A model generated the notes under the pieces. The model searched no databases and was not told the DNA's origin. It saw only the letters and a list, made by a program, of their open reading frames with translations. Below are positions 1 through 52,029 of a stretch of 52,029 bases of DNA, in pieces. The stretch covers positions 1 through 52,029 of the forward strand of contig SIBF01000007.1 of the NCBI GenBank assembly GCA_009695275.1, read 5' to 3'. Each line of letters starts with the position of its first letter. Within the stretch, counting starts at the first letter, position 1. A program made the translations under genes and the position numbers. The DNA comes from Pedosphaera sp. Its GTDB lineage: Bacteria; Verrucomicrobiota; Verrucomicrobiia; Limisphaerales; F1-12-MAGs170.

Positions 1-2
1 TT

Positions 3-128
3 CAGCAGCGATTAAAAATCGCCGGCGCTTGGTGGACGCTCTCCAATGCCGAAATCATGCTCCAACTCCGAACCACACGAGCCAACCATGATTGGGACCG
101 ATACTGGCTCGAATTGGCAAAAAACTGA
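3..128 (+). CDS. C-terminal end of an unidentified protein, possibly a transposase
   Basis: An open frame enters from the left edge and stops with TGA at 126-128, giving 41 residues. It reads RLKIAGAWWTLSNAEIMLQL and ends with NHDWDRYWLELAKN. The pattern of a Trp pair, then N-A-x-x-M-L-x-L-R, then a W-D-x-Y-W ending resembles, from memory, the C-termini of ISKra4-like transposases. That assignment is inference from a short tail. Codon use and the absence of internal stops support a real gene end. The next gene (ubiE) begins about 75 bases later on the same strand. The N-terminal part lies outside the window, so completeness cannot be judged. Confidence 0.4.
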   Translation, partial: QQRLKIAGAWWTLSNAEIMLQLRTTRANHDWDRYWLELAKN

Positions 129-203
129 CCGACAGAAAGAATCGCACCCAAAGAAAAGCTGCGCACTGGCACTCCATGGACGCCCATGTTACGTTCAGCC
201 GTC

Positions 204-923
204 ATGGCGAACAAATTCTACGTCCCGGGCCAGCAACGCGCCGACAAAGTCCACGACTTGTTCGCAGCCGTGGCCCCCCGCTATGATCTCATCAATGACC
301 TCCAGAGCTTCGGCCTTCACCGGGTTTGGAAACGCCGCCTGGTCCACATGGCCCGGGTACGCCCTGGAGACGCCGCCCTCGATCTCTGCTGCGGCACCGG
401 AGACATCGCTTTTGCCCTGGGCGCGCGGGGTGCCAATGTGGTCGGCCTCGACTTCAGCGCCGCGATGCTGGAGGGCGCGCAAAAAAGATCCGAAAGCAAT
501 GCCAGAGTCACTTTCCTTCGCGGGGATGCTCTTCAGCTTCCATTTCCGGACAACCAGTTCGATATCGTCACGATAGGCTACGGGCTCCGCAATCTGGCGA
601 ACTTCGAGACGGCACTGTCCGAGATGCTTCGAGTGCTCAAGCCGGGAGGAAGGCTTCTGATTCTGGACTTCGGCAAGCCTGATAACCGGTTGTGGCGGCA
701 GTGCTATTTCACTTACCTTCGTTGGATCGTGCCCGTCTTTGGACGCCTGTTCTGCGGCGACTCGGCCACACACGCTTACATCCTGGAATCGCTCAAGCAT
801 TACCCGGCTCAGAACGGGATTGCCGCACTCATGGCCGAGATGAATTGTGAAGAGGTGAAGATCCTGAATCTGCTCGGCGGGCTCATGAGCATCAACCACG
901 GCGTCAAAGGCACCGAGGCGTGA
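204..923 (+). CDS. ubiE: Demethylmenaquinone/2-polyprenyl-benzoquinol C-methyltransferase (UbiE/MenG)
   Basis: SAM-dependent methyltransferase that adds the ring C-methyl group in the last steps of menaquinone (or ubiquinone) synthesis. It acts in the cytoplasm at the membrane surface. The protein is about 239 residues, normal for the family. It shows the family start (YVPGQQRADKVHDLFAAVAP, then RYDLINDLQSFGLHRVWK), the SAM-binding loop DLCCGTGD near residue 60, and the signature GYGLRNLANFETALSEMLRV followed by LKPGGRLLILDFGKP. The ATG at 204 (MANKFYVPG) is preferred because homologues begin near there; an in-frame ATG at 186 would add six residues. Neither start has a clear Shine-Dalgarno sequence. 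Which quinone is made cannot be told from this gene alone. The following genes are on the other strand, so it is probably the end of a transcription unit. Confidence 0.93.
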   Translation: MANKFYVPGQQRADKVHDLFAAVAPRYDLINDLQSFGLHRVWKRRLVHMARVRPGDAALDLCCGTGDIAFALGARGANVVGLDFSAAMLEGAQKRSESNARVTFLRGDALQLPFPDNQFDIVTIGYGLRNLANFETALSEMLRVLKPGGRLLILDFGKPDNRLWRQCYFTYLRWIVPVFGRLFCGDSATHAYILESLKHYPAQNGIAALMAEMNCEEVKILNLLGGLMSINHGVKGTEA

Positions 924-955
924 ACCCGATAAAGTAGCCTCCGTGGCAACTCGAG

Positions 956-1486
956 CTACTGGGTCATATCTTCCATGAGCGACAAAGCGGTCGCTTCGCA
1001 GACTTCCCGCACATCGAAATAATGAACATTCGCGCAGTCTGCTTGTCCGGGAGTGATCCCTCCTTGCGTTCTCGAATGCGGCAGTTGTTTTTGTTCGTCG
1101 CTTTTTGCGCCTGTGTCACTTTCGCGCCGTCGCCAGTCGTGCGCGTAGTCTCCGAGTGCTCGGTGCGGACTGAAAGTTTCAACCCGGTGGAATAATCCCC
1201 CAGCTCACAATTCACAAAGATCAACATTCGAGGTGACACCGTTTTTGCAAACGCCTCTTTGAATTTCCCAATGACCATCTGCGCCTGTTCGAGCGTTACC
1301 AAAAACGAATGTCCTGGCGCGGGCCGTTGCTCGTAAACGTAGGCACCGGCCAGAGGTGGGGAGATGTTACTGGCGGCGGCAACGACCGGAGGAAGGGGCG
1401 GCAGGATCCTTCGCAACGCGTTTCCGGGCGGCTGCGGACAATGCCACTCCGGCAATCATCAAGTAGAGAACGCTTGGCGTTTTCAT
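956..1486 (-). pseudogene. Frameshifted relic of a secreted envelope protein, last gene of the lpoB operon
   Basis: Three collinear pieces read on the minus strand in two frames. From the ATG at 1486 comes a signal-peptide-like start, MKTPSVLYLMIAGVALSAAA. After a frame change near 1425 comes a good coding stretch, PPLAGAYVYEQRPAPGHSFL and then RMLIFVNCELGDYSTGLKL, running to about 1040. The first frame then resumes with HYFDVREVCEATALSLMEDM and stops at 956-958. Taken alone, the middle piece is a 163-codon ORF with an implausible start and tail. The terminal pieces read as a natural signal peptide and C-terminus, so I read this as one gene broken by two compensating shifts, probably with loss of internal sequence. 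I cannot name the family. It follows ycfL by about 40 bases, so it was probably a fifth member of the operon. Two sequencing errors are an alternative. Confidence 0.6.
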
Positions 1487-1523
1487 ATCAGGAAATTTCT
1501 TCAATCCATGGCGAAGGACATGC

Positions 1524-1934
1524 TTAACGAGCCTGTCGCACCCGGATCGTGTACTTGGCCGCTTGATTGTTCATCGAAGTAAATCTCGCGGTTTCCTGGC
1601 CGTTCTCGGTGAGGAAGAACGATTGAAACGGCGTGCTATCAACTACGAAGCCTTGGGCATCCTTGAACTCGCAATTGATCTGCACCTGAACCCGGCGGTT
1701 CTCGCGATTGCGGACATTCGCAGCCACCTCCAGCCGCCCGTCCGGCAGTCGCTTCTCCTGAATGCCGGAGGATGTGACGGAACGTTGGACGCCGGAATCG
1801 AGGAGGACGAAGTTCAACTGGTTTTCGTAATCGTACTTGGTGGCGTTCACCGGCGGCTTCGCGCCCGGCGATTGGCATCCAGCCAGGAAGAGACTCGCGG
1901 CAAGTGAGGCGATGAGCAGAAGGTTTTGTTTCAT
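1524..1934 (-). CDS. ycfL: YcfL-like (DUF1425) lipoprotein
   Basis: A 136-residue predicted lipoprotein. MKQNLLLIASLAASLFLAGC is a signal peptide ending in a LAGC lipobox. The mature part has the fold seen in YcfL/DUF1425 proteins: a beta-rich segment RRVQVQINCEFKDAQGFVVD followed by a hydrophobic turn and a C-terminal AAKYTIRVRQAR. The ATG overlaps the TGA of the upstream COG3014-like gene (ATGA at 1931-1934), which indicates translational coupling. In E. coli ycfL is the immediate neighbour of lpoB, and here an LpoB-like gene lies one gene upstream, which strengthens the call. The function is not established; a role at the outer membrane near peptidoglycan synthases is inference from the neighbourhood. 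Confidence 0.8.
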   Translation of the reverse strand: MKQNLLLIASLAASLFLAGCQSPGAKPPVNATKYDYENQLNFVLLDSGVQRSVTSSGIQEKRLPDGRLEVAANVRNRENRRVQVQINCEFKDAQGFVVDSTPFQSFFLTENGQETARFTSMNNQAAKYTIRVRQAR

Positions 1935-3109
1935 AATGGTTTTGAAGTTTGCGAGTGGTCGCTGACGAATACAACCGTGTCGCGCGGTTCGGGCGCGACG
2001 TTGAGAGTCACCGTTTTGGTGAGCCGGGGAATGATCATGCCCATGGAATCAAGGAATTCCACCGTCGCGAGATGCTGCCCTGCGGGCAAAACGGCTGCGG
2101 CAAAACTCAAATACTGCGGCAGCGTCTCCCAGCAACGCGTATCCGCTGCCGGAGTCGTAGCGGACGAAATGATCTTTCCCAGCAGGCCTGCCGCGACCAG
2201 TCCCAGCCCCACCTCGCGCGTGTTTCGATTCTGGGCAACCACGATGCCACTGACGAGCGCCGCAGTCCCCACGGCGTCAGTGGCGGACTTGAACACAGCC
2301 TTATTGGCAAGCACGTGATCCATCACGCGTCCTCCACGAGTGGTAGCCTGGAAGTTCAGGTCGTCGTAAGGGGCCAGCAAAATGATCTGCTCTCCGACCA
2401 TGAGACGTGCGGAATGCACAGCCGACGGAACCGTGCGAAATCGAAGTTCCTCGCCGTCGCCGCCTGTGGCGTATTTCGTCGGACCTTTTCCAAACTCGAC
2501 GAAGAAGAGAACATTGGCTTTGCTGTCGTAAGGCTGCAGCGCCCCTCCCTTGAAAGTCGATTGAGCACGTTTCAGCGCGTCGGAACCGTCGCCGGCGAGT
2601 TTCGTCGTCACCAAGCCATCAAGGTAGTCGAGCAGAACGAAGTCGCCTGCATACTGCTTGTTCTCGACATCGCCATCTTGAAACTGCGCGTTACGAAAAC
2701 AAGCCCTGGCGTTATCAGGCTCGCCGTCCATCCAGTAGAGAATTCCGCGATAGTAATTCGCCATCGCTCTCTCGTAAGGCTCTCCACGAAACGCCTTGCG
2801 AGACTCCTCCTGAAAGTAGCCCCGTGATTTCCTTGCTTCCTTGTCGCCCGAAGAAATCGAACCCACGGTGAGGAGTGCATCATCGAGCAGGGATTTTGCC
2901 TCAGTGGTTTCGCCGCGCCGCATTGCCGCCAGCGCCGTCCGGTATTGCCACCACACTTTGTCCCTGGCTGGGCCGCCGGCAATGGCCGTCTTGCCGTCTG
3001 TCACCGCATCTCCCGTCGGAGTCCACGCCGATTTGGCGGGTCTCGAACTGACGCAACCAGACAGCGCCAAACCGAGAGAACTGAGCAAAAATAAATGCCG
3101 GAATTTCAT
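1931..3109 (-). CDS. COG3014-like lipoprotein with helical repeat region
   Basis: A 392-residue predicted lipoprotein. The N-terminus MKFRHLFLLSSLGLALSGC is a signal peptide with lipobox LSGC. Residues 50-180 are helical and repeat-like, with segments such as EPYERAMANYYRGILYWMDG and NARACFRNAQFQDGD that resemble TPR units. The C-terminal half is beta-rich with a glycine/alanine stretch (TAALVSGIVVAQNRNTREVG). COG3014 proteins are commonly encoded next to YcfL and LpoB in Gammaproteobacteria, and the same trio occurs here. The gene lies 21 bases after the lpoB-like gene and overlaps ycfL by four bases. The biochemical role is unknown; an outer-membrane partner of the LpoB-like protein is inference. 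Confidence 0.8.
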   Translation of the reverse strand: MKFRHLFLLSSLGLALSGCVSSRPAKSAWTPTGDAVTDGKTAIAGGPARDKVWWQYRTALAAMRRGETTEAKSLLDDALLTVGSISSGDKEARKSRGYFQEESRKAFRGEPYERAMANYYRGILYWMDGEPDNARACFRNAQFQDGDVENKQYAGDFVLLDYLDGLVTTKLAGDGSDALKRAQSTFKGGALQPYDSKANVLFFVEFGKGPTKYATGGDGEELRFRTVPSAVHSARLMVGEQIILLAPYDDLNFQATTRGGRVMDHVLANKAVFKSATDAVGTAALVSGIVVAQNRNTREVGLGLVAAGLLGKIISSATTPAADTRCWETLPQYLSFAAAVLPAGQHLATVEFLDSMGMIIPRLTKTVTLNVAPEPRDTVVFVSDHSQTSKPL

Positions 3110-3130
3110 CGAAGCGCGCCTTCCCTTGCT

Positions 3131-3766
3131 CTAGCGGTAAGCCGCGTCTTCCAATCCCTGCTTTTTGATCTCAGCCTGATCTTCCCAAATAATGTCGCTT
3201 GTTCGAGCATCCACCAACTGGAATGTGTAAAGAACGTAATCGCTGGTGCCCTTCGATGTTCTTGTGGACAAGCCCTGAAGTTTGCCCGTGAGGAAGAAAT
3301 CTGCCCCCTTAAGCTCAACCACCTGCGGATCGCTGCTGCTGGTCACCTGACCGGATCGCTTCAAATCGCGCTCTCGCTCCAGAGCAGCCATCTGATCGCG
3401 CGCGAGGAACCGGACTTTACCCGCCGCCTTCGTGTTGAGTTCCGCGCGAATCTTTGTGAGGAAAATTCCCTTGTTGATCGGGAACCGCGTCTCGTTCTGG
3501 ACCGGCTGCAGTACGATCCGAGGAATTCCCTGCGCACCGGCTATTTCCGGCGTCTTCAAGATGCTTCGAGCCATCTTGTCAGCCACCGTTACAAGATCCT
3601 GTGATTCGACGCCAGTTCCGGCAACGAATCCGCGCTCGTCACCTTTCATCTCGGTGACCGGCACGCCCGACGGATTTTGAACGCCGGTCGAAGCGCAACC
3701 CGCAAGCAATGCGGCAACGACGGATGAACTGATCAATTTCATTTTGTTGGAAAGAATTGTTTTCAT
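3131..3766 (-). CDS. lpoB: LpoB-like penicillin-binding protein activator lipoprotein
   Basis: A 211-residue predicted outer-membrane lipoprotein of the LpoB/CsgG-like fold. LpoB of E. coli reaches through the periplasm to stimulate the peptidoglycan synthase PBP1B. The signal peptide ends at the lipobox LLAGC. The core contains VTVADKMARSILKTPEIAG, the strand PRIVLQPVQNETRFPINKG, the motif VRFLARDQMAALERERDLKR, and the terminal strand pair LYTFQLVDARTSDIIWEDQA. The start could be 3766 or the internal Met at 3742 (MKLISSSVVAALLAGC); the latter gives a more usual signal-peptide length. It is the second gene of a minus-strand operon after the glycine-zipper gene (45-base gap). No matching synthase gene is in the window, so the partner is not known. 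Confidence 0.85.
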   Translation of the reverse strand: MKTILSNKMKLISSSVVAALLAGCASTGVQNPSGVPVTEMKGDERGFVAGTGVESQDLVTVADKMARSILKTPEIAGAQGIPRIVLQPVQNETRFPINKGIFLTKIRAELNTKAAGKVRFLARDQMAALERERDLKRSGQVTSSSDPQVVELKGADFFLTGKLQGLSTRTSKGTSDYVLYTFQLVDARTSDIIWEDQAEIKKQGLEDAAYR

Positions 3767-3811
3767 AAAATTCAGGTGCGGACTTCTAGCGACTCCATCG
3801 CAGGAGTCAAT

Positions 3812-4447
3812 TCATCGGCCGAAGAGGGCGTTTGCCGCGGACATGCGTGATGGTAAACCGGGCTGAACTGCATTTGGCTTGGTGCCTGATTCAGGTGCAG
3901 GAGTCTCAGCTGCGGGAACTGTCTGCGCCGTCGCCATAGTTTGTTTGATTGCTGGCACATAAACCATGGGCTCAATAGTTCCTGGAACCCGCTGCATCAT
4001 TGTCCCTCGGCGAGCCGCATCATCTGCAATGGCACCAAGCGCAAATCCACCAGCCGCGCCAATCGCCAGGCCTTCCGCGGTCCTCCGACCACTATTGTGT
4101 CCGATGATTCCACGGGCAATCCCTCCCAAAATCGCTCCGTTCAACGTCTGGCCAGGCTGCTCGACATACAGCGGGTAATCGGTGCCGGAATAGTAGCCCG
4201 GAGAATAACCCGCGCCCGGGGATCCTTCAAGAGCACTGATGGCAATGGCACCCAGCAATAAACCGGATCCGGCCCCAATCCCAATACCTTCAGCCGTCCG
4301 ACGACCGCTGTTGTGCCCGATCGCACAGCCGATCAAGCCTCCGATGACGGCGCCGCTCAAAGCATCCGGAGGGAAAATCTGCGCTTTAGCGGGCCGCACA
4401 ACAACCAGAGTTAGTAACACCAGAAAACCTTGTCTAATAATTCTCAA
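3812..4447 (-). CDS. Secreted glycine-zipper protein with two internal repeats
   Basis: A 211-residue protein beginning with a signal peptide (LVLLTLVVVRPAKA before QIF). It carries two near-identical units: AIGHNSGRRTAEGIGIGAGS around residues 42-61, and IIGHNSGRRTAEGLAIGAAG around residues 113-132. Each is preceded by a Gly-rich hydrophobic stretch (GAVIGGLIG, GAILGGIARG) and followed by another (LLLGAIAISAL, FALGAIADDA). This is the glycine-zipper pattern of membrane-inserting outer-membrane proteins. The tail is Pro/Ala-rich. The start is TTG at 4447, as no ATG gives the full signal peptide. It opens the lpoB-COG3014-ycfL operon, so an envelope role is likely. Its first codons overlap the end of a small upstream ORF (stop at 4434-4436). 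Confidence 0.75.
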   Translation of the reverse strand: MRIIRQGFLVLLTLVVVRPAKAQIFPPDALSGAVIGGLIGCAIGHNSGRRTAEGIGIGAGSGLLLGAIAISALEGSPGAGYSPGYYSGTDYPLYVEQPGQTLNGAILGGIARGIIGHNSGRRTAEGLAIGAAGGFALGAIADDAARRGTMMQRVPGTIEPMVYVPAIKQTMATAQTVPAAETPAPESGTKPNAVQPGLPSRMSAANALFGR

Positions 4448-4619
4448 TCGTCGGTTTGGACGGCCAGACTTGACGCATATTCAGCAGCACGTTTGCACTG
4501 ACGACCACCATGGGGGAACTTTCACTGCCTCGTGTCCGCATCTGGTACTGCTGACTTTTCATCGCGAACCAGTTCGGCAGTTCCTGTAGGCGTCCGATGC
4601 GCACGGAGACCGACACCAA
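4434..4619 (-). CDS. Possible small ORF or gene remnant upstream of the glycine-zipper gene
   Basis: An open frame of about 61 codons from a GTG at 4619. The frame stays open back to a TGA near 4697 with no ATG. It contains SVRIGRLQELPNWFAMKSQQ and VVVSANVLLNMRQVWPSKP, and its stop overlaps the TTG start of the glycine-zipper gene by 14 bases. Such an overlap often marks translational coupling, and the residue composition looks protein-like. The missing ATG and short length suggest the 3' end of a decayed gene. I do not recognise the family. It lies head to head with kdsA (start 4662). Confidence 0.28.
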   Translation of the reverse strand: MVSVSVRIGRLQELPNWFAMKSQQYQMRTRGSESSPMVVVSANVLLNMRQVWPSKPTIENY

Positions 4620-4661
4620 GCCCTGATTGCCACAGCCTTCGCCCGCTGCTAGAACCCTCCT

Positions 4662-5486
4662 GTGCCGCGTGCAACCGACAAACTTTGGACATCACTTTCG
4701 AAAGCCAGGACCTTCTTCCTCATCGCCGGACCGTGCGTCATTGAGAGCGAAAAGCTCTGCCTGCAAATTGGCAGCTCGCTGCAGAAGGTGTGCTCGAAGT
4801 TGAAGATCCCTTACGTCTTCAAAGCAAGCTTCGACAAAGCGAATCGTTCGTCGGGAAAATCGTTTCGTGGCCCGGGCATCGATCAAGGATTGAAAATCCT
4901 GGCCCGCATCCGCGAGAAACTCGGAGTCCCGGTGCTGACTGACATCCACACCGAGACCGAGGCATATCTCGCAGGCGAAGTCGTGGACATCCTGCAAATA
5001 CCCGCCTTCCTCTGCCGTCAGACCGACCTCATCGAAGCCGCCATTTGCACCGGCAAGATCGTGAACATCAAGAAGGGGCAATTCCTCGCGCCACAGGACA
5101 TGAGGAACGTGGTGACCAAAGCGCGTGAATTCGGTGGCACACGTCTGCTTCTGACCGAGCGCGGTTCCAGTTTCGGCTACAACAATCTGGTAGCGGACAT
5201 GCGCTCGATTCCGATCATGCGCCAGCTCGGATGCCCGGTCATCTTCGACGCGACGCACTCGGTCCAGCTTCCGGGCGGACAAGGCGACCGCTCCGGTGGA
5301 CAGCGGGAATTCGCGCCGGTGCTGGCAAGCGCTGCCATTGCCGCCGGCACCAATGGTGTGTTCATCGAGACTCACCCCAACCCCGACAAAGCCATGAGCG
5401 ATGGTCCAAACATGATCCCCCTCCGTGAGATGCCAGAGCTGCTCGCGAAACTGAAACGTATTCACGAGGCTGTAATCCGCCGTTAA
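4662..5486 (+). CDS. kdsA: 3-deoxy-D-manno-octulosonate 8-phosphate synthase (KdsA)
   Basis: Condenses phosphoenolpyruvate and D-arabinose 5-phosphate to Kdo 8-phosphate, the committed step of Kdo synthesis for LPS inner core. It is a cytoplasmic TIM-barrel enzyme. At 274 residues it is family length. Motifs in order are [86 protein letters not shown] and [16 protein letters not shown]. The Cys in AGPC near residue 25, where E. coli KdsA has Asn (GGMN), places it in the metal-dependent class. The start is GTG at 4662, as no ATG precedes the first motif. kdsC follows after about 40 bases; no kdsD is seen between them. Confidence 0.96.
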
Positions 5487-5528
5487 CCACTCGACAGATC
5501 ATCCGGGCGGAATGACTCTTTGAACCTG

Positions 5529-6089
5529 ATGACCAATCCAGCCTCACCCCTGGTGCCACCACTCGCGAACAGCGCGCTGGCGCTTCGGTTCAGCCGCGTG
5601 CGGCTCTTTCTGTGCGATGTGGACGGCATCCTCACCGATGCCTCCGTGTTCATGGGAGGCGGCATGGAATTCAAACGCTTCAACATTCGCGATGGCCTCG
5701 GCTTGCGGTTGCTTCAGAAGAGCGGAGTCAAAGTCGGCTGGATTTCCGCCAGGCCATCGGACGCCACCAAACAGCGCGCTGATGATTTGAAAATAGATTT
5801 TCTCTCCCAGTCAAGCGCCCCAAAGGTTCAGGCAACATCCGAACTTCTCGAAAAGGCCGGCTGCCAATGGGAGGAAGTCTGCTTCATGGGCGACGATGTC
5901 GTGGATCTCGGACTCCTGCGGCGTGTCGGCCTCGCCGTTGCCGTTGCGGACGGCATCCATGAGACGAAAGCCTCCGCGCACTATATCACTCATGCACCCG
6001 GCGGGCATGGAGCCGTCCGTGAAGTGGTGGAACTTATCCTGAAGGCGCAGGGTAAATGGGATCAGTTGATCGCAGAATTCTCGGCTTGA
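5529..6089 (+). CDS. kdsC: 3-deoxy-D-manno-octulosonate 8-phosphate phosphatase (KdsC), HAD family
   Basis: Removes phosphate from Kdo 8-phosphate to give Kdo. It is a small cap-less HAD phosphatase that works as a tetramer. HAD motif I is FLCDVDGILTDASV, with the nucleophile and general-acid aspartates in DVDG. Motif II is the Ser of WISARPSDAT, motif III the Lys of SSAPKVQ, and motif IV MGDDVVDLGLL. The length of about 186 residues fits the family. I chose ATG 5529 (MTNPASPLVPP); a TTG at 5520 is possible. It sits between kdsA and the LptA-like gene (four-base gap downstream), so the block is probably one transcript. Confidence 0.93.
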   Translation: MTNPASPLVPPLANSALALRFSRVRLFLCDVDGILTDASVFMGGGMEFKRFNIRDGLGLRLLQKSGVKVGWISARPSDATKQRADDLKIDFLSQSSAPKVQATSELLEKAGCQWEEVCFMGDDVVDLGLLRRVGLAVAVADGIHETKASAHYITHAPGGHGAVREVVELILKAQGKWDQLIAEFSA

Positions 6090-6093
6090 TGAC

Positions 6094-8061
6094 ATGAAGC
6101 TTAATTCCCCTGTCCTGCTGCTCGCGGCGCTCATTCTCGGATTTCCGTTGATGTCCACCAACGCAAGAGCGGCGGATACCATCGCGCCGCGCCGCGCCGC
6201 CATGAAGAACTGGAGCGCCAGCCCGACGGACCAGCAAGGTCGGATCTCTTACATCCGCGGCTCCGAGGCGCGCCTGCTTCCGAACAGCCAGGTGGATGTG
6301 ACAGGCATGACCATCCAAACCGATCCAGCCAGTCCAAAGAATGTCGTCATCAAAGCTGCTCGCTGCATTTACGACACCCGCAGGGAAATTGCCTGGGGCG
6401 ATGGAGAACTGACCTTGAACACTTCAGACAATCAGATCGCCGTGAAAGGGAGGGGTTTTCTTTGGCTGAAGAATGAATCGCGCCTGATGATCTCGAACGC
6501 GGTTGAAACAATTGTCCAGAGGAGGCCCACCGCGAATTCAAAGACACCCGCCTCAAGCGATCCCAACTTGGCCAACGCGATCAAGATCACCGCCGGCAAC
6601 CTCGAATACCAAGAAGCGGACAAGGCAACGTTTCGTGACAATGTGCTCGCCACCGAAACCGATGGCTCCGTGCGTTGCGACACACTGACGATTAAGTTGG
6701 GGGGCCAGGGAGCCGAGCGCCTCCGCCAGATCGACGCCGAAGGTCATGTCGAGATCACCCAGGACAAGTCCCGCGCGTCCGGACGCAAGGCCACTTACGC
6801 CGTCGATGGCGAGAAGGGAGTTCTGCAACTCACGGGTGATGCGGTCTGGAAGGATGGTGTCCGCGATGTGACGGCGGACTTGCTCGTCCTTGATCGAATC
6901 CACGACATGGTTCGAGCCGAAGGACACGCCCGGATCAAACTCCCTCGCCGTGGCCTGGCGTCGGCTGGCCTGCTGACTGCGGCGGCAGCGCCGCCCGCTG
7001 CGGTCTCCGGCAACGACCTCGTTGAAGTCAGCTCCGATCTCATCACCATGCAGCTTGCTGCGAGCGGCGCTCAAGTGCAGCGGATCGAAGCACGAAAGAA
7101 CGTTGTGATTTCAGATGCGACGGATGGCTCGCGCGCGACTGGAGACCTCGCGGTTTATGACGAGCTTGCGGGAACACTCGAACTTTCGGGACGCCCTGCC
7201 TGGGAAAGTGGCGGACGGATCATCCGTGGTGACACGCTGACGATCGACAGGACAAATCGAGTGTTTCGATCGATCGGAAACAGTTTCGTACGCCTGCCCA
7301 TGGCGACGCTTGGACGCACTTCGATGCTGCAACTCGACGCGGCCGCGCAGAAGACCACTGCCGGTGCCACCAATCAGTTCGTCGAACTGACTTCCGACGT
7401 CTTCGAGTACCACACGAACCGGCTGGAATTCCGCGGCCTGGTGCTCGCCCGACTCCTTGAAGCTGAAACGCGCAAGGCGGAAATGGACTGTGGCACTCTC
7501 ATCCTGCGCATGGGACAACGGCTCGAAAGTTTGGAAGCCTCCGGCAACGTGACCGTAAGGCAGATTCCCCCGCCCGGCATATCTGCGGATCAATTCCTCA
7601 AACAAATCACATCTAAGACACTTTATGCTAAAATGCGCGCCGACGGACGACTCGAGTCCCTCGTTGCGGACGGAAGAGTGCGCGCTCTTCAGATCACGCC
7701 CGGCCGGAACGGCGCGAAGCCGCTCTCCACGAAACTACAGAGCGACACAATCACCGCTCAACTCGACCCGGCGACAAACCGCATCGGCCGGATCGTTGCC
7801 GAACACAATGTCATCATTGAGCAAGACGCACGCTCCGCTCGGGGAGCACGAGCCGCTTACGATGGAGGAACCCAGGTTCTCGAACTTACTGGCAACCCGA
7901 GCGCCACGGCTGCCGAAGGCCGGATCACTGAAGCCGACGCTCTCATCTGGGATGCAGGCAGGCAACAGCTGCGCATCAAAGGGAAATTCAAATCCGAATG
8001 GGATCGAACGGCGATCCGAGCTCAGGCAGGTCCCGGCTCGAAGTCGGCGAAGGCACCATGA
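6094..8061 (+). CDS. Long LptA/OstA-like periplasmic LPS-transport protein
   Basis: A 655-residue exported protein, far longer than E. coli LptA (about 185). The signal peptide is ALILGFPLMSTNARA before ADT. The rest is made of repeated beta-strand modules of the OstA/LptA type, each with a pattern like a-x-x-x-Y-D-x-x-x-x-x-L-x-G: KAARCIYDTRREIAWGDGE, SGRKATYAVDGEKGVLQLTG, ATGDLAVYDELAGTLELSGR and ARGARAAYDGGTQVLELTGN. At least four modules are visible by eye. LptA forms the periplasmic bridge that carries LPS from the LptBFG complex to LptDE. The position directly before lptB and after kdsC supports this. No separate LptC is nearby, so this protein may combine LptC and LptA roles; that is inference. 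Confidence 0.82.
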   Translation: MKLNSPVLLLAALILGFPLMSTNARAADTIAPRRAAMKNWSASPTDQQGRISYIRGSEARLLPNSQVDVTGMTIQTDPASPKNVVIKAARCIYDTRREIAWGDGELTLNTSDNQIAVKGRGFLWLKNESRLMISNAVETIVQRRPTANSKTPASSDPNLANAIKITAGNLEYQEADKATFRDNVLATETDGSVRCDTLTIKLGGQGAERLRQIDAEGHVEITQDKSRASGRKATYAVDGEKGVLQLTGDAVWKDGVRDVTADLLVLDRIHDMVRAEGHARIKLPRRGLASAGLLTAAAAPPAAVSGNDLVEVSSDLITMQLAASGAQVQRIEARKNVVISDATDGSRATGDLAVYDELAGTLELSGRPAWESGGRIIRGDTLTIDRTNRVFRSIGNSFVRLPMATLGRTSMLQLDAAAQKTTAGATNQFVELTSDVFEYHTNRLEFRGLVLARLLEAETRKAEMDCGTLILRMGQRLESLEASGNVTVRQIPPPGISADQFLKQITSKTLYAKMRADGRLESLVADGRVRALQITPGRNGAKPLSTKLQSDTITAQLDPATNRIGRIVAEHNVIIEQDARSARGARAAYDGGTQVLELTGNPSATAAEGRITEADALIWDAGRQQLRIKGKFKSEWDRTAIRAQAGPGSKSAKAP

Positions 8062-8160
8062 CTTCGCAACATCACATGCCATGCGTTCACCGGAGCGCAG
8101 GTTTTACGCCGCTTCAGCGCCAGGATCGAATTAAGCCACGCGGCAGGTTTGGTTATCGAA

Positions 8161-8176
8161 GCGGCCTGAAGGCCGC
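8161..8176. repeat. Short hairpin between the LptA-like gene and lptB
   Basis: A perfect 7-bp stem (GCGGCCT, loop GA, AGGCCGC) followed by GCTCCTGG lies in the 163-base gap between the two lpt genes. There is no T-run, so it is not a convincing intrinsic terminator. It may be a short interspersed palindrome, or a structure lowering lptB expression relative to upstream genes. Confidence 0.35.
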
Positions 8177-8224
8177 GCTCCTGGCTCCGGCACGACAATA
8201 CTGCTTCCATACTCTCTACACTCA

Positions 8225-8947
8225 ATGAGCCTGCTCACAACTCACAAACTGGTCAAAGCATACAAACAGCGCCGCGTGGTAAACGGCGTCTCCATCCAGG
8301 TTTCGCCGGGCGAAATCGTAGCCCTACTTGGGCCCAATGGCGCGGGCAAAACCACAACCTTTAACATGGTGGTGGGCGTTGTCCGTCCGGACGAGGGGGA
8401 TGTGCATTTCGACGGCAAGATCGTCACCGCTTTCCCCATGCACCAGCGAGCCCGGTTGGGCATTGGATACCTGACTCAGGAACCATCAATCTTCCGCAAA
8501 CTGACCGTCGAGCAGAACATTCTCGCCATCCTTGAAACGTGCAAGATGGACGCAAAGGAAAGACAGATCCGCCTGCGGCATCTTCTGGACGAACTGGACC
8601 TGGCGCGGCTCTCGAAGAGCGTCGCCTACACACTCAGCGGCGGAGAAAAGCGGCGACTGGAGATCACGCGGGCGCTCGTCACCAGCCCGAAATTGCTGCT
8701 CCTGGACGAACCGTTCAGCGGCATCGATCCGATCGCAGTTTATGAAGTTCAGAAAATTGTGCGCCGTCTGCGCGACCGTGGACTCGGCATTCTCATCACA
8801 GACCACAATGTTCGTGAAACTCTAAAGCTGATCGACCGCGGCTACCTGATTCTCAATGGCGAAGTCCTGCGCGAGGGCACCGCCGATTTTCTCGCCAATG
8901 ATCACAAGGCCCGTGAAATTTACCTCGGCCCGGAGTTCAATCTCTAA
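8225..8947 (+). CDS. lptB: LPS export ABC transporter ATP-binding protein LptB
   Basis: Cytoplasmic ATPase of the LptB2FG complex that extracts LPS from the inner membrane. At 240 residues it has Walker A GPNGAGKTT (residues 37-45), the Q-loop in LTQEPSIFRKLTVEQN, the signature TLSGGEKRRLEITRAL, Walker B LLLLDEPFSGIDPIAV and the switch His in ILITDHNVRETL. The phrase EPFSGIDPIAV separates LptB from livG-type ATPases. The membrane subunits LptF and LptG are not in the window. A 163-base gap with a small hairpin separates it from the LptA-like gene. Confidence 0.96.
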   Translation: MSLLTTHKLVKAYKQRRVVNGVSIQVSPGEIVALLGPNGAGKTTTFNMVVGVVRPDEGDVHFDGKIVTAFPMHQRARLGIGYLTQEPSIFRKLTVEQNILAILETCKMDAKERQIRLRHLLDELDLARLSKSVAYTLSGGEKRRLEITRALVTSPKLLLLDEPFSGIDPIAVYEVQKIVRRLRDRGLGILITDHNVRETLKLIDRGYLILNGEVLREGTADFLANDHKAREIYLGPEFNL

Positions 8948-9024
8948 ACCTGGTTCTCAAGCCATACCCGAGTGCTAAAATTGACTTGGGCAGTTGCTTT
9001 GTTAGCGTGGCCGGGAGCGCACGT

Positions 9025-10431
9025 ATGGCCGATCAGTCACTTTCCAAACTCAACCGCTTCCGGGCGGAGGCGCTCTCATTGCTCGATGGCAATGAGCCTG
9101 ACACGGAATCTTACCAACGGTTGCCGCGCTGGCGACACGTGGCCTACTTCTGCGTGCGCGTCCTCCACGGCTTCAATCGCAATCGATGTTCCACCCGTGC
9201 CGCGGCACTGACATTCACCACGGTCCTCGCCCTGGTTCCGATTTTGGCGGTCATGTTGAGCATCTCGACAGCATTTGCGCAAAAGGACTCCGCCAATCTC
9301 CGCAAACTTGTCACCGACACGATCGAAACAACCGCACCCCAGCTCAAGGAGATCGAAGGCGTAACCAAGGTCATCGACCTGATCTTCAGCTCGATCGAAA
9401 ACTTTAAGTCCGGCAGCCTCGGCGTCACCGCGGTCCTTGCCTTGATCTTTGTGGCGATTTCTCTTTTGAGCAGCATCGAGACGACTCTCAACGATATCTG
9501 GGGTGTCAGCCGGGGTCGAACCTGGGCTGCCCGCGTCGTTCATTACTGGGCGGCAATCACACTGGGACCGATGCTGCTGCTGGCGGCCGCAGGTGTCGCA
9601 ACATCAAGCCAGCTCCCGGTATTTCGTCACATGCTGGAAGTGCTGTCCACGGAGTATCGGATGGGTTTCGTCGCGGACGTGTTGAATTTTGGCACCAGCT
9701 ACTTCTTGCCTTTCCTCATTTTAAGCGGCGCACTGACGGCGATGTACGCGCTTCTTCCAAACACCAAAGTCCAATGGCAGGCGGCTCTCGCCGGGGCGCT
9801 TGTCGCCGGAGCGCTCGTCCAGCTCAACAGCACTTCCAACATTCTCTACGCTTCGCGCGTTACACGTGACAAATCGATTTACGGCGGACTGGCCGCCTTG
9901 CCACTGTTCCTTGTCGGCCTTTACCTCTCCTGGACGATCGTCTTGCTGGGAGCCCAGGTTGCCTACGCATTCCAAAACCGGCGCGCTTACATTCAGGACC
10001 GCCGCGCAGACTTGATCAATCAGCGCGGTCGCGAGTTCATCGCTCTGCGGTTGATGGCGCTCATCGGACACGCGCACCAGACCGGTGCCAAGCCGCCCAC
10101 CGCCAGCCAGATGGCTCAGAATCTGGGCCTTCCACCGCGCCTGACGTCTGAATTGCTTTCGGCGTTCGCAGGAGCAAGCCTCACCCTGGAGACCAACGGT
10201 ACAGAACATGGCTTCGCGCCAGCCCGGCCACTTTCGCAGATCACCGTCCATGAAATCCTGCAATCGTTGCGCAGAGGCCAGGGCCGAGAGCCAGTGACCA
10301 GCGCGGACAACTTTCGCGAAGCATTACGCACCGAATATGAAAAAGTGGCCGAAGCTGAACGCCAAATAGGTGCCAGCATCACCCTGGAAGCGCTGGTACG
10401 GCGCGCCAGTGAAACCTCCAGCGTGGCATGA
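9025..10431 (+). CDS. YihY/BrkB family inner-membrane protein
   Basis: A 468-residue membrane protein of the YihY/BrkB family (formerly called ribonuclease BN, a function since reassigned). Residues about 45-310 hold six hydrophobic segments. The first has the family start TRAAALTFTTVLALVPILAV, and a later one reads LPFLILSGALTAMYALLPNT. A typical loop is SRVTRDKSIYGGLAALPLFL. The C-terminal 150 residues are soluble and include a winged-helix-like stretch (TASQMAQNLGLPPRLTSELL), as in many family members. I chose ATG 9025 (MADQSLSKLNRF); a TTG at 8986 would add 13 residues. The family's function is unsettled. It follows lptB after about 80 bases and may share the envelope transcript. Confidence 0.88.
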   Translation: MADQSLSKLNRFRAEALSLLDGNEPDTESYQRLPRWRHVAYFCVRVLHGFNRNRCSTRAAALTFTTVLALVPILAVMLSISTAFAQKDSANLRKLVTDTIETTAPQLKEIEGVTKVIDLIFSSIENFKSGSLGVTAVLALIFVAISLLSSIETTLNDIWGVSRGRTWAARVVHYWAAITLGPMLLLAAAGVATSSQLPVFRHMLEVLSTEYRMGFVADVLNFGTSYFLPFLILSGALTAMYALLPNTKVQWQAALAGALVAGALVQLNSTSNILYASRVTRDKSIYGGLAALPLFLVGLYLSWTIVLLGAQVAYAFQNRRAYIQDRRADLINQRGREFIALRLMALIGHAHQTGAKPPTASQMAQNLGLPPRLTSELLSAFAGASLTLETNGTEHGFAPARPLSQITVHEILQSLRRGQGREPVTSADNFREALRTEYEKVAEAERQIGASITLEALVRRASETSSVA

Positions 10432-10691
10432 TTACAGCTCTATTTTCGCAGTATGAATTGTCGAATCGAGTATCGTTCCAAACACCTCAAGGACTGCCCA
10501 CGACTAAGAAAGTCCGCGCCGATTCCCCGATTCCTCCGATCCTTGATTTTCAAGTGTCCCATAAAAATCATTGCCTACCTCCGAACGATTGTGGCTTCAT
10601 TTGACTTTACCGGGCTGCAGTCCGGTGATTGCGCCAGTCCGGTCGAAGCGGAGCGCGAGCTTCGGAGCTGGTCTCGCGGCCTGCGGTTCCG

Positions 10692-10967
10692 ATGAGACGC
10701 CGTTTGCATGTTCTGTACGGTGGGCACGTTCAAGGTGTCGGGTTCCGCTACACGACGAAGTCTGTGGCGACGGGATTTGAGGTAACCGGCGCGGTTCGAA
10801 ACCTGCCCGATGGACGGGTCGAACTGCTGGCAGAAGGCGCGCAGGATGAGTTGGAAGCTTTCAAGCTCGCCATCGGGGATTCAGGTGTGGGACGATTGAT
10901 CCGCCAGGAGGATGTATCCTGGGGTGAGGCAACCGGCGAATTCCGCGGGTTTGCCATAGTTGGCTGA
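10692..10967 (+). CDS. acyP: Acylphosphatase
   Basis: A small (91-residue) cytoplasmic enzyme that hydrolyses acyl phosphates. It has the family signature GHVQGVGFRYTTKSVATGFE, with the phosphate-binding loop and catalytic Arg in GFRY, and the second motif GAVRNLPDGRVELLAEG with the catalytic Asn in RNLPDG. ATG 10692 gives the standard N-terminus MRRRLHVLYGGHV; longer upstream reading is not supported. It ends 17 bases before the metallophosphoesterase gene on the same strand, so the two are probably co-transcribed. Confidence 0.94.
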   Translation: MRRRLHVLYGGHVQGVGFRYTTKSVATGFEVTGAVRNLPDGRVELLAEGAQDELEAFKLAIGDSGVGRLIRQEDVSWGEATGEFRGFAIVG

Positions 10968-10984
10968 AGATTGAGATTTTTCAG

Positions 10985-11707
10985 ATGAAGTACGCGATCA
11001 TTGCCGATATTCACGCAAACCTTGAAGCGCTCCAGTCAGTTCTGGAGGACAGCAAGAAGGAGTGCTGCACCCATTACGTCTGTCTGGGGGACGTGGTCGG
11101 CTACAACGCCAACCCGAAGGAATGCCTCGACATCGTCCGTTCGATGAACATGCCTTGCGTGAAGGGAAATCACGACGAGTACTGTTCCACCGACAACGAA
11201 CTCGATGGATTCAATCCCCACGCTGCCCAGGCTGTGAATTGGACGCGTCAACAGTTGACTCCAGAAGACCGCCAGTGGCTTCAGGATCTAAAATATCTGC
11301 GTCTCGTCGTAAATTTTTCCATCGTCCACGCCACCCTGGATGGTCCGCAGCGCTGGGGTTACGTCTTTGACAAGCTCGCAGCCGCAGCCAGCTTCACCTA
11401 CCAGAATACCAGCGTATGCTTCTTCGGGCATACCCATGTTCCCGTCGCGTTCATCCGCGACAGCATGGTCCGGGGCGGCACCTACTCGAAGTTCAAGGTC
11501 GAGCCGGGCAAGAAGTACTTCGTCAACGTAGGCAGCGTCGGGCAGCCTCGGGATCACATTCCGAAAGCCGCCTACGTCATCTACGACATGGCCGAAAGTA
11601 CCATCGAACTCCGCCGCCTGGACTACGACATGCCGACGACTCAGGCCAAGATTCGCGCCGCCGGGCTCCCGGAACGACTCGCCGAGCGGCTCTCGGTCGG
11701 CAGATAA
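10985..11707 (+). CDS. Calcineurin-like metallophosphoesterase (YfcE/ApaH-like superfamily)
   Basis: A 240-residue soluble phosphoesterase with the complete dinuclear metal site: DIHAN at residue 8, GDVVGYNANP, GNHDEY and GHTHVP, plus the spacer His in IVHATL. The C-terminal part VNVGSVGQPRD is typical of the bacterial metallophosphatase family related to YfcE/PrpE. The substrate (phosphodiester or phosphoprotein) cannot be read from sequence. The gene follows acyP by 17 bases. Confidence 0.9.
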   Translation: MKYAIIADIHANLEALQSVLEDSKKECCTHYVCLGDVVGYNANPKECLDIVRSMNMPCVKGNHDEYCSTDNELDGFNPHAAQAVNWTRQQLTPEDRQWLQDLKYLRLVVNFSIVHATLDGPQRWGYVFDKLAAAASFTYQNTSVCFFGHTHVPVAFIRDSMVRGGTYSKFKVEPGKKYFVNVGSVGQPRDHIPKAAYVIYDMAESTIELRRLDYDMPTTQAKIRAAGLPERLAERLSVGR

Positions 11708-12361
11708 CCCAGCGGCAGCCGCGCGAGTGGCTTGCGAGTTCCTGGACCGTCCAGGTCGCGTTGCGTTGTGGCGCTTTCCAAAATGGTGGTCACCACAGCG
11801 CGTTCAGACCGCTCCACCACTTCGGCTGGCACCGTCTTCCACGTCGAAAAACCCGTCGAGTAATCGTAAGGATTTAACGCGGTTCGTGGCTTCACTCAGA
11901 CTTTCTGATCTCATTGGGACGTTACTGCGGGAGCTACTGAGGGGACCGTGGGATAGCCGTCAAATCTCGACGGCGGCACGGGCGCATCTGTTTCGTTGCT
12001 CACTTGGTCAGAGGCCGCTGCGGGCATCCTCCCGCATTCGCGCCTCGCATATGCACCCGTGGCGCTCGCCGTCATCCGTCGTCTATCCCACGTCCCCTCA
12101 GCAACACAGGTTTTCCACCACAGCCGTGGCCTCGTTCGCAACCGGCTGGAAGTTTGTGCGTCCATGAAATTCGGATCAGCGACAGAATGCCCCGATTTAC
12201 AATTCAGCGGACTCAAGGATCGACTGGGGATGGGCACTGTGACAGGAGCGTTACGAATCCAACCTCTCACGGAAGATTCTCGACGCACTCGCATGTCTCC
12301 TGAAATACTGCGCCCAGACTCAATCAACCCGTAGCAAACTCAGACCGGATACGCGACTCGA
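11708..12361. other. Gene-free stretch of about 650 bases
   Basis: No convincing gene was seen. Open frames on both strands here lack plausible starts and do not resemble any family I know. A minus-strand frame over about 11720-11880 (ending toward KPLARLPLGYL) reads somewhat protein-like but has no start. The second half contains the long inverted repeat described separately (11937-12101). The promoter of the MFS gene at 12362 should lie at the right end. Confidence 0.5.
11937..12101. repeat. Long imperfect inverted repeat, MITE- or hairpin-like
   Basis: The left arm (11937-11990) begins CTGAGGGGACCGTGGGATAG. The right arm (12048-12101), read on the minus strand, begins CTGAGGGGACGTGGGATAGA. 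The inner parts also pair, with GACGGCG, CACGGGCGCAT and similar blocks matched by GACGGCG, CACGGGTGCAT. The arms are about 54 bases each, enclosing a loop of about 57 bases. One-base indels and substitutions show it is an aged or structure-selected repeat. No ORF lies inside. It could be a non-autonomous transposable element or a structured RNA. Confidence 0.6.
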
Positions 12362-13654
12362 ATGGAAGCCCAATCATCGTACCAGCCTCCAGGCCAACCG
12401 GGCACTCCGGGCACGCAATCTCCAGTTCCACAAGGCATCCCCGCCAGGCCTCTGATCTGGATCTCGACACTCGTGCTGGGCTACATAGGGATTTACCTGT
12501 GCCGCAAGAATCTGGCGGTGGCGGTGCCGATGTTGCGGGAGCAGTTTGGCGTTTCCCGCGATGAACTAGGCAAGATCGCCAGCTACAGCACCGCCGCCTA
12601 CGTCGTCGGAAAATTTGTCTTCGGCCCCGTGGTGGACGGGCTTGGAGGGCGAAAAGGTTTCCTCGCGTCGCTGTTTGCGGTGGCGCTGTTTGGCGCAGCC
12701 GGCGCCTTCGCTCCGGGCATTGGGATGCTCGCTTTGTTCTACAGTTGCAATCGTCTGATGGGTGCCGCGGGCTGGCCGGCGATGGTGAAGCAGGTGCCGG
12801 ACTGGTTTGAGGAAAAAACGATGCCGCTAGCGATGGCGGTGCTTTCGTTGAGCTTCGTTTTCGGCGGCGTCTGCGCCACGCTCTTTGCCGGACAGGTCGC
12901 CGAATGGAGCGGCGACAACTGGCGCGCGGTCATGGGTGCTCCCTCCGCTGTCTTGATTGCAATTCTCCTCGTCGGTTGGTTCGTGTTGCCCAGACCGCAA
13001 CCAGTCCTGGACTCGCCGGATGGCAGCGCTCCAACGTCAGGGTTTCGACTAAGGGAGATCTGGGACCTGTTCAGTATCCGGCGGCTCTGGATCGTATGCA
13101 GCCTGAGTTTCACGCTGACGCTGCTGCGCGAGACCTTTAATTTCTGGACTGTGGATTTCTTCCGAACCGAAGGCGGGGCCGCAGTCTCGAATCGAATCGC
13201 GGCATTTCTTTCGACGCCGTTCGATGCGCTGGGTGCCGTGGGCATCATCACTTTGGGATGGATCTTCGGCCGCATCAGCAAACGCGCCCGAGGTCAATTA
13301 CTCTGCTTGATCCTGCTGCTGCTGACGGGATTGATCTACGCGCTTCCGATCTTGTTTCGTTTCGGTCTTTGGCCGGTCACAGTCGCCATCGGGCTCATCG
13401 GCTTTCTCGTTTATGGCCCCTATAGTCTGCTGGCCGGAGTGCTCTCGCTGGAAATCCGCGGCAAGGAATACGTCGGCACGGTGTCAGGGATTGTGGATGG
13501 AGTCGGGTACATGGGCGGATTCCTGGCTGGACAACAATTTGGACGCATCGTGGAACTTGGCGGCTACCGTCTTGGTTTCCAGGTCTTGTCGATTCTCGCC
13601 CTGATCTCCGCTTGCCTGTGCCTGGCGCTGTATCCGCGCACCGCCAGGGACTGA
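12362..13654 (+). CDS. MFS transporter, organophosphate:phosphate antiporter (OPA)-like
   Basis: A 430-residue inner-membrane transporter with about 12 hydrophobic segments. After a Pro/Gln-rich N-terminus, TM1 reads WISTLVLGYIGIYLCRKNLA. The YxxRKNL element at its end is typical of the GlpT/UhpT (OPA) branch, which exchanges sugar or glycerol phosphates for phosphate. The cytoplasmic loop VFGPVVDGLGGRKGFLA is the MFS motif A. A central loop (PRPQPVLDSPDGSAPTSGF) divides the halves. The substrate is not determinable here. It converges with the phosphoesterase gene at 13704 on the other strand. A functional link, with phosphate esters cleaved outside and uptake here, is possible but is inference. 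Confidence 0.85.
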   Translation: MEAQSSYQPPGQPGTPGTQSPVPQGIPARPLIWISTLVLGYIGIYLCRKNLAVAVPMLREQFGVSRDELGKIASYSTAAYVVGKFVFGPVVDGLGGRKGFLASLFAVALFGAAGAFAPGIGMLALFYSCNRLMGAAGWPAMVKQVPDWFEEKTMPLAMAVLSLSFVFGGVCATLFAGQVAEWSGDNWRAVMGAPSAVLIAILLVGWFVLPRPQPVLDSPDGSAPTSGFRLREIWDLFSIRRLWIVCSLSFTLTLLRETFNFWTVDFFRTEGGAAVSNRIAAFLSTPFDALGAVGIITLGWIFGRISKRARGQLLCLILLLLTGLIYALPILFRFGLWPVTVAIGLIGFLVYGPYSLLAGVLSLEIRGKEYVGTVSGIVDGVGYMGGFLAGQQFGRIVELGGYRLGFQVLSILALISACLCLALYPRTARD

Positions 13655-13703
13655 CCCCGAAGCCCAAGGCAGTCGGAAGCCTGCGAACTCCTGTCATCTG
13701 GAA

Positions 13704-16433
13704 TCACCTGCGGGGTTCGGCTTCCTTTTCTCCCCGTCGCAGGATTTTTTCCATCTCGTCGTCGTCATCCATTCGAATCGAACGCATCCTGCGGGCCTGG
13801 CCGTAGTCCGGATCTTTCGGGTCTTTGGCTTTCTCCGGGTCAAAAATCCGCGGATCGACCGGAGTGACGGTGTAGGGCCGGAAGTCGGGTTGAGTGGTGA
13901 AGCAGTCGGAAAAATCGTTGGCCAGCGCGTCGAACATGTTCAGCGGGGGCAGGCCGAGAATTTGATAGAGCGTCCGGTGCATGCTGACGATGGTGGTATG
14001 CCGGTGGGAAACATACTGCCGTTTCGCCCAGGGGCTGATCACCATCAGGACGCTGCGCTGGGCATCCACGTGATCGGGCTCTCCGCCAGAATCATCCTGG
14101 GTGACAAAGATCGCCATATTCTTCCAGTAGGGAGTGTGTGAGAGAAATTCGACGATGCGACCCAAAGCAAGATCGTTGTCGGCCATCCACGAGGCGAGAT
14201 AGGGGTATCCTTTGTCCGGTTTGGGATCAGCGCCGTGATCATTGCAAATGGCAATGTTGATGAAGGACGGAAAACGCCGCCAGCCGCGCAGGAACCGGTT
14301 CCGAACATCTTTCATAAACCAGTGGGCCCGGTACTGATCCGGGATGTTCATGTTGAAGATGGGAAACTCGAAACAGGTATTGTCATAAAGCGCCTTCGGC
14401 ATCGGAATATTGACGACCTCCCGTGCGCCAGTCGGCGATTCGTCCTCTTCCTCCCCCACCCCGGGAAATTCAAATCCCTCGCCATAATTCCTGAACCGTA
14501 TCACATGGCGCGCGAGGTGTTCCCACATGGATCCGGCTTCAGGGTAATCCTCGGGAATGAGCGAGCCGTTCGATCCCATGGAGTAGCGCCTTCCGGGAGC
14601 CGAACTGGCCTTCTTGAAGGACCAGCCCACGGTATAGGTCATCTGCATCAAGTTGTTGGGTTGCACCCCCACCAGCCATCGGTGCCCTACTCCCGAGGCT
14701 TCCGGCTCCATATAAAAGTTGTCGCTGATGGTGAACTGCCGGGCCAGGGCGTTGTGGTTGACCATCACGCCAACATCCTCAAGCGTTGGCTGGCCCGCCT
14801 GGCGGATCGTTTGATGCAACCCCCAGCGTAAAAGGGCCGGGTCATGCCTGGCTCCGGGAATGCGATCGAAAATCGCGTCATAAGTGTGGTTCTCCTTGGT
14901 GATGAACACCACATACTTGATTTCTTTGGAAACCTGCCCTGAAACCGTCGGGACAATCGGAGAAGCCATCGCGTCCCGGTCGCGACTGTGATCAACCATT
15001 CCATTATTCACCAGGACCAGCCTGGTCATGGCTCCGAGGGTTTCGTCGGAAGGAGTCTCGACAACACTGAGCACGCCGCGCATGCCGAGAAAGTCGCTCT
15101 TGGGAATTTCCTGCCCTGCATTCGGGCCATTTCCAAAACCACGAAAGGAGATGCAGGCGAGATGACGGCCGTCAGGTGAAATCGCCAGCCGGTAGGGATA
15201 CCACGCCGTGGGGATATGACCAAGAACCTCAAGCGTCCGGGCATTCAACACCCCGATCGCGTTGATCCCCATTTCCGCGACATAGAGCCTGGCGCCGTCG
15301 GGCGACACAACCATTCCCGCCGGGCCGACGCCGCGCAAAGTTGAAACGAACGGCGAGGGAATTATCCGCTGCTTCGCCTCAATGGCGTTGTTCGAAAGGT
15401 TGATTCGTTCGATCAGGTCGTTGTTTCCGTTGGAGACAAAAAGTGATTCGGCGAGCACCGCCAGGAAATTGGGCGCGCTCCCGCCGACGGTTTTGCCGTT
15501 GTCGGACGGGGCACCAATGAGCAAACCCGTTTTGATGCGGGCCACGACTTTCGGTGCGGTGGGGTTCGAAACATCGACGCCCCAGACGGAGAAGGATTCA
15601 GGCACGTTGGCTGCCCCCAAACCGGGGATCTTTCGCCCTTCGAATTCCACTCCTTCGAGTGCCTCCTTGCTCGGATAACCGAAGGGTGGCCGCGTCAGGC
15701 CGCGCTTGTCGAAACGCTCGTCCCGCGATGGCGGAACCGGGCTGTATTCGAACAAGCCAATGTTCGCCACGAAAACCCGGTCCCCCGCCAGAGCCACAGC
15801 ATAAGGGTATCGCCCGACCGCTACCGAGCCAACGACCAGCCGCTTGCGGGTGTCGATGATGGCCATGCGGAAGTTGGTCGTGTCAGCGCAGTAGAGGAAT
15901 TCACCCGTCTGCGAAACTTTGACATCGGCGACGTAGCTGTCTTCAAACTTCCGCCCGGCAACTTCTACATTGAGGGAAATCTCCGCCAGCTTCTTCCTGG
16001 AGGGAACGTCAAAGATTAGAATCGCGCCGCTTTCGCCGCTGCTCCAGTAGAGCATTTGTCCGTCGGGTGAAAAATCGGCGCCTCCTCCGCTTGATCGACC
16101 TTTTTTCTTATCCGTCGGATGGTCAAGTTCCAGTTGGGCGACTTGGGGAGCTTGCAACTGCCAGGGGGACAGAATCTGCCCCACCCCCTCGCTGGCGACA
16201 AAGAGCTGGCTTCCATCCCGGCTCATGACCAAGCCGTAGGGCCATCGGGCCACGGGAAAGTGTTTTCCAGCCGGCTTCAAGTAGCGCCCGTTCGAAAGAA
16301 TCGTCACTCCGCTGGGGTCGTGTTTGGCGTAGGTATCCACGGAAGGAGGATGAAGATACGGTGGAGGGGCGGCCGCAGTCCGGCATGCAAACACCGCAAT
16401 GATCAGCAGGATTGAGAGCCAGGGACAACGCAT
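13704..16433 (-). CDS. Secreted beta-propeller/phosphoesterase fusion
   Basis: A 909-residue exported protein. ATG 16433 gives the signal peptide MRCPWLSILLIIAVFACRTA; an upstream ATG at 16490 would put 19 extra residues before it. Residues about 40-470 form a YncE-like beta-propeller with repeats such as VVSPDGARLYVAEMGINAIG, RLAISPDGRHLACISF and DGSQLFVASEG. Residues about 490-880 are a PF04185-type phosphoesterase (acid phosphatase/phospholipase C superfamily): YVVFITKENHTYDAIFDRIP, NALARQFTISDNFYMEPEAS, FVTQDDSGGEPDHVDAQRSV and a terminal YVSHRHTTIVSMHRTLYQIL. This fusion is common in soil bacteria and probably cleaves extracellular phosphate esters. The C-terminus is charged (DDDDEMEKILRRGEKEAEPRR region). 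Divergent from the LuxR-type gene. Confidence 0.88.
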   Translation of the reverse strand: MRCPWLSILLIIAVFACRTAAAPPPYLHPPSVDTYAKHDPSGVTILSNGRYLKPAGKHFPVARWPYGLVMSRDGSQLFVASEGVGQILSPWQLQAPQVAQLELDHPTDKKKGRSSGGGADFSPDGQMLYWSSGESGAILIFDVPSRKKLAEISLNVEVAGRKFEDSYVADVKVSQTGEFLYCADTTNFRMAIIDTRKRLVVGSVAVGRYPYAVALAGDRVFVANIGLFEYSPVPPSRDERFDKRGLTRPPFGYPSKEALEGVEFEGRKIPGLGAANVPESFSVWGVDVSNPTAPKVVARIKTGLLIGAPSDNGKTVGGSAPNFLAVLAESLFVSNGNNDLIERINLSNNAIEAKQRIIPSPFVSTLRGVGPAGMVVSPDGARLYVAEMGINAIGVLNARTLEVLGHIPTAWYPYRLAISPDGRHLACISFRGFGNGPNAGQEIPKSDFLGMRGVLSVVETPSDETLGAMTRLVLVNNGMVDHSRDRDAMASPIVPTVSGQVSKEIKYVVFITKENHTYDAIFDRIPGARHDPALLRWGLHQTIRQAGQPTLEDVGVMVNHNALARQFTISDNFYMEPEASGVGHRWLVGVQPNNLMQMTYTVGWSFKKASSAPGRRYSMGSNGSLIPEDYPEAGSMWEHLARHVIRFRNYGEGFEFPGVGEEEDESPTGAREVVNIPMPKALYDNTCFEFPIFNMNIPDQYRAHWFMKDVRNRFLRGWRRFPSFINIAICNDHGADPKPDKGYPYLASWMADNDLALGRIVEFLSHTPYWKNMAIFVTQDDSGGEPDHVDAQRSVLMVISPWAKRQYVSHRHTTIVSMHRTLYQILGLPPLNMFDALANDFSDCFTTQPDFRPYTVTPVDPRIFDPEKAKDPKDPDYGQARRMRSIRMDDDDEMEKILRRGEKEAEPRR

Positions 16434-16663
16434 GGCGGCTGAGTGAGGATGTTTCTCAACAGAGTTGTGGTCTTTACTTAACGGGTGCATGAATGGGTCG
16501 GTTTTAATGAGACAACTTTACGATCTCGCACAAGTCTTGTTCCACCTTCAACTGGCGAAAAGCAACGAAATGTTACCTGATTGTAATGAAGCAGAATCGT
16601 CATGAAGCAGGATCGACTGGGCTATCCAAGCATTCTCCCTTGCTCCAGACTAACTTGCGCGTT

Positions 16664-17761
16664 ATGCCATCTGTCAAACCCCGTGCTGGACGGCCACAGC
16701 AGGAAATGACGCGAGCAAAGGAAATAAAGAGCACCCTGCCGATAATGAGCGCGGTTCAAGACACTCCCGGTGTCTCGCCAACAAAGGCTGTTTTCTGGCT
16801 CTCCCGGCTGGTCCATCGAAATCATGCTGATCTCGCGAAGCCCGGGTGGCCCGTGCATTACTCGGCGAAAATCGAGCACGAAGGCGTTGCCTGTTACTTT
16901 CCTCTCGGGTCCGACGACCGGAAACTTGCGGCCCGGCGGGCTGGCGAGATTTACCGGAACGCCATTTCCACCGGCTGGCCTCTCACGTTTCGCAAATATC
17001 CTCGCGAGATCACGCTGGCAATTTTCTGGCGGCGCCACCCCATCGTCTGCACCTACACAACGCTCTATACGAACCCCCGATTACGTCCGGCCCCAAGACC
17101 TCGGCCACAGGCTGGCAGCCGGCGAGTGATCTTGATCGAAGATGACCTTGAGGTTTTGAAAGCCCTCGAACTCTGGATCTCCGGTCAACCTGATTTTCGC
17201 CTCGCCGGTTCGTTCAGCACCACTCGCGCCGCGCTCCACTCACGCGCCATCGCTTCAGCGGGCCTCTGCCTCTTCAATCAACGAGCTCCGGACATTTCGG
17301 AGCGGGATCTTCTTCAACGGCTCTCGGCTCTGCCCCGGCCCGTGCCCGCCTACAGCTTTGGAATTTTTGAAGTGAGCGATGACATCTTCGCCTCCTTGTC
17401 CGGAGTCCAGGAGGGGTATTTCCTTCGGCGTCGGCCCCCTCTGGACATGCTGGAGCCGATCGCCGATGGCGGACTAGGAAAGGAAGCCAATTCGCCTGGC
17501 CGTCTCGACGCTCAAATCACCAGCTATTTCCAGGAGATACTGGGCCGGACCACCACTGCACCCGGCACTCGCGAACCCCAAATTCTGACGTCGAGAGAGC
17601 TGGAGGTGCTCGATTGCGTCCGCAAAGGTTATCCCGACAAACAGATCGCGCAGGCACTCTCGATTCAACCCTCCACCGTTCACACTCATCTGAAAAAAAT
17701 GTTCGAGAAACTCGGAGTCCACACCCGCACCGAGGCCGTGATGAAACATCTCCAAAAATAG
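16664..17761 (+). CDS. LuxR-type regulator with degenerate receiver and an extra N-terminal domain
   Basis: A 365-residue DNA-binding regulator in three parts. Residues about 42-137 form a domain I do not recognise (WLSRLVHR, VACYFPLGSDDRKLAARRAG, ITLAIFWRRHPIVCTYTTLY). Residues about 153-270 are receiver-like and start RVILIEDDLEVLKALELW. The phospho-acceptor position, about 46 residues after the acidic pair, is Asn205 (LCLFNQRAPD), and the conserved Lys is replaced by Arg (GYFLRRRPP), so ordinary phosphorylation is unlikely. Residues 306-365 are a LuxR/NarL helix-turn-helix (LTSRELEVLDCVRKGYPDKQ, IQPSTVHTHLKKMFEKLGV). The start is uncertain; 16664 is the ATG before the conserved part, and 16586 is a longer option. 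No sensor kinase adjoins it. Confidence 0.85.
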   Translation: MPSVKPRAGRPQQEMTRAKEIKSTLPIMSAVQDTPGVSPTKAVFWLSRLVHRNHADLAKPGWPVHYSAKIEHEGVACYFPLGSDDRKLAARRAGEIYRNAISTGWPLTFRKYPREITLAIFWRRHPIVCTYTTLYTNPRLRPAPRPRPQAGSRRVILIEDDLEVLKALELWISGQPDFRLAGSFSTTRAALHSRAIASAGLCLFNQRAPDISERDLLQRLSALPRPVPAYSFGIFEVSDDIFASLSGVQEGYFLRRRPPLDMLEPIADGGLGKEANSPGRLDAQITSYFQEILGRTTTAPGTREPQILTSRELEVLDCVRKGYPDKQIAQALSIQPSTVHTHLKKMFEKLGVHTRTEAVMKHLQK

Positions 17762-18138
17762 GACCATCATGACTGCACTGTTAGCACTACAGCGACACTT
17801 CGGGGAATTGACCACGGATTGCACGGATTCCACGGATAAGATGATGATGGATTCCGGCCCATCCGGGAGCATCTGTGAATCCGTGGTTGAGACATCCAAG
17901 GAAGTGTCGCTGTAGTGTTTGGACTGCTCGCCACGCTCATCCTGTGCCTGCGGATGTCATCCCCTATTTGGGGGATACCCACAGCCTACCCTGGTCTGCT
18001 AAAGGATTATTTCGTTCCGAACGGGGTTACCGATCAATTGCATTTGCACAGCATCAACCCGGCAAATTGGATGTCACGCCAACTTCACTTGATCGGTGAG
18101 CAAACCCTGATATAGAAAAGGTGATCGTTGATCTATTT
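17762..18138. other. Gene-free stretch between regulator and prepilin
   Basis: About 375 bases without a convincing gene. The left part is the short palindromic element at 17785-17917. The right part contains only short open frames with no recognisable product. It probably holds the promoter of the prepilin gene. Confidence 0.5.
17785..17917. repeat. Palindromic element with 17-bp perfect terminal inverted repeats
   Basis: The left end CACTACAGCGACACTTC (17785-17801) is the exact reverse complement of the right end (17901-17917). A second inner pair, TTGACCACGGATT on the left and AATCCGTGGTTGA on the right, matches with one mismatch. Between them are short direct repeats of CACGGATT. The unit is 133 bp with no coding capacity, so it would need an enzyme in trans if mobile. 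Elements with CCACGGAT repeats are often seen between genes of Verrucomicrobiota and Planctomycetota, from memory. Confidence 0.65.
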
Positions 18139-18996
18139 ATGTCTTCTCCAACCCCATGCGGTGTTCGATTTGGAAACGGTTCGCTCAACAGCAGGCGTGC
18201 CCGTGGATTCACCTTGATCGAGTTGCTGGTGGTGATTGCCATCATCGCCATCCTTGCCGGGATGCTCTTGCCGGCTCTGAGCAAGGCCAAGGAACAGGGA
18301 CGACGGGCCAAGTGCATCTCCAACTTGAAACAGGTCAGCCTCGCCGCGCTGATGTACGCCGATGACAACAATAATTCATTCTTCCACATCAATGGCGGCA
18401 TTCCGAATGACGGCCAATGGACGCTGAATCCGAAATCGACCGCAATCCTGCCCGCTAATCATGGTCTGGCGTACTGGGCGATTGGTTACTGGTCTTACTA
18501 TGGCGGAGCCAGGGAGATCTTTGGCTGCCCCAGCGCCAAAACCGTCGATGAGTGGCACGATGACAATCGTTACTACCCGAAAGATTTTTGGAAGAATTCC
18601 TGTTACGGGATGCCCGATGGCCTGATCACCCCATACAATACCAAGGTCCTGGGCAACGGCCCACTCAAGCTGAGCAGCTACAAGAATCCTCAAACCATGA
18701 TCTTCTGCCAGGATGCGGCGGAACAGAAAATGGAAGGCGACGAGGACAGTCTGGGGTTGTTCCCTGGGAAAAAACAAATCCTGGAGCAGTGGATTGGGAA
18801 CCCGCCGGGATCGGGCGGCCTGGGAGTATCTCTCTACAACAAATATCGCTTCGAGTGGGAATGGTACCGCCACAGCAAGGTCTGCAACACACTTTGGGTG
18901 TCCGGTAATGTTTCTGGCATCAAGTTCAAAGACTACAAGGGGGTGGACTACCGTTGGTACACCGGCGAAGATCCGTTGCAACAACCCAAATTTTGA
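18139..18996 (+). CDS. Type II secretion/type IV-like prepilin (pseudopilin) of the H-X9-DG family
   Basis: A 285-residue secreted or surface-assembled pseudopilin. It has the prepilin peptidase site [20 protein letters not shown] near residue 24, with cleavage after Gly, followed by [18 protein letters not shown] and the continuation [18 protein letters not shown]. The rest is a globular Trp/Tyr-rich domain. Near the C-terminus is [17 protein letters not shown], where His is followed nine residues later by SG instead of the usual DG. Families of this type are greatly expanded in Verrucomicrobiota and Planctomycetota. I chose ATG 18139 (MSSPTPCG); a GTG at 18121 is an alternative. The next gene, a lipoprotein, starts 32 bases downstream. 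Confidence 0.88.
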
Positions 18997-19028
18997 CCTT
19001 GAATCTCCTCTTGCGTCCCGCTCATCAC

Positions 19029-19439
19029 ATGAAAGTTACCGCTGTTCAGGTAATCCAAGTAGTTTCGCTGCCGATTCTTCTAATGCTCTCCGCGTGCAGC
19101 AAAGAGGAAGCCCCTCCCAAACCAGTCGCCATCGAGCAAGCGCCCGCAACGTTGGATGAAGTTTTCAAGGAGCCTGCCGTGGCATCCGCGACCAAGCCCC
19201 GACAGGACTCCCAGGTGAAGGAACTGGTGGCCGACGCGCGTGCGGCGCTGACTGGAAGAGATTATTCGAAGGCCCTCTTCTCCCTCCAAAGCCTCTCAGG
19301 CAGATCGGACCTGACCGATTCACAACGCGATTTCGTGACGCGGGCCATGTCCTCCGTGCATAATGCCTTGGAGGAGCAGGCGGGACGGGGCGACAAGGCC
19401 GCCCAGGATGCGCTTGATCTGAGACGCGCGACGAAGTGA
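19029..19439 (+). CDS. Small lipoprotein, function unknown
   Basis: A 136-residue predicted lipoprotein. MKVTAVQVIQVVSLPILLML leads to the lipobox LSAC followed by SKEEAPPKP. The mature part has a Pro/Ala linker and then a helical domain (VKELVADARAALTGRDYSKA, LFSLQSLSGRSDLTDSQRDF, VTRAMSSVHNALEEQAGRG) that could form a helix-turn-helix repeat like one TPR. It probably shares a transcript with the upstream prepilin (32-base gap) and precedes the giant secreted protein by about 150 bases. I do not recognise a specific family. Confidence 0.75.
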   Translation: MKVTAVQVIQVVSLPILLMLSACSKEEAPPKPVAIEQAPATLDEVFKEPAVASATKPRQDSQVKELVADARAALTGRDYSKALFSLQSLSGRSDLTDSQRDFVTRAMSSVHNALEEQAGRGDKAAQDALDLRRATK

Positions 19440-19591
19440 GCACCGGGAGAGGCAGATCCAGACTAATTTCAGCCGCGCTCCTGGCGGCGAACGACAAAAT
19501 CTCTTGCACGCAACCAGACAAGAATAAATCAACATTTACACCGAAACACCGAAGCTGAACAACTGTAACAACCGCAGAAACAGATGAACCG

Positions 19592-22500
19592 ATGAAAACC
19601 CAAAGAAACCGATACCTCGTAGCGCTGATGCTGCTCGCCAGCTGCGTCGCTCTTCGTGCCCAAACTCAAATCACGTTGCCTTCTCCCATCGTCCGCGAGA
19701 CTTTCGAGTCCGTGGATGAAGGCAAGCTTCCACCCGGCTGGTCCGTGCAAAACTTCACCGACGACGGCACAGCAGGCGAGGATCTGAATGATCCTAAGTC
19801 GGATTCCTACAAGAACTGGGTCGTGATTACCCGGGATCGCGTCCAGGCAATCGGAGACGCCGGAGCCTGGGAGGCACCGCGACGCCTCGCGGTGGCGGGA
19901 AGCCAGTTCATCAACGGCGTGCTCGTGACGAACCTCACCGAAGGCAAATTTATCTACGCCGAGTCCGATAATCGTGGCGGTAGCCAGGTTCAGTATATGT
20001 TCTCTCCGGATTTCGATTTGACTGGAAAAGTGAACGTTTTCCTCTTCTTCAACAGCATTTACGAGCAGAATCAGGACAGCATTGGATCGGTTGAGTACTC
20101 GATCGATCAAGGTGCCAACTGGCTTCCGATCCTCTACATGCTCGACGGTCCGGATATTGTTCGCGGAGCAGACGGGAGCATTGATGGCTATGCCACAATG
20201 AATAACGAGAACGCCGACACCGCCTCGCGGCTTGACGCCGTGACGGGCGATGAGCTGGGTCGCAAATACGGCGCCTTCATCGGCGTCAGCTCCAACAAAT
20301 GGTCCACTCTCGCGCCCTTCATCAGCGCCCGAGTGAACGATGACGGAGTTGAATCGAAACGAATTGAGCTTTTCAAACTGCCCCAGGCAGACAATCAAGC
20401 GAAGGTCCGCTTCCGCTTTGCCCAGGCTGGCACCGGCAGCTGGTATTTTGGCATCGATAACTTCGGCCTCTATTCCATTGAACAGGTTAAGCCGACCCGT
20501 CCGACCATCTCCGCTCCTGGAACCGTCGGTTTCTTCGGCGATGCGGTCTTCACCGGATCTGCTTTTAAGCCAGCTGCCGCCGGCCAGACCCATTCGGTGA
20601 GTGTCTGGCAAATTTCAGAATCCTCTTCAGCCACACCGGAGAAAGGGCTGGCGAGTATTCTCGAATCCTACACCAGCGCCAAAAACCTGACTTCACTGCC
20701 AGTGAAATTGGGCCGCGTCCGACCGGGCAAAACCTACTACGCCACAGTGCAGTACAAGGACAAGAACGGGGCGGGCTCCGACTTCGCGGAACCCATCGCC
20801 TTCACCGTTTCCGGATCACTCCCCACGCCCATCTTTTTTGAGGACTTCGAATCCACGGCCGAAGGTTCAGTGCCCGCAGGATGGAAAGTGGACAATCAAA
20901 CGGATGGTGCGACAGGGGCGGCTGATCCCGCAGACCCACGTTCCGATACCTACCTGAACTGGGCCGTAGCCAGTTTTGACACCTTGGCATCCTTTGGCGG
21001 CGAACGCGTGAATGACACGAATGTGCTCAGCGGCAAGAGCATTTACGCCGAGTCCGACACCCGCACGGGAAACCAGATTCAATATCTCGCCACTCCCGAC
21101 ATCAACCTCGCGGGCAAGAAAGATGTCTGGCTGGTCTTCAAGAGTAATTATGAACAAAATCAGGACAGTTTCGGTGGACTGGAATACTCCGTTGATGCCG
21201 GCACAACGTGGCTGCCGTTGATGTACCTGATCGATCAAGGAGATATCATCACGGGCACGGACGGCTCCGTTGATGCGGTCAAGACCCTCACCACGACCTA
21301 CGGCGACGTTGCCAAGGTCATTGATCCAGCCACAGCCGATCGGGTTGCCGCAGGAAAATACGCGGATTTCATCCTCGCGAAACCCATCGAATCACTCGGA
21401 GCGTTCATTAGTCCGCGCATCAATGACAACACTCTGGAGTCTAAGCGCATTGAGCGTTTCCGCCTCGCGGCTGCCGACAACCAGGCCAAGGTCCGGGTGC
21501 GCTTTGTGCAAGCCGGAACCGGCAGTTGGTTCTGGGGCCTTGACGACGTGGGTCTCTATTCGGTCGCTCCCGAAGCTCCTGCTCGCACCAAGCCGGACGC
21601 GCCTCAGATCGCGCTCCCGAAAGCCGCTTCGTTCTTCGAAAATACACTGGCCTTCTCTGGCTCGGCATTTACCGGCATCCAGCCCAAGGACACCAACGCG
21701 AAGACGGTCCTTCAGATCTCCGGCACCTCCGGTTTCAACGCCACAACCGGACTGAGCAACGTCCTGGCTTCGGTTACGGATGCAAAGGGAGCCACCGCCG
21801 TTTCCATTCCCACAACCCATCTGTTCCCTGGACAAACCTACTACGCGACCATGCAATACGAAGACGCCAACGGAGTGAAATCGGATTTCTCCACCCCATC
21901 GGCTTTTACTGTCGATGCATTGCCCGCGCCAGTGGCTCTGGAAAACTTCGATTCCACGCCTGATTTCGGAGTTCCAACCGGCTGGACTGTCAGCAATCAG
22001 ACCGATGCCAACACGGCCGGATTGGCCCCGGCAGACCCGAAGTCCGATACCTACAAGGATTGGGTGGTCGTTCCGTTCTCGACACTCGAAGCCTTCGGAG
22101 GCAGCCGCGCTGACGCGAGTGTTGCCACCGGCAAGAGCATCTACGCCGAATCAGACAATCGTGGCGGCAACCAGATCCAGGTTCTCGTGAGCCCGAGCTA
22201 CGACCTCCGGGGAAAGAGCAACGTGCGCGTGGCCTTCAAAAGCAACTACGTGCAAAACCAGGACAGCATCGGGGTTTTTGAATACTCCGTGGATGGAGGC
22301 ACGACCTGGCTACCGGCGCTCTACATGATCAACGACAAGCCAAGCAACACCGACATCGTCCGCGTCAACGGAAACATCGATGCCGCGAAAACCCTGACCA
22401 CGACGGCCGGTGATATTGCCAAGGTAATTGATCCCGCCACTGGCCAGCGAGTGGCTGCGGGCAAATATGCTGACTTCATCAAGGCAGGGCCGATTGATTC

Positions 22501-24655
22501 ACTCGCTCCCTACATCAGCGGTCGCATCGATGATGACAAAACGGAGTCGCGCCGCTACGAGCGATTCCAGTTGCCGGCCGCAGCCAATCAAGCGCAGGTC
22601 AGCTTCCGTTTCGTTCAGTCTGGAACCGGGAGCTGGTGGTGGGGCATTGATGATTTTGGAATCTATGCCGAAGGAAGTGGTGCTCCGGCCGCAGGCAAGA
22701 CGCTGCTTTCCGAAGGCTTCGATGACACCGACACCGCAGGCCTGGTGGCCAAGGGCTGGATCTTGGGCAAGAACGAATTCGCCACGGAAACAGGCACGGA
22801 ATTTGTCGTAGCTCCCCCTTACGCCACGGCCACTCCCGAAAAACCCGCTCTTCCCGGCACCGAGTTCAGCGATGCCAGCGGAGCCAAGTTGGTTAATCCG
22901 CCGGGCGAACGCGGTATCGCCTCCACCGGCAAGTATCTCATCTCCGATTCAGATTCAGCCGGTCTCTCGGACGATATCGATTCCAAGTCGGAATTTTTTG
23001 CCATCACCCCGAGCTTCAGCACCGTGGGCTTGACGGAAGCCTGGTTCCACGCCGACGCGGAGATTGAAGCCAACAACAACGGCGAAGATGTCGTCGAATT
23101 GGCAGCTTCCATCGACAACGGCACGACCTGGATCCCCATGTGGCAGTCCGTTGAACCTCAGCGCGTGGAGAAGTCGGTTTCGAAGTACGGCAACTATCTT
23201 ACCGGCGGCGAACGCACCGGAGGTTATCCGGAGTTTGGCAGCGCTTCCCAGACCAAGACTTGGAGCGGCATTCACGGCCGCTGGCACGTCAAACTCCCGT
23301 CAGCCGCGCTCAACAAAGCCAACGTCAAGATTCGCATTGAATACTTCGAACCGGCCGACGCCTGGTGGATTGCGCTGGACAACGTCGTCATCGACAACAA
23401 CCCGCCGCCGCAGGGCAAGGTCGTGGTGTTGAGCGAAGCCTTCGATTCTGGCATTCCTGCCACGTGGAAGAAAGGCACCAAGAAAGGCCAGAACTGGGGC
23501 ACTGAACCGCTCAAAGACGCGGCGGGAGCCTTCCTCCTCAAGCAAAACGACGTACCGATCAACGTGGACATTGTGCGTGAAGCTGCTGCCCGCGGAGTGG
23601 CCAAGGCGGACATCCTCAATCCAGACAAGAACACAGCCTTCGATGAAGTGAATCCGAATGGCGGTGGACTGGACGGTAAATGGCTCATGATGCTCGCCGG
23701 CGGCAACTACGCCCTCTGGCAGGAAGGCCCGGACGTGGAAGAACAGAGCACCCTGGATACACCCGCGTTGAATCTCGCGGACGCCGATGGGGTGTTCATC
23801 GAGTTCGATTCTGAAATCGTGCAACGCAACGCTTCCGCGGTGAACGAAGTGTTTGTCAGCGCCGACAACGGCGCCACGTTCCAACGCATCTTCACCTACA
23901 ACGGCGCCCTCGGGAACCGCGGTGAGGCACCCTACTTCATGAAGCACTACATTGCCGTGCCCGAGGCGGTAAAGAAGAACAACGTCATCTTCCGCTTCTC
24001 CGCCACCGGCGGCGATCCCGACCGTTTCCAAGGCTTCTGGGCCATCGACAACGTCCGCGTCTCCGCCAACAAGGCGTCGACGCCGCCTTCCCCCATCCAA
24101 CTGGTCGGAGCAGGAGACGGACTATCCATCAAGCTCACCTGGACGGGAGGCGAAGGCCCCTTCCTGGTTCAGGCCGCGACGGACATCGCCGGACCTTGGA
24201 TTGATCTGGTAACGACGACCGAGCGCAGCAGCAAGCAACCCTTCTTGACATCGGCCACGTTCTTCAGGATCGTGGACAAGACCACGAAGACCGTGACGCA
24301 ATACCACGCCACCCTAAGTGGCGCCTCGGAAAATCCGGCGACCACAACGACGGCTAGCGGCACCGCCAGCATCTCGTTTGACGGGGACAAGGTGACTTAC
24401 TTTGTTGCCTACAGCGGATTGAGTGCGGCGGCCAGCGCCGGCCACTTCCACGGACCGGCCGCCCCGACGGAGAACGCCGGCGTTCTTCTCGGCTTCGCGG
24501 ACTTGACCCCGAAAGGCACGGAAGGCTTGTTTGGTGCCGTCGGCGTGGCACTTCCGCCAGCGCTGAAAACGGCCATCGAGACAGGCAAGGCCTACGCCAA
24601 CATCCACACATCCAAGAATCCAGGCGGCGAAATTCGCGGCCAGATTCTGCCGTGA
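19592..24655 (+). CDS. Giant secreted repeat protein with C-terminal CHRD domain
   Basis: A 1687-residue exported protein. The signal peptide is YLVALMLLASCVALRA before QTQ. Three long units follow, each starting like ETFESVDEGKLPPGWSVQNF: nt about 19690-20490, 20830-21560 and 21940-22660. Each holds IYAESD, an NQ-rich EQNQDS core, YSxDxGxxWLP and GTGSWxxGIDxFGLY, a jelly-roll style like MAM/CUB adhesive modules. Fibronectin-III-like linkers (GKTYYATVQYKDKNGAGSDF) separate them. Two further diverged units follow. Near 24130 is a module with LTWTGGEGPFLVQAATDI, and residues about 1570-1686 are a CHRD domain (ATLSGASENPATTTTASGTA, GHFHGPAAPTENAG, GGEIRGQILP). Probably an extracellular adhesion or matrix protein; the substrate is unknown. 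Confidence 0.85.
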   Translation: MKTQRNRYLVALMLLASCVALRAQTQITLPSPIVRETFESVDEGKLPPGWSVQNFTDDGTAGEDLNDPKSDSYKNWVVITRDRVQAIGDAGAWEAPRRLAVAGSQFINGVLVTNLTEGKFIYAESDNRGGSQVQYMFSPDFDLTGKVNVFLFFNSIYEQNQDSIGSVEYSIDQGANWLPILYMLDGPDIVRGADGSIDGYATMNNENADTASRLDAVTGDELGRKYGAFIGVSSNKWSTLAPFISARVNDDGVESKRIELFKLPQADNQAKVRFRFAQAGTGSWYFGIDNFGLYSIEQVKPTRPTISAPGTVGFFGDAVFTGSAFKPAAAGQTHSVSVWQISESSSATPEKGLASILESYTSAKNLTSLPVKLGRVRPGKTYYATVQYKDKNGAGSDFAEPIAFTVSGSLPTPIFFEDFESTAEGSVPAGWKVDNQTDGATGAADPADPRSDTYLNWAVASFDTLASFGGERVNDTNVLSGKSIYAESDTRTGNQIQYLATPDINLAGKKDVWLVFKSNYEQNQDSFGGLEYSVDAGTTWLPLMYLIDQGDIITGTDGSVDAVKTLTTTYGDVAKVIDPATADRVAAGKYADFILAKPIESLGAFISPRINDNTLESKRIERFRLAAADNQAKVRVRFVQAGTGSWFWGLDDVGLYSVAPEAPARTKPDAPQIALPKAASFFENTLAFSGSAFTGIQPKDTNAKTVLQISGTSGFNATTGLSNVLASVTDAKGATAVSIPTTHLFPGQTYYATMQYEDANGVKSDFSTPSAFTVDALPAPVALENFDSTPDFGVPTGWTVSNQTDANTAGLAPADPKSDTYKDWVVVPFSTLEAFGGSRADASVATGKSIYAESDNRGGNQIQVLVSPSYDLRGKSNVRVAFKSNYVQNQDSIGVFEYSVDGGTTWLPALYMINDKPSNTDIVRVNGNIDAAKTLTTTAGDIAKVIDPATGQRVAAGKYADFIKAGPIDSLAPYISGRIDDDKTESRRYERFQLPAAANQAQVSFRFVQSGTGSWWWGIDDFGIYAEGSGAPAAGKTLLSEGFDDTDTAGLVAKGWILGKNEFATETGTEFVVAPPYATATPEKPALPGTEFSDASGAKLVNPPGERGIASTGKYLISDSDSAGLSDDIDSKSEFFAITPSFSTVGLTEAWFHADAEIEANNNGEDVVELAASIDNGTTWIPMWQSVEPQRVEKSVSKYGNYLTGGERTGGYPEFGSASQTKTWSGIHGRWHVKLPSAALNKANVKIRIEYFEPADAWWIALDNVVIDNNPPPQGKVVVLSEAFDSGIPATWKKGTKKGQNWGTEPLKDAAGAFLLKQNDVPINVDIVREAAARGVAKADILNPDKNTAFDEVNPNGGGLDGKWLMMLAGGNYALWQEGPDVEEQSTLDTPALNLADADGVFIEFDSEIVQRNASAVNEVFVSADNGATFQRIFTYNGALGNRGEAPYFMKHYIAVPEAVKKNNVIFRFSATGGDPDRFQGFWAIDNVRVSANKASTPPSPIQLVGAGDGLSIKLTWTGGEGPFLVQAATDIAGPWIDLVTTTERSSKQPFLTSATFFRIVDKTTKTVTQYHATLSGASENPATTTTASGTASISFDGDKVTYFVAYSGLSAAASAGHFHGPAAPTENAGVLLGFADLTPKGTEGLFGAVGVALPPALKTAIETGKAYANIHTSKNPGGEIRGQILP

Positions 24656-24682
24656 GGAAATCCTCTTAATCCATTAGCACAC

Positions 24683-24718
24683 CAGGCCCGGCGTTCATGC
24701 GCCGGGCCTGTTTGCTTT
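24683..24718 (+). terminator. Intrinsic terminator after the CHRD protein
   Basis: A perfect 11-bp GC-rich stem, CAGGCCCGGCG (24683-24693) paired with CGCCGGGCCTG (24700-24710), loop TTCATG, followed by TTTGCTTT. It lies 28 bases after the stop of the giant secreted protein. The hairpin overlaps the last codons and the TGA of the convergent Sel1-repeat gene, so the same DNA is coding on the minus strand. Confidence 0.75.
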
Positions 24719-25531
24719 GGGCCGGGATTTGAATTCCTCCATCCGCCTCCGAGCTTCCGCGAGCTGCGTCGAGTTCAAGTTTCGCGCCAGGTTTGCCTTG
24801 GCCACCGCTCCGTCCTTTAATCCGCGTTCCGCCGCGAGGCTGTGCCATTTGTAGGCCTCAACCAGATCCTGTCCCACATCCTTGGCTCGCTCGTACCTTT
24901 CGGCCAGATTGTAACACGCCAGCGCATCTCCCTGCTCCGCCGCGCGCTCGTACCACTTGAATGCTTCCTTGGGATCTCGCTTCACCCCTCGGCCAAGTCC
25001 GTACATCGCCGCAAGATTGTATTGCGAATCGGAGTGCCCTTGGTCCGCCGCTTTGCGATACCATCGAGCTGCCTCGGCTTCATCGCGCGGCACGCCCTGA
25101 CCAATCTCATAGAGCACTCCGAGGTTGTACTCCGCCTTGGCAAATCCCTTGTCCGCGGCCTTGCGGTACCACTTGATCGCTTCGGGGTAATCCTGCCGGA
25201 CTTGCTTTCCTTCGGCATAAATCTCACCGAGCCGGTTCTCCGCCAGGGAATCACCGGCCTCAGCTTTCGGCTTCACCTCAGCGAGATCAGAAACCGGCGC
25301 CGTCATGAAAGAAGTCGCACCTGGTTCGCGTTCCGAACAGGACACCAGTCCGGCGGCGCTGCTCGCTACAACCAGCATCGTGATCGCCGCGCCAACAGAC
25401 CGCGATGAGCTCGGTCGAGACGATGCGGAAATTACCGCTTGTGCAATGTCTCCGGATCGGAACGGTTCATGTCGAGCGTGCTGAGTGGTGAAATGCTCAC
25501 GATCAGGAGACGGTTGAGTTCTTGAAGGCAT
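24695..25531 (-). CDS. Sel1-repeat lipoprotein or exported protein
   Basis: A 278-residue protein with four Sel1-like repeats (residues about 95-235): AENRLGEIYAEGKQVRQDYP, AEYNLGVLYEIGQGVPRDEA, SQYNLAAMYGLGRGVKRDPK and ACYNLAERYERAKDVGQDLV, each followed by a KWYRKAADKG-like turn. Before the repeats is a hydrophobic stretch ending in a lipobox-like AGLVSC (near residue 65), which suggests export as a lipoprotein. The preceding 50 residues are too long for a signal n-region, so translation may start later than 25531. Sel1 proteins usually scaffold protein complexes. The partner is unknown. Confidence 0.8.
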   Translation of the reverse strand: MPSRTQPSPDREHFTTQHARHEPFRSGDIAQAVISASSRPSSSRSVGAAITMLVVASSAAGLVSCSEREPGATSFMTAPVSDLAEVKPKAEAGDSLAENRLGEIYAEGKQVRQDYPEAIKWYRKAADKGFAKAEYNLGVLYEIGQGVPRDEAEAARWYRKAADQGHSDSQYNLAAMYGLGRGVKRDPKEAFKWYERAAEQGDALACYNLAERYERAKDVGQDLVEAYKWHSLAAERGLKDGAVAKANLARNLNSTQLAEARRRMEEFKSRPKANRPGA

Positions 25532-25813
25532 AATTCGATTCGTTGCTCTTCCCTAATTGAGGCCGGCAACCCTGTCGATGATTTTCCCGGAGAGGCCACT
25601 GCTGGAGGAATCCAGGTTTCGTTTCCCGACTGTTCCCTACCCTTTTTGGGGGATGTTCAAACAGTCCCGACTTCTGTTAAGGAGGTGGGCGTTTCCGCGA
25701 TAGCGAGCGAGTGAATGCAATTATAGACAACCTGATAATTCCGCTGGAAATTCACCCAATCGTCGCTGTAGCGCGCCGTGCGAACCGCTATCGTTACAAC
25801 GGAACACCAATGG

Positions 25814-26755
25814 ATGCCTATGACTCATAACAATCGCCCGCCTGACCCGGCCATGACCGGATTATCCATTCTCGTTTACCTGCTCTTGTTGCTCCTCTCA
25901 CCAGCGGCAGTAGATGGAGCCGTCCACGCCGCTGAACACGTCCTCGTGATCGGCTGCGACGGCATGGGTTCGGTGGCCTTTGAGAAAGCCACCACTCCGA
26001 CCATGCGGAAATTGATGGAGCAAGGTGCCTATACGTTGAAGGCGCGCGCGGTCATGCCCACCTCCAGCAGTCCAAACTGGGCTTCGATGATCATGGGCGC
26101 CGGCCCTGAGCAGCATGGAGTGACCTCAAATGACTGGCAGCCAGATAAATTCGACATCGCACCCCAGGCTGTCGGCACCGGGGGAATTTTCCCTACCATC
26201 TTTGGCGTGATGCGAGGGCAGCGTCCCGATTCCAAAATCATCGCCCTCTATGATTGGAAGGATTTCGGGCGGCTTCTGGAAACGAACGCGCCGAACATCA
26301 CACTCCACGTGAAGGACGCCATCGAGACCGCGCAGAAAGCCGTCTCGTTGATCAAGGAGATGAAACCGGATTTTATGTTCGTTCACTTCGACGGCGTGGA
26401 TCACGCGGGACACGGTTTCGGTTGGAAGGGCCCGCAGTATATCAAAGCCGTCGAACTGGCCGATTCGCTCATCGAAGCCATGCTGCAAGCCCTCGACAGC
26501 GCCGGCATTCGCGAGAAGACGGTTGTCCTGATCACTGCGGATCACGGAGGCAAAGGCACGTCTCACGGCGGAAATTCGATGGATGAACTTCTGATCCCCT
26601 GGATCATCGCCGGGCCTGGCATTGCTGCCGGCAAACAAATCTCGGCCCAAGTCAACACGTACGACACAGCTCCAACTCTCGCGCGAATTCTCCGATTGAA
26701 GGCACACCCTGCATGGATCGGAAAACCTGTGGACGAAGCGTTCAAACAGGAATAA
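25814..26755 (+). CDS. Secreted alkaline-phosphatase-superfamily phosphodiesterase/phosphatase
   Basis: About 313 residues. A hydrophobic segment (SILVYLLLLLLSPAAVDGAV) acts as signal peptide. The catalytic core has the metal and nucleophile motifs of type I phosphodiesterase/nucleotide pyrophosphatase proteins: VLVIGCDGMG, MPTSSSPNWASMIMGAGPEQ with the nucleophile in the TSSS-PN stretch, FVHFDGVDHAGHGFGW, VVLITADHGGKG and a final SHGGNSMDELLIPWIIAGPG. The start is uncertain: GTG 25778, ATG 25814 and ATG 25853 (MTGLSILVYLL) are all in frame. It is followed 30 bases later by phnW, so it may release or cleave phosphonate- or phosphate-containing compounds outside the cytoplasm. Phosphonoacetate hydrolase belongs to the same superfamily but is longer; I would not assign that name. 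Confidence 0.8.
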   Translation: MPMTHNNRPPDPAMTGLSILVYLLLLLLSPAAVDGAVHAAEHVLVIGCDGMGSVAFEKATTPTMRKLMEQGAYTLKARAVMPTSSSPNWASMIMGAGPEQHGVTSNDWQPDKFDIAPQAVGTGGIFPTIFGVMRGQRPDSKIIALYDWKDFGRLLETNAPNITLHVKDAIETAQKAVSLIKEMKPDFMFVHFDGVDHAGHGFGWKGPQYIKAVELADSLIEAMLQALDSAGIREKTVVLITADHGGKGTSHGGNSMDELLIPWIIAGPGIAAGKQISAQVNTYDTAPTLARILRLKAHPAWIGKPVDEAFKQE

Positions 26756-26785
26756 CTGTCGCATTCTCCAAACGCCACAAACCCC

Positions 26786-27922
26786 ATGAACAAGACCATT
26801 CCCCTGCCCTCCTCGCACGACAAGCTCCTGTTCACACCCGGACCGTTGACCACAAGCCTCTCCGTCAAGAAAGCCATGCTGCACGACGCGGGCTCATGGC
26901 ATTCCGAGTTCAACACCAGGGTCACATCGATTCGCGAGCGTTTGCTCACCATCGCCGGAGTCTCAAGAGCGTCAGGGTATGAGTGCGTGCTCATGCAAGG
27001 CAGCGGCACGTTTGGTGTCGAAGCCGTCTTTGCCACTTGCATCCCGCGTGAGGGCAAAGTCGTCGTACTCTCCAACGGTGCTTACGGCGAGCGCATGGCG
27101 CTCATGCTGCAACACCTCCAGATCAAGCACACCGTTCTCCGCACGCCTGAGAATTCTCCAAACGATCCGGCTGCGCTCGACACACTCCTGACTGCGGACG
27201 ACGCCATCACTCATGTCGCCGTCGTCCACTGTGAGACGACAACCGGCATCCTGAATCCCATCGATGAAGTCGGAGCGGTCACCCGCAAACATCGACGCTC
27301 GCTCATCGTGGACGCCATGAGCAGCTTCGGAGCAATCCCAATCGATACCCAGGAGATCGGCGCGGATTTCATCGTTTCATCGGCGAACAAATGCATCGAA
27401 GGAGTGCCGGGTTTTTCATTTGTCATCGCCCGACGCGATGCCCTGCTCGCCTCCGAGGGGCACGCTCGCTGCCTGAGCCTGAACCTGCTCGACCAGTTGA
27501 AAGCATTCGAGAAAAGCGGCCAGTTTCGCTACACGCCCCCAACTCACGCCATCCTTGCCTTCGAGCAGGCGCTGAACGAGCTCGAACTCGAAGGCGGCGT
27601 CGCTGCCAGAGGCGAACGCTATCGTCGCAATCACGTGAAACTCGTCGCCGGCATGAAAAACCTGGGGCTGCGCCCCTTCCTCGATAAGAAAGTGCAGAGC
27701 GTCATCATCACGTCATTCCATTATCCCACCGACCGGCGATTCTTATTCCCTGATTTTTACAGCCGATTGAGCGAAAAAGGCTTCATCATTTACCCCGGCA
27801 AATTGACCCAGGCGGAAACCTTCCGCATCGGTTCCATCGGCCGCATCTTTGAGTCCGACATACGAAGTCTCCTGGCCGCCATCGCAGAAACCTTGGATGA
27901 ACTTGGCGTCCGCGCAGGGTGA
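26786..27922 (+). CDS. phnW: 2-aminoethylphosphonate:pyruvate aminotransferase-like enzyme (PhnW)
   Basis: A PLP-dependent class V aminotransferase of 378 residues. It shows LLFTPGPLTTSLSVKKAM at the N-terminus, the turn MQGSGTFGVEAVFATCIP, HCETTTGILNPIDEVG, the PLP Asp in LIVDAMSSFGAIPIDTQE, and the Schiff-base lysine at about residue 202 in SSANKCIEGVPGFSFVIARR. These match PhnW, which converts 2-aminoethylphosphonate and pyruvate to phosphonoacetaldehyde and alanine. The usual partner PhnX (phosphonoacetaldehyde hydrolase), or PhnY/PhnA, is not in the window. PhnW also occurs in phosphonate-making pathways, and related class V enzymes act on other amines, so the direction and substrate remain open. 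Confidence 0.85.
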   Translation: MNKTIPLPSSHDKLLFTPGPLTTSLSVKKAMLHDAGSWHSEFNTRVTSIRERLLTIAGVSRASGYECVLMQGSGTFGVEAVFATCIPREGKVVVLSNGAYGERMALMLQHLQIKHTVLRTPENSPNDPAALDTLLTADDAITHVAVVHCETTTGILNPIDEVGAVTRKHRRSLIVDAMSSFGAIPIDTQEIGADFIVSSANKCIEGVPGFSFVIARRDALLASEGHARCLSLNLLDQLKAFEKSGQFRYTPPTHAILAFEQALNELELEGGVAARGERYRRNHVKLVAGMKNLGLRPFLDKKVQSVIITSFHYPTDRRFLFPDFYSRLSEKGFIIYPGKLTQAETFRIGSIGRIFESDIRSLLAAIAETLDELGVRAG

Positions 27923-28226
27923 AAATTCTCCCCCGAATGAGGCTGCAAACCAGGTAGCCCGGCAGGCCAAGTTTCATCAAGAGGGGCGCAGCCGCGCACC
28001 ACCTCCCCATCGGGAGCCCATGCAGAGCGGCGAGTTCCGATTTGGCCCGATTGCAGGTGAAACCCAATACTCGCCGCGTCGGAGATCGGTGGTCCAAGGG
28101 AAGTGATCAATCCGGAGCTGTCTCAGCCAATCCTGTGGACCCACAAGCAGACCGATGGCTCCGAGGAATGTGTCGCCTGCGTTCTTGTCATTTGAAGTGT
28201 TCGGAGGCGTCGGTATCGTTCGTGGA
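27923..28226. other. Gene-free stretch between phnW and recG
   Basis: About 300 bases in which I see no gene, terminator or clear repeat. A longer recG reading could begin at 28155, but it adds a non-homologous N-terminus. Confidence 0.4.
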
Positions 28227-30422
28227 ATGTCTCTGCTAAAGGCGCATCCGCAATTGGCCGCCCTGAACCTGCCCGTCACGAGTCTTCGTGGCGTCGGCAC
28301 GGAGAGGGCGGAGCAATTGACAAGGTTGGAGATCAGGTCAATTGCCGAATTACTGCTTCATAAACCCCGACGCTATGAAGATCGAAGACGGGTCAGCCGC
28401 ATAGCGGACCTTGATCTCGCGGAGGCTCGCACCGTGGCGGGGAAAGTCGTGGCGATGGGGACCAAGCGCTATTCACAGGGGAACAAATCGGTGTTCGAGA
28501 TCATCCTGGACGATGGATCAGCAAGGTTGCATTGCCGGTGGTGGAATCTGCCCTTCATGCAGAAGTATTTCGCCCAGGGGAACGAGGTGCTGGTGTTCGG
28601 GAAACTGCATTCCCTGCGACCACGGGAGGTGGATCATCCGGAAACGGAAATCATCGAAGGCGGCGAGGAGAGTTCGATCCACTTGAACCGCGTGGCACCG
28701 ATCTACCCGCTGACAGAGGGACTGCCGCAACGCTGGCTGCGCGGTTTGATCTGGCGCACGTTAAATGAATTCGCGACAAAAATCACAGACCCGTGGCCGG
28801 AACTGGCGCGAGAAGGATTTCCGTCAGCGGAAGCGGCGCTGCGGTCGCTGCATTTTCCGGAAGAGCCAGGCGACGGGGAAAAGGCGCGTGCTCGATTTGC
28901 TTTCGAGGAATTCCTGACATTGCAGCTCGATATTCAGGAGCGACGCTGGCGGTTGCGCCAACGTGAAGCGCATTCCTGCCGGGGTGACAACCGGTTTGTG
29001 AAACAGTTCCTGGCAAAGCTTGGATTCCGGCTGACGCAAGCACAGACGCGGGTTCTGAAGGAGATCCGCCACGACCTTGAGGCTGGTGAGCCGATGCGCC
29101 GGTTGTTGCAGGGAGATGTGGGCTCGGGCAAGACAGTGGTGGCCGCCTGCGCGCTTTTGATGACGCTGGAGAGCGGCTACAACGGCGTGTTGATGGCCCC
29201 GACAGAAATTTTAGCGAGTCAACATTTTGAGAATTTCAGTCGTTGGCTCGCGCCGCTGGGTGTCCAGTTGCGGCTTCGGACGGGGAGTGGGAAGCGGAGT
29301 CATGGTGGGTCAGGAGAGGAATTGGAGGCCACTCCGATGTCTGGGAGCGCCTCCAGCAATTCCTCTGCGCCCGGCAGCCAGAGTGACGAGATTCAAACCT
29401 CCTCGAAAAGACCAGACGCTGAATGCGGTCAGAGCCTCCTTCCGTCGGCTGCTACGAGGCCTGACGAGCGCGCTGCAAGCAATCCCACGATCCACATCGG
29501 AACTCACGCGTTGATTGAGGATTCATTTGAAATGGATCGGCTGGGAATCGTGATCATTGATGAGCAGCACAAGTTTGGTGTCGCACAGCGTGAGCGACTT
29601 CTACGCAAAGGGAAATGCCCGCACCTGCTGGTGATGACGGCCACGCCGATTCCAAGAACTCTCGGTCTCACACTCTATGGCGATCTGGATGTCTCGATGA
29701 TTGACGAGTTGCCCGCAGGACGCTGCCCGATCCGGACGTTTGTGCGACAGTCGGACAGATTGCCCAAGGTCTGGGAGTTCATCCGCGCCAAACTCAAGGA
29801 AGGACGGCAGGTTTACGTGGTGTATCCACGGGTGGAGGAAGGGGTCTCAGGGAGGCCTGCAAAGGCGGTGACCGCGGAGTTTGAGAAGATTCAGAAGCAT
29901 CTGGCGCCCTTTGCATCTGGTTTGTTGCACGGGCGCATGAAGCCGGCGGACAAGGAGAATGTGATGGCGGGGTTTCGGTCGGGAGCCATTCAAGTGCTGG
30001 TGGCGACGAGTTTGATCGAAGTAGGCGTGGATGTTCCTAATGCGACGGTAATGCTGGTGGAGAATGCGGAGCAGTTCGGACTGGCTCAATTGCATCAAAT
30101 GCGAGGACGCATCGGGAGAGGCTCTCATGAATCGTTTTGCATTCTGGTCGCGGATGCGCGGACGGATGACGCGCAAAGGAGGTTGAAAACGCTGGAGGAA
30201 ACCGCGGATGGCTTCAAAATCGCCGAAGTTGATCTGACGCTGCGTGGCACAGGTGATTTGACAGGCCAGCAACAGAGCGGGCTTCCTCCATTGCGCTTCG
30301 GAGATTTCTCACGAGACCTGCCGCTGGTGGAAAAGGCGCGAGTCTTTGCCGCGGAGATCATCTGCCGGCGAATGAAACTTTCTGCCCAGACAATCCAGAC
30401 GTCAGAGGCACCCGCTGAATAG
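28227..30422 (+). CDS. recG: ATP-dependent DNA helicase RecG, with an extra segment
   Basis: Helicase that reverses stalled replication forks and branch-migrates recombination intermediates. From ATG 28227 (MSLLKAHPQLAALNLPV) it has about 731 residues. The N-terminal wedge/OB domain contains SLRGVGTERAEQLTRLEI, LHKPRRYEDRR and RLHCRWWNLPFMQKYFA. Helicase motifs are QGDVGSGKTVVAACALL (I), MAPTEILASQHFENF (Ia), IIDEQHKFGVAQRERL (II), TATPIPRTLGLTLYGDLDVS (III), VATSLIEVGVDVPNATVM (V) and GQLHQMRGRIGRG-like (VI), then the RecG tail TGDLTGQQQSGLPPLRFGDF. Between TGSGKR and IHIGTHALIED lies a Ser/Gly-rich stretch (nt about 29298-29480) roughly 45 residues longer than usual. The long in-frame start at 28155 is less likely. 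Confidence 0.95.
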   Translation: MSLLKAHPQLAALNLPVTSLRGVGTERAEQLTRLEIRSIAELLLHKPRRYEDRRRVSRIADLDLAEARTVAGKVVAMGTKRYSQGNKSVFEIILDDGSARLHCRWWNLPFMQKYFAQGNEVLVFGKLHSLRPREVDHPETEIIEGGEESSIHLNRVAPIYPLTEGLPQRWLRGLIWRTLNEFATKITDPWPELAREGFPSAEAALRSLHFPEEPGDGEKARARFAFEEFLTLQLDIQERRWRLRQREAHSCRGDNRFVKQFLAKLGFRLTQAQTRVLKEIRHDLEAGEPMRRLLQGDVGSGKTVVAACALLMTLESGYNGVLMAPTEILASQHFENFSRWLAPLGVQLRLRTGSGKRSHGGSGEELEATPMSGSASSNSSAPGSQSDEIQTSSKRPDAECGQSLLPSAATRPDERAASNPTIHIGTHALIEDSFEMDRLGIVIIDEQHKFGVAQRERLLRKGKCPHLLVMTATPIPRTLGLTLYGDLDVSMIDELPAGRCPIRTFVRQSDRLPKVWEFIRAKLKEGRQVYVVYPRVEEGVSGRPAKAVTAEFEKIQKHLAPFASGLLHGRMKPADKENVMAGFRSGAIQVLVATSLIEVGVDVPNATVMLVENAEQFGLAQLHQMRGRIGRGSHESFCILVADARTDDAQRRLKTLEETADGFKIAEVDLTLRGTGDLTGQQQSGLPPLRFGDFSRDLPLVEKARVFAAEIICRRMKLSAQTIQTSEAPAE

Positions 30423-30801
30423 GTCCAGGTCAGCTGCCTCGTCAACTCACAGTGGGCAAACTGTGAGGCTTGCCATCAACCACGTGCCTGGAGAGCGAAT
30501 AACCATGTCCTTGAGACAGACGGATTTGTTTCGCACGGACGTGGTGGAGAGGACGCTCCCGGGAGCAATTGCCTCAATGTCCCTCCGCATGCCCCAAAGT
30601 TCGAGGTCTCCAAATGACGCGCCACTCCAGGGTCGGAACGCCAGTTGCTAAAGCTCGTGGCATCGAGTGGGGATTGAGCCCTACGGCCGTGGTATGACGA
30701 ATGAAAATTGATTAGAAGGCACGCATGAAACCGACATTGGAGCCAGCAATTGGCATTTGTAAGACAAACACTGTCCACTTCTAAGGCTCCATCCGACATC
30801 C
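30423..30801. other. Gene-free stretch after recG
   Basis: About 380 bases. Near the recG stop is a perfect 8-bp hairpin (CTCACAGT at 30446-30453 and ACTGTGAG at 30460-30467) without a T-run, a weak terminator candidate at best. A short plus-strand ORF (30505-30651) has no recognisable product. The rest is featureless by eye. Confidence 0.4.
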
Positions 30802-33800
30802 ATGTCGCCCCACTCTGACAAACAGTCCTCAAGTCTGGCAGGCAATGTTCCGATGTGCCCAAGGATGCATCGTTGTCCAAGAGCTCATCGGAACAAAATC
30901 AAAACGGGAAAATTCCCGCTTTGGCTGATCATTCTTCTGACCATTTGCGCAGTTGCAGGAGGAAAAGCGGCAGCCTCCCCTTTCCCCACGCTGCTCACGA
31001 GTGCCGACCAAGTCCTCCACCTTTCTGCGGAGGAATTGAATCAGCGACTTCCAGCTAAAATAAATGGCGTGGTCACCTATGTGGACCCTGCTCTATCCTT
31101 TGCCTTTCTTCAGGATGGCACGCGTGGCGTGGCCTTCCTCCTCAACCACGAACACCGCCCGCCAGTGGCTGGAGATCGCATCGAACTCAACGGAACTGCG
31201 AACAAAGGCATGTTCGCTCCCTATATCGCCAGTGCATCGATCATCCCGCTCGGGAAGGGAGAATTCCCAGAACCACGGAAAGTTTCGCTCGATCAGGCCC
31301 AAACCGGGCAGTTTGACGGATTGTGGGTGGAAGTGGAGGGAACCGTGCGCTCGGCATCGGTGCAGGAAGCCCGGACGGTTGACAGTTTCGCGATGGAAAT
31401 TGCCAACGGGACATCGCGCCTCCGGGTCAACAGCTCCGACCGTTTCTCGACCAGTCCGGACGATCTCGTGGAAGCAGCCGTGCGCGTTCGTGGAGTGCTC
31501 GGCGGCACCTTCAACGGCAAGAACCAATTTATGGGAGCACGCCTGCTGGTGCCGGAGACACGTCTGATCACCGTGGTTCAGCGGTCCGGTGAGCAATCCT
31601 TCGCACGTCCAGTCAGCAAGATTGACTCGCTCGTTCGCTTCTCGCCGGAGTCTGAGGCTTCCAAGCAAGTCCACATCCGGGGCGTAGTGACCTGGGCGCA
31701 GCGCGGATTCGGGCTTTATCTACAGGATGACACCGGTGCCATCCATGTTCGCACCACGCAAACCACGGCTGTGCATGCAGGTGAGAATGTGGACGCCGTT
31801 GGATTCATCAATCGGACTGGAAGCTCTCCCTCGCTTGAAGACGGGGCTTTTGCGCGAACGGAGAGTCGTGAAACTGTAGTTCCAAAAACAGTCGTTCTCA
31901 ACAGCGAGACAGCGGCGATTCACGACGGCGAACTCATCATCACCGAAGCCAAGCTCTTGGGCATCCGGCTGGAGGGCCAGGAAGCAATCCTGACTCTGGA
32001 GTCTGGTGATCTAATCTTCCCAGCACGACTCCGCACACCGGATCATGCCAGTCAACTTCGCCCCGGAAGCCTGCTCCAGATCACCGGAGTTTCCGCCGTA
32101 AGGGCAAACCGGCAAGAGTTTCAGGTGGGCCTCGATCTTCTCGTCCGTGATCGAGATGACATCAAGATCCTCTCGACACCTGCGTGGTGGACGACGAATC
32201 GCCTTGTCGGAGCGCTGGCCCTCCTGTCGATCCTGATCCCCGCCACCCTTATTTGGATTTACCAGTTGAAGAGACGTGTTGACTCCCAGACGAAAGCCCT
32301 GCGCAACCAGATTGAGCAGCAAGCCGCATTGGAATCCCGCCATCGTGACCTGGTCGAAAACGCCAATGACATCATCTTCACCCATGATCTCGAAGGTCGG
32401 TTCACTTCGATCAACAAAGCCGGCGAACAAACAGTCGGCTACTCCCGTCAGGAAATCCTAAAATTGAACATCTGGGACTTGATCGCTCCAGACTGCCGCA
32501 ACAAGGCGCGATCAGAAGTCAAAAAAAGCATCGATGGCCATGGCTTCGCGCAATACGAAACCGACCTGATCGGGCGGGGAGGCGAAAGATTGACGGTTGA
32601 AATCGACTCCCGGTGCATCCGCGACAACGGAAGCCCAGCAGCCATCCAAGGCATCGCGAGAGATGTCACCGGACGCAAGCGGGCCGAGGAGAGAATCAAG
32701 TCACAGGACCATTTCATCCGCTCGGTCATTGATCTCGATCCAAACCTTATTTTCGTCAAAGATGACGAGGGACGGTATGTACTGGCCAATCGTGCCACGG
32801 GCGAATTCTGCGGTGTGGAGCCCGACAAGATGGTGGGCAAGAGCGACGCGGATATCTTTTCAGATCCCGAGCTCATCGCACGCATCAAGCGCGATGACCG
32901 CGAAGTGATCATTACGTCGCTCGACAAATTCACTCCCGAGGAAAAAATCACCAATAATCGAGGCCAGTCCATCTGGCTTCAAACGGTGCGCCGTCCGTTG
33001 AGCGGCGAACATGGCCAAAGCCGGCACATACTGGTCGTCTCCACGGATATCACCGCCCACAAACACACCGAGGACGCTTTGCGCGAGTCACAGACGCTCT
33101 ACACTTCCCTGGTGCAATGCCTGCCAGTAGCCGTCTTCCGAAAGGATCTTGATGGTAGATTCACCTTTGGCAACGCGCCTTTCTGCAAACTGCTCGGCAA
33201 GCCGATCCAGGAAATCATCTCCAAAACCGACGCTGATTTTTCACCGCCTGAGCTGGCTGTTAAGTACCAATCGGATAACCAAAAAATCATTGCCGATGGC
33301 GAAACTTTTGAAGCGATCGAGGAACATTTGACCCGGACCGATGGAACAAAGACCTACATCCAGATCGTAAAGGCCCCCATCTTCAACTCGCGCCGGGAGG
33401 TCACCGGAGTGCAGGGCATCATCTGGGACGTCACTAATCTCAAGGCGGAGGAAGAAGAATTGAAGCGCACCCGCACTTTCCTCAAACAGGTCGTGGAGAA
33501 CCTGCCGATCGCGGTCTTCATCAAGGAGGCTCAAGAACTCCGGTTCATCATGTGGAACAAGGCGGGCGAAGACCTCGTGGGCTACAGCAGCGAGGAGATG
33601 TTAGGTAAGAACGACTACGATTTCTTCTCGAAAGGCGAAGCCGATCGTTTTACAGCCGCAGATCGTCAGGCTCTTTCCACAAGCCGGCTGGTGGATGTGA
33701 CCGAGGAAGTGTTGCAGACGCGCCACCGGGGACAACGGCTCTTGCGCACTCGAAAAATCCCCATCCTGGATGAAACAGGAAAACCGCTCTACCTGCTTGG

Positions 33801-35850
33801 CATCTCCGAGGACGTCACCGAGGCTCGTCAATCAGAAGTCGAACTCAAGCGCGCCAAGGAAGCCGCGGAAGCCGCCGCACGCGCCAAAGGAGAATTCCTT
33901 GCCAATGTAAGCCACGAGATTCGCACACCGATGAACGGTGTGATAGGCATGACGAACCTCCTGCTCGATACCGAACTCTCCGAGGAACAACTGGACTTCG
34001 TCAACACCGTCAAATGGAGCGCGGACGGCCTGCTGACCATCATCAATGACATCCTCGACTTCTCGAAGATGGAAGCAGGCAAACTCCACTTTGAAACGTT
34101 GGATTTCGACCTGCGCGAGACCGTCGAGACTACCGCGGAACTGCTTTCCGAACGCGCGTCTCACAAAAAGATCGAACTCGCCGCATTTATTCCCAATGGA
34201 CTGCCGGGCAAACTGCGCGGCGATCCCGGGCGTCTCCGCCAGGTTCTTCTGAACCTTCTCGGCAACGCCGTCAAATTCACCGAACGCGGCGAGGTGGTTC
34301 TCCATGTTTCCATGGAGTCTGAAACCGCCAGCCACACCACTTTCCGGTTCGAGGTTACAGACACTGGAATTGGCATCAGCCCCACCGCGCAGAAGGAGTT
34401 GTTCCAGCCATTCACGCAGGCAGATGGCTCGACCACGCGAAAATTTGGAGGCACCGGCCTTGGGCTGGCAATTTGCAAGCAACTCGTCACTTTGATGGGA
34501 GGCGAGATCGGACTCCGTAGCGAGTTGGGCAAAGGCTCCACCTTTTGGTTCACCACCATCCTCGAGAAACAAGCTGAACAGTCCTCTCAACAGCCCTTTG
34601 ACGTTTCGCTCGAAAATGTCCGCCTTCTGATCGTTGACGACAACGCAATCAACCGCCGCATCCTTCATCACCACGCAGTCTCCTGGCGCATGGAAAACAG
34701 TTGCGCCGCCAGCGCCAGCGAGGCGATGGACATGCTCTCGTCCGCCGCCAATCTCGGACGCCCTTACGACGTGGTGATCCTCGACATGCAGATGCCCGAA
34801 GTTGATGGCATGATGCTCGCACGCAGAATCCGCAGCCACTCGCAGCTCCATGAGACCAGAATGCTCATGCTCACTTCCCTCGGACACCAACATAAGCGCG
34901 AGGTTCTCGCGGAAGCGGGTATTTCGGGATGCCTCCTCAAACCCGTACGCCAGTCTGACCTTTACAATCGATTGCTGGAAATTGTGGGGGCTCAGTCGGT
35001 CCTGAAGACTCTGGAGCCATTGGAAGCCACAATCCCAACCTACTGCCCAGGCACGGCATCACCCGTTCTCGCACCAGCCCGGCAATCGCGTCCTGGACGC
35101 ATCCTTCTGGCCGAGGACAACCCCGTAAACCAGAAAGTAGCCCTCCGACAACTTCAGAAACTTGGCTATACTGCCGATACTGCATCCAACGGGCTGGAGG
35201 TTCTAGCAGCCGTCGAGAAAATTACGTATGATGTTATTCTGATGGATTGCCAGATGCCGGAGATGGATGGCTACGAAGCAACCCAGCACCTTCGACAACA
35301 GAAGCGCACCGCCAAGACCCATATTATCGCCATGACTGCCAACGCCATGCAGGGAGATCGTGATAAATGCCTGTCCGCAGGCATGGACGACTACATCAGC
35401 AAGCCGGTCACCATTGATGACCTCCAATCGGCACTCAATCGAGTCTCCAAGGAGCAGCCAGAATCCATTCCCGTAACCAAAGGACTGCCCGTTTTGAACC
35501 AGACAACACTGGATCAACTCAGAGACCTTGTGGAGCCTGGTGAACCGAACCCGCTGATCGAGCTCATCGATCTCTTCTTGACCGACGCTCCTGATTGCCT
35601 CGCTCAACTGAAGGAGGCAATGGCCCGCCATGACGATGCCGAATCCAAGCGCTTTGCCCACTCGCTGAAAGGTAGTTCAAACAACCTCGGGGCTCAACGA
35701 CTCGGCCTTGCCAGCCACAATCTGGAAGCTGCCGCCAGAAGCGGTGACCTGACAAATTCAACAACTCTTGTCGAACAGATCGAGTCCGAGTTGGAACTGG
35801 CTCGTGCGGCCCTCCTTCAAGAACGCGCCAATTGCGCCCTTGCGGCGTGA
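30802..35850 (+). CDS. Giant hybrid sensor histidine kinase with four PAS domains, two receivers and HPt
   Basis: A 1682-residue membrane phosphorelay protein. An N-terminal hydrophobic segment (residues about 38-58, [18 protein letters not shown]) exports a beta-rich sensor region of about 400 residues holding OB-like repeats ([20 protein letters not shown] and [20 protein letters not shown]). A transmembrane helix lies near 466-488 ([20 protein letters not shown]). Four PAS domains begin near 512, 637, 766 and 892. HisKA has His1038 in [15 protein letters not shown]. The ATPase shows [17 protein letters not shown] and GGTGLGLAI. Two receivers carry Asp1328 ([11 protein letters not shown]) and Asp1482 ([14 protein letters not shown]). 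The HPt domain has His1620 ([14 protein letters not shown]). A full His-Asp-His-Asp relay is thus possible within one chain. The signal and output target are unknown. It is convergent with the receiver-kinase gene at 36073. Confidence 0.93.
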
Positions 35851-36072
35851 GCTTTGGATCTCGTTTGGAAGTCGGGGAATGAATTAGCTGAAGCAAAACT
35901 TTGCGAACTCGATCCCGGAACCCTAGCCGACATGAGCCGGATCAATTATGGAATACAAAGGGAGATTGCGAATGGCTCAACGCCATCCAGCGCCGCAGTC
36001 AAATCAGCCTGGCTCCTGTCTGGCGCGGAACTTACAATAACAACGCAGTTCAGGGAGTGATTCAGCGCTAAC

Positions 36073-37239
36073 CTACGTCCCGGTCGGAAGTGTCACGCAG
36101 AACTCCGTCTTCCCCAGTGTGGACGAGGCGCAGCACTCAATTTTACCACCTCCACTCCGGACAATTTCATCCGCCAGGAAAAGGCCGACGCCGTTATGAG
36201 GCGGGCTTTTCGTTGTGAAAAACGGCTCGAACAAGCGCTTGCGCACCTCCGGCGGAATACCAACGCCGCTATCCGCGATCCGAATCAGGCAATTCGTCGC
36301 GGAACCTTCGATTGCCACGGTCAGGACAGAGTCAGTCACGCCATCCATGGCTTCCAGCGCGTTGTCGAAAATGAACAGCAATGCCCGCCCAAGCTCGCTG
36401 GGCACCCCACGCCATTCACAATGCGGCGCAAGCTGGGTGCTCACAGTGGCGTGTTGCATCACCACCCGGTAATTGATGAGCGCCAGCAAATCTTCCACAA
36501 TTTCCGACAGCTTGACCGTCTGCAGATCGCGCCGTGTCTGGGCGATAAACAGCAGGCTTCGCAACTTGCGCGCGGCGCGCTGCAAACTCTGTTCGATGAT
36601 TTGGAGACGGCCTTGGACTTCCCCCCCCAGATCGGGTTCAAACCCGAGCAACTGGACGCTGCCCAGAGCCACCGCGAGCGGATTATTGATCTCATGTGCC
36701 AGGCTCGCCGCGAGCTGGCCGAGGGTCTTTTGCCAGTGCTCGCTCAACATTCCCTGATGCAGCCTGTGAATCTCCCGTTGCAGTTCAATCTGTTTCTTGA
36801 GTTCGTCCTGGAGATTTTTAACCCTCAGAGCAGCCCTGGTGCGCGCAACCAGTTCCTGCTGATCCACAGGCTTGTTCAAGTAATCATGCCCGCCAACCTC
36901 CAGTCCGCGCAGCTTGTCCTCCATTTCGGTATTGGCGGTGAGAAACAAGACAGGCACATCCGCAAGTCGGGGATCAGCCTTGATGCGCTTGCACAGTTCA
37001 AATCCGTCCATCTCCGGCATCATGACATCGGTGATGATGAGGTCCACCCGCTCTCGCGAGAGTACATCCAAAGCCGAGGCGCCGCTCAAGCAGGGCAGGC
37101 ATTCCAACCCCGCGTTTTGCAGTCTTATTTGCAAAAGTCGGAGGGAATCGCGCTGATCGTCCACCGCCAGGATGCGGGGACGCACCTTCCCGGCGCCTGT
37201 GGATGAGGATTCTTCAAATACACGAACTTGCATGCTCAT
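36073..37239 (-). CDS. Receiver-histidine kinase protein (soluble)
   Basis: A 388-residue cytoplasmic signalling protein. Residues about 22-140 are a receiver: [18 protein letters not shown], phospho-acceptor Asp71 in [15 protein letters not shown], Thr in LFLTANT and Lys in [12 protein letters not shown] coiled helical linker ([20 protein letters not shown]) leads to a kinase core with His182 ([16 protein letters not shown]), an N-box ([13 protein letters not shown]), G1 ([20 protein letters not shown]) and G2 ([13 protein letters not shown]). No membrane segment is present. Such receiver-kinase proteins typically act as intermediate relays. It could receive phosphate from the giant kinase next door, which is inference from proximity only. 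Its 5' end faces the transaldolase gene across about 160 bases. Confidence 0.9.
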
Positions 37240-37396
37240 TGGTTTATCGGAGATCGGTCACAAGAGCTTGAGTGTCCACTTGTTTCTCCGGCGGAGACAC
37301 TCTATACCCAGTGAGTCTGTGACAGACTGGAACATTGTTCGTTCCAAGTCTGTCCTGATTCACTCTGAAATACGTAATAACAAAAAGCTTTCTCCT

Positions 37397-38350
37397 ATGA
37401 GCACCCTCCTGAGTCAACTCAAAGAATCCAGCATCATCGTCGCCGACACCGGTGATTTCGAGAGCATCCGCAAGTACCAGCCCCGGGATGCCACCACCAA
37501 TCCGACATTGCTGCTCAAGGCATCACAGATGCCCGAGTACCAGCAAATCCTCGCCAAAGCCATCGCCGACGCGAAGAAAGCCAACGCACCAGGCAGCCAG
37601 TTGCTCGCCCTGACGCTCGACCGACTGGCGGTCGCGTTCGGAATCGAGATTCTCAAGATTGTTCCCCACCGCGTCTCGACCGAAGTCGATGCGCGATTGA
37701 GCTTCGACACCGGAAATTCCGTCACCAAAGGCCGAACGATCATTGGTTATTACGAAGAAGCGGGGATTCCTCGTGAGCGCATCCTCATCAAGCTTGCCAC
37801 AACTTGGGAGGGAATATCCGCCGCGCGAATCCTCCAGCGCGATGGCATCAGGTGCAACATGACTCTCCTCTTCTCCTTCGCCCAAGCCATCGCATGCGCT
37901 GAGGCCGGGGTGCAGCTCATCTCTCCGTTCGTCGGCCGCATCCTCGATTGGCACAAGAAGAGCACAGGCAAGGAATTCTCCGGCGGGGAGGACCCGGGCG
38001 TCCAGTCGGTCACAAAGATCTACAACTACTACAAGCAGCACGGTTATAAAACCGAGGTCATGGGCGCCAGCTTCCGCAACGTGGGCGAAATCCTCGAACT
38101 CGCCGGCTGCGACCTTCTGACCATCAGCCCCGCGTTGCTGGACGAGCTTCAGAAAACTCCCGGCAAAGTCCCGCGAAAACTCGGCGCGGGCGCAGCAGCC
38201 CCAATCGCTATGATCAATCTCGATGAGAAGGCTTTCCGCTGGATGCATAACGAAGATCAAATGGCCACCGAGAAGCTCTCCGAAGGCATCCGATCATTCG
38301 CAGCGGACACTCTCAAACTGGAGAAGTTTATCTTGGAAAAACTAGGCTGA
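37397..38350 (+). CDS. tal: Transaldolase
   Basis: Cytoplasmic enzyme of the non-oxidative pentose phosphate pathway that transfers dihydroxyacetone from sedoheptulose 7-phosphate to glyceraldehyde 3-phosphate. The protein is 317 residues, typical of the TalB class. It contains [33 protein letters not shown], the Schiff-base lysine K132 in [19 protein letters not shown] (the same number as in E. coli), [34 protein letters not shown] and [22 protein letters not shown] 37397 gives the usual N-terminus; longer upstream reading overlaps the divergent gene and is rejected. Confidence 0.97.
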
Positions 38351-38380
38351 TAACGCCGTTCTCAGCAACCACATTGAGCG

Positions 38381-39070
38381 TCACCAACAGAGGACCGTCA
38401 GCTTCTTCGGGCCATGGGCACCGAGGACGAGGATGCGTTCAATGTCGCCGGTTCGGCTCGGGCCGGTGACAAGGGAGATCATGCTTGGATAATCGTGCGC
38501 GTATTTGCGCTGCACGAGCGCAAGGGCGGCTGCGAGGTCGCGCACCATCTGCCCGCGGCGAGCCAGCACCACATGATGGGGCGGCAACACACTCACGGCG
38601 CGGCCGCCACTGCTGCGGCTCGTGACGATGAGCGTGCCGGTCTGCGCAACCAATGCGTCGCATTCCGTGAGTCCGGCGTCGCAGGTCTCCATTTCGTTCA
38701 CGTCGTAGCCGCGTTCGGAGCGAAGCACGGGGAGGCCGAGGGCGGCGGCGGCTGGATCGGTAAGTTCGCCAGAGTGGGCCGCGATTTTTTTCCAACCCTC
38801 GCTGTCGCGAAGTTTCGCGAGCGAGGCATGGGCTTCCTCCCGCGAGGCGAACAATTGGAATTCCGTCTTCAGCTCCGCACTCGCTGCTCGGAAGCGCTCG
38901 ACCTGTTCTTCGAATGTTTCACCACCCGGCGGAAGCCATTGCTGCGCGACGTGGACGGGCCGGTCGGCAAAGGCAACCGCAGGCTCATGGCCGCCGTGAG
39001 TGCCGGGATGCGGCGCGGAAAGACGGAGGGCTTCGCGGATTCGGCCGAGGATGTTTTCACGTTCGGTCAT
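38381..39070 (-). CDS. lutC: LutC-like LUD-domain protein (lactate utilisation)
   Basis: A 229-residue LUD-domain protein of the LutC/YkgG type, one of three subunits that oxidise L-lactate to pyruvate. It begins MTERENILGRIREALRLSAP, a typical LutC start. The LUD core includes VNEMETCDAGLTECDALVAQ, TGTLIVTSRSSGGRAVSVLP, PHHVVLARRGQMVRDLAAAL and SLVTGPSRTGDIERILVLGA, followed by HGPKKLTVLCW. It lies downstream of lutA and lutB on the same strand but is separated from lutB by the four-helix-bundle unit. The in-frame Met at 39091 is rejected because homologues start near 39070. Confidence 0.92.
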   Translation of the reverse strand: MTERENILGRIREALRLSAPHPGTHGGHEPAVAFADRPVHVAQQWLPPGGETFEEQVERFRAASAELKTEFQLFASREEAHASLAKLRDSEGWKKIAAHSGELTDPAAAALGLPVLRSERGYDVNEMETCDAGLTECDALVAQTGTLIVTSRSSGGRAVSVLPPHHVVLARRGQMVRDLAAALALVQRKYAHDYPSMISLVTGPSRTGDIERILVLGAHGPKKLTVLCW

Positions 39071-39082
39071 GGCACGGGAGGG

Positions 39083-39786
39083 AAGTTCCAAATCTCAAGT
39101 TCCAAGTTCCAAAGAAATTCCAAACACCAAATTCCAAGAAAGCTGCCGTCTGCGGTCGTAGGCCAGAGTTGCTGCGCCTCGCTGAAAGCGCCAGGGTTAA
39201 CCACCACCAGTTCCTTGGAACCTGGAGCGTGGGGCTTGTTCGGAACTTGGAATTTGGAACTTGGAGTTTGGAACTTCATTTCCGGTACATGCTGGCGAAG
39301 ATCAGGTGGAGTTCGCGAGCTTCTCGATACAACGTGCGCGCCTCGTCTGCCAATTGAGGTTCGGCGGCGGCGATCATGCGAAGAAAGAAGCGCGTCTCTT
39401 TCGCTTCCTTCACGCAACGGCTGATCGCGTATTTGAAGTCTTTCCGTGAAACGGTTTCGCTCGCCTCCGCGTAGTTCGCTCCCACGCTCGTCCCTGCGCC
39501 GACAAGCTGGTTTAGCAACCGATCATTGCCGGGACCGCGCGGTATCTTTTTCCCGAACCGCACCACCGCCTCGCCAAACTGCGCGGTGCGTTCCTCCAAA
39601 TCATAAGGCTTTCCACTCGGGGGCGGCGACCCCGGCCCTTCACGCAGCTCCAACGCCTGCGATTCCACTTCCGGCCAACTTTCCATCGCCGGCTTGCCGC
39701 GCCGCATCCGATAACTCACCGTCGTTTCGTTTTGGTGCTTGAGGCTTGAGGTTTCTTTGGAACTTGGAATTTGGAACTTGGAACTT
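39083..39786. mobile_element. Repeat-bounded unit carrying a four-helix-bundle gene, inserted between lutB and lutC
   Basis: The outer ends are imperfect inverted repeats of about 41 bases. The right end, read on the minus strand, starts AAGTTCCAAGTTCCAAATTC. The left end, read on the plus strand, starts AAGTTCCAAATCTCAAGTTC. Both continue into CAAGTTCCAAAGAAA, about 35 of 41 positions matching. A third tract directly after the four-helix-bundle stop codon (39240-39279) shares a perfect 24-base direct repeat with the tract at the gene's start (core CCAAGTTCCAAATTCCAAG). The region between the third tract and the left end (39143-39240) is non-coding. The unit begins right at the lutB stop and ends about 12 bases before the lutC start. 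I infer an inserted element. No transposase is present. Confidence 0.6.
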
Positions 39787-39791
39787 TTCAT
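39276..39791 (-). CDS. Four-helix-bundle protein (S23/IVS-type)
   Basis: Up to 171 residues. The conserved part (from about residue 66) reads YDLEERTAQFGEAVVRFGKK, then LLNQLVGAGTSVGANYAEAS, SRKDFKYAISRCVKEAKETR and FFLRMIAAAEPQLADEARTL, which matches the four-helix-bundle family first known from 23S rRNA intervening sequences. The biochemical role of stand-alone copies is unclear. The ATG at 39791 overlaps the lutB stop (ATGA). The first 20 or so residues it would add (MKSSKFQIPSSKE...) are merely translated repeat, so the Met at 39686 (MESWPEVE) may be the true start, giving 136 residues. The gene is bounded on both sides by TTCCAAGTTCCAA repeats. Confidence 0.82.
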   Translation of the reverse strand: MKSSKFQIPSSKETSSLKHQNETTVSYRMRRGKPAMESWPEVESQALELREGPGSPPPSGKPYDLEERTAQFGEAVVRFGKKIPRGPGNDRLLNQLVGAGTSVGANYAEASETVSRKDFKYAISRCVKEAKETRFFLRMIAAAEPQLADEARTLYREARELHLIFASMYRK

Positions 39792-41188
39792 CTTCGGTTC
39801 CTCCACCATTCCTTGAAGCTTTCGTCCGCCACCGGGGCCAGTTCGCGGGTGGCCGTCCAACTTTTCGCGGGATCGAGCGCGGTGCCCTTCACCAGTGGGT
39901 GGAGCGGTTGGAGCAGACGGGCGATTTCTTTACTGAACTGCCAAAGCCCCGGACGATTGGCGACGAAAGCGAACATTTTGTAGGCGAACCGCTCCAGCGA
40001 GGACGGCTTTTCTACCGAGGCATTCCGCCGGTTGTGCAAGAGATGATGGTGCAGGTCAATTTTCACCGGGCAAGTCTCGGTGCAGGCACCGCAGAGTGAC
40101 GACGAGGCGCTGAGATGCTTCCAATCCTGCAAGCCGCGCAGGTGCGGTGTGATGACGCTGCCGATCGGACCGCTGTAGGTCGTGCCGTAGGTGTGACCGC
40201 CGACGTTGCGAAAGATGGGGCAGACGTTGAGGCACGCCCCGCAGCGGATGCAATGGAGCGCGTCGCGCTGCTCGGGGTCGGCCAGCAGTTCGGTGCGGCG
40301 ATTGTCGAGCAGCACGACATGATATTCCTCCGGACCGTCGGACTCGCCGGGCTGGCGCGGGCCGCCATACATCGTGTTGTAGCAAGTGATGGCCTGTCCG
40401 GCACCGGCGGTCGCGAGCATCGGAAGGAAGAGCGCAAGGTCTTCCATCTTGGGCAGAACCTTCTCGATGCCGAGGAGCGAGATCATTGTCTTGGGCAGCG
40501 CGGCGGTGAGGCGGGCGTTGCCCTCGTTTTCCGTGATGGAGATCATGCCCGTCTCGGCGATGGCGAAATTGGCCCCCGTGATGCCGATGTCGGCCGCAAG
40601 GTATTTCTTCCGCAAAGCCCGGCGCGCAATCATGGTCAACTCCTCCGGCTCACGCGTGGGCGCGCTGCCGAGTTCGCGCTGGAAGAGATCGCTGATGTCG
40701 TCGCGCGTGAGGTGCATCGCGGGGAAGACGATGTGATACGGCGGCTCGTGGCGGAGTTGAACGATGTATTCGCCGAGGTCGGACTCGACAACCTCGTAGC
40801 CCTGCTTCTCCATCGCGTCGTTGAGATGGATTTCCTCTGCGGTCATCGCCTTGGACTTGATGATGCAGCGGGCATTCTTGGACTTGATGATGCCAAGGAT
40901 GATTTCCCGCGCCTGCGTGGCGGTGCTGGCCCAATGAACTTTGGTACCACGCGCTTCTAGCTTGGCGACCAGTTCCTCGAGGTAGGTGTCGAGATGATTG
41001 ATCGCATCCCATTTCGTCTCGGCTGCGGCCTGGCGCGCGGACTGCCAGTCGTTGAACGCGGACGCCTTCCTGCCGCGCGCGACCTCGTATTTCTTCAGCG
41101 CGGTCTGGATCAGGCCACGATGGCGAAGATCTCGCGTGATGACGCGGGCTTTCGCGGAAAAATCTCTGGCTTGTGAACTGGCGCTCAT
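39788..41188 (-). CDS. lutB: LutB-like iron-sulfur LUD protein (lactate utilisation)
   Basis: A 466-residue subunit of the L-lactate oxidising LutABC complex. The N-terminal half is a LUD domain (RCIIKSKAMTAEEIHLNDAM, YIVQLRHEPPYHIVFPAMHL, ADIGITGANFAIAETGMISI, TENEGNARLTAALPKTMISL). The C-terminal half has two 4Fe-4S clusters: CIRCGACLNVCPIFRNVGGH and SSLCGACTETCPVKIDLHHH. These features separate LutB from LutC. Its ATG overlaps the lutA stop by four bases (41185-41188). The stop is followed immediately by the repeat-bounded four-helix-bundle unit. Confidence 0.94.
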   Translation of the reverse strand: MSASSQARDFSAKARVITRDLRHRGLIQTALKKYEVARGRKASAFNDWQSARQAAAETKWDAINHLDTYLEELVAKLEARGTKVHWASTATQAREIILGIIKSKNARCIIKSKAMTAEEIHLNDAMEKQGYEVVESDLGEYIVQLRHEPPYHIVFPAMHLTRDDISDLFQRELGSAPTREPEELTMIARRALRKKYLAADIGITGANFAIAETGMISITENEGNARLTAALPKTMISLLGIEKVLPKMEDLALFLPMLATAGAGQAITCYNTMYGGPRQPGESDGPEEYHVVLLDNRRTELLADPEQRDALHCIRCGACLNVCPIFRNVGGHTYGTTYSGPIGSVITPHLRGLQDWKHLSASSSLCGACTETCPVKIDLHHHLLHNRRNASVEKPSSLERFAYKMFAFVANRPGLWQFSKEIARLLQPLHPLVKGTALDPAKSWTATRELAPVADESFKEWWRNRR

Positions 41189-41901
41189 TGCTGGGCGAGA
41201 ATTTCCGCGAGGTGGATGGTCTTGAGCGGCTTGCCCTGACGCGAGAGCAAACCTTGGATGTGCATCAGGCAGCTCGAATCGTTTGAGACGATGTAGTCGG
41301 CACTGGTCTCAGCGGCGCTCGTACACTTCACCTCACCCATCGCGGTGGAAATCATCGGAAACTTCGCGGCAAACGTGCCGCCGAAGCCGCAGCAGGTCTC
41401 GGCATCAGCCATTTCAATGAGTTCGATGCCTTGCACCTTCTCAAGCAAGCGGCGCGGCGATTTCTTGATGCCGAGTTCGCGCAACCCGTGGCAACCGTCG
41501 TGGAAGGTGACTTTGGCGGGAAACTTCGCGCCGAGATCGGTGACGCCCAACTTTGCGACTAGGAAATCGGAGAACTCCCACACCTTCTTCGAAAGAACAT
41601 TCGCGTCCGCTTCCTGTGGCAGGCCGTGGAACATTTGCGGGTAGAAAACTTTCAACATCGCGCCACACGAACCTGAGGCGATGACAACGGCCTCCTTGTT
41701 CTTGAGCTTTTCAAGAACTGGCCCGGCGATGAGGCGCGACTCGTCCCAATAGCCTGAGTTGAACGCCGGTTGACCGCAACACGCGATGTCCTCGGGACAT
41801 TCAACACGATGGCCAAGGCGCTCAAGAATTCGCACCATGCTGATGCCCACTCGCGGATACAGCGAGTCAACAAAACACGGGATGAAGAGCGTGACTGTCA
41901 T
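41185..41901 (-). CDS. lutA: LutA-like (Fe-S)-binding oxidoreductase subunit
   Basis: A 238-residue protein with the two CCG domains of the LutA/GlcF/HdrB superfamily: IACCGQPAFNSGYWDESRLI with an upstream FIPCFVDSLYP, and TFHDGCHGLRELGIKKSPRR with ETCCGFGGTFAAKFPMISTA. These cysteine motifs bind a Fe-S cluster and pass electrons from lactate. It is the first lut gene, starting 12 bases after rhaM and overlapping lutB, so the three are translated together. Confidence 0.94.
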   Translation of the reverse strand: MTVTLFIPCFVDSLYPRVGISMVRILERLGHRVECPEDIACCGQPAFNSGYWDESRLIAGPVLEKLKNKEAVVIASGSCGAMLKVFYPQMFHGLPQEADANVLSKKVWEFSDFLVAKLGVTDLGAKFPAKVTFHDGCHGLRELGIKKSPRRLLEKVQGIELIEMADAETCCGFGGTFAAKFPMISTAMGEVKCTSAAETSADYIVSNDSSCLMHIQGLLSRQGKPLKTIHLAEILAQQ

Positions 41902-41913
41902 GTGGCTCTCAGA

Positions 41914-42237
41914 CTACGCGCTGTCCTCCAAATGGAAAACCTCTTTAAGTTCGATCGCGTCCGGACTGTTATCGGGATTCGACGGCATGATGTCCCTCAT
42001 GTGCGCCCACCAACGCTGACAAACGCCAGTCTGAGCGACGGCCAGCCATTGAGCTTCGTCGCGAAACTCGACGTACGCGAAAAGTTGCCGCGTTGCCGCG
42101 TGGAGGAAGATTGAGTACGAATGAACTCCATGCGCGAGCAAAGTGCTTTCAAGCTCCAGCCAGATGGGGCGATGACGCCGCTCATATTCGGCCTCCGCAC
42201 CAGGATTCACCGACATGACAAATGCTTTTCGAATCAT
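41914..42237 (-). CDS. rhaM: L-rhamnose mutarotase-like protein (RhaM)
   Basis: A 107-residue protein of the RhaM/DUF718 fold that interconverts alpha and beta L-rhamnose. It shows [60 protein letters not shown] and [17 protein letters not shown], where the conserved His in RHRPIW, the Tyr and the WW pair belong to the active site. The Met at 42237 is the natural start; an upstream ATG at 42261 lies next to the previous gene. It is placed directly before lutABC, which makes sense if L-lactaldehyde from rhamnose is oxidised to L-lactate. Related mutarotases act on fucose, so the sugar is not certain. Confidence 0.87.
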
Positions 42238-42264
42238 TTGTTGGGAACCTTTGTGGGCCATATC

Positions 42265-43542
42265 TCATTTCGTTTTCCCGCTCCCAATTCGCCAAAGATG
42301 CCGTTCCGAGCGAATGAAGATAGTCCGATCCGCGACAGCATACGAAGCCAGCGTCCGCTCATTGATTTCATTTCGCGCAAGCAATTTGAACTCTTTGCCG
42401 GGCGCGATGACATACCCGGTTCCGGTCTCGTTCTGAAAATAAATCCGCCCGTCGGCATAAACCGGCGATGCCGAGAAATCACCTCCCAAACGCTCGCTCC
42501 AATGAACCGTACCCGTCCGGGCGTCGGCGCAGGTGGCGATGCCGCTGTCGGACACGAAATACAATTCATCTCCGACCACCACCAACGAAGGCGTGTTTGG
42601 CGCTCCTTTGCGCGCAGACCATGCCACATTGGTTTCCGTGGCGTCGCCGGACGCTCCGGTTGGTTTCACCGCGTACACCGATGGCGCATCAAAGCCGGAA
42701 CCGATGAACAGCAGCCCGTGCGCAAAAACAGGCCGCGGCACAACCGAGTAACCTTCGCCGTAGCGCACACGCCACAGCTCCAGGCCCGTCTTGGGTTCGT
42801 AGGCACCGAGGAAACCGCTTCCCGCACTCACGATTTGAGCCCGCCCCTCGACTTCGATCAGAAGAGGTGTCGAAAAAGAAAACTTCTTTTTCGCGGGAGT
42901 GTCTCGAGGAGTTTTCCAACGAACAGTCCCAGATCGGACGTCGAGCGCCACCAGGAATGGATCAGACTCGGCGTCGCAACTGAACACCAGCAGATCATCG
43001 ACGACAACCGGTGAACCGCCGTTGCCATGTGTCGGCGGGTACTTCAATTCCGTTTGCCTCCACACCACTCTGCCATCCAGATCCAGCGCCGCCGTGCCCA
43101 TGTGGCCAAAATGCACAAAGAGTCTGTCACCGCGAATAATCGGAGTCGGACTCGCCAGGGTGTTCTTCTTGTGCATCGCCTTGGTGATATTCGCGTCAGG
43201 CCGAAAGACGCCGGTGTTCCAGATGATCCGTCCGCTTGAAGCTTCCGCGCACACCGCGTTGAGTGAAATCCCTCCGGCTTCTTCCATTGCGGTTGTGAGG
43301 TACAACTTTCCACGACTCAACACGGGCGATGACCAGCCGCCGCCCGGAATCTCAACTTTCCAGGCAACGTTGCTGGACTCGTTCCATGAGAGAGGCACAT
43401 CGATGGCGGTCGCTATCCCCTGCCCTGTCTGCCCTCGAAATTCAGGCCACTCAGAAGCTGACCACGAGGCTGATCCGCCAAGCAGGAAGAGCAGCGCTCC
43501 GCACCAAACGCGCAAGCAAACACGTATTTTCAGAAAGTTCAT
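42265..43542 (-). CDS. Exported PQQ-type beta-propeller protein
   Basis: A 425-residue exported protein. The signal peptide is VCLRVWCGALLFLLGGSASW. The rest is a PQQ-like (BamB-type) eight-bladed propeller with blade motifs such as VVWRQTELKYPPTHGNGGSP, LLVFSCDAESDPFLVALDVR, SGTVRWKTP, PKTGLELWRVRYGEGYSVVP and ADGRIYFQNETGTGYVIAPG. Proteins of this type bind ligands or partners; a catalytic PQQ site is not evident. Its ATG overlaps the stop of the small upstream ORF, and it lies 27 bases before rhaM, so it probably belongs to the same operon. Confidence 0.86.
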   Translation of the reverse strand: MNFLKIRVCLRVWCGALLFLLGGSASWSASEWPEFRGQTGQGIATAIDVPLSWNESSNVAWKVEIPGGGWSSPVLSRGKLYLTTAMEEAGGISLNAVCAEASSGRIIWNTGVFRPDANITKAMHKKNTLASPTPIIRGDRLFVHFGHMGTAALDLDGRVVWRQTELKYPPTHGNGGSPVVVDDLLVFSCDAESDPFLVALDVRSGTVRWKTPRDTPAKKKFSFSTPLLIEVEGRAQIVSAGSGFLGAYEPKTGLELWRVRYGEGYSVVPRPVFAHGLLFIGSGFDAPSVYAVKPTGASGDATETNVAWSARKGAPNTPSLVVVGDELYFVSDSGIATCADARTGTVHWSERLGGDFSASPVYADGRIYFQNETGTGYVIAPGKEFKLLARNEINERTLASYAVADRTIFIRSERHLWRIGSGKTK

Positions 43543-43709
43543 AGCCCCGTGAAATGCGGTTTCTCGACGAAGGAGTCAATCGCAGAAACCGGAATTTCAA
43601 TCCTCAACTCCCCGTCAACGTCGAAGGCTCGAAAGTTTGAAACCTCGCCGATCTTGAGTTCATTCAGGTGATCGGCATACTGCGGCCACCTTTTACAAGA
43701 TAGCAACAT
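43539..43709 (-). CDS. Possible small protein at the head of the rhaM-lut operon
   Basis: A 56-codon ORF starting at ATG 43709 and overlapping the start of the propeller gene (ATGA). It reads WPQYADHLNELKIGEVSNFR and FDVDGELRIEIPVSAIDSFV, which looks like a natural peptide. The start codon overlaps the start codon of the divergent Gfo/Idh gene, leaving no promoter space. It may therefore be the end of a longer lost gene, or the operon promoter may lie inside the neighbour. I do not recognise a family. Confidence 0.4.
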   Translation of the reverse strand: MLLSCKRWPQYADHLNELKIGEVSNFRAFDVDGELRIEIPVSAIDSFVEKPHFTGL

Positions 43710-44781
43710 GAGCAAACTAAACTTCGCCATCATCGGCACCGGCGGCATCACGCTGCAAAATCACCTCCCCGGCCTGGCCCTTTGCAAGGACGTGCAGGTA
43801 ACGGCACTCTGCGACGCCAACGCCACCACACTCGAAGCCGCGCGACAAAAGACCAACGCGCCCATACATTCCACCCACTGGGAGGATATCATCCGGCGCG
43901 ACGACATCCATGCAGTGATCATTGCCACGCCGAACGTGTTTCATCCACCGATTGCCATCGCCGCCGCGCGTTCGGGCAAGCATGTGCTCTCCGAAAAGCC
44001 GCTGGCGCTCAACGCCGCCGATGCCCGGCAAATGGCAGACGAGGCGGACAAGGCCGGCGTCCGTCACATGACCGCATTCACTTACCGCTTTGTGCCGGCG
44101 ATGCGTTACCTGCATCACCTCGTGGGCAAGGGAGATCTGGGCAGACCTTATCATTATCGTTCGTGCCGGCTCCAGGACTGGGGCACGCGCAACGTGGGCT
44201 GGCGTCAGCAAAAGAAACTCGCTGGCACGGGAGAAATCGGCGACATGCTGAGTCATCGCATTGATTTCGCCCATCATCTCATCGGGCCGATGAAGCGGCT
44301 CGTGGCGAACTTGATGAACCTCACCCCCATGCGGGACGGCGCGCCGAATGACACGGACGATTGGGTGGCCATCCTTGCGGAGTTCACCAACGGAGCTTCA
44401 GGTGTATTGGAAAGTTCCAAACTCGCGAGCGGCGTGAATGAAAGCTGGCGCAGCCCCGACCGCGTCGAGTTGAACGGCAGCGAAGCGAGCTTCAGCTTCA
44501 CCACGGGGTGTTGGAATGAATTGCAGTACGGAAAGGTGGGCGGGCCGGGATTGAAGGCACTGCCGATCCCGCGCGAGTTCCATGTCTGGCCAGGCTCGCC
44601 GCGTGATCCAGGCGTGGGTGATCCGCTGGTTTCCTTCCGCTACGATCAGGCAGCGGAATTCGTCAACGCCATCCGTGAACAGCGCCCGTGCTCGGTCACT
44701 TTCCACGATGGCGCGCAGGCGCAGGCCGTGACCGAAGCCGCCGTCCGGTCGGCCGAGCTGAAGCAGTGGATCGATCTGTAG
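43708..44781 (+). CDS. Gfo/Idh/MocA family oxidoreductase
   Basis: A 357-residue NAD(P)-dependent sugar oxidoreductase. The Rossmann start is LNFAIIGTGGITLQNHLPGL followed by VTALCDANATTLEAARQKT. The catalytic region has EKPLALNAADARQMADEADK and TAFTYRFVPAMRYLHHLVGK, and the active-site His pattern is GEIGDMLSHRIDFAHHLIGP. The C-terminal domain is a beta-sheet fold. Substrate specificity cannot be read from sequence. It is divergent from the rhaM-lut operon and 70 bases upstream of the cyclase gene on the same strand, which may link both to sugar-acid or aromatic metabolism. Confidence 0.88.
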   Translation: MSKLNFAIIGTGGITLQNHLPGLALCKDVQVTALCDANATTLEAARQKTNAPIHSTHWEDIIRRDDIHAVIIATPNVFHPPIAIAAARSGKHVLSEKPLALNAADARQMADEADKAGVRHMTAFTYRFVPAMRYLHHLVGKGDLGRPYHYRSCRLQDWGTRNVGWRQQKKLAGTGEIGDMLSHRIDFAHHLIGPMKRLVANLMNLTPMRDGAPNDTDDWVAILAEFTNGASGVLESSKLASGVNESWRSPDRVELNGSEASFSFTTGCWNELQYGKVGGPGLKALPIPREFHVWPGSPRDPGVGDPLVSFRYDQAAEFVNAIREQRPCSVTFHDGAQAQAVTEAAVRSAELKQWIDL

Positions 44782-44850
44782 GGCGGCAACCAACCCGCGG
44801 CAACCAGCAAACAACTTGACAGTAGTTCCTCCCTCGGGCGCGATGAGGGC

Positions 44851-45921
44851 ATGAAACCCAATGTCCTCTCTCTTCGGATGCTGCTGCCACTCACAACCGC
44901 CGCAATCATCTCATGCACACTTCTCCAGTCCAGGGCTGCCGACGTCCCCGTGCTCAAGAAATGGGAAAAGGGCAAGGGCTGGGGCTGGGTGTGGGGCACG
45001 AACGATGAAGTCGGCTCACTCAATGAAATGACCGACGCGTCACGGCTTGCCGCCCTGCGCGTCGTTAAACAAGGCAAGACCTACGATCTCGGCATCACCT
45101 ACGACCGCACTTCCTACAAATGGCCCGGGCATAGCCCCGGCGAGATCATGTCCTTCCGGACGCCAGAGGGAGTCAAGCGCCAGGGGGATCTTCCGCCGCT
45201 GCTGAATGACAACGTGCTGCAAACTACGTGGCACAGTTGCGCGTTGTTCATCAGCGACAACGTGGCCACGCAGATCGACGGCCTCGGCCACGTCACCGCC
45301 GGTGCCGACGACCATTGGTACAACGGTTTCAAAGAAAAAGATTGGGGCGGCAACTGGGGCATCCGCAAGTGCGACGCGACCACCATCCCGCCGATCATCG
45401 CACGCGGCGTGCTCATCGACGTCGCAGGCTACAAGAACGTCGAGACGCTCCCGGCGAACACAGTGATTACAGCAGAGGACTTGCAGTCCGCATTGCGCAG
45501 GCAGGGAACCGATTTGCGACCGGGCGATGTTGTTCTCATCCGCACGGGAACCCTCCGGCATTGGGGAAAAACGGGCAGTGACGAAAAGGGCCTGATGAAG
45601 GAGCACGATTCAGCAGGGATAAATCTCGAGGCCGCGAAATGGCTCGTCGAACAAAACGGAGCCATGCTGATCGGCAGCGACACCAGCGGACTTGAATATG
45701 GCCCGAAGCCCGAGGACACCGCCGCCTACCGCGCCAAATACGGCAGCTTCATTCCCGTCCACAATTATCTGCTCGTCGAGCAAGGGGTTCACATCGGCGA
45801 ATTCCACAGTCTCGAAGATCTCGCAAGGGATCGCGCCTACGAATTTTGCTATTTTTGCTCGGTCAACAAGATCCAAGGCACGGTCGCGGGCTTCACGCTG
45901 CGGCCTGTAGCCATGCGGTGA
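44851..45921 (+). CDS. Secreted cyclase-family protein (kynurenine formamidase-like fold)
   Basis: A 356-residue protein with a signal peptide (LTTAAIISCTLLQSRA before ADV; the internal Met at residue 10 could also be the start). The cyclase fold contains WGTNDEVGSLNEMTDASRLA, DLGITYDRTSYKWPGHSPGE, the metal-site region FISDNVATQIDGLGHVTAGA (the Asp and His of QIDGLGH match the second half of the HxGTHxDxPxH motif), VLIDVAGYKN, VLIRTG and SDTSGLEYGP. Enzymes of this family hydrolyse amides or act on polyketides. The variant motif with Gln is common in the longer secreted members. The function in this organism is unknown. Confidence 0.85.
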   Translation: MKPNVLSLRMLLPLTTAAIISCTLLQSRAADVPVLKKWEKGKGWGWVWGTNDEVGSLNEMTDASRLAALRVVKQGKTYDLGITYDRTSYKWPGHSPGEIMSFRTPEGVKRQGDLPPLLNDNVLQTTWHSCALFISDNVATQIDGLGHVTAGADDHWYNGFKEKDWGGNWGIRKCDATTIPPIIARGVLIDVAGYKNVETLPANTVITAEDLQSALRRQGTDLRPGDVVLIRTGTLRHWGKTGSDEKGLMKEHDSAGINLEAAKWLVEQNGAMLIGSDTSGLEYGPKPEDTAAYRAKYGSFIPVHNYLLVEQGVHIGEFHSLEDLARDRAYEFCYFCSVNKIQGTVAGFTLRPVAMR

Positions 45922-46650
45922 ACCACGGGGGAACGTTTACCACCAGTTCCAAAGTGCCAGGTGGGTTACACCCCTCTTATTGAACGGCGCCGTGCGCACC
46001 GTCTGTTAGAACCATCAGTCGTTGAGTCAATGGGTGCTGTAAGAACCACCTCGATACAGAGAAGAATTTGGAGTGCCGTGGCAAAGCGCCCGCTCCTTAT
46101 ATGCATTTTGCGTCATTCGAGGACAATCCCAAAGGGATTGCGCCTCAAAGCCCAGGGTTGCGAGCTTGCGAGCTACCCTGGGTGGCGCGAACCCGCGCCC
46201 GCCAACCCCAACGGGGTTGCGGCGGTGCGGTCACAATCCAGGATGCAACCCCGTTGGGGTTGAGGTCCATTCTCCGATGGGTTCCCAGGGTAGCTCGTTC
46301 CTCGCAACCCTGGGCTTGGAGACGGAATCCCGTCGGGATTCACTGTTTGTCCTGCAATCCGGAAATGCGTATAAGGAGCAGGGCACAGCGCAGCGACGAC
46401 ACCGCTTTCCCACTGCAACTGACGTCCTCTCCATTTCAGAAGCGCCGTCGCACGATGAAACTGAAGGACGAGACGGTCCCTTTAGCGACCAACTGCGCTC
46501 TACCGGCGCACTCCAAAATGCGAATGAACTTCCGCAACGATTGTTAAACTGTTCCCTCTCACTTTCGCGGTGCGCGGAAGGCTGGGCACCCTGCCTGGAA
46601 GTTCAGAATCAGAGATGGCGGAGAGTCCGCCGCCACCGCTATCGAAACGC
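45922..46650. other. Gene-free stretch of about 730 bases holding the compound palindrome
   Basis: No believable gene. Open frames of about 100-200 codons occur in several phases over 45961-46693, but they run through the palindrome at 46093-46378, which keeps long GC-rich frames open by chance. The remaining parts show no recognisable product. The stretch ends at the terminator of the minus-strand gene. Confidence 0.55.
46093..46378. repeat. Compound palindromic element, 286 bp
   Basis: The outer arms pair: CTCCTTATATGCATTT at 46093-46108 matches AAATGCGTATAAGGAG at 46363-46378 with one mismatch. Inside, the order of small hairpins is mirrored. AATCCC...GGGATT (about 46125) pairs with its counterpart near 46326. 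CCCAGGGTTGCGAG...CTACCCTGGG (46151-46182) pairs with CCCAGGGTAGC...GCAACCCTGGG (46284-46314). Two AACCCC...GGGGTT hairpins sit on either side of the centre (46204 and 46246). The whole is a large inverted repeat made of nested palindromes. No coding capacity is seen. This pattern fits a non-autonomous mobile element or a REP-type unit. Confidence 0.7.
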
Positions 46651-46681
46651 AAAAAGAGCGCGGACGAAATCATCCGCGCTC
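46651..46681 (-). terminator. Intrinsic terminator of the LamG protein gene
   Basis: Read on the minus strand, GAGCGCGGA (46681-46673) pairs perfectly with TCCGCGCTC (46664-46656), loop TGATTTCG, followed by TTTTT (46655-46651). The 9-bp stem lies about 35 bases after the stop codon of the giant protein at 46716. Confidence 0.85.
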
Positions 46682-46715
46682 TTCGAGTTTTGACTGTCTT
46701 GTTTTCCGCCCGGTC

Positions 46716-49700
46716 CTATTGGCCGGTGATACGGAAGAAGCCTGCGATGCCGGTTGCTGGCACGGAAGCGGTACGCTCATTGACCGTGGACACATCTGCC
46801 CAGGTTCCGCTGCCGATATCGTCACGGCGTTGTACTTTGAACGGCCCCTGGCCACCAGTCCATGTCAGGACCAGGTTGGCATCAACGATCTTCACAGTGG
46901 CGATCGTCGGTTTCTCACCACCCACCACTGCTGAGCCGAATTTGAAGAACCGCGAGGCAACCACTGATGGATCGCCCGTACCCTGATTCTTGCTCTCCCA
47001 TATAACCGCGGCCACACCACCACGCATTGCGACACGAGGATCGGTGGCGTCTGCGGTGGCTTTGCCTGGCACCTCGGTCTCGCTGACAAGGAAGACATCG
47101 GTCAGCGGTTTGCCTGTCGGATCCAGCAGCCGTCCGTAGATCAAGCTGACCGAACCATCGGCGGTTGCTTTAGCCGGGAAAACGGCCAGAACATTACCCG
47201 CTGCGTCGATGGCTGCATCCACGCGTCCGATCGATGCGATGTCGGCGCCTTCCGCCGCATTTCGCGTGTAGCGAAGTTTCCCATCCGCGCCGATGACAGT
47301 GACCTGGGCTATGGCGCCGCTCGAGCTGATGGCGACATAAGCGTCATTGCCATTGCCGTGGAAACCTGCGCCATCGCCGCGTCCGCCCGCCCCAGCAGCT
47401 TCCGCTCCCGCTCCCGCGAGTGTCGCCAGGTCGATGTTACCCGTGATCGGCTTGCCCGTGTTGTCGAACAGCCGGACGGTTCCCGCATTGCTGGAGGAAG
47501 CAAAGCGCACCGCGAAACCACTCTTGGTCACGCCGACGCCATGCCAGATTTCCGCCTTCTCAGCCACTTCGCTGACTTTGTCCTCGGCGGTGATTTCCTT
47601 GCCCGTTGAATCGACGATTCGATAAATCGCGTGGTTCTGTGCCTCTGCACCTTTGTAAACGTCCATCAAGTCGGCCTTCTGCCGGCTTTCTCCCACTATG
47701 ACGACGTTTCCATTGCTCAGATAATCCCAGTCGCCAATGCGAATGTCGCCATCACGGTCGGCATAGGCATCTGTCACGCCAGCCAACACGTTCACCGGGG
47801 AGCCGTCGTTGTTGAGCAATTGGACTGCCGGGAAATCTCCACCTTCGCCGTTGGCCTGGAGATTGACAGGCCCCAGTTCTGGAATTTCCAACCCCAGCGA
47901 GTAAGCCGTGCCGCCCATGCCGATGCCGTCGCCGAAGAGGTTGGCTTTGATCTTCGGGCCCCAGGCGTTGTTGCCAGCCACGGGAGATTTATCCGCGCGG
48001 AAATAAGCGAGGAACTTCGAGGTGAGCGTATCAGCCCCCTGCGTTGTCTTGAACGTGACCTCCTTGGTCAAACCTTTGCCGGTGGAATCGAAGAGAGTCC
48101 AGACAGCTTCCTGGTCTTTCAACCCGTCACCGTCGTCTTCCCAGCCCACGAGGACGTTGCCATTGGCGGCAACGGCAACTCCCATGCTCTCGGTCTTGCC
48201 GTTATTGATGGTGTCCGGCGTGTTGATGTAGAAGGTCGCCGACGCGGGGGTGAGCGTGCCCCCTTGCGGCGGAGTGACCGGAGGCGCTACCAGCGGTTGG
48301 TTGGCTTTGCCTAGATCGAAGGCCTGTTTCACATCGGTCGCGCTGAGGGCGCGATCGTATATGGCGACTTCATCCGCGGCACCTTTCCAGCGCTCCTGAG
48401 TGCCCTGACCACCGAGGTATAATGGTTGCGCATTCTTCGGGCCACCAGTGATCTTACCAGCCTTGGCTTCGACACCATCGCGATAGTAGGTCAGCGCGGT
48501 GCCTTTCTTCACCACAACATGGTGCGTCCACTTGCCAACAACGAAGTCCGTGTAGTCCACATTCTGTCCGGCGGCGTTGAAGTGCCACTCGAAGTTCGAG
48601 GGAGTGAACTTGATGAACTCGCGCGGCGAGAAGTCCGCTCCTTTTGAGTTGTAGCGGTTGCCAAAGACGGTGTTGTTGTTGGCTGCGGCGGCAGTTCCGG
48701 TTTCGTCCGATTTGAGCCAGAGCGACCACGTGAAATCATTGGCCGTGGTCATGGGAGGAATAAGCTCGCCGAAGCTGATCACGCTGGTGCCGGTCGATTT
48801 GTAAACCGCTCCGCGTTCCGCGTCCGTCACCCAAGTCCCCGTCGGGCTATTGATGATCGCACCGTTGTGTCCTTTGCCGCTGGAGTCGGGAACCACCGTG
48901 CCGGTCGTTTCGTTCATGGGCCAGTATCCAACGAGGCCCGTGGCGACGTCTGCAGGGCCATCGATAATAACCGCAGGTGTTGGATCCTCGGCCGGTGCTG
49001 GATGCGAGATGACCACGTAAACGGTGGTCTTGGCCGTAGTATCCGGTCCGAGATCAGGCTTGTTCTGGCTATTGAGCGTGCCTTTGCCCGCGATGAGGAT
49101 TTGCTTGGTCGTAACCGCAACTGACGGGCCTCTGGCGGTAATCCCCGTCTTGGAGTTGTTCTTGAACGGAAAGAAACCCGGCGTCAGCGCCGTGAATTTC
49201 TTGGCTGCCGCATCATAACCAATCACCCGCGCCATCATCTGGAACTGTTCGTAATCGGTCGGCTTGCCTTCATACGCCACGGTCACGCGGTTGAGCGCGT
49301 CCACTGCGAGGTTCACCCGGTCCGAGTCTCCATCGATGTCGCCCACCTTGATCGAGGCGGTGAATTTCTGATCGCGGGAATCGAACGCTGCAAGATACGG
49401 AACCTTGATCGGTGAACCGTCGTCCTTGGTGTCCGTCACGGTGCCCGCGAGATAAACGAACGGGGAGTTGATGTGACCGGCGAGTCGCGTTCCATCGCCC
49501 CGACCACGGTCAAAACCAATGGTGGAATCCGCCGGATCCACCTGGCCCTTGGGATTCCCTGCGTTATCAAAGAAGTAGATGATTCCGGCAACGCGCACGG
49601 CAAAACCGCCTTTGTAAGCCGCTAGGTTCGCCCAGAGATCGCCGTTCGCCACCGCGAAGGTTTCCTTCACAACCGATCCGTTAGGAGCAATGACCGTGGC

Positions 49701-51716
49701 AACCGCCGCATTTCCGTCCGGGTTGCGCACCTTTGAACGATCTTCGACAGCGGCAACGAAATTACCGTTGTCCAACGCCATGATGTCACCGCCGAAGCGT
49801 GTGGTCTGATCCGAAGGCGTCTGCCCCGTGGTCAAGCGTCCATTGGCAACGTCGATTGCTTTGCTCACCGAAGTCTGGCTTGTGCCATCGAACTTGAAGA
49901 TCTGGACAGTTCCATAACGGCTTTCCACGCCATCGTCTCTCGTGCGGTTGTAGCCCAGGGTCCAACGAGCATCCGAGCCGAAAGCAGCGACGGTGTGTGG
50001 TGAAGCCTCACCGCCACTGATGATGTTTACCGCACCGGGGCGTTTATCACCAGCGACACGGCCCGGGTTTCCGTTCTGGCGTGAAGCATTGATCTTTCCA
50101 GTGAATGGCTTTCCATCGTCCGAGAAGAAGACTTCGCCAAATTTGGCGGCACCGCCCGCAGCGGGTTGGAAGGCCAGGGAGAACCGTTGACTGTCGGTGG
50201 AACCGTCAGCGAACGTATTGGCTTCAATCAGGAACGTGCTGTTGCCGAGCACGCTTGCATGCGGTTCCCAGTTGTCCAGGTTTTCGTTGGCAGTTTTGAA
50301 CAGGATCGTATCAGAAACGATGTGGGTGAGCTTGACTGATTCGACTCCCCCAAGCGCCGGGGCCGGCGGCGTGACGACCAGCGGGCCGGAATGAATACGG
50401 ATGTTGTCGAAACCCACGATCTCGTTGAAGAAGGTGGAAATCGCTTCGATGCGCACCACCAGGTCCGTCGCACCGTCGGATATCTTGAATTCCACATCGC
50501 GGAACACGGCGGCGAGGCGGTTGTTCCCGGCAGGATCGGTGAAGAATTTATCGTTGGCGGTGGGGGGCGTGAAATTCACGATCTGGGTGAACTCAGCCGG
50601 GCCGGCACCGTCCGGATCAATCATGACGCGGAGGAAGTCCGAGTTCTCAAAGTCGATGTCCGTGGCCGCCAGCGCTATGGTCACGCGCACGTCCTTCTTG
50701 CCGGAAACACTCACCGCTTTGAGCGTGAGCTGCCGGGGATCATCCGCTGTGTTGCAGCAGTCCGGCGTGACCGTCGGTTCGTTCATGTCGGCTCCGGCCC
50801 AAAAACCTGCACCTTCAAATCCTTTGAAAGGGCCGCCGAGCAAGCCGTCAGCCTTTTCCACCACAATCAACAGGGGCCGTGTTTCCTCCAGATTGGTGTC
50901 CGGATTCAAAAACTTGTAGGTGGCGATGACTTTTGCCTTTTCCGGGAGCGTCGATCCCAGCGTGTCCAATCCCACCGCTTCGGTGACGAACTGGAATGTT
51001 TTGGGCAGGCCCGCCGCAATCGGATGCGCCGCGTCGGCGATGGTGATCGTGCCAGGGTCAAAGGACGAGTTCGACGCGCCAATACTGGTCAGCAGTTCGT
51101 CATCGTGGTTGGAGGCGTTGAAGGAGAGCATCGGCGCGCCATAACGCGTGAACCGGGTCGGGGTGATGCCACCGCTGGTGGAAATCGCCAGTGCCACCGT
51201 GGCCGCATCTGGCAAAGCCGCCGCCGTGTCGTCATCCGCCACCGTGTACCCAGCCGCCGTCATGCGCGCGGAAAGCAGCAGATCGCCTTCTCCTGCAGCC
51301 GAGGGCGACATGACAACCTTGCCCTTCTTGTCGCCAGTGAGCCATTTGATCGTGTTATCGATCAGCTTCAAACCATCGGGAGTCAATAGCGCCTCCGGAA
51401 CGGCGCTCTGGAACGTGAGAGCGGCCCGGCGGCCAGCGGCGGGGACAACCACACCGACGACTTCACCAGCCTTGGTGACATCAGAGCTGTGCGTCCAGTA
51501 CGAGGGCTCCTGATTGCCTTCGATCGAGAGCAGGACCAACCCCCGCCCTCGCGTCGTGTAACGCGTCCCGTCACCGTCCGTGTTAAAATCTTCCGTGTAG
51601 ATCAACTGCCCGGACACGGTTTGCGCCATGAAAATGGCCGCCGCGCCGAGAGCCGCCACCGACCACAGTCGTCTGCGAAATCGTAAACGTTGCTGATTAC
51701 TTGCCATTGTATTCAT
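46716..51716 (-). CDS. Giant secreted LamG-domain protein
   Basis: A 1666-residue exported protein. The signal peptide is WSVAALGAAAIFMAQTVSG before QLI. Residues about 925-1140 form a LamG (concanavalin-like) domain: GLVGYWPMNETTGTVVPDSS, FTWSLWLKSDETG, KWTHHVVVKKGTALTYYRDG and AADEVAIYDRALSATDVKQA. Both flanks are beta-rich regions with repeated RFGGDIMALDNGNFVAAVED-type strands, which suggests propeller-like or adhesive modules. The last 65 residues contain LVLTWTGGQGPFKVQRRDDI and GFFRITGQ, a module shared with the CHRD protein at 19592. It probably works at the cell surface in binding polymers; the ligand is unknown. The gene ends in a good intrinsic terminator. Start ATG 51716, with ATG 51707 also possible. 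Confidence 0.87.
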   Translation of the reverse strand: MNTMASNQQRLRFRRRLWSVAALGAAAIFMAQTVSGQLIYTEDFNTDGDGTRYTTRGRGLVLLSIEGNQEPSYWTHSSDVTKAGEVVGVVVPAAGRRAALTFQSAVPEALLTPDGLKLIDNTIKWLTGDKKGKVVMSPSAAGEGDLLLSARMTAAGYTVADDDTAAALPDAATVALAISTSGGITPTRFTRYGAPMLSFNASNHDDELLTSIGASNSSFDPGTITIADAAHPIAAGLPKTFQFVTEAVGLDTLGSTLPEKAKVIATYKFLNPDTNLEETRPLLIVVEKADGLLGGPFKGFEGAGFWAGADMNEPTVTPDCCNTADDPRQLTLKAVSVSGKKDVRVTIALAATDIDFENSDFLRVMIDPDGAGPAEFTQIVNFTPPTANDKFFTDPAGNNRLAAVFRDVEFKISDGATDLVVRIEAISTFFNEIVGFDNIRIHSGPLVVTPPAPALGGVESVKLTHIVSDTILFKTANENLDNWEPHASVLGNSTFLIEANTFADGSTDSQRFSLAFQPAAGGAAKFGEVFFSDDGKPFTGKINASRQNGNPGRVAGDKRPGAVNIISGGEASPHTVAAFGSDARWTLGYNRTRDDGVESRYGTVQIFKFDGTSQTSVSKAIDVANGRLTTGQTPSDQTTRFGGDIMALDNGNFVAAVEDRSKVRNPDGNAAVATVIAPNGSVVKETFAVANGDLWANLAAYKGGFAVRVAGIIYFFDNAGNPKGQVDPADSTIGFDRGRGDGTRLAGHINSPFVYLAGTVTDTKDDGSPIKVPYLAAFDSRDQKFTASIKVGDIDGDSDRVNLAVDALNRVTVAYEGKPTDYEQFQMMARVIGYDAAAKKFTALTPGFFPFKNNSKTGITARGPSVAVTTKQILIAGKGTLNSQNKPDLGPDTTAKTTVYVVISHPAPAEDPTPAVIIDGPADVATGLVGYWPMNETTGTVVPDSSGKGHNGAIINSPTGTWVTDAERGAVYKSTGTSVISFGELIPPMTTANDFTWSLWLKSDETGTAAAANNNTVFGNRYNSKGADFSPREFIKFTPSNFEWHFNAAGQNVDYTDFVVGKWTHHVVVKKGTALTYYRDGVEAKAGKITGGPKNAQPLYLGGQGTQERWKGAADEVAIYDRALSATDVKQAFDLGKANQPLVAPPVTPPQGGTLTPASATFYINTPDTINNGKTESMGVAVAANGNVLVGWEDDGDGLKDQEAVWTLFDSTGKGLTKEVTFKTTQGADTLTSKFLAYFRADKSPVAGNNAWGPKIKANLFGDGIGMGGTAYSLGLEIPELGPVNLQANGEGGDFPAVQLLNNDGSPVNVLAGVTDAYADRDGDIRIGDWDYLSNGNVVIVGESRQKADLMDVYKGAEAQNHAIYRIVDSTGKEITAEDKVSEVAEKAEIWHGVGVTKSGFAVRFASSSNAGTVRLFDNTGKPITGNIDLATLAGAGAEAAGAGGRGDGAGFHGNGNDAYVAISSSGAIAQVTVIGADGKLRYTRNAAEGADIASIGRVDAAIDAAGNVLAVFPAKATADGSVSLIYGRLLDPTGKPLTDVFLVSETEVPGKATADATDPRVAMRGGVAAVIWESKNQGTGDPSVVASRFFKFGSAVVGGEKPTIATVKIVDANLVLTWTGGQGPFKVQRRDDIGSGTWADVSTVNERTASVPATGIAGFFRITGQ

Positions 51717-52029
51717 ATTATTACGTTCTTGATCTGAGTTGATATTGTTAAGGTTGCTTAAGATCTTTCAAGACGCGGGCAGGCCACGCGATCTGCCGAA
51801 GTCCTGATCAATTGGGTCGCAGTAAATAAACGCGGACCCCATTCCCTTGGCAAGCTTGTTCTGTCTGAATCAGTTTTTTTCCCACGGCATTTCGCCGGGC
51901 TTGGGGATGTGAGTGCGGCGGCGTGAGTTGAAGATTTTCCTAGACACAAGGTGTCTAAAGCCCCACCTTTGAATGGGATGAAATCTCCCACGAATGCTTC
52001 TGTTGGCCCTTCGGCGCCACGACTTACCA
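51717..52029. other. Gene-free right edge with a small hairpin
   Basis: About 310 bases upstream of the LamG gene. A perfect 7-bp hairpin (TAGACAC at 51941-51947, loop AAG, GTGTCTA at 51951-51957) is present. The minus-strand ORF at 51758-51991 is not convincing. The promoter of the LamG gene should lie here, but I cannot point to clear -35/-10 boxes. Confidence 0.4.

Follow-up and report, generated by a model that had tools for sequence, protein, structure and literature searches.

What does an operon built around an LpoB-family lipoprotein do in a genome of the Verrucomicrobiota? In E. coli, LpoB is an established activator of PBP1B and binds the UB2H domain of that enzyme; LpoB and UB2H have been described as confined to enterobacteria and as having evolved jointly (PMC3060616). 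The window studied here, a stretch of 52,029 nt, is the entire contig of a metagenome-assembled genome (G000) that is 66% complete. It contains an operon of four intact minus-strand genes, in the order glycine-zipper protein (GZ), LpoB-like, COG3014-like and YcfL-like, followed by a decayed fifth gene, designated X:

3812..4447, minus strand: glycine-zipper protein GZ, 211 aa, TTG start, two zipper blocks, C-terminal ...ANALFGR
3131..3766, minus strand: LpoB-domain lipoprotein, 211 aa, lipobox Cys24, C-terminal GLEDAAYR
1931..3109, minus strand: COG3014-like TPR lipoprotein, 392 aa, lipobox Cys19
1524..1934, minus strand: YcfL/DUF1425 lipoprotein, 136 aa, lipobox Cys20, PF07233 match
956..1486, minus strand: decayed gene X, an N-terminal piece and the last ~20 residues, with no continuous frame between them

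A preliminary description of this DNA had proposed LpoB-, YcfL- and COG3014-like genes with overlaps and short gaps, headed by a glycine-zipper gene, and the layout bears this out. GZ and the LpoB-like gene are separated by 45 nt and the LpoB-like and COG3014-like genes by 21 nt, while the COG3014-like and YcfL-like genes overlap by 4 nt. The interval proposed for the operon, which ran down to 956, does contain the four named genes, but its end (1486-956) holds the remains of the unnamed X. Lipoprotein signals are present in the LpoB-like, COG3014-like and YcfL-like proteins (LLAGC, ALSGC and FLAGC, respectively); GZ carries an ordinary, type I-like signal peptide without a lipobox. A promoter scan detected nothing promoter-like on the minus strand, and terminator-like sites were fewer than the chance mean. 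The gene arrangement recurs in related genomes, which makes the operon more than a product of chance. In the window, it is flanked by a methyltransferase gene of the ubiE type (PF01209, 212.8 bits) and by a divergent gene matching PF00793, which we take to be of the kdsA type. Reading the sequences of relatives revealed recurrent hisF/hisI/trpE-like genes upstream and a ubiE-like gene downstream; these flanks were taken as lineage synteny and give no clue to function.

The LpoB-like protein matches Pfam family PF13036 well over the cut-off (79.4 against 22.3 bits), in agreement with the family originally assigned to it, but remains below the cut-off of the NCBIfam equivalog for the PBP activator LpoB (TIGR02722, 67.7 against 110.55 bits). 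Its family profile matches LpoB structures from E. coli and Salmonella (E 5e-9 to 2e-8) and also reaches PelC (E 0.0043), and the match of the CsgG model PF03783 is confined to a short part of the protein (25.5 bits). A lipobox pattern was found in 66 of 74 LpoB-like relatives, with LLAGC at residues 20-24 of the window copy. From the lipobox Cys to the LpoB domain, as placed by the Pfam start, there are 33 residues in the window copy compared to 52 in E. coli. In the LpoB tree, the window copy lies with its verrucomicrobial kin, and a 96/93 branch separates it from LpoB of E. coli and of Aeromonas; the analysis carries long-branch warnings, for E. coli above all. The final eight residues of these proteins (GLEDAAYR type; window 3131-3160) are near-invariant, being identical in 44 of the 74 relatives and ending in YR in all 74.

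Against Pfam, the COG3014-like protein returned TPR models alone, all of them under the cut-off. An iterated family HMM, by comparison, detected proteins of Sphingomonas (E 2.9e-69), Aeromonas (E 2.1e-28) and Azospirillum (E 1.8e-24), and the single sequence alone matched the Sphingomonas homologue at E 1e-33. Judged by these sequence matches, the protein is homologous to the gene found beside YcfL and LpoB in Proteobacteria, and it is called COG3014-like here. The name COG3014 itself was not found in the literature searched. The predicted structure (pLDDT 84.4, pTM 0.82) comprises a domain of TPR helices, a beta domain, a long helix pair and C-terminal beta strands. Compared to PDB entries, the match was limited to the TPR part (residues 29-194; Z 11.4, rmsd 2.7, 121 aligned), and none reached E 1e-3 or below. 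The YcfL-like protein exceeds the PF07233 cut-off (35.9 against 28.3 bits), as its proposed family required, and a published table lists DUF1425 among the families with an Ig-like fold (PMC8877628). In the accessible portions of the literature found, no joint function of LpoB and YcfL is described. A natural fusion of the two was encountered as one 294-aa frame (L043:3450-4334, genome G129), beside a further LpoB gene and a YcfL gene, and ties the two proteins to each other. Loci of the f17 type contain gap genes (~155-190 aa) that look YcfL-like by eye; none of the four tested had a Pfam match, and these genes were left out of the YcfL counts.

The distribution of the set was surveyed in two samples. 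In a draw of 288 Verrucomicrobiota genomes, a one-sequence search with the COG3014-like protein found the gene in 33. Among the 33 loci from the other 32 genomes, LpoB lay beside it in 31, and YcfL was detected in 13. The PF13036-type LpoB domain occurred in 193 of the 288 genomes; LpoB-domain genes are ordinary in this phylum. The second sample comprised named relatives, of which the best 80 of 435 were kept; 76 were titled verrucomicrobial and four "bacterium," consistent with the placement of the set outside Proteobacteria made at the outset and, as the nearest named relatives show, with the verrucomicrobial host then proposed. Of the 54 loci with enough flank among these 80, a sample biased toward near relatives of the window, all 54 had LpoB and all 54 had YcfL, while GZ was found in 28 and X in 25. 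Proteobacterial plasmid records of Sphingomonas, Marinobacter, Azospirillum and Aeromonas contained the trio or part of it, the whole trio being found in Aeromonas, Azospirillum and Sphingomonas. The preliminary description was therefore right that the trio occurs in Proteobacteria and that the set is wider and conserved. The uncharacterized YcfL and COG3014-like proteins thereby gain a stable genomic context. One genome (G018, L033:2800-10560) has two tandem COG3014-like/YcfL/LpoB sets, one per gene order. The operon is also present in bins titled Akkermansia muciniphila (L075, L086, L098, L117, L135, L139 and L153); these titles are probably wrong, and at least one of the genomes measures 7.3 Mb (G288).

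Whether this operon activates a class A PBP, a partner implied by the preliminary description, was addressed through the glycosyltransferase domain GT51 (PF00912) and UB2H. Near-complete carriers were available in eight genomes of the phylum draw (99-100% complete), all of family f5, which have both GZ and X, with the COG3014-like gene last in three of them. The family is called Opitutaceae-type here by inference, two loci titled Opitutaceae (L149 and L154) falling among its rows in the tree. GT51 was detected in none of these eight, and UB2H exceeded its cut-off in none of 12 genomes tested, while the eight genomes encode two to four transpeptidases (class B PBPs) and two SEDS genes each. The implied partner is not supported, and the reading of the operon as a PBP1B activator was rejected for the Opitutaceae-type carriers; in these respects, and in falling short of TIGR02722, the operon differs from the LpoB-PBP1B system of E. 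coli. The best UB2H match in the window's own, 66% complete genome scored 24.5 bits against a cut-off of 27; it lay in a 701-aa frame and covered no more than positions 1-43 of the profile. Several of the partial matches below the cut-off fell in frames of ~700 aa or ~1100-1300 aa, probably UvrB and Mfd, which share the domain type. Of the 104 genomes in the phylum draw that have GT51, none belongs to f5, so that the whole family seems to be without class A PBPs.

Beyond this family, GT51 and LpoB overlap in part. GT51 was present in 8 of the 33 COG3014-like carriers of the phylum draw and, for the named loci, in 12 of the 50 genomes covered (50 of the 80 loci). Across the 288 genomes, 57 had LpoB and GT51, 136 LpoB alone, 47 GT51 alone and 48 neither. 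Within the window's class, LpoB was found in 26 genomes and GT51 in 45; G000 and G078 alone have both, and lineage shapes this pattern. A PBP role may exist in some of the GT51-carrying lineages, to which the 57 genomes with both belong. The GT51 gene of G000 is a single copy, frame-broken over two frames (L069:1318-3464), beside a gene that reads like alpha-2-macroglobulin; from this neighbor, we assume that its product is perhaps PBP1C. Both the broken X of the window and this split GT51 gene could reflect gene decay or assembly errors.

Opitutaceae species have been reported to possess peptidoglycan (PMC5303756), and some bacteria are known, the PVC group included, that have SEDS/bPBP pairs but lack class A PBPs (PMC8406291); the accessible text of the latter contains neither "opitut" nor "lpo," and nothing on class A PBPs was found in the accessible text of a review of PVC division (PMC5147048). 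The set could be conceived as a regulator of peptidoglycan synthases whose target, instead of PBP1B, is a class B PBP/SEDS pair or, in genomes that have one, the single GT51 enzyme. The LpoB domain over the Pfam cut-off, the SEDS proteins and transpeptidases of the carriers and the precedent of E. coli LpoB all speak for such a role. UB2H, the known docking domain, was however not found over its cut-off in the 12 genomes tested, the shorter Cys-to-domain stretch would give less reach through the wall, and the window LpoB stands apart from the E. coli and Aeromonas proteins in the tree, long-branch warnings included; we consider this role unlikely. In genomes without a class A PBP, the set probably does a different job. 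Because an LpoB-family operon is conserved where no class A PBP is detectable, the family names cannot be read as PBP activation, and the origin of the LpoB switch becomes testable.

The two remaining genes bracket the core. GZ matches PF13441 in two stretches at 27.7 bits, just under the cut-off of 28.9. In the window, the start and a signal-like piece of X lie in one frame and a long N-terminal piece in another, and ~115 codons of the middle are missing compared to intact X of L075, L076 and L078; the pieces match the X HMM at E 5e-44 and 9.9e-10. Intact X proteins of relatives measure ~245-350 aa, and the two copies scanned had no Pfam match of note. Among the 54 fully flanked named loci, 23 had both GZ and X, 24 neither, 5 GZ only and 2 X only. 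X followed the zipper gene in 23 of 23 loci with a right flank when the zipper ended in (L/M)FGR and in none of seven when it ended in PDAP-x-(F/Y), a tail type largely confined to one clade. X without a detected zipper, despite a long left flank, was seen in L093, L115 and L119, the last of these outside the 54-locus set. On the COG3014-like tree, the zipper-tail and X traits each change 11 times; there are four supported independent pairs, of which 3.4 agree on average and none disagree (median p 0.25), too few for the tail/X linkage to reach significance. GZ and X are two linked optional members around the core. The "added glycine-zipper gene" of the preliminary description is therefore present but is not a lone addition. 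X adds a family of likely partners that has no name yet, and its link to the peptide tail of the zipper protein can be put to the test.

These patterns also bear on the view that the genes are merely co-transcribed envelope lipoproteins that share no complex. Many loci do without the zipper and X, and X has decayed in the window, as that view would allow; strict retention of the core, the YcfL-LpoB fusion and the zipper tail/X linkage argue against it, and we regard it as very improbable.

A profile-profile comparison (hhalign) of X with LpoB found nothing, and X was rejected as an LpoB relative on this basis; the only match of the X profile among solved structures, TraK at E 0.096, was likewise set aside. 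The structure predicted for X is weak (pLDDT 60.4, pTM 0.50). Its Foldseek list had no match at E 1e-3 or below (best E 4.5e-3) and was dominated by the CsgG/PelC/TolB-N/LpoB class, including the FlgT/LPHT ring, HpaA, PelC, GNA1162, CsgG and, at rank 37, LpoB. Pairwise comparison gave Z 8.6 with CsgG 6l7a (rmsd 8.8, 165 aligned) and Z 8.2 with PelC 5t10 (rmsd 4.0, 115 aligned), values in the range that the tool calls common. The matches are weak but consistent, and the predicted model suggests that X probably has a fold of this class.

Such an alpha/beta fold, which X would probably have in common with the outer-membrane exporters of curli (CsgG) and of Pel polysaccharide (PelC/PelB), raises the prospect that the operon specifies a machine for export or surface assembly comparable to CsgG or PelB-PelC. 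In it, lipoproteins of this fold and the TPR protein would form a collar in the periplasm, with the zipper protein as substrate or pore. A TPR partner is present here as in PelB. The CsgG and PelC matches of the X model, the contact of the LpoB profile with PelC and the linkage of zipper tail and X are in keeping with such a machine. Unlike those exporters, the operon has neither a barrel nor a known exported substrate; none of its proteins shows an outer-membrane beta-barrel, the CsgG model spans a short stretch of the LpoB-like protein alone, and X and the zipper are missing from many loci that keep the core. Taken together, we judge such an exporter to be quite unlikely. CsgG-DUF4810-DUF799/GNA1162 is another operon of three lipoproteins of similar folds; its families differ from those found here, and GNA1162 is on the Foldseek list of X. 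LpoB, CsgG and PelC were not found together in the literature searched.

The reading that we favor, at a probability of roughly 0.45, is that the operon specifies an assembly of lipoproteins on the outer membrane, of older origin. The core would consist of the LpoB-fold lipoprotein, the TPR/beta COG3014-like lipoprotein and the Ig-like YcfL lipoprotein, all three placed on the outer membrane, bracketed by an optional module of a secreted, (L/M)FGR-tailed zipper protein and secreted X. The proteins would form one complex in which X may read the zipper tail, and the assembly would serve envelope upkeep or export rather than activation of PBP1B. The E. coli LpoB-PBP1B switch would then be a later, derived use of the same lipoprotein family. 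A bolder and rather doubtful extension holds that the machine predates class A PBPs and does not depend on them, that E. coli retains a stripped-down remnant of it, YcfL-LpoB, recruited to PBP1B at the time UB2H arose, and that the verrucomicrobial set carries an export/assembly module in which X recognizes the (L/M)FGR tail.

The gene order of the window can be compared with known arrangements. In E. coli (hinT-ycfL-lpoB-thiK-nagZ), as in the window, genes of the YcfL and LpoB families lie together, and LpoB there also exceeds the PF13036 cut-off. Unlike in the window, no COG3014-like, zipper or X gene directly adjoins the E. coli pair, although ycfJ, a glycine-zipper gene, lies ~4 kb away. 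The Sphingomonas locus (L071) has LpoB, COG3014-like and YcfL genes in the order of the window, plus an X-like gene whose match to X is weak (E 0.0017). Marinobacter has the end of a COG3014-like gene, YcfL and a gene that is X-like by position and motif alone. In Aeromonas (L074) and Azospirillum (L073), in contrast, the order is COG3014-like, YcfL, LpoB, and no zipper gene was found there. The Aeromonas record with the trio also encodes a UB2H protein (98.9 bits). This Aeromonas caviae record, filed as a plasmid, measures 4.94 Mb and looks like a chromosome; its trio, at L074:5278-8239, is unannotated. After its trio, the Azospirillum record encodes a DUF6844 protein (PF20891, 86.1 bits; L073:8142-9488).
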